DNA of 33,983 nt, from IMG/VR virus record IMGVR_UViG_3300036770_005726, positions 1 through 33,983 of that record; one strand, given 5' to 3'. Origin of the DNA: a virus. The translations under genes were made by a program, and so were the position numbers. The notes under the pieces are model-generated. The model had not been told where the DNA came from and did not search any database. It was given only the letters and a program-made list of their open reading frames with translations. This document shows positions 1 to 33,983 of the stretch, in pieces; within the stretch, counting starts at the first letter, position 1; every line of letters begins with the position of its first letter.

Positions 1-1
1 A

Positions 2-211
2 AGATATGGTGAAGTTCCATTTTTGACGATGACTACAATGCGACCTGTAGACAAAAAGATGGAACTTTTTGAAGCTTACCCTACCGTTATGTTTATGAAC
101 CCAAGTACCCTTTCATGGACAATTGCCGAAAAAAGAGGCGATAATAATTATTGTGCGACTGCTATGGGCCGAAACATACAGCCTTTCATTGATAATTCGG
201 CAATAATGTAA
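2..211 (+). CDS. 3' end of an unrecognised phage gene (partial)
   Basis: The frame is open from the window edge to a TAA at 209-211, so this is the last 69 codons of a gene that starts outside the window. Possible internal starts (TTG at 23, ATG at 29) have no clear ribosome binding site. The visible part is an ordinary soluble sequence ending in NSAIM, with no membrane segment, cysteine motif or catalytic signature. I do not recognise the family. A strong promoter begins only 8 nt after the stop, so this gene is probably the end of the preceding transcription unit. Confidence 0.6.
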   Translation, partial: RYGEVPFLTMTTMRPVDKKMELFEAYPTVMFMNPSTLSWTIAEKRGDNNYCATAMGRNIQPFIDNSAIM

Positions 212-218
212 AAAACAC

Positions 219-247
219 TTGACAGGCAAGAATAAATAGAGTATTAT
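219..247 (+). promoter_or_regulatory. sigma70-type promoter for the tmRNA region, with an embedded late-promoter-like element
   Basis: TTGACA (219-224) and TATTAT (242-247) are separated by exactly 17 nt: a perfect -35 hexamer, optimal spacing and a -10 with one mismatch to TATAAT. The predicted start, about 254, coincides with the expected 5' end of the tmRNA acceptor piece. The spacer also holds ATAAATA (232-238), matching seven of the eight bases of the T4 late -10 element TATAAATA. The region could therefore be read early by host sigma70 and late by the phage sigma factor, although in an AT-rich genome the second element could be chance. Confidence 0.7.
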
Positions 248-253
248 TGAAGT

Positions 254-314
254 ATTCGATGAAGGTTGTTGAAAGATGTTTTGGACGAGGGTTCGATTCC
301 CTCCTGGTCCACCA
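254..314 (+). ncRNA. ssrA: Permuted tmRNA, acceptor (3') piece
   Basis: The segment ends in a tRNA-like half. It has a T-arm GAGGG-TTCGATT-CCCTC (287-303), an acceptor strand CTGGTCC (304-310), discriminator A (311) and encoded CCA (312-314). GGAC just before the T-arm is the usual tmRNA context. No anticodon arm or 5' tRNA half precedes it, so it is not a tRNA. Its acceptor strand pairs over seven positions (one G-U) with GGGCCAG at 563-569, the start of the coding piece. The acceptor piece therefore lies upstream of the coding piece, the permuted arrangement in which the mature molecule is two RNAs held by base pairing. The 5' end is set only by the predicted promoter start and is approximate. 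I could not confirm the long helix 2 by eye. Confidence 0.85.
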
Positions 315-328
315 TAAGGATATTAGTT

Positions 329-550
329 ATGAAAACCTATGAAACTTTTGAGAATGTCGATGGTATGAGAGGTTGCTTGAAAAAACCAATTATCGTTCAT
401 GCCAAGCAAATAAATGAAGATTTTAGAGTTGATACTTTAGAGGGTAATTATAAGCAAGGAAAAGCAGGTGATTATCTTATGAAAGGTATTGACGGAGAAC
501 TTTATATTTGCGACAAAGACATTTTTAAAAAAACATATGATTTTGTTTAG
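329..550 (+). CDS. Small conserved phage protein encoded between the two tmRNA pieces
   Basis: A 73-aa protein. The frame is open further upstream, but that part would run through the tmRNA T-arm. ATG at 329 is preceded by AAGGA (316-320) with 8-nt spacing, so it is the start. The C-terminal half, with a pattern like GDYLMKGIDGELYICDKDIF, resembles a widespread small phage family of the type 'PGDY-x-x-x-G-x-x-GE-x-Y-x-C-x-x-x-x-F'. No function is known to me. The gene fills most of the 248-nt intervening segment between tmRNA acceptor and coding pieces, so it probably sits on the same precursor transcript and would be released by tmRNA processing. It has no membrane segment or signal peptide. 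Confidence 0.8.
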   Translation: MKTYETFENVDGMRGCLKKPIIVHAKQINEDFRVDTLEGNYKQGKAGDYLMKGIDGELYICDKDIFKKTYDFV

Positions 551-562
551 TATCTTTATGAT

Positions 563-754
563 GGGCCAGACCTGGTTTCGACAGGGCAGATGAGTAGAGA
601 ACTGGAGAATCGGCAATGCTAAAGCCGTTAGGGTTGAGACAACTCGGCCGAAGAAGCAAACTAAAATAACCGCAAATGATGAGTTATTCGCTCTTGCTGC
701 TTAGTCAGTAAGATGAGGTTTCGCCGACTGCACCTTATTACTCAAGCAGTCGGC
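563..754 (+). ncRNA. ssrA: Permuted tmRNA, coding (5') piece with tag frame
   Basis: It begins GGGCCAG (563-569), which pairs with the acceptor strand at 304-310. A short D-arm analogue follows, CCTG-GTTTCGA-CAGG (571-585), corresponding to the conserved TGGATTCGACGGG region of bacterial tmRNA. CGGC/GCCG (611-614 with 624-627) and neighbouring complementary segments suggest pseudoknot 1. The tag frame runs 672-704. After it comes a perfect 9-bp stem, GCCGACTGC (723-731) with GCAGTCGGC (746-754), closing the piece. The molecule would rescue stalled ribosomes by trans-translation, using alanine-tRNA synthetase, SmpB and host proteases. The 3' end is an estimate: processing may fall a little after 754. 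This is a phage-borne copy with a complete tag and complete acceptor stem, so it looks functional. Confidence 0.9.
672..704 (+). other. tmRNA tag-peptide reading frame (ANDELFALAA)
   Basis: After AATAACC, the counterpart of the E. coli AATAGTC context, the resume codon GCA (672-674) opens a ten-codon frame ANDELFALAA ending in TAG (702-704). The E. coli tag is ANDENYALAA, so the start (AND-E) and the ALAA end are kept. In E. coli the ALAA end is read by ClpXP and ClpA and the front by SspB. Tagged proteins should therefore be degraded by host proteases. Confidence 0.88.
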
Positions 755-782
755 ACTATATTATGAACATGTGGAGAACGTA

Positions 783-1007
783 ATGCCTTTTGAAGTAAAA
801 GAACTTGAAAAGAAAGTCGAAGAAATTCAAGAACAAGTTTTAAATCCTACGGTTGACAAAATCAACCAAGGTGATAAAATGGATGTTGTTCTTGTTATTT
901 TGATTGTTTTATTGATGTTTGTCTTTCGTGGCATTACTGCCTTTTTACTCAAAGCAATTGGTGCTGTAATTATTGGTGCAGGCCTTTACACATTATTTTT
1001 GACATGA
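783..1007 (+). CDS. Small membrane protein with N-terminal coiled coil
   Basis: 74 aa from ATG 783, which has GGAGAA at 773-778 six nt upstream. A GTG at 771 is also in frame but would use part of that ribosome binding site. Residues 4-30 are charged with heptad-like spacing (EVKELEKKVEEIQEQV). Residues from about 34 to the end are almost entirely hydrophobic, with an Arg-Gly break near the middle, suggesting two membrane passes or one long hairpin. The stop overlaps the next gene by four bases (ATGA), so the two are translationally coupled. The topology would be compatible with a holin, but nothing specific shows this. Confidence 0.7.
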   Translation: MPFEVKELEKKVEEIQEQVLNPTVDKINQGDKMDVVLVILIVLLMFVFRGITAFLLKAIGAVIIGAGLYTLFLT

Positions 1008-1621
1008 AAATCTACATAAACAAATATCGCAATCATTGGCTTTCTCCATACACAATACTTGAAAAGGTTTGTTTTTGGGAGAAAGACAAGGATGTAATCT
1101 ATAATCTCAAAGACAATCCAAAAAACAAATATCAGAAATGGGTTGACCGTTTAGAACCTGTTTGTGTTGGTTTTCAAAAGTTTCTTGACATTGTTCACCC
1201 AAAAATTGATTATGTGAAGATTGATTATTGGGATACTTGGAACATGGACTCAACATTGGCACCAATCATTCTGCCAATGCTCAAACAATTGAAAGAACAC
1301 AAACATGGTTCTGGTATTGTTGACCTTGAAGATGTGCCAGAATATCTACGGTGCGATTCAACCGAAGAATGGGATGACCAGAAATGTTTTGATTTCTACC
1401 GTGAACATGAAGTCAAAGAAGGTGACCGTGATATTCATGCTCGCTGGGATTGGGTACTCGATGAAATGATTTGGGCCTTTGAACAACTCTGTGATTATGA
1501 TAATGATAAAGAATTTTATCATGGTGAAAAATTTGATGTGAAGGGTTATGAAAAACACCATAACCGAATTAATAACGGTACAAGATTATTTGGCAAATAC
1601 TATAGGAATCTTTGGGATTGA
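1004..1621 (+). CDS. Conserved hypothetical protein of marine T4-like phages (205 aa)
   Basis: The protein begins MKIYINKYRNHWLSPYTILE and has the blocks FLDIVHPKIDYVKID, DTWNMDSTLAPIILPML, LEDVPEYLR and ARWDWVLDEMIWAFEQ. I recognise this pattern from a widely distributed uncharacterised phage family. It is rich in Trp, Tyr and acidic residues and has no signal peptide or membrane segment. No catalytic motif is obvious. It starts by an ATGA overlap with the membrane-protein gene upstream, and a short membrane-protein gene overlaps its end, so all three are probably translated from one message. Confidence 0.85.
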   Translation: MKIYINKYRNHWLSPYTILEKVCFWEKDKDVIYNLKDNPKNKYQKWVDRLEPVCVGFQKFLDIVHPKIDYVKIDYWDTWNMDSTLAPIILPMLKQLKEHKHGSGIVDLEDVPEYLRCDSTEEWDDQKCFDFYREHEVKEGDRDIHARWDWVLDEMIWAFEQLCDYDNDKEFYHGEKFDVKGYEKHHNRINNGTRLFGKYYRNLWD

Positions 1622-1809
1622 ACACGGTTGAAAAAATTTGGGCTCGGGCCACCGGTCATTTAATGGGTCACACCGATGATGACCGGCCAGATGTTCCAAT
1701 TCTTACTGTTAAAGAAGCAAGAGTTGCTTTATTTCTCAAAACCTTTTGGGTTATAATTCATGTGATTACTTGTTTTTTCATTATCGCCAATGTAATACGC
1801 CATTGGTGA
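1612..1809 (+). CDS. Small conserved phage protein with one C-terminal membrane segment
   Basis: 65 aa if it starts at TTG 1612, 63 aa from TTG 1618. AGGAA at 1604-1608 gives 3-nt or 9-nt spacing, so 1618 is the better start; no ATG is available nearby. The N-terminal half is soluble (PILTVKEARVALFLKT). Residues about 45-61 are a membrane helix, ending IRHW. The pattern is one I associate with small T4-like cyanophage hypotheticals of unknown role. An exact late-promoter octamer starts at the base after its stop, so it closes this transcription unit. Confidence 0.65.
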   Translation: MGLNTVEKIWARATGHLMGHTDDDRPDVPILTVKEARVALFLKTFWVIIHVITCFFIIANVIRHW

Positions 1810-1817
1810 TATAAATA
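1810..1817 (+). promoter_or_regulatory. T4-type late promoter TATAAATA
   Basis: The octamer TATAAATA is identical to the T4 late -10 element recognised by gp55 with the gp33 co-activator. Counting as in T4, transcription should start near 1823, about 50 nt before the ATG at 1874. The presence of gene 33 in this window supports a T4-type late programme. Confidence 0.75.
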
Positions 1818-1821
1818 TTAA

Positions 1822-1844
1822 ACTGGTCGAATCTTTCGACCGGT
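1822..1844 (+). promoter_or_regulatory. Hairpin at the predicted 5' end of the late transcript
   Basis: ACTGGTCGAA (1822-1831) pairs with TTCGACCGGT (1835-1844) over ten positions with one T-G wobble and a 3-nt loop. It starts within a base or two of the predicted late start site and has no T-run behind it. It is therefore more likely a protective 5'-end stem-loop than a terminator. The rest of the leader is an unstructured CA-rich stretch leading to AAGGAG (1861-1866). Confidence 0.6.
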
Positions 1845-1873
1845 ACACACACAACACACTAAGGAGATTTACC

Positions 1874-2140
1874 ATGTCTAATATGACACCTTTTGAGATC
1901 CGATTGGAACTCTTAAAACTTGCAAAAGATATGCTTGAACAAGATTATTTTGCAAAGCGAGAAGTATCACACAACAATTGGCAAGTATCATCCGAGAACG
2001 CCAGGTTATCTGGAACATCCATACCAGATCAACCACAACTTCCACTATATCCATCAGAGCAAGATGTTATCGCAAAAGCAACGTCATTAAATGCTTTTGT
2101 TTCTAGCATTTCTTCAGAGGTCAAAACGAAGAAAATTTGA
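1874..2140 (+). CDS. Conserved small phage protein (88 aa), probably strongly expressed late
   Basis: ATG 1874 follows a strong ribosome binding site, AAGGAG at 1861-1866. The opening MTPFEIRLELLKLAKDML plus the later Pro-rich YPSEQDVIAKATSLNAFV block match a small conserved family I know from T4-like marine phages, of unknown function. It has a helical N-terminus and no membrane segment or cysteines. It sits alone between an exact late promoter with a 5' hairpin and a rho-independent terminator, i.e. a one-gene late transcription unit. This suggests an abundant, possibly virion or assembly, protein; that last point is inference. Confidence 0.8.
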   Translation: MSNMTPFEIRLELLKLAKDMLEQDYFAKREVSHNNWQVSSENARLSGTSIPDQPQLPLYPSEQDVIAKATSLNAFVSSISSEVKTKKI

Positions 2141-2146
2141 TGGATT

Positions 2147-2169
2147 AGAGAGGCTTCGGCCTCTCTTTT
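2147..2169 (+). terminator. Rho-independent terminator
   Basis: AGAGAGGC-TTCG-GCCTCTCT forms a perfect 8-bp stem (2147-2154 with 2159-2166) with a stable TTCG loop, followed by a short T-run (2166-2169). It closes the single-gene unit at 1874-2140 and leaves 17 nt before the next ATG. Confidence 0.85.
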
Positions 2170-2183
2170 AATAAGGAGTAACC

Positions 2184-2756
2184 ATGCTGAAGTATTTTTC
2201 AATTGCTGCAATGTTAGCAGTATTGATAGTATTCTCGACATTAGGTTTGGCTGATAATAAGATCATAACAAATGAACAATCAAAACCTGAGACAGTATTC
2301 ATCAATGCAAATTTTGAACACTTAACACCAAAGGTTCAAAGGCAAGTATTATGTCTTGCAAACAATATTTACTTTGAGGCTCGTAATGAATCAATCAAAG
2401 GTCAAATCGCAGTTGCCTTTGTCACATTGAATCGTGTTCATTCTGATTTATTTCCGAACAATATTTGTGATGTGGTCAAACAGAAGACAAAAACTGTTTG
2501 CCAATTTTCTTGGTACTGTGAGGCAAAACCAAAAGGGCAATATACAAAACATCTCTTGACAGGTGAGGGTAGTTTGAAGTATAATGAAATCATAGACATT
2601 GCAACATTTGTTTATGCGAATCATGAGAAACTAAATGATCCTAGTTATGGTTCACTTTTCTATCACGCCGATTATGTTTCACCTGGCTGGGGAAAAAGAA
2701 TGGACAAAGTTGCAGTTATTGGTACACACATTTTTTATAGATTGAGAGAATCATGA
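2184..2756 (+). CDS. SleB-type cell-wall hydrolase (endolysin-like) with N-terminal signal/anchor
   Basis: 190 aa. ATG 2184 follows AAGGAG in 'ataaggagtaacc'. Residues 5-22 are a hydrophobic signal or anchor segment ending GLADN. Residues about 50-188 match the cell wall hydrolase SleB family (Hydrolase_2). The hallmarks are LANNIYFEARNES with the presumed catalytic Glu65, the IKGQIAVAFVTLNRV helix, CQFSWYCE (106-113) and the late GSLFYHADYV and RIGTHIFY-like blocks (actual VIGTHIFY). The family cleaves the peptidoglycan glycan strand. Placed with late genes, it is the best candidate for the phage endolysin, exported through its own signal or as a signal-anchor-release type. The stop overlaps the next gene by four bases (ATGA), coupling it to a small membrane protein. 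Confidence 0.85.
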   Translation: MLKYFSIAAMLAVLIVFSTLGLADNKIITNEQSKPETVFINANFEHLTPKVQRQVLCLANNIYFEARNESIKGQIAVAFVTLNRVHSDLFPNNICDVVKQKTKTVCQFSWYCEAKPKGQYTKHLLTGEGSLKYNEIIDIATFVYANHEKLNDPSYGSLFYHADYVSPGWGKRMDKVAVIGTHIFYRLRES

Positions 2757-3016
2757 GTATTGAAGAAAGCATTAGTATTGATAAGTTAGCAATTGCTTGT
2801 TTGACGGTTGTTGTTGCAGCAAGTGTATTAGGCCTTTCTATTTATCATGTAAACGATAGAGTTTTGATGGCAAAGAATATTCAAGATGCCATCGCAAAAG
2901 AAATTGATCCACTTTCCGTTCGTTGTTCGTATGCAAGAGGTGACGATCCTGTTTGCATTGCATTTGCCGCACGAAAGAACGAAATTGTGTTACAATCTAT
3001 TACTCCTAAAAAATAA
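2753..3016 (+). CDS. Small single-pass membrane protein next to the endolysin
   Basis: 87 aa, starting at the ATGA overlap with the SleB gene. Residues about 12-32 form one membrane helix (LAIACLTVVVAASVLGLSIY). The remaining about 55 residues carry two cysteines in CSYARGDDPVC, probably a disulfide, which suggests that this tail faces the periplasm. The C-terminal pattern IQDAIAKEIDPLSVRCSYA looks like a conserved small protein of T4-like cyanophages. Tight coupling to an endolysin makes a lysis accessory role (holin, antiholin or spanin-like) reasonable but unproven. Confidence 0.75.
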   Translation: MSIEESISIDKLAIACLTVVVAASVLGLSIYHVNDRVLMAKNIQDAIAKEIDPLSVRCSYARGDDPVCIAFAARKNEIVLQSITPKK

Positions 3017-3032
3017 TTGAAAGGTTTTAATT

Positions 3033-3548
3033 ATGGCTCGTTATACTTTTACTTGTGAACATTTTAACTACAACGATTTTGGTGATGAAAATAATATTGC
3101 ATCAAAACATACTACAGAATTTCGTGCAGACACATTAGAAACAATGCTTGAAAACTTTGAAATGTTTCTGCGTGGCTCTGGCTTTCATTTTGATGGTGTG
3201 GTTGATATTGTGCCACATGAAAGTGATGATGTTGAAGATGATGAAGTTGACACATCCGTTATGTCACACATTGCAGATGATTTGATTCGTCAAAACAGTA
3301 AAAAATCAGAAGAAGATATATTTGGTGATGTTTTCGTATCAAATGAATCTGAAATCGACTTTGATTTTGGTGCTGCAGGCCCCACACTTACAGTTGCAAC
3401 CGAAGATGACTTTCAAATAAATCTTGATTTTGAAAATGAAAATTGTTCTCTCTGCAAATTACCAATATCGGTAATGGAGCTACATCAATGTTTTGACCCT
3501 TCATGCCCAAGTGGTGCTTATCGTAATCGTAATCAATATGCCGACTAA
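3033..3548 (+). CDS. Conserved hypothetical acidic protein with C-terminal zinc-ribbon-like cysteines
   Basis: 171 aa from ATG 3033, with GAAAGG upstream. The N-terminal 65 residues (TFTCEHFNYNDFG, ETMLENFEMFLRGSGFHFDG) resemble a short family found in T4-like marine phages. The middle is a very acidic, probably disordered linker. The C-terminus has CSLC and later CFDPSC, giving a C-x2-C-x12-C-x4-C arrangement consistent with a small zinc site. Its last 11 bases overlap the start of gene 33. Function unknown; the neighbourhood is replication and late transcription. Confidence 0.8.
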   Translation: MARYTFTCEHFNYNDFGDENNIASKHTTEFRADTLETMLENFEMFLRGSGFHFDGVVDIVPHESDDVEDDEVDTSVMSHIADDLIRQNSKKSEEDIFGDVFVSNESEIDFDFGAAGPTLTVATEDDFQINLDFENENCSLCKLPISVMELHQCFDPSCPSGAYRNRNQYAD

Positions 3549-3762
3549 AGATGAAATGAAAAAGTTCTCTCTTACAATTGAGGGAATGGTTTCAAATACT
3601 GACTACAATTATATTGAAGCCATTGTCCAATATTGTAAAGAAACAGGCCTTGAGATTGAGGTGGCAGCTACGTTGATCACCTCAAATCTAAAAGCAAAGA
3701 TACATGAAGATGCTGCCAATTTGAATTTACTGAAAGACAAAGGTAATCGCCTTCCTATATGA
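3538..3762 (+). CDS. 33: Late-promoter transcription co-activator gp33
   Basis: 74 aa. The open frame extends upstream to 3493, but ATG 3538 (MPTKDEMKKFSLTIEGMV) matches the usual start of the family. The features are an N-terminal helix, then YIEAIVQYCKETGLEIEVAATLI and LKAKIHEDAANLNLL, ending in a basic Pro-containing tail. This is the pattern of the phage late-transcription co-activator family. In T4, gp33 binds the RNA polymerase beta-flap and links the gp55-polymerase complex to the gp45 sliding clamp. It overlaps the zinc-ribbon gene by 11 nt and gp59 by four (ATGA); genes 59 and 33 are also neighbours in T4. Exact TATAAATA elements in the window fit a gp33-dependent late programme. Confidence 0.85.
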   Translation: MPTKDEMKKFSLTIEGMVSNTDYNYIEAIVQYCKETGLEIEVAATLITSNLKAKIHEDAANLNLLKDKGNRLPI

Positions 3763-4349
3763 CTGGTTATGAAACATTCACAACATATCAAGCACTCAAA
3801 CTTCACTTCACACAAGATTCATTTGATTACTTCAAATATAATGGTAAATCAAATGTCTCTGTGACCTCGTTTGAGAATCGCAAAGACAAATATCACTTTT
3901 ACAAACTCTCTCGTAGATTTGCACAGAAAGATGATTTGATTTTGTTTGTTGTTGCAAATTTTCTAGAAGATGATCAGTCGTGGATTGGTAAGTTATTAAA
4001 ACCTGAAGCCGAAACAATTCATTTGAAACACCAAAAGGTCATGCAATCACTCTCGTATATTTTTGAAAATGATTGTCGTGAGCTGTTCGATGGGCAGAAT
4101 CCAAATGATGTTTTGCGAGTGACAAATGGTGAGCATCCCATACTTCTTGAAAAGACCAGACAAAAGGTTACACATTTTGAAACCTTCTGCTTACTGAATA
4201 AGATACTCAACTTCATACCATCTTGGTCAAACAAGATTACCGATACGATTGTTTGGCCAGATTACCGAAGAAAGGCATTGAAGTTTACCGCATTTCTGCC
4301 TGCTGATATAGTAAAATATAAATTGATTTTGAAAAAGGTAATATCGTGA
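3759..4349 (+). CDS. 59: Loader of DNA helicase gp59
   Basis: 196 aa, slightly shorter than T4 gp59 (217 aa). The opening MTGYETFTTYQALKLHFT, the FDYFKYNGKSNVSVTSFENR block and the FYKLSRRF block are typical of gp59 in T4-like phages. It is a small, basic, all-helical protein that loads gp41 helicase at forks on gp32-coated DNA. It starts inside gene 33 by an ATGA overlap, and its TGA overlaps the GTG start of the HAD gene. Its proximity to gene 32, its DNA-loading partner, supports the call. Confidence 0.88.
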   Translation: MTGYETFTTYQALKLHFTQDSFDYFKYNGKSNVSVTSFENRKDKYHFYKLSRRFAQKDDLILFVVANFLEDDQSWIGKLLKPEAETIHLKHQKVMQSLSYIFENDCRELFDGQNPNDVLRVTNGEHPILLEKTRQKVTHFETFCLLNKILNFIPSWSNKITDTIVWPDYRRKALKFTAFLPADIVKYKLILKKVIS

Positions 4350-4831
4350 TTGAAAAAATTTACTTAGATATGGATGGCGTGCTGACCAACTTTGAATCAA
4401 GATGGGCAGAACTCTTTGGTGGTCCATCAGGAGTAGTTCGTGATCGCAAAAACTTTAATGATGAATGGCCTCAATTTGTCAAAAAGCGTGCCTTCGAAAC
4501 ATTAGATTGGTTTCCAGGTGGTCAAGAACTTCTCAAATACATTCAATCTAAGAATGTGACTGTAGAGATTTTATCTTCTTCTGGTGGTCCTAAATTTCAT
4601 TTTGAAGTTGTTGAACAGAAAGATTTTTGGTTAAGAACACACGGCATTTTCTATAAAATAAACATCGTGCCAGGCCGTAAATTCAAGGCCGAATATGCCA
4701 AACCAAATGTTGTATTAATTGATGATACGAAAGAAATTATCGATTCATTCAATGCTGCTGGTGGTATCGGCATACTTCACAGAGATGTGAATATTACCAT
4801 AGAAAAGCTTGAATCTCTACTAAATACATGA
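4346..4831 (+). CDS. HAD-superfamily phosphatase, probably 5'(3')-deoxyribonucleotidase-like
   Basis: 161 aa. The start is GTG 4346, overlapping the gp59 stop (GTGA); no ATG exists nearby. HAD motif I is YLDMDGVLTNF with nucleophile Asp8 and acid Asp10. Motif II is the Ser stretch ILSSSGG (75-81), the basic motif III residue lies in RKFKAEYAK (111-119), and motif IV is LIDDT with Asp126 and Asp127. Length and motif layout fit the 5'-nucleotidase type C / deoxyribonucleotidase-like group seen in phages. It would dephosphorylate nucleotides and act in nucleotide turnover, but substrate cannot be read from the sequence. It is the last of the coupled genes before gp32. Confidence 0.8.
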   Translation: MIEKIYLDMDGVLTNFESRWAELFGGPSGVVRDRKNFNDEWPQFVKKRAFETLDWFPGGQELLKYIQSKNVTVEILSSSGGPKFHFEVVEQKDFWLRTHGIFYKINIVPGRKFKAEYAKPNVVLIDDTKEIIDSFNAAGGIGILHRDVNITIEKLESLLNT

Positions 4832-4854
4832 TATTATGTTTTTTGTGGATAAGT

Positions 4855-4884
4855 CGTTTATACATCGTTCATACTCCGTTATAC
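4855..4884 (+). repeat. Three 11-nt-spaced repeats (CGTT-n-ATAC) upstream of gene 32
   Basis: CGTTTATAC (4855-4863), CGTTCATAC (4866-4874) and CGTTATAC (4877-4884) are arranged at an exact 11-nt period. They end four bases before the AAAGGAAA ribosome binding region of gene 32. The spacing of one DNA turn suggests a regulator binding one face of the helix. Alternatively it may form an unstructured RNA operator. T4 gp32 represses its own translation by binding its leader, so an autoregulatory site is plausible. No good -35/-10 pair was found here. Confidence 0.55.
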
Positions 4885-4897
4885 GAAAGGAAATACT

Positions 4898-5776
4898 ATG
4901 AGTAGTTTTGCAAATTTGAAGCGCAATCGCAGTTCATTGGATAAACTCACCAAGGCAATTGAAGCTTCTACCCAGTCCAATTCTGAGGCTGGTTCTAAAG
5001 ACGATACCCGATTCTGGCAACCGCAAGTCGATAAGGCTGGTAATGGCATGGCAATCGTCCGTTTTCTGCCAGCACCTTCTGTTGATGGTGATGAGGCGTT
5101 GCCTTGGGTTCGTGTGTTCTCGCATGGATTTCAAGGTCCTGGCGGTTGGTTCATTGATAACTGTCTGACTACACTCAATGAAAAGTGTCCTGTCTGCGAA
5201 CACAACAACACGCTTTGGAATTCTGGCATCGAAGCAAACAAAGACATTGCTCGTAAACAGAAACGCAAACTGTCTTACGTTGCTAATATTCTTGTCGTTT
5301 CTGATCCTTCAAATCCTGAAAATGAAGGTCAAGTTAAATTGTTCAAGTTCGGTAAGAAAATCTTTGATAAGATTACTGAAGCAATGAATCCAGAATTTGC
5401 TGATGAAACACCTGTCAATCCTTTTGACATGTGGGAAGGCGCAAACTTTAAACTGAAGATTCGTAATGTTGAAGGTTATCGTAATTATGATAAATCAGAG
5501 TTTGCTGATAAGTCAGCTCTCTTTGATGGTGATGATGATAAACTTGAAGAACTCTGGAAATCAGAATTCTCTCTCAAAGAGTTTACTGAGAAAAGAAACT
5601 TCAAGTCGTTTGAACAGTTGAAGTCACGCCTTGATAAAGTTCTTGGTTTTGAAGGTACACCTGCACCTAAGACCAAGGCTGAATCTGCTGTGCTTGAAGA
5701 AGATGTTCCGTCTTTTAGTAACTCAGAAGACGATGAAGATTTAGATTACTTCAAGTCACTCGCTGAACAAAACTAA
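4898..5776 (+). CDS. 32: Single-stranded DNA-binding protein gp32
   Basis: 292 aa (T4: 301). The N-terminus has the basic LAST-type motif LKRNRSS (7-13) for cooperative binding. The core has RFWQP, MAIVRFLPAP and WVRVFSHGFQGPGGWF. A zinc site His76-Cys89-Cys97-Cys100 corresponds to T4 His64-Cys77-Cys87-Cys90, with a slightly shorter third loop. The C-terminus is acidic, EDDEDLDYFKSL, the T4-type tail for binding gp59, gp43 and others. It coats ssDNA in replication, recombination and repair. It follows the gp33-gp59-HAD group and is followed at once by a strong terminator. The 66-nt leader contains three spaced repeats, a candidate control site. Confidence 0.95.
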   Translation: MSSFANLKRNRSSLDKLTKAIEASTQSNSEAGSKDDTRFWQPQVDKAGNGMAIVRFLPAPSVDGDEALPWVRVFSHGFQGPGGWFIDNCLTTLNEKCPVCEHNNTLWNSGIEANKDIARKQKRKLSYVANILVVSDPSNPENEGQVKLFKFGKKIFDKITEAMNPEFADETPVNPFDMWEGANFKLKIRNVEGYRNYDKSEFADKSALFDGDDDKLEELWKSEFSLKEFTEKRNFKSFEQLKSRLDKVLGFEGTPAPKTKAESAVLEEDVPSFSNSEDDEDLDYFKSLAEQN

Positions 5777-5794
5777 ATTCCCATGCAAGTGCTC

Positions 5795-5821
5795 AACACC
5801 CGCTTCGGCGGGTGTTTTTTT
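5795..5821 (+). terminator. Rho-independent terminator after gene 32
   Basis: AACACCCGC-TTCG-GCGGGTGTT is a perfect 9-bp stem (5795-5803 with 5808-5816) with a TTCG loop and a T-run (5815-5821). The T-run overlaps the stop codon of the converging minus-strand gene. On the minus strand the hairpin has an A-run before it and no T-run after it, so it works as an intrinsic terminator only for plus-strand transcripts. Confidence 0.92.
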
Positions 5822-7889
5822 ATGTAACTCTGTTCATCAATGTTTTGCCAGAATCAGTTTTTGATCGTGCAGTCGGTGGTGGCATATTGTTTTGAACCAC
5901 AGTATTTGTAGTTTTTGGTGAATTAATGACAATTGGTGTTGTTGGCTTTTGTTGTCCTCGCTGACTAGCAGCCAAATCATTCGAAGCAGCCGCAACATCA
6001 CCACCAGATAGTGCTGATGATGTTGGTTCTGGTTGACCAATACTTTCTTTTTTTCCTTCTGCAAGATTCATTGGCTTGGCATCTTTACCTGCAACAAGAG
6101 TTGGTGCTCCTGGGTTGACAGGATTATCCGCAGTAGGTAAAGTACCAATTGGTTGAATGTGCCAGTTTTCTTTTGCAACAGGTCGTGTAAGACCAAACTT
6201 CTCTAACCAACCTGTAGGACTCTCTCGGTCACCGGCGAGAACATTGATGCCTGCTGGTCCTTTTGAATTGATATCAATTGCAAGACCTTTGAGGTGAAAA
6301 CTGCCCTTGCCTTTGCCGAGAGGCGGCATTGGTTCTGCGACCATTTTTCTTGTTTTGGCACGATCACCACCGAACTCTTTGAGTTTTGCATTGAATAACT
6401 CAGCCTGTTTTTCATTACTACGAGAGGCTGATGTAATAAGAAGTTTTTTGCCAGTTTGTTCTTTGAAGGCTGTTGCCATTGCTGTCAGTCGTTTCTGAAA
6501 CTCTGGATGCAAACCAGACATATCAACACCAGATTGTGTCGATACCACAGAAGTAAGAGATCCACCAATCTGTTTTTCTGGACCTTCTGCGGCCTTTCCT
6601 GTTGGTGCCGGTGGTTGTTCAGTAATTGGCTTTGGCGCTGGCGCAGGTGTAGGCGCAACAGAAGGCCTTGCGGGTGCTGGCGCAGGAGGTGGTGCTGGCG
6701 TTGGTATCGGTGCTGGTGGTTCTATTTCACCAGTTCGGATATCTTCACCAAATCCAGTTTGAACAGGTCTACCTTCAGAATCAACTAATACGCCCTCTTG
6801 CGGTGCTGGTGTTGGCGCTGGTGTCGGTGCAGGCGGTTTAGGTGGAGACGGTTTTGGTGGTGGCGCTTCGGGTTCAGGTATGTAAGGTTCGTCTTCTATA
6901 CCACTAATCATTGCATCTGCCGCAGCACCTTCTTCATAACCAGGTGTAACAGGTACAGGTTTCTTTTTTTCTTCTTTTTTTTCTTCTGGACTTTTTGCAC
7001 CAGTAAGAGCTTTTAAAGCAAGAACTGGAGGTAAGTATTTAACTATCGGAGTGTCTAGTGCATTTTCAACATAAGGTTTGATAAAATCTTTAAACTTTTG
7101 AAAACCTTCTTTTACCTTATCAATTACACCCATAAACTTATCAAAGACACCCTTAATAAATTCGACTACAGGTTCAAAGAACTCTTTTATCTTTGCAAAT
7201 TTCTCGGCAACCCATTCTCCCACCGAAGTGAAAAATGCTGATATCTTTTCAATGACCTTATTGAATATTTCTTTAACATTTTCAATGATTGGCTGAACGG
7301 TTTCATCAAACCAATTTCTCATGTATTGAACAAACTCATCAAATTTTTCTTTGATAGTTGTCCAAAGATTATTTGCCCACTCTTTGACTTTCGCTACAAA
7401 ATCATCAAAAAAAGTTACAACAAAAAGTGTGACAAGAGCGCCAAGTGCCAGATATTTTTTTAGTTTGTCAAATATCGTTGATGGTTTGTTTTCGTCTTTG
7501 AGTTTTTCTTGTGTAATGATTTGTGTTGGTGCTGCAGCTTCTTCTTTTTCTTCTTTTTTGAAAAACTCTAAATCTTTTGCTCGTTCTTCTTCAGATTCTA
7601 CAGCAAGTTTCTTTTCTCTTTCTGATGCCTTGAGAAATTGAGCATCGGCACCTGTTGCGGCTTTTCCACCCATGACCTTGACCAACTGTTGTGCGTTTTG
7701 ACGAGCAACATTTAAGTCACGAGCAATTCCAGGCAAAGACATGAAATTCTTTGCAATAATTTTTGCATTGATTTGAAACTCTTTGACACTTCGATCTGGT
7801 GTTGGTGAAGATTCTTCTTTGGTTTCACCACCAGAAAAAGGAAGTTTAGATTTGATTGATTCTTTGAGTGAATCTGGTATGAGTGCCAT
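5820..7889 (-). CDS. Large virion protein with M15 (D-Ala-D-Ala carboxypeptidase-like) domain; tape-measure candidate
   Basis: 689 aa. Residues 43-112 form a conserved block (SLPGIARDLNVARQNAQQLV, KAATGADAQFLK) shared with the upstream neighbour. Residues 147-161 are strongly hydrophobic. Residues 160-280 are a long amphipathic helical stretch rich in Trp, Phe and Lys. Residues 340-430 are Pro/Ala linkers. Residues about 459-583 look like a peptidase M15/VanY domain: SASRS (487-491), SFHLKGLAIDIN with presumed zinc ligands His532 and Asp539, and ENWH with His577. A low-complexity Asn/Pro C-terminus follows. M15 enzymes cut peptidoglycan peptides, so this may open the wall during DNA entry. 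It is the last gene of the minus unit; ATG overlaps the previous stop (TAATG). The position after gp26/gp51 suggests a tape measure, an inference. Confidence 0.75.
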   Translation of the reverse strand: MALIPDSLKESIKSKLPFSGGETKEESSPTPDRSVKEFQINAKIIAKNFMSLPGIARDLNVARQNAQQLVKVMGGKAATGADAQFLKASEREKKLAVESEEERAKDLEFFKKEEKEEAAAPTQIITQEKLKDENKPSTIFDKLKKYLALGALVTLFVVTFFDDFVAKVKEWANNLWTTIKEKFDEFVQYMRNWFDETVQPIIENVKEIFNKVIEKISAFFTSVGEWVAEKFAKIKEFFEPVVEFIKGVFDKFMGVIDKVKEGFQKFKDFIKPYVENALDTPIVKYLPPVLALKALTGAKSPEEKKEEKKKPVPVTPGYEEGAAADAMISGIEDEPYIPEPEAPPPKPSPPKPPAPTPAPTPAPQEGVLVDSEGRPVQTGFGEDIRTGEIEPPAPIPTPAPPPAPAPARPSVAPTPAPAPKPITEQPPAPTGKAAEGPEKQIGGSLTSVVSTQSGVDMSGLHPEFQKRLTAMATAFKEQTGKKLLITSASRSNEKQAELFNAKLKEFGGDRAKTRKMVAEPMPPLGKGKGSFHLKGLAIDINSKGPAGINVLAGDRESPTGWLEKFGLTRPVAKENWHIQPIGTLPTADNPVNPGAPTLVAGKDAKPMNLAEGKKESIGQPEPTSSALSGGDVAAASNDLAASQRGQQKPTTPIVINSPKTTNTVVQNNMPPPTARSKTDSGKTLMNRVT

Positions 7890-9955
7890 TAAATTTTAAT
7901 ACCACCTAGAATATTCGCAAGGTCTTCATTAAACACGCTTGCTGTTTGGTTCTTTGGTTGTTGACCCATTGTTCCTGTTGTATTATTGGTAACTGGAGCG
8001 TTGACCATAGACCCAACATCTGCCGCAGATTCCATTCTTTGTGCTTCGGCAACTTCAGATGATGCGGTAGACAATGATGATCCAGACGTAGGAGGCTCTG
8101 CTGTAATAGGTGCTGGCGCAGTATCAGAAGCACTGGCAGAAACGGTCCCACCGCCTCCTCCACCGCCTGAGGGTGTAGCTGAAGGTGCAGATGGGGTTGA
8201 TGGTGATGCTGGTGCAGATACCGAACCACCATCAGAAGATTTTAGGGCATCAATTTCATTTTGAAATCCTTTGTTTGTTGCCTCCATTTCTGCCTTTTCT
8301 GATTTGAGTGTGGCATCATAATCATCCTTGAGTTCTTTTACTCTCTCTGGATCGTTTGCATATCTTTTTGAAAATCCTTCAATATGTCTCTTAGCACTTT
8401 CTTCTCGCCTTGCAAATCTTCTCTTGTTTCTTTCAATGTGATCTTCTAATTGTTTTATCTTTTCTTCTTTTGACAATGCAGGTGCTGGTGAAGGTGATGG
8501 CGGTGGTGGTGCAGGCATTGCCTCAGCCGGTGTTGGTTCTTTTGGTGCTTCAAGTGGTACACCTAGAGCACCAGCAGCACGACCTGTAAGTGCCATGTTG
8601 AGATCATAGTTTCGTTGTGCTTGATCAAGTGGTATACCTTCAGTAGTAAGAGGTACAGGAGATTCTGGTGTTGGTGGTGGCGTAGGATATTTTTGTTCAA
8701 ACTCTTTTGCTTTTTCTAACATCGCACCAAAACCACCGGTCTTACCAGATTCAAGAATACCTTTGAGGTCACCCATTGCACCTTTTGGTACACCTGCTTT
8801 TTCTGCCATTGCTGTTATGTCTTTTTCACCAACTTCTTTTGTTGGATCAAGACCAGCCGTTTTCATCATTTCAGCTTTAGCTGCTTCTGCTTTTTCTTTG
8901 TTTGGTAAAAACTCTTTTGTATCAGGCATTGCTGGTTTCGTTTTATCAATTTTTGCTGGTGTGTCGTCCTTTATTTCAACGGTGCCACCAAATAGTTTGA
9001 TGAAGAAGTTTTTGATGCCTGTAAATATTTCAGATATCTTGTTCATGATTGGATCAAGAAACGATGACACACTATCAAAAACATTCTTGAGTTCGTCTTC
9101 ACCAACAAGACCAAAGGTGATGAAATCTAACATACCACCAAGGCCTGCAACGATGGCATCTTTGAAACTTCCTGTCTCTTGATATTTTTTGAAACCAGCT
9201 GTGATACCAGAGAATAATGTTGCAATGATTGTCAATGGTAGAAATACTTTAGAGAAAACTTTTCCTAAAATCTTCGTGAGTTTTCCACCTGTAAATAATT
9301 TCTTAAAACCGGATATAAAGTTCTTTGCAAAATCAGGTATGAAAGAACCAAGAAAACCACCTTCTTTCTTTTCTTCAGGTTTTTCACCAGAAATTATAGT
9401 GGCCTTTTGGTCACCGCCACGATCCTCCATTGCAGATTCACGAGCATCTTCTGTTTTGAAAAAATCAATGTCTTTTGATCGTTCTTCTTCAGATTCGACT
9501 TCTACCTTCTTTTCTCTCTCACTCTCTTTAAGAAATTGAGCATCAGCACCAGTCGCAGCCTTTGTACCTTTGTCACCCAATATCTTCACCAACTTTTGAA
9601 GATTTTGTCGTAGAACATTCATGTCTCTTGCAATACCAGGTAGAGACATTGAGTTCTTGGCAATGATTTTCATAGTCGTAACATCAATGACTGCGCCACC
9701 ACCAGTTTTTCCAGAATCTATTCTTTCTGGTTGTGTTACTGGTTTTTCTTTTGATGGTTTCTTTTTGACACCAAACTGAGAACGAATGGCAGCAGAGATG
9801 ATATCATCACCACCAAAGAATGACCGAACAAGGTTATCTTTAGAGAATGTTTTACCAATGTCTTTCATTGTGCCAGCCGCAGCACGACCTGCACCACCGA
9901 CAAAACCTTTGCCCGATTCTACTTCTGAAATATATCTGGATGCGAAATCTGCCAT
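7889..9955 (-). CDS. Large virion protein, paralogue of the downstream gene; tape-measure candidate
   Basis: 688 aa. Residues 96-168 (SLPGIARDMNVLRQNLQKLV, AATGADAQFLKESEREKK) align with residues 43-112 of the downstream 689-aa protein, so the two are related by duplication. Gly-rich N-terminal 30 residues, a hydrophobic segment at about 236-252, helical middle, Pro-rich linkers near 430-500, a highly charged coiled coil near 500-580 (EDHIERNKRRFARREES) and a Ser/Gly/Thr-rich C-terminus. No peptidase motif is visible. It lies directly after gp51 and overlaps its stop (TAATG). In lambda-like gene order the tape measure follows the tail chaperones; at about 0.15 nm per residue 688 aa would give a tail near 100 nm. 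No similarity to T4 gp29 was recognised. Confidence 0.75.
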   Translation of the reverse strand: MADFASRYISEVESGKGFVGGAGRAAAGTMKDIGKTFSKDNLVRSFFGGDDIISAAIRSQFGVKKKPSKEKPVTQPERIDSGKTGGGAVIDVTTMKIIAKNSMSLPGIARDMNVLRQNLQKLVKILGDKGTKAATGADAQFLKESEREKKVEVESEEERSKDIDFFKTEDARESAMEDRGGDQKATIISGEKPEEKKEGGFLGSFIPDFAKNFISGFKKLFTGGKLTKILGKVFSKVFLPLTIIATLFSGITAGFKKYQETGSFKDAIVAGLGGMLDFITFGLVGEDELKNVFDSVSSFLDPIMNKISEIFTGIKNFFIKLFGGTVEIKDDTPAKIDKTKPAMPDTKEFLPNKEKAEAAKAEMMKTAGLDPTKEVGEKDITAMAEKAGVPKGAMGDLKGILESGKTGGFGAMLEKAKEFEQKYPTPPPTPESPVPLTTEGIPLDQAQRNYDLNMALTGRAAGALGVPLEAPKEPTPAEAMPAPPPPSPSPAPALSKEEKIKQLEDHIERNKRRFARREESAKRHIEGFSKRYANDPERVKELKDDYDATLKSEKAEMEATNKGFQNEIDALKSSDGGSVSAPASPSTPSAPSATPSGGGGGGGTVSASASDTAPAPITAEPPTSGSSLSTASSEVAEAQRMESAADVGSMVNAPVTNNTTGTMGQQPKNQTASVFNEDLANILGGIKI

Positions 9956-10146
9956 TATCGTTTTCTAGTTTGTTTTTGTAACTCTATTCGTTCTTTTTCT
10001 TCTTGTAAATGTTTCACAAGAAGGTTTACATAGATGCTTCTTTCCCACGGTATCATGTTCTCAAGCTCAGTCAAACTGTATTTGTGATACTGCATTAGCG
10101 CAAAGTTTGTCTGATAGTAATTACCGAGAGTATCATAACGAAAAAT
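9955..10146 (-). CDS. 51: Baseplate hub assembly protein gp51, likely expressed by -1 frameshift from gp26
   Basis: The frame encodes TNFALMQYHKYSLTELENM followed by IPWERSIYVNLL, the typical gp51 pattern of T4-like marine phages, and ends with a charged helix. The stop overlaps the next ATG (TAATG). No ATG, GTG or TTG lies in the frame between the upstream in-frame stop and the conserved region. The first ATG (residue 18 here) would cut into it. As drawn, the gene begins at an ATT overlapping the gp26 stop (63 aa). There is no ribosome binding site at normal distance. The gp26 frame reaches this one by -1 slippage at 10152-10158, giving a 307-aa gp26-gp51 fusion. The frame is secure; how it is started is not. 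Confidence 0.8.
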   Translation of the reverse strand: MFRYDTLGNYYQTNFALMQYHKYSLTELENMIPWERSIYVNLLVKHLQEEKERIELQKQTRKR

Positions 10147-10877
10147 TAGACGAAAAAACTTTGCATACCCTTAATCGTAATGTCTTCTTCATATGAACAT
10201 TTTGGGCATTTGAAGTGAACATCTTTTTTGATTTCGGGCATGGTGTCAAAGAAATCTTTAAACTTCTCCAAATCTTTTTGTTGAAGATTGTCAACGAATT
10301 CTTCCAGTTCTTGTCTTGGTGTATCTTTTGCATAATAAATCTGTTCTTTATCGTACAGATAGTCGATACAATCAACCAAAATACGAATCATTACATCATT
10401 GACATTTAAATCATCGTATTTTTCAAGCATCTCAAAATTAGGATACTTGAGACAAACACCAAGATTTTCGGTCAGTTGAATTTTATTTTTGTGTTCAGGA
10501 TTCTTTGATGGTTGAACTTCTAGAAGGTTTAGATCGAATTCAACCACACCAGTACACTTCTTTTCCTCACCACTTTCATCTTTTGTGGTATTATTGCACT
10601 TGTATCGCAGATTGACAACTTCTTCTACAGACCTCGCACGAAGATTCATGAAAAGATATTCAAGGTCAAATGTTGGTAAACCATCAACATCAATCTCATC
10701 AAGAATACAATTCTTTAAAACTTGACGAATGGTACTAAGTGTTTCTTTTGCATCATTTGATTCAGAAGCCATAAGAAACAGTTTTTGTTCTTTGACCAAA
10801 AAAGGACGAAAACGAACAGGATTTCCTGTCGAGATCAAATTGACAGAATAAATTGGTACATCGATTTTAGGTAACAT
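10146..10877 (-). CDS. 26: Baseplate hub protein gp26 (T4 gp26 family)
   Basis: 243 aa. The opening MLPKIDVPIYSVNLISTG, the RPFLVKEQKLFLMA block and DLEYLFMNLRARSVEEVV are typical of the T4 baseplate hub gp26 family. Cys94 and Cys108 plus Cys224 and Cys227 (CPKC) probably form one zinc site. The minus-strand ATG is preceded by GAGGA. In T4 gp26 and gp51 are needed for hub assembly and are thought to act with the tape measure gp29. The final codons carry a slippery heptamer that could fuse it to gp51. It lies between the gp54-like gene and gp51 within a continuous minus-strand run. Confidence 0.9.
   Translation of the reverse strand: MLPKIDVPIYSVNLISTGNPVRFRPFLVKEQKLFLMASESNDAKETLSTIRQVLKNCILDEIDVDGLPTFDLEYLFMNLRARSVEEVVNLRYKCNNTTKDESGEEKKCTGVVEFDLNLLEVQPSKNPEHKNKIQLTENLGVCLKYPNFEMLEKYDDLNVNDVMIRILVDCIDYLYDKEQIYYAKDTPRQELEEFVDNLQQKDLEKFKDFFDTMPEIKKDVHFKCPKCSYEEDITIKGMQSFFV
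10152..10158 (-). other. Candidate -1 ribosomal frameshift site (T TTT TTC) at the end of gp26
   Basis: In the gp26 frame the end reads AGT-TTT-TTC-GTC-TAA. T-TTT-TTC is a classical X-XXY-YYZ slippery heptamer in the correct phase. Slipping back one base continues into the gp51 frame without meeting a stop. AAGGG lies nine nt upstream (10168-10172), close to the position of the internal Shine-Dalgarno stimulator in E. coli dnaX. I did not find an obvious downstream hairpin by eye. Confidence 0.6.
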
Positions 10878-10898
10878 AATATCCTCGCTTGATTATAA

Positions 10899-11651
10899 TT
10901 AGAAAGCACTTCCTACTGGAAAAAATCTGGTGGCCGCAGAACCAAATAGAGCCGTTGCTGCAGCACCAATATTGTAATTGCCATTGTAGACAACACGATA
11001 CTTTTGAAAAGCAAACTGAATTGATAGACGATGAAAACCATCTTCAGACCAACTTAGTGCTTGTGGTGCTACACCGATTGGAAAAGCATCCATGAGTTCT
11101 ACTGCAAAAATTTGTTTGATAAATTCGTCATACTGAATAATTTTGATGTTCGTGAGGTATCGAGATGATTGTCCTTTTGGAAATCTCAAATTGTTTGTAT
11201 CCGTAGGCATGACCGATTCCATCCAACGTTCAAACAATTTTCTTTCGTAGAATTCATTGGTACACAGAAAAGTTAATGTTGTATCGGCGTATTGTGTTTG
11301 ATAAGGTACTTTAAAGGTTGGTCCATAAATCTTAACATCAGCTGTCGCAAATGTTTTACCTGGTAATTCAGCAGCTTCACATTGCAAAGCTAGATATCTC
11401 GACAATGATGCATTTGATGTTTTTGAGTATTCGTCAGTTTGTTGGCCACCACGGCCAAGAGCTGAGTTGATGGCATCGGTCACCGTTCCAAAAATAGAGT
11501 TTGGAAAGTTTAGAATTTTTTCTAAGATAGAGTTGCCAACAAATTGATTCACATAAGGTGGAATTGGTAGAATGACTTCAAAACGATTTGGTTTTGCAAG
11601 ACCATCTTTTCCACGAATATTCGCAAGAAATAGGTTTGGAGAGAATGACAT
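10899..11651 (-). CDS. 54: Baseplate tail-tube initiator gp54-like protein (gp19/gp54 tube fold)
   Basis: 250 aa (T4 gp54: 320). ATG directly follows the upstream stop. Patterns include LAKPNRFEVILPIP near the N-terminus, ALQCEAAELPGKTF, the FERWMESVM segment, and the C-terminal MDAFPIGVAPQALSW followed by LSIQFAFQKYRVV. These are the landmarks of T4-type tail-tube fold proteins (gp19, gp54, gp48 cap). Its place beside gp26 and near gp48 favours gp54, on which the tube starts to polymerise, over the major tube protein gp19, normally near the sheath gene. A Gly/Gln-rich loop near residue 65-80 is extra. The identity as gp54 rather than another tube-fold protein is moderate. Confidence 0.72.
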   Translation of the reverse strand: MSFSPNLFLANIRGKDGLAKPNRFEVILPIPPYVNQFVGNSILEKILNFPNSIFGTVTDAINSALGRGGQQTDEYSKTSNASLSRYLALQCEAAELPGKTFATADVKIYGPTFKVPYQTQYADTTLTFLCTNEFYERKLFERWMESVMPTDTNNLRFPKGQSSRYLTNIKIIQYDEFIKQIFAVELMDAFPIGVAPQALSWSEDGFHRLSIQFAFQKYRVVYNGNYNIGAAATALFGSAATRFFPVGSAF

Positions 11652-12230
11652 TTAGTATTTTTTCCTTGAATCAAAATGAACTTTACTGGTTGTCGCACCT
11701 ATAAAATTCTCTGCTGGCAATAGTGCAGCAATGTCCCATTCATCAGCAGATATCTCCAAAAATCTCGACATGATATTTGTGTAGAAATACCTCTTGATGC
11801 ATGGTGTTGCTTCGTATATCTTTGATGCGGCTTTCAAATAACCATAGTTCAAACGAAACTTTGTTGTTTCATCATACTTGTCATTGTTTAATGTCTCACT
11901 CAGTTTGTCCAAGAGAGTGATTCGTTGCTTTGGGTGAATGTAGTGCAAGTTCAACCCTAGAAAACCATTTTGGTATTGTTCCATTGGTATAGTTAATGGG
12001 AACCTGTCGTAATATGGCAACGAATCTTTTAACTTTGGATCATAAAAGTAGAAATACATTTTACCGATGACCGACTTATCTTTCAACCGACTATCTTCTC
12101 GCATTAAAGATGAGGATGTCACCGACAAATCTTTAACCTTAGAACGTAACCAGGCTCGTGCCTTGTTGGTTCTAGGTGTCAATCCTTCTTTTGCAAGTGA
12201 TTCTGAGATACGGTCGAGTAAATAAGCCAT
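11652..12230 (-). CDS. Conserved uncharacterised protein of T4-like marine phages (192 aa)
   Basis: ATG at 12230; an in-frame TTG at 12233 is possible but less likely. The protein is basic and soluble, with the blocks TNKARAWLRSKVKDLSV, KMYFYFYDPKLKDSLPYYD, NGFLGLNLHYIHPKQRITLL and ISADEWDIAALLPAENF, ending SKVHFDSRKKY. This pattern is very regular in marine T4-like phages, usually next to gene 4. I cannot assign a function; a neck, DNA-end or connector role would fit the neighbourhood but is not shown. It ends directly at the next ATG, so it is co-translated with the gp54-like gene. Confidence 0.82.
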   Translation of the reverse strand: MAYLLDRISESLAKEGLTPRTNKARAWLRSKVKDLSVTSSSLMREDSRLKDKSVIGKMYFYFYDPKLKDSLPYYDRFPLTIPMEQYQNGFLGLNLHYIHPKQRITLLDKLSETLNNDKYDETTKFRLNYGYLKAASKIYEATPCIKRYFYTNIMSRFLEISADEWDIAALLPAENFIGATTSKVHFDSRKKY

Positions 12231-12242
12231 CAACTATTTATC

Positions 12243-12674
12243 TCAAATACCGAGTTCTCTTTCTGTAAGTATCTTGAATTGCCAACCATGTTCTTTACAA
12301 AATAGATCAGCAGCACGCCATTTTTCTTGGTTGATCGCATAAGTAATGGCTTCATTAATATATTTCTGTGTTTTTTTTCTTTTTTTAGGCATCTGTGTCT
12401 GTGCCTCTGGTTTGACCTCAAGCATGTAAGTGATCTCTTTATTGCCTTTTATTTTTGCCCGAACAATGAAATCTGGAAAGTATCGATGCACTTTTTGATC
12501 AACTGGTGACACATAGGGCACATGTAATTCTTCTGAGGCCCACCAAATCACGTTAGGATTGTCATCCAAATACTTCATCACACGAACCTCCCAAGAGGAC
12601 CGGTAAACGATCCTAGATGGGTCTCCGTTGTATTTTTGTGGGTTTCTAGGTTTGAATAGTCCTGAATAAGGCAT
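12243..12674 (-). CDS. 4: Head completion protein gp4
   Basis: 143 aa (T4 gp4: about 150). It has the family pattern YNGDPSRIVYRSSWEVRVM, then a WWASEELHVPY block and VHRYFPDFIV, then YMLEVKP. The E-(17)-D-(n)-E-x-K-like layout (YFPDF then LEVK) recalls a PD-(D/E)xK/TnsA-type nuclease fold. In T4 gp4 (also called gp50) acts after DNA packaging so that heads can join tails. It is the first gene of the minus-strand run; its ATG overlaps the late-promoter-like element that serves gp48 on the other strand. I could not identify its own promoter. Confidence 0.88.
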   Translation of the reverse strand: MPYSGLFKPRNPQKYNGDPSRIVYRSSWEVRVMKYLDDNPNVIWWASEELHVPYVSPVDQKVHRYFPDFIVRAKIKGNKEITYMLEVKPEAQTQMPKKRKKTQKYINEAITYAINQEKWRAADLFCKEHGWQFKILTERELGI

Positions 12675-12679
12675 AAATA
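12673..12679 (+). promoter_or_regulatory. Late-promoter-like ATAAATA upstream of gene 48
   Basis: CATAAATA matches seven of eight bases of the T4 late octamer. The predicted start near 12685 leaves a 24-nt leader containing AGGAAAA (12699-12705) before the ATG at 12709, a sensible layout. It lies in the 34-bp divergent gap and overlaps the gp4 start codon on the other strand. Confidence 0.55.
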
Positions 12680-12708
12680 CTACTTAGTCAATCTTTTTAG
12701 GAAAACTA

Positions 12709-13968
12709 ATGGCGTTCTTCGGTTTCTCAGACATTACATTCGACAAAGGCACACCAGCAAGAGGAGGCCCACTTGGTGATTTAGTAAAGAGCCAGTTTAC
12801 AACAAGCACCCTTCGTTATCCACTTGATGTTGGTAATTATGATAAAGGACACTATATGGTCTTTTATATACGTCAACAGGAAAAAACTTCTTTTAGCCGA
12901 GGCACAGTAAGTGATGACCTAATAAATTCTGGTTCTGGTATTGCAAAAGGTGGTTTGTCTGCTCAAAATGCATTAAACGACATACAAAATAGTGTTGCAA
13001 ATGAAATTAATAGTGCTTTAAGTAAAGTTACTAATTCAATCACCTCTGGTATTAATCAAATCACACAAGCTGTTGGTTTAGGCTCTGTTAGCAATCCTTT
13101 TGGACAATCAAGTATTTCTTTTGGAGGTAATTCCTCGGCTTCACAAGCAGTTTTTGAAAATAAACTCAAAGCAATTACAGGAAATCGTTTAGGATTACTA
13201 AAAACTACCAAACTTACAACAGATGCAATTGCTCTGTATATGCCAGATACACTTGTCTACTCACACCAACAATCTTACGATCAGCTTTCTTTGGGTACAG
13301 AGTTAGGTGGCCAAGCACTTGCAGCAGGTAAATCTGCCCTCGAAGCATATGAAAAGGGTGGTGCTAGTGCGGCAGGAGAATCGGTGCTCAAAACAGCTGG
13401 TGAATCAGCTAAACAATTTGGTATTCGTGGTGTAGCTAACGCTTTAGGTAGCGGTCAAACAGGTCAAGCTATTTTGGCTGCAACAGGTCGTGTAATCAAT
13501 CCAATGCTTGAGATGGTTTATAAATCTCCAGCATTTAGAACATTTCAGTTTGATTTTACATTTTATCCAAGAGATGAGCGTGAGGCTCTTGAGGTTCAAA
13601 GTATTTTAGAGAGATTTCGTTTTCATCAAGCACCAGAACTTTTGGCTGGTTCTGAAGGTTTTTTAGTTCCACCATCAGAGTTTGACATTCGTTTTTATTA
13701 CGGTGGTAATCTCAATCCAAACATTCCTGGTGTTACCACTTGTGTTCTAACATCCATTGATATTAATTATGCACCAAATGGTTTTGCTGCATATGAAGTT
13801 CCAGGTGAAAATGGTCCACAACTAGGCCGAACAGGTATGCCTGTTGCAATTCAATTGACACTTCAATTCCAAGAAGTCACTTATCTCACTAAGAAAGATT
13901 TTAATTTGGATGCAGCTACCACCAGCACTCGTAATCCAGCGACTTTTGAAAGTGATGCTCCTGAATGA
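12709..13968 (+). CDS. 48: Baseplate tail-tube cap gp48
   Basis: 419 aa (T4 gp48: 364). The conserved parts are YPLDVGNYDKGHYMVFYI near residue 40 and the C-terminal half: NPMLEMVYKSPAFRTFQFDF, FYPRDEREALEVQSILERF, FHQAPEL, FLVPPSEFDIRFYYGG, TCVLTSIDINYAPNGF and LTLQFQEV. Between them is a low-complexity Ser/Gly/Ala/Asn insert (about residues 70-250). gp48 sits on the hub and, with gp54, caps the baseplate before tube polymerisation. It is transcribed divergently from gp4, with a late-promoter-like element 30 nt upstream. Its last codon and stop overlap a 15-codon frame leading into gp53. Confidence 0.88.
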   Translation: MAFFGFSDITFDKGTPARGGPLGDLVKSQFTTSTLRYPLDVGNYDKGHYMVFYIRQQEKTSFSRGTVSDDLINSGSGIAKGGLSAQNALNDIQNSVANEINSALSKVTNSITSGINQITQAVGLGSVSNPFGQSSISFGGNSSASQAVFENKLKAITGNRLGLLKTTKLTTDAIALYMPDTLVYSHQQSYDQLSLGTELGGQALAAGKSALEAYEKGGASAAGESVLKTAGESAKQFGIRGVANALGSGQTGQAILAATGRVINPMLEMVYKSPAFRTFQFDFTFYPRDEREALEVQSILERFRFHQAPELLAGSEGFLVPPSEFDIRFYYGGNLNPNIPGVTTCVLTSIDINYAPNGFAAYEVPGENGPQLGRTGMPVAIQLTLQFQEVTYLTKKDFNLDAATTSTRNPATFESDAPE

Positions 13969-14012
13969 CAAATATACCAGTAAGTCAATCTGAAAGATTA
14001 GGAACAAGTTAA
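13965..14012 (+). CDS. Possible 15-codon coupling ORF between genes 48 and 53
   Basis: A 15-codon frame (MTNIPVSQSERLGTS) starts with ATG overlapping the gp48 stop (ATGA) and ends with TAA overlapping the gp53 ATG (TAATG). Both overlaps are of the kind used for translational coupling, and together they would let ribosomes move from gp48 to gp53 without dissociating. The AGGAA inside it (13999-14003) also serves gp53. The peptide resembles nothing I know, and the arrangement may be chance. Confidence 0.25.
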   Translation: MTNIPVSQSERLGTS

Positions 14013-14662
14013 TGGCTAAATTTTTCAACTATTATCCTAAGACATATTATACAAACGACAATAAACCAAAAGGTTTAGATACTGTCACAAATATTATTTC
14101 TCGATTTGCTTTTGAACAATCACTCAAAGAAAATTCTGCGGCATTTTACAAATACAACATCCAAGATAGTGATACACCCGAAATCATTGCTCACAAATAC
14201 TATGGTAATTCTGAAAGACATTGGGTTGTTTTGCTTTTCAATAATATAATTGACCCACAATGGGACTGGCCACTCACAGAAAGAAATCTCGTAAAGTATG
14301 TCAACGAAAAATATTCAGCAAATGGTGCAGCAAACACAACTATTCAAACAGGTATTCAATGGGCTTTAAGTCCAAGTAACGTTCAAGCATACTATAAAAC
14401 AATTACAAGAACTTCTGCTGATGGTAGTGTAATTACAGAGAAACTTGAGATTGATGCAAACACACATGCGAACATTTCACAAACAACAGCAACCTATACT
14501 TTACAAAATGGTAGTCAAGTAACAGAAAGAGTAACCAGATCGACAAGAAGTTATTTTGAGTATGAAACTGAATTAAATGATGCAAAAAGAGAAATCACGT
14601 TACTCAAAAAAGAATTTGCGCCAGCTGTCGAAAAAGAATTTAAGAGAATAATTAGTTCATGA
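14012..14662 (+). CDS. 53: Baseplate wedge protein gp53
   Basis: 216 aa (T4 gp53: 196). ATG 14012 has AGGAA eight nt upstream. The N-terminal blocks YYPKTYYTND, NIISRFAFEQSLKENSAAFY, IIAHKYYGNSERHWVVLLFN and DPQWDWPLTERNLVKYV are characteristic of gp53 and contain the LysM-like segment that docks on the baseplate. The middle (residues about 105-175) is a Thr/Ser-rich beta insertion. The C-terminal 40 residues are a charged helix. gp53 clamps neighbouring wedges into the ring around the hub. Its stop overlaps the next ATG by four bases (ATGA). Confidence 0.88.
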   Translation: MAKFFNYYPKTYYTNDNKPKGLDTVTNIISRFAFEQSLKENSAAFYKYNIQDSDTPEIIAHKYYGNSERHWVVLLFNNIIDPQWDWPLTERNLVKYVNEKYSANGAANTTIQTGIQWALSPSNVQAYYKTITRTSADGSVITEKLEIDANTHANISQTTATYTLQNGSQVTERVTRSTRSYFEYETELNDAKREITLLKKEFAPAVEKEFKRIISS

Positions 14663-14922
14663 GTATTGAAATTCAAAAATCTACTCAGTTTAGAATCAAT
14701 GAACTGGTTATTGTGAGTAAGGGTGGACCGATTGATATATCTAACATCTACGAAGAAATTAATATTTTTGATTCTCTTTTTTCGCCTGTAATTAGTGGTA
14801 GTGTTTTGATGGATCTGAATCTATACTTATTGATATTACAAAAGATGAAAATAGTGATATTGCTTCGTATAAGAGATCATTTCGTATTTACAAACAGGCG
14901 AATCGTACCAATGAAGGTTTGA
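14659..14922 (+). CDS. N-terminal fragment of a frameshifted hub/baseplate gene
   Basis: The first about 50 codons are clean coding sequence (TQFRINELVIVSKGGPIDIS, then IYEEINIFDSLFSPVISGSV). After GSV the frame degenerates into Leu/Ile-rich, low-quality sequence and stops at 14920-14922. From about 14805 good coding sequence (FDGSESILIDITKDENSD) continues in the -1 frame, which is the frame of the next ORF. The two are therefore one gene interrupted by a frameshift or a small deletion near 14800-14808. It starts by an ATGA overlap with gp53. For the product see the next entry. Confidence 0.6.
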   Translation: MSIEIQKSTQFRINELVIVSKGGPIDISNIYEEINIFDSLFSPVISGSVLMDLNLYLLILQKMKIVILLRIRDHFVFTNRRIVPMKV

Positions 14923-15956
14923 ATAGTGAAATGTATACACTTAACTTTGTTTCTGATGAACTCATTTATTCAGATCAACAAAGAATAAATCAAGCTTACG
15001 AAAACGTTTATTCACAGATTGTTGGTAGAATTCTTGAAAATTATTTAAAAATACCTAAAAAAGACCTTAAAGGTTTTTTTCAAGAAACATTTGGTATCAA
15101 AAGAATCGTGATACCTAATCTAAGACCATTTGAAGCAATTGAGTGGTGTGCTAGGCGAGCAGTTGATAATCAAAACTCACCAAATTATCTTTTCTATCAA
15201 AACATTGCTGGTTATAACTTTGTTTCTCTCTCTGGTCTTTTAGTAAAAGAAGATTTACTTGAAATTAAATTCGAAGCAAAAAATTTAAGTGGTTCTGACG
15301 CTTTTGATGAAATTTCTACCGCCAGAAGCTTTGAAGTTGTTACACAAAACGACATGATAGAAAAAACTAGGTCTGGCGTCAATTCTGGTCGATTCATTGG
15401 CTTTGATCCAATTACAAGAACAATAAATTCTAAGACAGTTAGTTTTGCTGATCATTATTCTAGTATGCGTCATGGTAATAAAAATCCAAACTTTTCTGTT
15501 ATTCAAAATAGAGCTGGAGAAACAAATGAAAATACTTTTGATGCGAGAAAATCAGTAAGTATATTTGGAACAAATAGACAATTTAGTAACTATATCAAAA
15601 GTCGTGATCCAAACTCTCTTTCAAAAATTGATGATAGAGAAAATTATTTATTTCAAAGAAAAGCAATTTTTTCAAATCTTATGTCTAAAAGAATTAAAGT
15701 TACGATGCCAGGAAATTTTCAATTGAGTTCTGGTTTCAATGTGTCCGTTAAAGCTCCATTTTTTGGTATCAAAGAGCCAGGTTCAGACAATGATGATGTG
15801 AGCTTAAGTGGTAAATATATCATTGTTGGTTCGAGACACATTATTGGATACGATAAACACGAAACAATTATTGAAGTTGCAACAACATCAACAGACAACG
15901 ATGTAATACCATCTTCAGTTTCTTCTCAAACTAGTGAGGTTTTGTCATATGGTTGA
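14919..15956 (+). CDS. C-terminal part of a frameshifted baseplate hub-like protein (possible gp27 counterpart)
   Basis: The assigned start is a TTG at 14919 without a ribosome binding site, but the same frame is open and coding-like from 14802, so the true protein begins at 14659. Rejoined, it would be about 430 aa. Patterns include SEMYTLNFVSDELIYSDQQR, IPNLRPFEAIEWCARRAVD and SLSGLL. The region near its end (RIKVTMPGNFQLSSGFNVSV, then GKYIIVGSRHII) resembles the tube-fold/hub class of gp27-like or gpD-like proteins. It lies between gp53 and gp5, and no other gp27 candidate is seen in the window. The hub role is inferred from position and fold-like patterns. It overlaps gp5 by 8 nt. Confidence 0.7.
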   Translation: MNSEMYTLNFVSDELIYSDQQRINQAYENVYSQIVGRILENYLKIPKKDLKGFFQETFGIKRIVIPNLRPFEAIEWCARRAVDNQNSPNYLFYQNIAGYNFVSLSGLLVKEDLLEIKFEAKNLSGSDAFDEISTARSFEVVTQNDMIEKTRSGVNSGRFIGFDPITRTINSKTVSFADHYSSMRHGNKNPNFSVIQNRAGETNENTFDARKSVSIFGTNRQFSNYIKSRDPNSLSKIDDRENYLFQRKAIFSNLMSKRIKVTMPGNFQLSSGFNVSVKAPFFGIKEPGSDNDDVSLSGKYIIVGSRHIIGYDKHETIIEVATTSTDNDVIPSSVSSQTSEVLSYG

Positions 15957-17094
15957 TGAAGAAAATAAAGATTTTGCTGGTAAAAATGGATTTACTTGGT
16001 GGATTGGTGTTGTTGAGGATAGACAAGACCCACTCAAGTTAGGTCGTTGTCGTGTTCGTTGCGTAGGTTGGCACGCTGAAGATAAGGTGCTTTTACCTAC
16101 AGAATTTTTACCTTGGGCAATGCCATCGATGCCTTTGAACAACTCTAATGCTTATGGGCCGAGAGAAGGTGATATGGTCTTTGGTTTCTTTGTTGATGGT
16201 GAAAATGCACAAGAGCCTGTAATGATGGGAATTATTCCAGGTATACCATTAAAATCACCAAATCGACAAGAAGCATTTACTGATAATCGATCCAACGAAA
16301 AACTTAGTACGTCACCAAGATTTCCAGCAAGTAAAGTATATCATGCAAATGGTTATGGAATTATTTTAACTGAAACGCAATCTGCTGGTCTTTATCCGAA
16401 TCGTCTAGATGAACCTTCTACACCTAGAGTGGCACGAAACGACCCAGAAACAATTCAAAAAACATTTATACAAGAACGAAAAGACACTAGAGTTGTTGGT
16501 GTACCATCATTCAACAATATTATCTACAACACTTGGGACGAACCACAAACAGCATACAATTCTCAATACCCATATAATAACGCAGTTGAAACTGAATCTG
16601 GTCACATTATGGAGTTTGATGACACTTTTGGATCAGAAAGAATTCATATTGCACACCGAAATGGCTCTTTTATAGAATGGCTACCAGAAGGATCAAGAGT
16701 AGAAAAGGTTACAAAGAATAATTATTCCATCATATTGAAGGACGATCATCTTTATGTGATGGGTAATGTTCATGTGACGGTGCAAGGAAACACAGAGATT
16801 TATGTGCGTGAAAATGCTTATGTGCGAGTTGACAAGAACCTTCGTGCAAATGTAGGTGGCAATGCATTTCTTGGTGTAAATGGTTATGTGAGTGCAAACA
16901 TAATTGGTAATTTTGATGCTCAAATTAATGGAAATGCTCAAGCAAATGTTGTCGGTCATGTGGCTTTACACTCTGGAGGTAGTATGTCCATCGGTGTTGA
17001 TGGTAATTTTACACATTTTGTCAAAGGTACATATACTGTACAATCACTTGGTAATATGGTTATCAAGGCACCAAGAATTGATTTGAACCCATAA
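15949..17094 (+). CDS. 5: Baseplate hub/central spike gp5, lacking a lysozyme domain
   Basis: 381 aa (T4 gp5: 575). ATG 15949 (MVDEENKDFAGKNGFTWWIG) is preferred over the upstream in-frame ATG 15934, which has no family sequence. Residues about 10-110 form the OB-fold domain (DRQDPLKLGRCRVRCVGWHA, EGDMVFGFFVDG, PVMMGIIPG). Residues 272-375 are thirteen consecutive octads of the form G-N-x-x-x-x-V-x, the triple-stranded beta-helix spike as in T4 gp5C. The T4 lysozyme domain between them is absent; the connecting segment of about 150 residues shows no Glu-Asp-Thr lysozyme pattern. The next gene encodes the PAAR tip that caps this spike. Confidence 0.88.
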   Translation: MVDEENKDFAGKNGFTWWIGVVEDRQDPLKLGRCRVRCVGWHAEDKVLLPTEFLPWAMPSMPLNNSNAYGPREGDMVFGFFVDGENAQEPVMMGIIPGIPLKSPNRQEAFTDNRSNEKLSTSPRFPASKVYHANGYGIILTETQSAGLYPNRLDEPSTPRVARNDPETIQKTFIQERKDTRVVGVPSFNNIIYNTWDEPQTAYNSQYPYNNAVETESGHIMEFDDTFGSERIHIAHRNGSFIEWLPEGSRVEKVTKNNYSIILKDDHLYVMGNVHVTVQGNTEIYVRENAYVRVDKNLRANVGGNAFLGVNGYVSANIIGNFDAQINGNAQANVVGHVALHSGGSMSIGVDGNFTHFVKGTYTVQSLGNMVIKAPRIDLNP

Positions 17095-17095
17095 A

Positions 17096-17389
17096 ATGAC
17101 AGCAGCTGCTCATCGAGATACGGATTCTAGAGCTTGCGGTGCAGCAACCGTATCAGCTCAAGCAAAAAATGTTTATGTAAATGGTAAACTTTGGTCGATC
17201 AATGGTGATCCAAACGATCACGGAGATGGAAATTTGGTTGCAGCAACAAAAAATGTTTTCATTGGCGGTGTTGCTGTTGTCAATGTTGCCGATTCTGCTT
17301 CAGCAGATGGTCTTTGTGTTCCTCTAGGTGGTGACCATTGCGCTCCTACAGCAACAGGTGGATCACCTAACGTTTTTGTTGGAGATTGA
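17096..17389 (+). CDS. PAAR-repeat protein, spike tip
   Basis: 97 aa, starting one base after the gp5 stop. It has the PAAR layout: an N-terminal HRDTDSRACG, repeated VNGKLWSINGDPNDHGDG and VFIGGVAVV, and a C-terminal LGGDHCAP then GSPNVFVGD. His and Cys residues in the first, middle and last blocks can bind the single metal that sharpens the cone. PAAR proteins sit on the end of gp5/VgrG spikes and make first contact with the membrane. The place directly behind gp5 supports this. T4 itself uses gp5.4 in this role. Confidence 0.87.
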   Translation: MTAAAHRDTDSRACGAATVSAQAKNVYVNGKLWSINGDPNDHGDGNLVAATKNVFIGGVAVVNVADSASADGLCVPLGGDHCAPTATGGSPNVFVGD

Positions 17390-17390
17390 A

Positions 17391-17397
17391 ATAAATA
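17391..17397 (+). promoter_or_regulatory. Late-promoter-like ATAAATA abutting gene 25
   Basis: AATAAATA ends four bases before the ATG of gene 25. If it works as a T4 late -10, transcription would begin at about the start codon, giving a leaderless message. No ribosome binding site is present before that ATG. It could equally be an AT-rich spacer. Confidence 0.3.
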
Positions 17398-17401
17398 AAA
17401 G

Positions 17402-17824
17402 ATGGCAACGACAACTACACTACAATCAGTAGATATACCTACCCTAAGGTCTTTTAGAGATTTAGACCTTAACTTCACAAATCATCCTATTCGTAAGGAT
17501 GTTAACTCTTTTTCAAATGAATACGCAATCATCAATTCAGTAAAAAATCTCATTTTTACTCAACACTACGAAAGACCATTTCAACCTTCACTTGGTAGTA
17601 ATCTTCGTAGAATGTTGTTTGAACCAATTGATGCAATCACAGCAGCTCAGATTGAAAGAGAGATTACTGAAGTTGTAAGAAACTTTGAACCAAGAGCTGA
17701 CATATCAAAAGTTATTGCTAGGCCAAGTCCAGATCAAAATAGATATGATGTTCAGGTTGAATTCTTTCTCATCAACAATCCAAATCCTGTTACAATAAAC
17801 TTCTTTTTAGAACGAATCAGATAA
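17402..17824 (+). CDS. 25: Baseplate wedge protein gp25
   Basis: 140 aa (T4: 132). The recognisable parts are RSFRDLDLNFTNHPIRKDV, IINSVKNLIFTQHYERPFQP, then LGSNLRRMLFEPID and ITEVVRNFEPR, the GPW/gp25 family layout shared with type VI secretion TssE. gp25 starts sheath polymerisation and forms the core bundle with gp6 and gp7. It is followed one base later by gp6, the T4 neighbour and binding partner. A late-promoter-like element directly precedes it. Confidence 0.92.
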   Translation: MATTTTLQSVDIPTLRSFRDLDLNFTNHPIRKDVNSFSNEYAIINSVKNLIFTQHYERPFQPSLGSNLRRMLFEPIDAITAAQIEREITEVVRNFEPRADISKVIARPSPDQNRYDVQVEFFLINNPNPVTINFFLERIR

Positions 17825-17825
17825 A

Positions 17826-19883
17826 ATGGCAGATCGATTACGAGTTACAGAGCTTGATTTTGATACAATCAAGACAAACCTAAAAACATTCTTGCAACAA
17901 CAAAGTCAATTTACTGATTATGACTTTGATGGTTCTGGCCTGAGTGTTCTTCTTGACATTCTTGCTTACAATACACACTACAATGCATACTATTTGAACA
18001 TGGTTGCCAATGAGGCATTTCTTGATACTGCCTTGTTGCGTGATTCTGTTGTTTCTCATGCAAAATCTTTTGGTTACACGCCGTATTCTCAAAAAGCACC
18101 AATCGCAACAATTAATTTTACTGCCAATTCAATTTCGTCTGACGCATCAACTTTGACACTACAAGAAGGATATTCATTTCTTTCAAATCAAATCGATGGT
18201 GTTGCATATAACTTTGTCGTTCTTAATGATACGACTGTAACGAAAGCCAATAGTCAATTTGTTTTTGAGAACCTTGAGATTTATGAGGGACAACTCGTAA
18301 CTTATAATTTCTCACATTCAGAACAAGATAATCCAAAACAAATTTTTACTTTGCCAGAACAAGGTGTTGACACAACAACAATTAAAGTTTCAGTTACAGA
18401 ATCTTCTTCAAATAGTGCAACGACAACCTATACAAGATTTACTGAACTATTGGATGTAAGTGCAACGTCTGAGGTTTTCTTTTTGCAAGAAGGCAGAAAC
18501 GGCCTATTTCAAATATATTTTGGCCAAGATATTATCGGTAAAAAAATACCAGATGGTGCTATTGTTTCTGTTACCTATCTCGTATCAAATGGCACGGCCG
18601 CACAAAAAGCCAATGGGTTTATTGCAAGACAAGGTTTGGTTGACACTTTAGGTGAATCAATTACTGATTTTACAATTGATGTTGTTGACAATGCGGCTGG
18701 TGGTGCATTACGAGAAAGTGTTGATGAAATCAGATTTTCAGCACCACTCCAATATGTAACACAAAATCGTTTGGTTACAAAGAATGATTATGAATCTTAT
18801 ATTCGTAGAAATTACCCAAGTATTGATTCTCTTTCAATTTGGGGTGGTGAAGATGAGATTCCACCAGTTTATGGTAAAGTTTTAATTTCTTTAAAACCAA
18901 AAGCAAATTATTATATTTCAGAAACAGAAAAACAAAGAATCATTGATGAGATCATAAAACCAAAAGCCATCATATCAGTAAATGCTGAGATTCGTGATCC
19001 TGAGTTTCTTTATATTCTTTTAGATACCACAGTTAAGTATGATCCAAAGAAAACGACTGCAACAGTAACTTCTCTGCAAAATCAAATTAGAAATGCAATA
19101 TTGTTGTATCGAAATACAAATCTAAACAAATTTAACAGTACATTCTCACTTTCAAGGTTACAAGATACGATTGACGGTGTTGATTCAAATGCAATCATTG
19201 GATCCGAAACGATTGTTCGTTTGCAGAGAAGGGTAATACCTTCACTTAGTTCTGCTACAAATTATACTGTTAATTTTAATGTTCCTTTGCGCCGTGGTAC
19301 TGTTACTGATAAACTTACGACCTCTGAATTTAGAGTAGCTGATGCAACAGGTACAATTCGAACTGCGCTCATTGAAGAAACGCCACAATCTTTTACTGGT
19401 ATTTCATCGATTGAAGTTCTTAATGCTGGTTATGGATACACATCAGCAACGGTAACAATTTCTGGTGATGGCACAGGCGCTGCGGCTGAAGCAGTTATTC
19501 AAAGTGGGCGAATCATTTCAATACGCATGATAAATCGTGGTGTTGACTATACACGAGCAACAGTTACAATTACTGGCGATGGTTTTTCTGCTTCAGCAAA
19601 CCCGGTTATTGATTCTAGAGTTGGTACTTTGCGTGTCATTTTTTTTGACACAAATGCTAATCGTCAAATCATTAATTCAAATATTGGCACAATTAATTAT
19701 GATTCTGGCGTTATTGAAATTAATGATTTAAATATTTTGTCTGTCTTGACTGCTGATGGTCTTCTTTATTTTACTGTTGAAGCTGAAGATGCAATTATCG
19801 AATCAACAAGAAGTACAATTTTAACAATTGATGAAACCGATACGGCTTCGATTTTAACACAAGTTGAAACAATAAGAACTTAA
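17826..19883 (+). CDS. 6: Baseplate wedge protein gp6
   Basis: 685 aa (T4 gp6: 660). The N-terminus RVTELDFDTIKTNLKTFLQQ, then DFDGSGLSVLLDILAYNTHY and NEAFLDTALLRDSVVSHAKS, is the hallmark of gp6 and BaseplateJ-like proteins. The central part (DEIRFSAPLQYVTQNRLVTK, DYESYIRRNYPSI) is also typical. Towards the end (about residues 533 and 569) are two GxGY-type beta repeats (NAGYGYTSATVTISGDG and a NRGVDY copy), a module also seen in gp7 and gp8 here. gp6 dimers form the ring that holds the baseplate together. Its TAA overlaps the gp7 ATG (TAATG). Confidence 0.93.
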   Translation: MADRLRVTELDFDTIKTNLKTFLQQQSQFTDYDFDGSGLSVLLDILAYNTHYNAYYLNMVANEAFLDTALLRDSVVSHAKSFGYTPYSQKAPIATINFTANSISSDASTLTLQEGYSFLSNQIDGVAYNFVVLNDTTVTKANSQFVFENLEIYEGQLVTYNFSHSEQDNPKQIFTLPEQGVDTTTIKVSVTESSSNSATTTYTRFTELLDVSATSEVFFLQEGRNGLFQIYFGQDIIGKKIPDGAIVSVTYLVSNGTAAQKANGFIARQGLVDTLGESITDFTIDVVDNAAGGALRESVDEIRFSAPLQYVTQNRLVTKNDYESYIRRNYPSIDSLSIWGGEDEIPPVYGKVLISLKPKANYYISETEKQRIIDEIIKPKAIISVNAEIRDPEFLYILLDTTVKYDPKKTTATVTSLQNQIRNAILLYRNTNLNKFNSTFSLSRLQDTIDGVDSNAIIGSETIVRLQRRVIPSLSSATNYTVNFNVPLRRGTVTDKLTTSEFRVADATGTIRTALIEETPQSFTGISSIEVLNAGYGYTSATVTISGDGTGAAAEAVIQSGRIISIRMINRGVDYTRATVTITGDGFSASANPVIDSRVGTLRVIFFDTNANRQIINSNIGTINYDSGVIEINDLNILSVLTADGLLYFTVEAEDAIIESTRSTILTIDETDTASILTQVETIRT

Positions 19884-22396
19884 TGTCTACAGATTTAAAA
19901 ACCTCACTACTTGTTGAGTATCAGGTTCCTGAGTTTGTTCGGGAAGAACATCCACTTTTTATTTCTTTTCTTGAAGCTTATTATGAGTTTCTTGAACAAG
20001 AACAAAACAGTCAAAATAATGATCTAACAGTAAAATCAAAATTTCTTCGTAATGTTTCTGATGTTGACACTTCAATCAATGAATTTGAAGAAAGTTTTAT
20101 CAATAATTTTGCATCACTCATACCACAAGATGCAATAACAGATAAAGCACTTTTAATTAAAAATGTTCTACCTCTTTATCTTGCAAGAGGTAATGAAAAA
20201 TCTTTTGAGTTTCTTTTTCGCTTACTTTATGGGCAAGAAGTTGAGCTTACACTTCCACGAAATAACATTCTTCGTGCTTCTGCTGGTGATTGGACACAAG
20301 AAAACGTTTTGCGTATTAATGATAGTAAGTTTTCATTTTATACTGGTGATGGTACAAAGACAACTTTTCTTTTGGCGCAACAAGTAAACCAAGAAGAAGT
20401 TACCGTTTATCTTGATGATGTAGAGACAACTTCTGGATTTTTTGTTCGTAAAGAATCAAAGAAAATTATTTTTAATACTGCTCCTGCTAATGGTGTTGTA
20501 ATTAAAGTTTATTATGATAACTTTAATGAAGGTTTACTGAATAATCGTAGAGTGGTTGGTTCTTCTTCTGGTGCAAGTGCCATTATTGAGAAAGCCATTC
20601 CACGATTAATTGGTATTCAAACATCAACAGAATTATACATCAGTACAAACACACTTCTTGGTACATTTCTTAATGCTGAAGAAGTCACAATAGATATTAT
20701 TGCTGATGACGGTGAAACTCTTATTCAAATTGGATCTGAAACAGTTTCACCACTCAGTCGTATCACAGTATTAGATGGTGGTTCAGGATACAACGTTGGT
20801 GATCCTGTACTTATTACTGGTGGATTACCGGTTACCGAAGCAGAAGCAATTGTTGATTCTATCTTTACTGGTGCTGTTGATACTGCAAACGTTGGTCTAG
20901 GTGGTGCAGGATTTCAACTTGGTGGTATCATCTCAGCGTCAAATGTTTCTGGTACAATTACACTCGCTGTTACAGCTGTTGATGCTTCTGGTGCCAACTC
21001 TGCAAATTCATTTACTGTTTTTACTGATGTAATCGATACTTACGCAAACGTTTCTATTTCTGCATCTGATTATGGTTTTCCAGCAAATGTTATTCCGACA
21101 GGAGAAAATGTTGCAACACGATTGATCGATGCGTTCTCAAAAGGTACAATAACCGGTATTGGCCCTATGACCGCAGTTACGGTTCTTTTTGCTGATGTAA
21201 GTGCGAACGGCGCTATCTTTGATGCTGATGGTGCAAAAATTGAAACACTTGCAAATACATTTATTGATATCAAAACTTTTGGTTCATTGGGACGTATTCA
21301 AATCAATGACGGTGGTGATGGATATGAAATTGGTGATGAGATTATCTTTGGTGCAAATCCATCAGGTGTTTATGGTGTTGGTGCTGCAGCTGCAGTAACC
21401 AATGTAAGTTCTAATGGTACAATCACAAAGGTTGAATTTCAACCATCACGAATTACCGGTACGGCAAATACTCAATCAAGTAATGTTATGGTTGTGGGTA
21501 ACGGAACAGCATTTGATACTGAATTAGAAATTGGTTCTCAGATTATGATTAATTCTGAACCAAGGTACGTCAATTCTATTTCTTCGGCTACATCTTTGAA
21601 TGTCAATGTTGCATTTGGTCGTACATCTACAGAAAGATCGGTTGGAGTGTTTGATCGTTATTTAATTGGTGGTCAAGGATATATTCAAAATAATTTTCCA
21701 ACGATCACAGTTTCTTCTGCAAATACTTCTGCGGCCAATGCGAACGTTGAAATTATTGCATTGATGGGTGATGGAGAAACAATTGGTGCTTCAACTTCAA
21801 CGACTGCTGGACAGATACGACAAATTAGAATCACTAATCCAGGTGAAGGTTATGAGTTTCTACCTGCTGTTGATCTCACACAATCTGGTGATGGAAATGC
21901 TCTCGCAGAAGCTCAAATTGAGCGGTCGTATGTTTCACTTGATGGTCGTTGGTTAAGTTCTGAAAGTATACTGTCTGCTTTTGAACGAAAAGTTCAAGGT
22001 TTAGATTACTATATTGATTTTACCTATGTCACAGAGGTTGCGGTTGAGTTTACAAAATACAAAGAAATACTCAAAGGTTTATTGCATCCTGCTGGATTTA
22101 AAAACTATGCTGAGTTTCCAATCATTAAAACGATTGATGCACCAGTTACGACAAACACAGCAAGAGATTTATCTGTCTCTGGTTTGGTAGATATTACGAA
22201 TGGATCTATAACCGTTACAGGAACAAACACACGATTTAATATCGCAAACACTCTTAATATTCTAACAATTGGTACTCAGATTGTGGTCAATAATGAGATT
22301 CGCACCGTCAATAATATCATAAGTAATACAAGTTTGACAGTTTCTAATGCATTTACAACTAATGCATCGTCACAAACCGTCATTTTACTCGCATAA
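19883..22396 (+). CDS. 7: Baseplate wedge protein gp7-like
   Basis: 837 aa (T4 gp7: 1032). The N-terminal 130 residues (VPEFVREEHPLFISFLEAYY, FLRNVSDVDTSINEFEESF, LPLYLARGNEKSFEFLFRLL) match the large wedge protein that follows gp6 in marine T4-like phages. The rest is beta-rich, with GxGY-type repeats near residues 299, 477 and 654. It also has two copies of a module with the pattern GTxTxF then G-x-x-I-x-V-N-x-E-x-R-x-V, one near residue 535 and one at the C-terminus. Order 6-7-8 is as in T4. The similarity I see is to the marine family; direct similarity to T4 gp7 is not evident, so the label rests partly on position. Confidence 0.75.
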   Translation: MSTDLKTSLLVEYQVPEFVREEHPLFISFLEAYYEFLEQEQNSQNNDLTVKSKFLRNVSDVDTSINEFEESFINNFASLIPQDAITDKALLIKNVLPLYLARGNEKSFEFLFRLLYGQEVELTLPRNNILRASAGDWTQENVLRINDSKFSFYTGDGTKTTFLLAQQVNQEEVTVYLDDVETTSGFFVRKESKKIIFNTAPANGVVIKVYYDNFNEGLLNNRRVVGSSSGASAIIEKAIPRLIGIQTSTELYISTNTLLGTFLNAEEVTIDIIADDGETLIQIGSETVSPLSRITVLDGGSGYNVGDPVLITGGLPVTEAEAIVDSIFTGAVDTANVGLGGAGFQLGGIISASNVSGTITLAVTAVDASGANSANSFTVFTDVIDTYANVSISASDYGFPANVIPTGENVATRLIDAFSKGTITGIGPMTAVTVLFADVSANGAIFDADGAKIETLANTFIDIKTFGSLGRIQINDGGDGYEIGDEIIFGANPSGVYGVGAAAAVTNVSSNGTITKVEFQPSRITGTANTQSSNVMVVGNGTAFDTELEIGSQIMINSEPRYVNSISSATSLNVNVAFGRTSTERSVGVFDRYLIGGQGYIQNNFPTITVSSANTSAANANVEIIALMGDGETIGASTSTTAGQIRQIRITNPGEGYEFLPAVDLTQSGDGNALAEAQIERSYVSLDGRWLSSESILSAFERKVQGLDYYIDFTYVTEVAVEFTKYKEILKGLLHPAGFKNYAEFPIIKTIDAPVTTNTARDLSVSGLVDITNGSITVTGTNTRFNIANTLNILTIGTQIVVNNEIRTVNNIISNTSLTVSNAFTTNASSQTVILLA

Positions 22397-22399
22397 ATA
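22393..22399 (+). promoter_or_regulatory. Late-promoter-like ATAAATA abutting gene 8
   Basis: CATAAATA overlaps the gp7 stop and ends six bases before the gp8 ATG. As a T4 late -10 it would start transcription one base before the ATG. No ribosome binding site is seen there. This is the same layout as before gene 25; function is uncertain. Confidence 0.3.
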
Positions 22400-22405
22400 A
22401 AGTTT

Positions 22406-23965
22406 ATGGCATTAAATTATACTTCAGAGAAAATCTCACTCAATAACGCTGACTTGTTCAAAGATTCGTTTTCGGCGATTTCTCCAGCAATTCAGTATGT
22501 TTTTATTGGAAATCATACACCTTACGCAAATGAATCATCTCCAAATGCGATTGTAGAAACAATTGCTACTGAAAAGGATGTATGGGACAATATGTTTGGT
22601 GCCAAAAGAGTAACGGCCAATGACGTAGAGTTTGTAATACCAAGAGTATATTGGACCGCAAACACCAAATATCGTCAATATGATGACACGATTGCGCTTA
22701 CAGATTTAATTTCTGGTAATACCGAACAAAATCTTAAAGCCTTCTATGTAACCACTTCAGATCGAAATGTCTATAAATGTTTATCAAATTCATCTTCAGC
22801 TAATTCTACAATTGAACCAACAGGTGATTACACAACATCAAACGGTGTAATTTCTACTGCGGACGGTTATATTTGGAAGTACATATATAATATCCGTCCT
22901 GCAAATAAGTTTCTTACGGCAGATTGGCAACCAATTCCAACAAGAGCTGATGCTGCGACCACACTTTCTGATTATAATCTTGATGATATCGGTGTTGTCG
23001 ATGGTGAGTTAACTACTGTTGTAATTGAAAATGGTGGTTCTGGATACTATCATAGTGTGGTGACTGTTTCATCATTTACGACAGGTTGTACAGTTCTCGT
23101 ACTTGCAAACACAACAAACGTGGCTGCAAATATGTCGGTTACAGGAACAGGTATACCAACAGCTGCACATATTTCTACAGTTGATACACCAAACAATAGA
23201 ATTACACTATCTTCGGCTGCGATTGCAAACGGTGGTGGATCTGGAAACAACTTAACAATTACAACCAGAGTATACTTTGATGGTGATGGTCAAGATGCTG
23301 CTGGTTCTGCAACATTGGCAAACGATTCAATTTCTAAAATAATCATTTCTACAATTGGAACTGGTTATTCTTTTGCAAATGTTTTCATTTACGGATCTGG
23401 CTCTGGTGCAAATGGTCGCTGTATTATTGCACCAAAATTTGGCCATGCTTTTAATCCAGCAAAAGATTTATTGACATCCAGAGTTATGGTTACCAGTAAA
23501 ATTGGTGACATTGATTCTACAGAGGGTGGACTTATCTCAGTAGATACTTCTTTCAGACAATTTGGTCTTCTCCGTAATCCGCATAAATACGGTCAAGCAA
23601 CAAGAGCGAACAATTCTACTGCAAACGCCGTTATTTCACAAGCGAGAACATTAACACTTACACCAGGTTCTTCATATACCTTAGATGAATATGTTTATCA
23701 AGGAACTTCAGCAAATAACGCAACCGCATATGGTTATGTTTACTCACAGTCGGCAACTCAGATAAAACTCACTCAGATTCAAGGTACATTCTCTGTAGGT
23801 CTTACTGTAATTGGTGCGAGTTCTGGTGTTTCTAGAACCGTTGTGTCATCAATTGATCCAGAATTTGAACCTTATACTGGCGATATTTTATATGTTGAAA
23901 ACGCACAAAAAACAGATAGAGAAGATGGTCAAGCAGAAAACATTCGATTTGTATTACAGTTCTAA
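22406..23965 (+). CDS. 8: Baseplate wedge protein gp8
   Basis: 519 aa (T4 gp8: 334). The N-terminal half has the gp8 landmarks: YVFIGNHTPYANESSPNAI, WDNMFGAKRVTANDVEFVIP, RVYWTANTKYRQYDD, FYVTTSDRNVYKCLSN and GYIWKYIYNI. The extra length lies mainly in the C-terminal half, where GxGY-type repeats (near residues 209 and 316) are inserted. gp8 forms a dimer on the wedge periphery and contacts gp10 and gp7 in T4. It follows the gp7-like gene after 9 nt and precedes a very large fibre-type gene by 9 nt. Confidence 0.88.
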   Translation: MALNYTSEKISLNNADLFKDSFSAISPAIQYVFIGNHTPYANESSPNAIVETIATEKDVWDNMFGAKRVTANDVEFVIPRVYWTANTKYRQYDDTIALTDLISGNTEQNLKAFYVTTSDRNVYKCLSNSSSANSTIEPTGDYTTSNGVISTADGYIWKYIYNIRPANKFLTADWQPIPTRADAATTLSDYNLDDIGVVDGELTTVVIENGGSGYYHSVVTVSSFTTGCTVLVLANTTNVAANMSVTGTGIPTAAHISTVDTPNNRITLSSAAIANGGGSGNNLTITTRVYFDGDGQDAAGSATLANDSISKIIISTIGTGYSFANVFIYGSGSGANGRCIIAPKFGHAFNPAKDLLTSRVMVTSKIGDIDSTEGGLISVDTSFRQFGLLRNPHKYGQATRANNSTANAVISQARTLTLTPGSSYTLDEYVYQGTSANNATAYGYVYSQSATQIKLTQIQGTFSVGLTVIGASSGVSRTVVSSIDPEFEPYTGDILYVENAQKTDREDGQAENIRFVLQF

Positions 23966-23974
23966 AGGTAAAAA

Positions 23975-26900
23975 ATGGCAACTAATTACAATGTAAATCC
24001 GTACTATGATGATTTTGATGAAACGAAACAGTTTTATCGTATTTTATTTCGGCCAGGTCGTGCAGTACAAGCCCGTGAACTTACACAAATTCAAACAAAT
24101 ATTCAAAAACAAATTGAACGTTTTGGCCAAAGTATTTTTAAAGAAGGTTCAATTGTAATTCCTGGTGGTTTTGCTGTTGATCGTAAACACGCTTTTGTTA
24201 AACTTACATCTTCTTTTGGCACCAATGTTTCTGATTCTACAATCAGTACACTTGTAAATCGTGTCATTACTGGTGCCAACTCTAATGTTACTGCTATTGT
24301 TGTTGATACGGTTACATCTACAACTACTGGTGATCCACCAACATTATATGTTCAATATCTAAGTTCAAATTCAACTTCAGGTGCTTCAAATACAAGATTT
24401 CAAAATAATGAAGTTATCACAAATGATGTTGGAAATTTATCATTACAATTGGCAAATACATCTGCAACAGGATTTGGAACACTCTTTACTGTTGGTGAAG
24501 GTGCCGTATTTACAAGAGGTGTTTTTGCCTATCACGATGCACAAAGATACATTGCTTCAAAGTATACACAAGCAAATAACATCGTATTAGGATTTCAAGT
24601 TACAGAATCAACTGTTGGATCAATAAATGACACATCACTTCTTGATCCAGCTGTAGGTGCAAGTAACTTTATCGCACCTGGTGCAGATCGTTATAAAATT
24701 TCACTGGATCTTTCTCATCGTGCTCTTCCCTTTACAGCTGATCAAGATCCAGATTTTATTGAATTAGTTCGTCTTGAAGATGGTGAAATTATTAAAGATA
24801 ATTTAGATCCACAATATAGTATTCTTGGTGAAACTCTTGCTCGAAGAACATTTGATGAATCTGGTGATTATACAGTAAGACCTTATGGTATTCAACTTAA
24901 AAATCACTTAAGAACTTCAAACATCTCTTTTGATGGTTATTTTTTGAGTTCTGAAGGCGGCAATGATGATTTATTCGTAGGTCTTATTTCTCCAGGAAAA
25001 GCCTATGTTAAAGGCTATGAAATTCAAGGCGTTTCAACAAAATATATCACGGGTAACAAAGCAAGAAATTTTGCTAATGTAAATAATTCGGTTGTAAGTA
25101 CCACAATTGGTAATTACATTTATATTACAAATGTTCATTCTGTTCCAGATATTGCAAACTTAGCAACAATTTCACTTCACAATGAATATAACACCTCAAG
25201 TGGAACAGTAAATGGTACTCTCGTTGGTACTGCAAAAGTAAGAGGTATTGAATTTTATTCTGGAACACCAGGTAATTCAGACGCACAATATCGTCTTTGG
25301 TTATTTGACGTTCAAATGGAAACAGGTTATGTTTTCGAAAGGGACGTAAAACAAATTTTTGCAGATAATGTTGGATATGGTGATTTTACTGCTGATATTG
25401 TACCAACTCTTACTGCAATTACTGGCTCGGTTTCTCTCACAAGTGGCCAACCAATAATTAATGGTACTGCAACACGATTTACTTCTGAATTAAAGAATGG
25501 AGATTTCATTACTGTTAATAGTGAAACGTTTCGTATTGGAAATGTAAACAGTTCAATTCAGTTAACTGCAAATACAAATGCTGTGGCATCAGTTAATGGT
25601 GTGTTTGCACTTTTAAATACTGTAGTTTACAATGACACAGAGCATTTACCACATCTTTTTGAAATGCCAAATCAAGTCATTCGAAGTGTAGACCCAACAG
25701 ATTTAGAAACTATCTATGATGTAAAAAGAACCTATTCAAGAACACTTTCATCAAACGCAGTTACAATTACTGCTGGTACTGATGAAATTTTTGCTGGTGT
25801 TTCTACAACAAATTACACAATCTTTATTAAAAGCGGTACTCACGCAGGTAATATTGTTTCTCCGACTAGCGTAATTACAAGAGGTGGTTCACCAACAGGC
25901 AAAAACATCACAATTGATTTAACAAGCCTTGGTGCTGGTTATGCGACAGAAGATATTGCTGTCATCACTACAATTGCAAAAACAAATTCTGCTGCTCAAA
26001 AAAGAACAAAGACACTTCAAGCAAACACAACAATCGACTTTATTAATGCAAACACAGCTCAGGCAACAACAATTTCTCTGAGTAAAGCCGATGTTCTAAA
26101 TGTTGTTTCTATTTCTATGTCTACGGCTGATTTTGGTAATCCTTATAGTTCTAGCGGTGCGATTGATATTACAAATCGTTATACAGTTGATACGGGTCAA
26201 AGATTAACATACTATGATGTTGGATCAATTGTGCTTAAACCAAATCAACCAAAACCAACAGGACCAATTCGTGTAACATTTAATTACTTTACTCATGGGT
26301 CAGGTGATTATTTTTCAGTTGATTCATATGGTATCTCATATGATGACATTCCATCTTTCAATTCTGGAAGTAAGATTTATCAACTAAGAGATTGTCTTGA
26401 TTTCAGACCAAGAATTAATGATGCTGGAACTGGATTTACTGGTACTGGAGCTGTTGTAAATGACTTTATTGATCCTTCATCTGATGTTGTAACTGACTAT
26501 TCATATTTTTTACCAAGAACAGATATTGTTGTATTAAATCGTGATGGTCAACTTAGAGTTGTTCAAGGTTCTGACTCCTTAATTCCTCAAAGACCTGTTA
26601 CTCCTGATGATTCAATGCTTTTATTTGTTCTTGAACAGGATGCATATGTTTTTGATGTTGCAGATGATATCAAAGTAACAAAAATTGACAATCGCCGATA
26701 TACAATGCGTGATATTGGTAAAATTGAAACAAGGGTTAAAAATCTTGAATATTACACTCTATTAAATCTTCTTGAAAGAGAAACAGAGGCATTACAAGTT
26801 CAAGACGGTGATGGGTTTGATAGGTTTAAGAATGGTTTTATTGTAGATAATTTTTCTGGTCACGGTGTTGGAGATGTTTTCAATCGGGATTATGGTATTG

Positions 26901-29900
26901 CAATTGATGAAGAACGTAAAGAACTTAGACCAATCACAAAAACTCAGTCACATGATTTGATTGAGTTTGTTGCAAATACAGATATTTCTAATCCGACTAC
27001 ACTTTCTGCACGAACAGCAAATAATTATGTTTATTGGCCATCTGGTATTATTTCTTTACCATATACTGATACTGAATATGTTAAAAGTTCAAAGGCAAGT
27101 ACAACAGAAAATATTAATCCATTTAGCCTCATTACTTGGTCTGGAATAATTACTTTAGAACCATCAAGTGATAAATGGTTTGACATTCAAAGAAAACCAG
27201 ATATATTTCAAAACGAAGAAGGCAATTTTGACCATTTAGCTGCTCAAGCTGCAGCAAAAGGTTTATTTGAAATGAATTGGGGTTCTTGGAGAAATGTTGG
27301 TGGTTTAAATATTGAGAGAACAGGAACGTCATTTGAGGTTGTTGAACAAGTCAATAAAAGAGTAGAAAAAGATGTTGTCGTAAGTACATCAATTGCTCCA
27401 AAAATGCGAAGTGTTTCAATTGCATTTAGAGCCGAAGGATTAAAACCTGGAACAAGAGTTTACGTTTATTTTGATAATATTAATGTCACACCTTATTGCA
27501 CAGTTAATAGCAACCTACTTACTCCTGTGCCTACAACTCAAAATGCTTTACTGCGAGTTGGACCATCTGTTTTAGGCTCTGAAACGCCAAATGGACTTAG
27601 AACTGTAAATCTTATTACAGATACTACAGGTAAAATTGATGGTGTATTTAATTATGACGCTAATGTTTTTAATTTACCTATTGGTGAAAAATCATTTAGA
27701 ATTTCAAGTTCAACCGTTAATGATAGTAATTTTGATACACTTGCAGAAGCAATCTTTACTGCAAGTGGTGAGGTGCAGTTTGTTCGTGATGAATACACAT
27801 CAACTCGTAATGGCACTCTAGTTCTTAAAACTATTATTGAACAAGATACATTACCGCCTCCACCGCCACCACCAGAACCGCCGCCTGATACAGTTGTTAC
27901 GACTGCACCACCAGTAATAAATGATGCTGTGACACCTGATCCACCTACAAATAATGATGTTGGTACTCCAATTTCAAAACCAGATTTGATTGATATTATT
28001 TACGGTTATGGTCTTGGACGATTGGCTGATGAGGGTGGTAAACGTTATTGGTTTGGAACTTTAACAACAGCAGCAACTAAGGCTGGATTTGCAAGTATTG
28101 AGGCCGTGGCAGCCGCTGCTACAGTATCAAGTACATCACCTTTAGATGGTGAATACAACATTGATGCTACACTCATAAGCGATACTGCTGATGGTGGAGT
28201 TGGTGCTAATGCGGCTGCTGCTCTTTTATATAATATGATAAGCACGGTTCTTCATGGTAGAGCAAATGGTATTGTAGTAGATCCAACACAACCTTCTGGT
28301 TTTAGAGTGGACACAAAAGGCACCGATAGTGATTTTGTTTTAACGAGTGGTGCTAGAAAGGCACTATCAAACAAACCTGGCGGCAGAGCAAGCCTTGTTG
28401 GTGAACAATTATTTAACATAGATTCAAATGCGATTGGTATTGGTAATTTAGCAGAACAATCTAATTTGGCAAATCGTAGAGCTGCAAAACAAATAGCTTA
28501 CGCTATTTCGGCTGTTAATAGTGGTTTTGTGCCATCATCAGTTGTTTACTATCCAGATGCGTTATCAGCAACCACAACTGTTGCTTCAGCAAGACCAATT
28601 GCAATTCTTTCACCTGGAGCACCAAGGTGTGTTGGTACAGGAAAAGATCCATTGGCACAATCATTCTTTGTCGACCGTGGACTTTTTCTCACAAAAGTTG
28701 ACCTGTATTTCTTTGAGAAAGATACAACAATTCCAATGCGAATTGAACTTCGAAAGATGGTCAATGGTCTTCCTGGCCCTACTGTTATTCCTTTGTCAAA
28801 TAGAGTTGTATATCCATCAGAAATTACAACATCAAGTGATAGCTCTATTGCAACATCAATCTCATGGGATGCGCCAATTTTCTTAGAACCTGGTGAGTAT
28901 GCACTTGTTCTTTTGGCCGAAACAACCAAATATCGTGTTTGGATTTCTCAGATTGGTCAAAGAGATGTGCTTACAAATTCAATTATTTCAGAACAACCAT
29001 ATATTGGTGTTTTGTTTAAATCACAAAACGCATCAACTTGGACACCAGATCAATATCAAGATTTGAAATTTACACTTTATCGTGCCTCATTTGATGTGAC
29101 TGTAACTGGCGCTGTTGAATTTACTGTTTCGACAAGACAGTATGCTGAAAGATTAGTTGAAGGTAATTCAATTGAAGTTTCTCCAAATAATAATGTTGTC
29201 AGAATTTATTCACCACAACATGGTCAAACTTTTGGTTCGTTTATTACACTAAATGGTCTACCAACAGAGAATACAACTGGGCCTAACTCTGAATCTACAA
29301 TTGTTGGTATTGGAACTGACGTTCTCGAAGGTGTGCCATTTGTAATTGCAAACACAACACTTGATTCGTTTACGATTACTCTACCAGGAACAGTAAGTGA
29401 TAACGTAACATCAATATCAAGAATTGTTGATCAATCTGTTATAATCAGCAACGATGTTGTTTATGACGCTTATGTTCCAATTATTCCAACACTCAGACCT
29501 TCAGGAACATTTATCGTTCACAAAGTTAAAACGACAAGAGCTTCTGATTACACTCTTGGAAGTGTTTATAAAACCATTACTCCAGGCGAAATTGAATTTG
29601 ATGAAACAAAATTACTTGCAAGTGTACCAAATCAACAACAGTTGATGGCCAATAGTGTAAGTTTCTTACATAAAGTTGAAATGATAACACAAAATGAATT
29701 TTTGTCACCGATCATTGATACCGAAGCAACAACTGGTCTTTTTGTTAAGAATATTATCAACAACCCAACATATGATAATTCTAACTTTACTTCTGCAAAT
29801 GACGTTATAACAATTGCAAGTAATACAACACCAAACATCATTGTCACACAAGTTTCAACTGTAAATGCACAAGGTATCATCACATTTCTTAATCCAACTG

Positions 29901-30463
29901 ATATTACAAATGCTGCTGGTATTGTTCAAGGCACTTATCTGAATATTACATCAAATACTGCTGTTGGTAACGCTCAGTATCGTGTCATTGAGGTTCGTGA
30001 TTCTGGTGCAAATGTGGCTGTTTATAATCTAAGTGGTGTTAATGTTACAACAATATCATCTGGTACATCACTTACAATTACAAATGGTCGTAACTTTATT
30101 GCAGAAGAAGCACCATTTGATGGATCCGCATACTCTAAATACATCACAAGACAAGTTGATTTTGTCAACCCAAGTACCACATTTAAGTTCTTTGTTGATG
30201 TTGTAAGACCAATAGGTTCAAATATCAAGTTCTACTATAAGATTAGTGAAGTTGGTGATACAATTGACCTGAAAAACAAAGAATATACTGAGATTACTGA
30301 TGTGACATTACCAACAACTCTTGATGGTTCCTTCAGAGAAGTTGAAAAGTTGGTTGACAATTTACCAGAGTTTGATGCAATTGTCTTCAAGATCGTCTTC
30401 TTGTCTGATGATGGAACTAAGATTCCTAAGTGTAAAGAATTAAGAATTATTGCATTGGCCTAA
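23975..30463 (+). CDS. Giant DUF4815-type baseplate/tail-fibre protein (2162 aa)
   Basis: The N-terminus (NPYYDDFDETKQFYRILFRP, GRAVQARELTQIQTNIQKQI, FGQSIFKEGSIVIPGGF) is the typical opening of the DUF4815 family of large phage structural proteins. A GTATRF-type beta module lies near residue 500. Near residues 1292-1305 there is a polyproline linker, then a segment (about 1329-1425) with LIDIIYGYGLGRLADEGGKR followed by YW, resembling a DUF4214 domain. From about residue 1550 a jelly-roll-like region starts with DPLAQSFFVDRG and FLTKVDLYFF; receptor- or sugar-binding is plausible. No gp9, gp10 or gp11 homologue is visible, so this protein may take over their peripheral baseplate and fibre roles. 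ATG 23975 has AAAGG upstream. Confidence 0.82.
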   Translation: MATNYNVNPYYDDFDETKQFYRILFRPGRAVQARELTQIQTNIQKQIERFGQSIFKEGSIVIPGGFAVDRKHAFVKLTSSFGTNVSDSTISTLVNRVITGANSNVTAIVVDTVTSTTTGDPPTLYVQYLSSNSTSGASNTRFQNNEVITNDVGNLSLQLANTSATGFGTLFTVGEGAVFTRGVFAYHDAQRYIASKYTQANNIVLGFQVTESTVGSINDTSLLDPAVGASNFIAPGADRYKISLDLSHRALPFTADQDPDFIELVRLEDGEIIKDNLDPQYSILGETLARRTFDESGDYTVRPYGIQLKNHLRTSNISFDGYFLSSEGGNDDLFVGLISPGKAYVKGYEIQGVSTKYITGNKARNFANVNNSVVSTTIGNYIYITNVHSVPDIANLATISLHNEYNTSSGTVNGTLVGTAKVRGIEFYSGTPGNSDAQYRLWLFDVQMETGYVFERDVKQIFADNVGYGDFTADIVPTLTAITGSVSLTSGQPIINGTATRFTSELKNGDFITVNSETFRIGNVNSSIQLTANTNAVASVNGVFALLNTVVYNDTEHLPHLFEMPNQVIRSVDPTDLETIYDVKRTYSRTLSSNAVTITAGTDEIFAGVSTTNYTIFIKSGTHAGNIVSPTSVITRGGSPTGKNITIDLTSLGAGYATEDIAVITTIAKTNSAAQKRTKTLQANTTIDFINANTAQATTISLSKADVLNVVSISMSTADFGNPYSSSGAIDITNRYTVDTGQRLTYYDVGSIVLKPNQPKPTGPIRVTFNYFTHGSGDYFSVDSYGISYDDIPSFNSGSKIYQLRDCLDFRPRINDAGTGFTGTGAVVNDFIDPSSDVVTDYSYFLPRTDIVVLNRDGQLRVVQGSDSLIPQRPVTPDDSMLLFVLEQDAYVFDVADDIKVTKIDNRRYTMRDIGKIETRVKNLEYYTLLNLLERETEALQVQDGDGFDRFKNGFIVDNFSGHGVGDVFNRDYGIAIDEERKELRPITKTQSHDLIEFVANTDISNPTTLSARTANNYVYWPSGIISLPYTDTEYVKSSKASTTENINPFSLITWSGIITLEPSSDKWFDIQRKPDIFQNEEGNFDHLAAQAAAKGLFEMNWGSWRNVGGLNIERTGTSFEVVEQVNKRVEKDVVVSTSIAPKMRSVSIAFRAEGLKPGTRVYVYFDNINVTPYCTVNSNLLTPVPTTQNALLRVGPSVLGSETPNGLRTVNLITDTTGKIDGVFNYDANVFNLPIGEKSFRISSSTVNDSNFDTLAEAIFTASGEVQFVRDEYTSTRNGTLVLKTIIEQDTLPPPPPPPEPPPDTVVTTAPPVINDAVTPDPPTNNDVGTPISKPDLIDIIYGYGLGRLADEGGKRYWFGTLTTAATKAGFASIEAVAAAATVSSTSPLDGEYNIDATLISDTADGGVGANAAAALLYNMISTVLHGRANGIVVDPTQPSGFRVDTKGTDSDFVLTSGARKALSNKPGGRASLVGEQLFNIDSNAIGIGNLAEQSNLANRRAAKQIAYAISAVNSGFVPSSVVYYPDALSATTTVASARPIAILSPGAPRCVGTGKDPLAQSFFVDRGLFLTKVDLYFFEKDTTIPMRIELRKMVNGLPGPTVIPLSNRVVYPSEITTSSDSSIATSISWDAPIFLEPGEYALVLLAETTKYRVWISQIGQRDVLTNSIISEQPYIGVLFKSQNASTWTPDQYQDLKFTLYRASFDVTVTGAVEFTVSTRQYAERLVEGNSIEVSPNNNVVRIYSPQHGQTFGSFITLNGLPTENTTGPNSESTIVGIGTDVLEGVPFVIANTTLDSFTITLPGTVSDNVTSISRIVDQSVIISNDVVYDAYVPIIPTLRPSGTFIVHKVKTTRASDYTLGSVYKTITPGEIEFDETKLLASVPNQQQLMANSVSFLHKVEMITQNEFLSPIIDTEATTGLFVKNIINNPTYDNSNFTSANDVITIASNTTPNIIVTQVSTVNAQGIITFLNPTDITNAAGIVQGTYLNITSNTAVGNAQYRVIEVRDSGANVAVYNLSGVNVTTISSGTSLTITNGRNFIAEEAPFDGSAYSKYITRQVDFVNPSTTFKFFVDVVRPIGSNIKFYYKISEVGDTIDLKNKEYTEITDVTLPTTLDGSFREVEKLVDNLPEFDAIVFKIVFLSDDGTKIPKCKELRIIALA

Positions 30464-30464
30464 T

Positions 30465-30677
30465 ATGAAACTAAAAGTAAGAGATTATCCTGATCTGGTT
30501 CGTGATTCTCAGTCACGAGCAATCATCAATACGAACCGATCAGCGATGATGCAACATATCGAAAAACGAGAAACCAAAGTTTCAATTCAAAGTTTACAAG
30601 AAGAAATGAATGTTATTAAAGACGAATTTCAAGAGATAAAAGAATTGTTGCGTCAGATTGCATCTAGGAATCACTAA
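30465..30677 (+). CDS. Small coiled-coil protein, probably structural
   Basis: 70 aa. ATG 30465 starts one base after the upstream stop; an in-frame TTG at 30450 would lie inside the previous gene. The N-terminus has MKLKVRDYPDLVRDSQSRAI followed by INTNRSA, a conserved opening in marine T4-like phages. Residues about 35-65 form a heptad coiled coil (VSIQSLQEEMNVIKDEFQEI). Its TAA overlaps the next ATG (TAATG). It may be a fibre trimerisation or linker protein; function is not known. Confidence 0.8.
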   Translation: MKLKVRDYPDLVRDSQSRAIINTNRSAMMQHIEKRETKVSIQSLQEEMNVIKDEFQEIKELLRQIASRNH

Positions 30678-31354
30678 TGGCTATTAATCAGATTTCAACC
30701 GCTAATACCTTCCAGCAATGGTTGGTGGCCACACAATCACTTATCGGTGTTGCAAATAATCTTACTGATGGAACAGGCGGTACATTCTACGCCAACACCG
30801 ATATGGTTGTTGACGGTGATCTTACTGTTACGGGAAACATCACACTCGATGAAATTGGTTTTAATGATGTAAATGTTGCTGGTAATATTTACGCAAGTGG
30901 GTTTTCTTTCTCTGCAAATGCTAATACAAAAACTGGAGTTACGACACTTGCGGTAACAAATAGTGGTACTTCAGCTTATCTGTTTGATCAATACACAGGA
31001 GATAATCCAGATTTGTATTTACATCCTGGTCAAACAATTGCTTTTAATATTAACGCATCTGGTCATCCATTTTTGGTTCGTGAGTCGGATGGTGGAACTC
31101 TTTATAATGTAGGTCTTACACACGTTTCAACGACTGGTGTGGTCACGACAGGATCAGATGCCCAAGCAAAAGAAAGTGGAACACTCATTTGGAAAGTTCC
31201 GTTTGAATTGATTGGAAATACATATGTTTATCAATGTCAAAATCACGCTGGCATGATTGGTAATTTAATCATTCAAAATACAGTTACCGCAGCTTTTGCT
31301 GCAGCTAACGCAGCAACGGCAGATTCACTTGCGTTTGCAATTGCTTTAGGATAG
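30677..31354 (+). CDS. Virion protein with cupredoxin-like domain
   Basis: 225 aa. Residues 1-75 contain the tail-fibre-like segment DGDLTVTGNITLDEIGF (repeats of the type TVTGNI). Residues about 95-200 look like a small blue-copper fold: YLHPGQTIAFNINASGHPFL with His130, and YQCQNHAGMIGNLII with Cys187, His190 and Met193. These are the four residue types that bind type 1 copper in plastocyanin, but here the last loop is C-x2-H-x2-M, two residues shorter than plastocyanin between His and Met. A short Ala-rich helix closes the protein. It starts inside the coiled-coil gene's stop and lies in the fibre region, so it is probably on the virion. Copper binding is inference. Confidence 0.75.
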   Translation: MAINQISTANTFQQWLVATQSLIGVANNLTDGTGGTFYANTDMVVDGDLTVTGNITLDEIGFNDVNVAGNIYASGFSFSANANTKTGVTTLAVTNSGTSAYLFDQYTGDNPDLYLHPGQTIAFNINASGHPFLVRESDGGTLYNVGLTHVSTTGVVTTGSDAQAKESGTLIWKVPFELIGNTYVYQCQNHAGMIGNLIIQNTVTAAFAAANAATADSLAFAIALG

Positions 31355-31360
31355 ATTTAG

Positions 31361-31368
31361 TATAAATA
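31361..31368 (+). promoter_or_regulatory. T4-type late promoter TATAAATA
   Basis: An exact late octamer in the 33-nt gap between two virion genes. The predicted start near 31374 leaves a short leader that still contains AAGGA (31376-31380) before the ATG at 31388. It would drive the small structural genes and the glycine-rich adhesin that follow. Confidence 0.75.
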
Positions 31369-31387
31369 GAGTATCAAGGAAAAATAA

Positions 31388-31705
31388 ATGGCGAATACCT
31401 TCAAAAATTATCCACAGGCGAATGTATCATCAAACACAGTAGTATTTACTGCTGGTACTGGTGTTCAGGCTACGGTGATTGGTATGACAGTTGCAAATCG
31501 TGTCACAGCACCAATTACTGCAAATGTCATTCTGCACTCTGGTGGAACAGATTATTATTTGGTCAGAGAAGCTGTCATTGCAGTTGGCGGTGCTCTTGTA
31601 CCAGTCGGTGGAGATCAAAAATTGGTTCTTGAAGCTGCTGACTCACTTGCAGTTTCAACATCAGCAAACTCTGATGTAATTGTATCGGTTCTGGAGATCA
31701 CCTAA
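31388..31705 (+). CDS. Small beta-rich structural protein (105 aa)
   Basis: ATG 31388 has AAGGA eight nt upstream and an exact late promoter before that. The protein is beta-strand rich (TVIGMTVANRVTAPITANVI, YYLVREAVIAVGGALVPVGG), with no cysteine and no membrane segment. The pattern of an interface-type beta sandwich with VPVGGDQKLVLEAADSL is one I know from small marine phage virion proteins. A similar fold is suggested for the 109-aa protein at 32212. Its TAA overlaps the next ATG (TAATG). Confidence 0.75.
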   Translation: MANTFKNYPQANVSSNTVVFTAGTGVQATVIGMTVANRVTAPITANVILHSGGTDYYLVREAVIAVGGALVPVGGDQKLVLEAADSLAVSTSANSDVIVSVLEIT

Positions 31706-32208
31706 TGTCATATATTGGCTCAACGCCTACTACGCAAGTTTTTGTTTCAAGCGCACAATCATTTAATGGTGATGATCTTACCGTTGACTTTACGCTTGAT
31801 CGAGAGATTGCGACAACAAGAGATTTAGAAGTTCTTGTTGAAAATGTTCAGCAAGATCCATTTACTGCATATATTGTCTCAGGAAATACACTTACATTTA
31901 CTGAGGCACCACCAACTGGTACTGGTAACATTATTGTTACTTATCGTAATTATACAATTTCTAAATTCGTACCTGAAGAAGATTCAATTCAAGATTACAT
32001 GCTTCAGGCCAATTCAGTCACAACGGCTGCAATTGCTGGTGGTGCAGTTCAAGCAAACAACCTTGCAGATACCACAGTTTCTTTAGGCAATTATGGTGGT
32101 GCAGATCAAGTACCATCATTTACGGTAGACGCACAAGGCAGATTGACATACGCTGCCAATGTATCAATTGAAACAGGATTTAACCCATTTCTACTGGCAG
32201 GACTCTAA
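31705..32208 (+). CDS. Tail-fibre-type structural protein (167 aa)
   Basis: The N-terminal domain (MSYIGSTPTTQVFVSSAQSF, LDREIATTRDLEVLVENVQQ, YIVSGNTLTFTEAPPTGTGN) is a common phage fibre module of the type 'V.V..V.Q.P..AY.V.G.TL.FT.AP..GT'. The C-terminus (SLGNYGGADQVPSFTVDAQG RL) resembles a fibre repeat also seen in other phage fibre proteins. It probably forms a connector between baseplate and fibre. It is translationally coupled to the 105-aa gene. Confidence 0.78.
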   Translation: MSYIGSTPTTQVFVSSAQSFNGDDLTVDFTLDREIATTRDLEVLVENVQQDPFTAYIVSGNTLTFTEAPPTGTGNIIVTYRNYTISKFVPEEDSIQDYMLQANSVTTAAIAGGAVQANNLADTTVSLGNYGGADQVPSFTVDAQGRLTYAANVSIETGFNPFLLAGL

Positions 32209-32211
32209 CAC

Positions 32212-32541
32212 ATGGCAACCACATATAAAATTTTAGGACAATCTGCACCAACACCAAATACGCTGACAGATGTTTATACTGTCCCAGGTGCAACACAAGC
32301 AGTTATTTCAACTATCACCGTTTGTAATCAGACCGCAGAGAACGCATCGTATTCGATTGCTGTGGCTGCTGACGGTGCTGCTGATTCAAACTCTCAATAC
32401 ATCATTCGTGGTGGTGTTGTACCGGCTGCCGATTCAATTGGTATCACACTTGGTATTACACTTGATGCCGCAGATGTTGTTCGAGCAAATACAAATAAAG
32501 CAAATGTCGCATTTAATATCTTTGGATCTGAAGTAGCTTAA
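32212..32541 (+). CDS. Small beta-rich structural protein (109 aa)
   Basis: ATG 32212 follows the previous stop by 3 nt. The sequence MATTYKILGQSAPTPNTLTD and VYTVPGATQAVISTITVCNQ, then IIRGGVVPAADSIGITLG, suggests a beta sandwich. It looks like a distant relative of the 105-aa protein at 31388, with the pattern of ISTITVxNxT near the middle and a hydrophobic turn of the VPAAD type. It is likely a virion accessory or fibre-cap protein. No enzymatic motif is seen. Confidence 0.75.
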   Translation: MATTYKILGQSAPTPNTLTDVYTVPGATQAVISTITVCNQTAENASYSIAVAADGAADSNSQYIIRGGVVPAADSIGITLGITLDAADVVRANTNKANVAFNIFGSEVA

Positions 32542-32544
32542 ACT

Positions 32545-33983
32545 ATGGGTATAAGAACAATTGGAAGACCGAAAGGGTATCAGTATCCGGTAGGATTATC
32601 TACAGTAACAATAGGCCTTGGTACAAGTTCTAATGTTATTTTAGAATATACCTCATCAAACACATGGGTTGCACCAGATAATGTAACCGAAGTGGAATAT
32701 TTAATTGTTGCTGGCGGCGGTGGAGGAGGGTCTACTCATGGTGGCGGCGGTGGTGCTGGTGGATTTAGATATAGTTCTGGATATCCTGTAACAGGAGGTA
32801 ACAACTATACGATTACGGTTGGTGCTGGGGGTACAGGTGGTCCTGCTGTAACAATCGATAGCGGGTCAAATGGAACGAATTCGGTATTTGATACAATCAC
32901 ATCTTCTGGTGGTGGTGGCGGTGGTGGAGATGCTCCTGGTGCTAGTCCTGGGTTCAATGGTGGTTCTGGTGGTGGAGGAAGAAATGGTGGATCTGGCGGA
33001 ACAGGAAACACACCTGTTGTTTCACCTTCGCAAGGTAATGATGGTGGAAGCGGATCATCAAGTGGACCTAATTATGGTGGCGGTGGAGGAGGAGGTGCAA
33101 ACACTTCTGGAATAAATGGAACAGCAACAGTAGGAGGAAATGGTGGTTCGGGTTTAGAATCATCAATTACTGGATCTCCAATACTTTATTCTGGCGGCGG
33201 CGGCGGTGGAACTGCTGACGGTGGAACTGCTGGAACAGGAGGGCCTGGTGGTGGAGGAAATGGTAAAAATGCATTTGCTGCTGGTGATCCTGGAACAACA
33301 AATCGTGGAGGCGGTGGCGGCGGCGGCGGTGTTACTGGTGCATCTTATGGTTCTGGTGGCGCCGGCGGCTCAGGTATCGTTATTCTCAAATATACTCAAT
33401 CATCAACAAACACAGTCCATACCTTTACCACATCAGGTAATCTAACCATTGCTGAAGGTGTAACCGAAGTTGAAGCTTTAATTGTTGGCGGAGGCGGCGG
33501 AGGTGGATCAGGAGATAACTCATATGGTGGAGGAGGCGGCGCCGGCGGTTTAGTTTATAATTCAGCACTATCAGTCACACCAGGATCAACATATCAAATC
33601 ACAGTAGGTGCAGCAGGTTCTGGTGGATTATCTCCTTGGGGAGCCGCAGCCAACGGAACAAATTCAACATTTGCAACTGCTACTGGAATAGGTGGTGGCG
33701 GTGGATCTCCAGGTGGTCCTCCCATAGTTGCACCAGCTAAACAAGGTGGATCTGGCGGTGGTGGCGGTTCAACATATACATCTGGCGCAATTTCAATACA
33801 AGGACCTTCTGGATATGGATTTCCAGGTGGTAATGGAAATCCTGCGAATGCAGGTGGAGGCGGTGGTGCTGGGGCTGCTGGATTTGCGGGAGCAACTGAT
33901 GGGTCAGCAAATGGTGGTATTGGTTTAGAATACTCTATCTCTGGTACTGCAACATATTATTCTGGAGGAGGTGGTGGTTCTGT
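32545..33983 (+). CDS. Glycine-rich tail-fibre adhesin (3' end outside the window)
   Basis: The frame from ATG 32545 is open to the last base: 479 codons so far. After MGIRTIGRPKGYQYPVGL the protein is built from large glycine-rich domains. Each begins with a VTEVE-x-LIV strand, then GGGGGG and GGGGAGG runs, a YxITVGAxGxGG turn, more Gly blocks and a GLExSI end. The second copy starts 259 residues after the first. The poly-Gly runs recall the polyglycine-II sandwich of T-even gp38 adhesins and the Pfam glycine-rich fibre domains. This is probably a host-range determinant at the fibre tip. It follows the small structural genes under the late promoter at 31361. No ribosome binding site is evident. 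Confidence 0.82.
   Translation, partial: MGIRTIGRPKGYQYPVGLSTVTIGLGTSSNVILEYTSSNTWVAPDNVTEVEYLIVAGGGGGGSTHGGGGGAGGFRYSSGYPVTGGNNYTITVGAGGTGGPAVTIDSGSNGTNSVFDTITSSGGGGGGGDAPGASPGFNGGSGGGGRNGGSGGTGNTPVVSPSQGNDGGSGSSSGPNYGGGGGGGANTSGINGTATVGGNGGSGLESSITGSPILYSGGGGGGTADGGTAGTGGPGGGGNGKNAFAAGDPGTTNRGGGGGGGGVTGASYGSGGAGGSGIVILKYTQSSTNTVHTFTTSGNLTIAEGVTEVEALIVGGGGGGGSGDNSYGGGGGAGGLVYNSALSVTPGSTYQITVGAAGSGGLSPWGAAANGTNSTFATATGIGGGGGSPGGPPIVAPAKQGGSGGGGGSTYTSGAISIQGPSGYGFPGGNGNPANAGGGGGAGAAGFAGATDGSANGGIGLEYSISGTATYYSGGGGGS
32683..33983 (+). repeat. Tandem glycine-rich domain repeat, period 777 nt
   Basis: GTAACCGAAGT occurs at 32683-32693 and again at 33460-33470, 777 nt (259 codons) apart and in the same frame. 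The following sequence is parallel in both copies at protein level: LIV-GGGGGG, then GGGGAGG, a YxITVG strand and GLExSI near the end. The second copy is cut by the window edge. Confidence 0.75.

Follow-up and report, generated by a model that had tools for sequence, protein, structure and literature searches.

The closest described systems are the tail-assembly chaperone (TAC) genes G and GT of phage lambda, with equivalents in HK97, P2, and Mu, in which slippage by -1 where the upstream frame ends yields a short and a long form. Systems of this type make both products, the long one at a few percent; they serve tail assembly and are absent from the virion. The slippery heptamer of lambda is G GGA AAG, and the genes lie in the order V, G, T, H. 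A -1 frameshift is also found in dnaX, where a Shine-Dalgarno-like (SD-like) element precedes a seven-base slippery site, A AAA AAG, by about 10 nt and a strong hairpin lies downstream. Among T4-like phages, tail-assembly chaperones were named by Vladimirov, Gautam and Davidson (2022, Virology 566:9-15), a study represented here by papers that cite it. The paper on phage Adele (PMC12846349) credits that study with polyT -1 signals in T4-like TAC-N genes, and the paper on PRFect (PMC10885494) cites it for a short gene and a long fusion gene in some T4-like phages; going by the T4 profile comparisons described below, we read the genes meant as gp26 and gp51. In the TAC of Vandenendeviridae/Andersonviridae (phage Adele), the -1 frame is always open and a polyT motif ends TAC-N (PMC12846349). 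T4 gp51 is required for assembly and is absent from the particle (review, PMC3004832). In cyanophages, gp51 has only about 20% of the length of T4 gp51 and is without its first ~200 residues, a deficit for which the 2010 comparison that reported it gave no frameshift explanation (PMC3037559). No description of a gp26/gp51 frameshift in cyanophages was found in the literature searched, in which the 2022 study was known through its citing papers. The gp51 frame is unannotated in deposited cyanophage genomes such as those of ACG-2014d and S-SSM6b (L082 2184-2387, L085 2166-2399).

The DNA analyzed here, called the window, is the whole 33,983-nt stretch of IMG/VR virus record IMGVR_UViG_3300036770_005726, from an uncultivated T4-like virus. 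The lambda order V, G, T, H corresponds in the window to tail tube, gp26, gp51, and a tape-measure-like gene, with the tube in place of lambda V (Table 1); gp26/gp51 are thus placed between tail tube and tape-measure-like genes, the first of which is assigned by position and a weak match. The ATG of the 688-aa gene overlaps the gp51 stop (TAATG), and the VanY match in the 689-aa protein (E=2e-5) is just below the cut-off. The 688- and 689-aa proteins (5820-9955, minus strand) share a paralogous N-terminal block, KIIAKN.MSLPGIARD.NV.RQN...ATGADAQFLK.SEREKK..VESEEER.KD..FFK, and form tandem tape-measure-like genes.

Table 1. Coordinates of features at the gp26/gp51 locus of the window.
Feature	Position	Strand	Evidence
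689-aa tape-measure-like protein with VanY-type peptidase domain	5820..7889	-	many tape-measure phrogs, best 1e-9
688-aa candidate tape-measure protein, directly downstream	7889..9955	-	position; weak tape-measure phrog match, E=0.049
gp51 frame (-1), predicted to extend the long form at its C terminus; 65 codons, the first after the slip being CGT	9955..10152	-	phrog_634, T4 gp51 match
gp26 stop TAA, three bases past the heptamer	10146..10148	-	direct reading
gp26 ORF, predicted short form of the tail-assembly chaperone (TAC-N), 243 aa, 28.5 kDa	10146..10877	-	PF12322, phrog_150, fold match
Putative slippery heptamer T TTT TTC, in phase with gp26 (X XXY YYZ)	10152..10158	-	kept in 154/154 relatives
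AAGGG, SD-like element, nine bases ahead of the heptamer	10168..10172	-	anti-SD pairing energy, codon bias
Tail tube protein (gp19-like), upstream neighbor	10899..11651	-	phrog_45 tail tube, E=3.9e-33

The window gp26 contains the Pfam T4_baseplate domain (PF12322, E=1.8e-58) and matches phrog_150 (E=7e-65). Read directly on the minus strand, its 3' end is ATT AAG GGT ATG CAA AGT TTT TTC GTC TAA. The sequence-only reading had placed an in-phase T-TTT-TTC in the last gp26 codons with AAGGG nine nt upstream, and both are seen in the sequence. The heptamer differs from that of lambda and from the GTTTTT motif of Adele-type TACs. The open stretch of the -1 frame begins 22 nt ahead of the gp26 stop and runs to a TAA at 9957..9955. 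It matches phrog_634 (E=2.9e-26), which is annotated "baseplate hub assembly catalyst". The downstream ORF overlaps gp26, is conserved, and is in the -1 relation, as in the lambda G/GT type. A -1 slip at T TTT TTC would give a fusion of exactly the 307 aa that had been predicted, with a computed mass of 36.6 kDa rather than roughly 35 kDa. The earliest ATG, GTG, or TTG in the gp51 frame is an ATG within the conserved core (...NFALMQ...), so that the earlier claim of no start codon ahead of the core, checked by direct reading of the frame, holds for the window. Compared with lambda-type TACs, the window gp26 has about 100 more residues, along with an additional domain and Cys pairs, and the extension comprises only 65 codons.

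The likeness to lambda-type TACs lies in the first ~90 residues of gp26. In a structure model of the window gp26 (mean pLDDT 86.4), residues 1-93 matched the three solved TACs, 3fgx (Z 7.7), YqbN, 3klu (Z 7.3), and HK97 gp13, 2ob9 (Z 7.2); 83-85 residues were aligned at an rmsd of 3.5-3.9. The next matches were 5ir0 (Z 6.1) and then unrelated chains at Z 4.6 and less. Foldseek ranked the three TACs highest in probability with E-values that, taken alone, were not significant, which makes the fold test one of moderate strength; at that strength, the model suggests a TAC fold for residues 1-93. A search of PDB sequences with the gp26 profile found no relative. PDB 5ir0, which matches residues 5-90, is the Vibrio cholerae PICI-like-element protein ORF19 and may be the form that a tail-assembly chaperone takes in a satellite.

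Relatives were collected from IMG/VR by the gp26 protein, by profiles built on gp26 and on the gp51 frame, and by the proteins of distant relatives, and cultured-phage loci were taken from GenBank. Among the first 268 loci, 247 carried gp26 and the gp51 frame on a common strand, every one in the -1 relation; those without a gp51 match either stop within 64 nt past the gp26 stop or belong to the Ackermannviridae. Outside T4-type loci, the -1 gp51 frame overlaps gp26 in all fetched loci with enough sequence (245; 154 distinct), and it does so too in isolates in which the profile had no hit. When one broken gp26, a single short locus, and near-copies were taken out, 154 distinct junctions (<90% nucleotide identity) were left. 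Protein identity to the window falls as low as about 28-40% in these relatives, which share ancestry; the counts given for them are not independent events, and the figures carry no kinship correction.

The sequence-only reading had proposed looking for the heptamer in related phages, and an in-phase T-TTT-TT(C/T/A) with gp51 in the -1 frame was found in 154/154 distinct relatives. The codon before the first Phe ends in T and the first Phe is TTT in every junction; the last heptamer base is C in 113, T in 34, and A in 7. With the amino acids fixed and codons drawn at the frequencies of each gene, the heptamer would be expected in about 62/154, and at other Phe-Phe pairs of the same genes xxT TTT TTY occurs in only 9/161. 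The conservation of the heptamer is far beyond chance. The heptamer starts 10 nt ahead of the gp26 stop in 128 of the 154 and 7 nt ahead in 18, and it is retained in five relatives whose gp26 stop is further downstream. The carriers include cultured cyanophages and phages of several proteobacteria (P-SSM2, S-PM2, S-SSM6b, ACG-2014d, phiM12, Astolliot, C48C1, Cr30, SRB7757, ValKK3, Yut3, phiWae14, LPCS28, and ME01). Within the Straboviridae, it is kept in ValKK3 (Schizotequatrovirus) and LPCS28 (Nanhuvirus).

The locus resembles dnaX in the SD-like element ahead of its slippery site. Relatives carry an SD-like stretch (GGAGGG, AAGGG, and similar) 7-9 nt upstream of the heptamer, and SD-like 4-mers are present in 141/154 junctions. 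Mean anti-SD pairing energy is strongest, at -5.85 kcal/mol, when the paired window ends 7 nt upstream; the background is +0.85. This signal owes much to a conserved Glu/Lys-Gly, as synonymous shuffles reach -4.5 versus -5.9 kcal/mol. Codon choice at the site is nevertheless biased beyond what Glu/Lys-Gly conservation gives: GAG accounts for 49/87 Glu codons there versus 22% elsewhere (p=9e-12) and AAG for 24/36 Lys codons versus 30% elsewhere (p=8e-6), both p values being without kinship correction. Unlike dnaX, the gp26/gp51 heptamer is not followed by a conserved hairpin. None is predicted after it in the window (z +0.28), and the signal across the 154 relatives is weak (mean z -0.8; 29/154 below -2); a conserved downstream hairpin was therefore rejected, only some relatives having one. 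Strong hairpins occur right after the gp26 stop in S-PM2 (z -8.2), P-SSM2 (z -3.4), and some contigs (L084 downstream of 1489; L083, L174, L202, L208).

T4-type loci (T4, PM2, and IMG/VR relatives) served as a negative control. In 11/11 loci with the gp26 end covered, a twelfth being cut off there, gene 25, rather than gp51, comes after gp26, and the slippery heptamer is absent from all 11 gp26 ends. T4-type gp26 often keeps the Phe-Phe, written GAG TTC TTT or similar. The gp51 of these phages is a protein of about 249 aa encoded on the opposite strand. In T4, gp51 residues 1-201 make up a full PF12322 domain (E=3.9e-52), the protein matches window-type gp26 in profile comparison (E=5.4e-12), and residues 200-247 match the profile of the window's gp51 frame (E=8.8e-9); T4 gp26 is paralogous to T4 gp51 (E=1.7e-12). 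Since T4 gp51 contains both a gp26 domain and a gp51 domain, it is the long form, and the short form, T4 gp26, comes from a second gene; the window "gp51" matches no more than the last ~48 residues of T4 gp51. PF12322 and the C-terminal helices are in one chain in T4 gp51, whereas in the window one chain depends on the predicted frameshift; T4 gp51 is a naturally in-frame counterpart of the fusion predicted for the window. T4 itself does not frameshift, nor do the Tevenvirinae have a slippery site; the long form has a gene of its own in T4 and would come from a predicted frameshift in the window and most relatives. The earlier proposal to unify T4 gp26/gp51 with G/GT is to be corrected on this point, and the link of the T4 pair to tail-assembly chaperones had already been published. 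In the tree, the T4-type short and long copies form two separate clades on long branches. A fold search with a T4-type gp51 model gave no TAC match, which does not count against the TAC fold.

The other exception lies in the Ackermannviridae and their kin. CBA120, Ds23CZ, YC, and Vibrio 1.244 of that family, Vibrio phage D510, which is similar to it, and Aeromonas phage TSW001 all retain a -1 frame in which a ...MPW... core can be recognized, and the heptamer is absent from all six (L092 2220-2402, L276, L269, L273, L093, L270). Four of the six have a TAATG overlap; CBA120 and TSW001 have neither TAATG nor heptamer and likewise no ATG for the extension. Ackermannviridae-type gp26 branches within the frameshifting group (support 96/96), and the heptamer has therefore probably been lost in this lineage. 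Only this group includes relatives that combine a normal ATG with the lack of a slippery site, an outcome that the sequence-only reading had named as evidence against itself; elsewhere the heptamer is kept, also in loci with an ATG.

Taken together, the sequences indicate that gp26 and the gp51 frame very probably constitute one tail-assembly-chaperone gene, expressed as short and long forms through a -1 ribosomal slip. The phase, the heptamer, the SD-like spacer, and the conserved -1 frame support the lambda G/GT-type frameshift first suggested for the window, and the T4-type control, the predicted TAC fold of gp26, and the gene order fit it. We infer that ribosomes slip here, the proportion that do so, and what each part does. 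Most ribosomes would end at the TAA and release a 243-aa product, the short form (TAC-N), as lambda does with gpG. A minority would pair with the upstream AAGGG, pause on T TTT TTC, and slip one base back, rereading TTT TTC as TTT TTT, and would continue to the 307-aa long form (TAC-NC, like gpGT) with its gp51 domain. If the labor is divided as in lambda, the gp26 part would wrap the product of the next gene, the tape-measure protein, and tail tube subunits would be brought in by the gp51 part.

Translational coupling, in which a ribosome finishes gp26 and restarts in the gp51 frame to make a free gp51 of ~60 aa, is an improbable alternative. An ATG lies near the gp26 stop in P-SSM2, S-PM2, ValKK3, Cr30, and others, where gp51 is annotated as separate, and the Ackermannviridae have TAATG overlaps and no heptamer. 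From the heptamer onward and ahead of the core, however, the gp51 frame has an ATG in only 23/154 relatives and any of ATG, GTG, or TTG in 66/154; the window and 88/154 relatives have none of the three, and 131/154 have no ATG. Because some relatives do have such a start, the missing start codon is a property of the window and not universal, yet relatives that do have an ATG keep the heptamer too. The SD-like element is positioned for the heptamer and lies about 24 nt from the P-SSM2 ATG, and in T4 both domains form one chain, all of which argues for the ribosomal slip over a restart.

Transcriptional slippage, by which RNA polymerase would add or skip a U in the T run and so place gp26 and gp51 in one frame in a share of the mRNAs, is very improbable. 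Runs of 8-9 Ts are long enough for polymerase slippage, and 18/154 relatives have a run of 8 or 9, where it may still occur. In 120/154, however, the run has exactly six Ts, a short stretch if polymerase is to slip efficiently; 113/154 have C as the third base of the second codon, and the SD-like element, which acts on the ribosome, lies at the right distance. A homopolymer sequencing error in a truly single ORF, for which one could cite the error-prone nature of six-T runs in some methods and the single ORF of T4, is refuted by a conserved stop codon, which in 149/154 relatives begins no more than 6 nt past the heptamer, and the identical break recurs in all 154 distinct junctions as well as in many genomes of cultured phages that come from different laboratories.

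As far as the citing papers tell, the idea of a frameshifted T4-like TAC is largely published (Vladimirov 2022), and the window is a well-supported further example. What is added here is the wide conservation of the heptamer, together with the SD-like element, the control for codon usage, and the exception in the Ackermannviridae, all of which may overlap with that study. Three routes to a short and a long chaperone may exist among T4-related phages, namely, -1 slippage on T-TTT-TTN in most lineages, aided by an SD-like stimulator and lineage-specific hairpins; gene duplication with an in-frame long copy in T4 and the Tevenvirinae; and a third route without the heptamer in the Ackermannviridae. 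We consider this scheme as a whole evenly balanced between right and wrong.

The gp51 "baseplate hub assembly catalyst" of many marine and freshwater viruses is very probably the tail of gp26 and not a free protein, which would account for the cyanophage gp51 having ~20% of the length of T4 gp51 (PMC3037559). The frameshift is a known trick of tailed phages, kept here in almost all relatives outside two families, and the locus offers a clear case in which a recoding signal and a gene duplication would substitute for each other among related phages.
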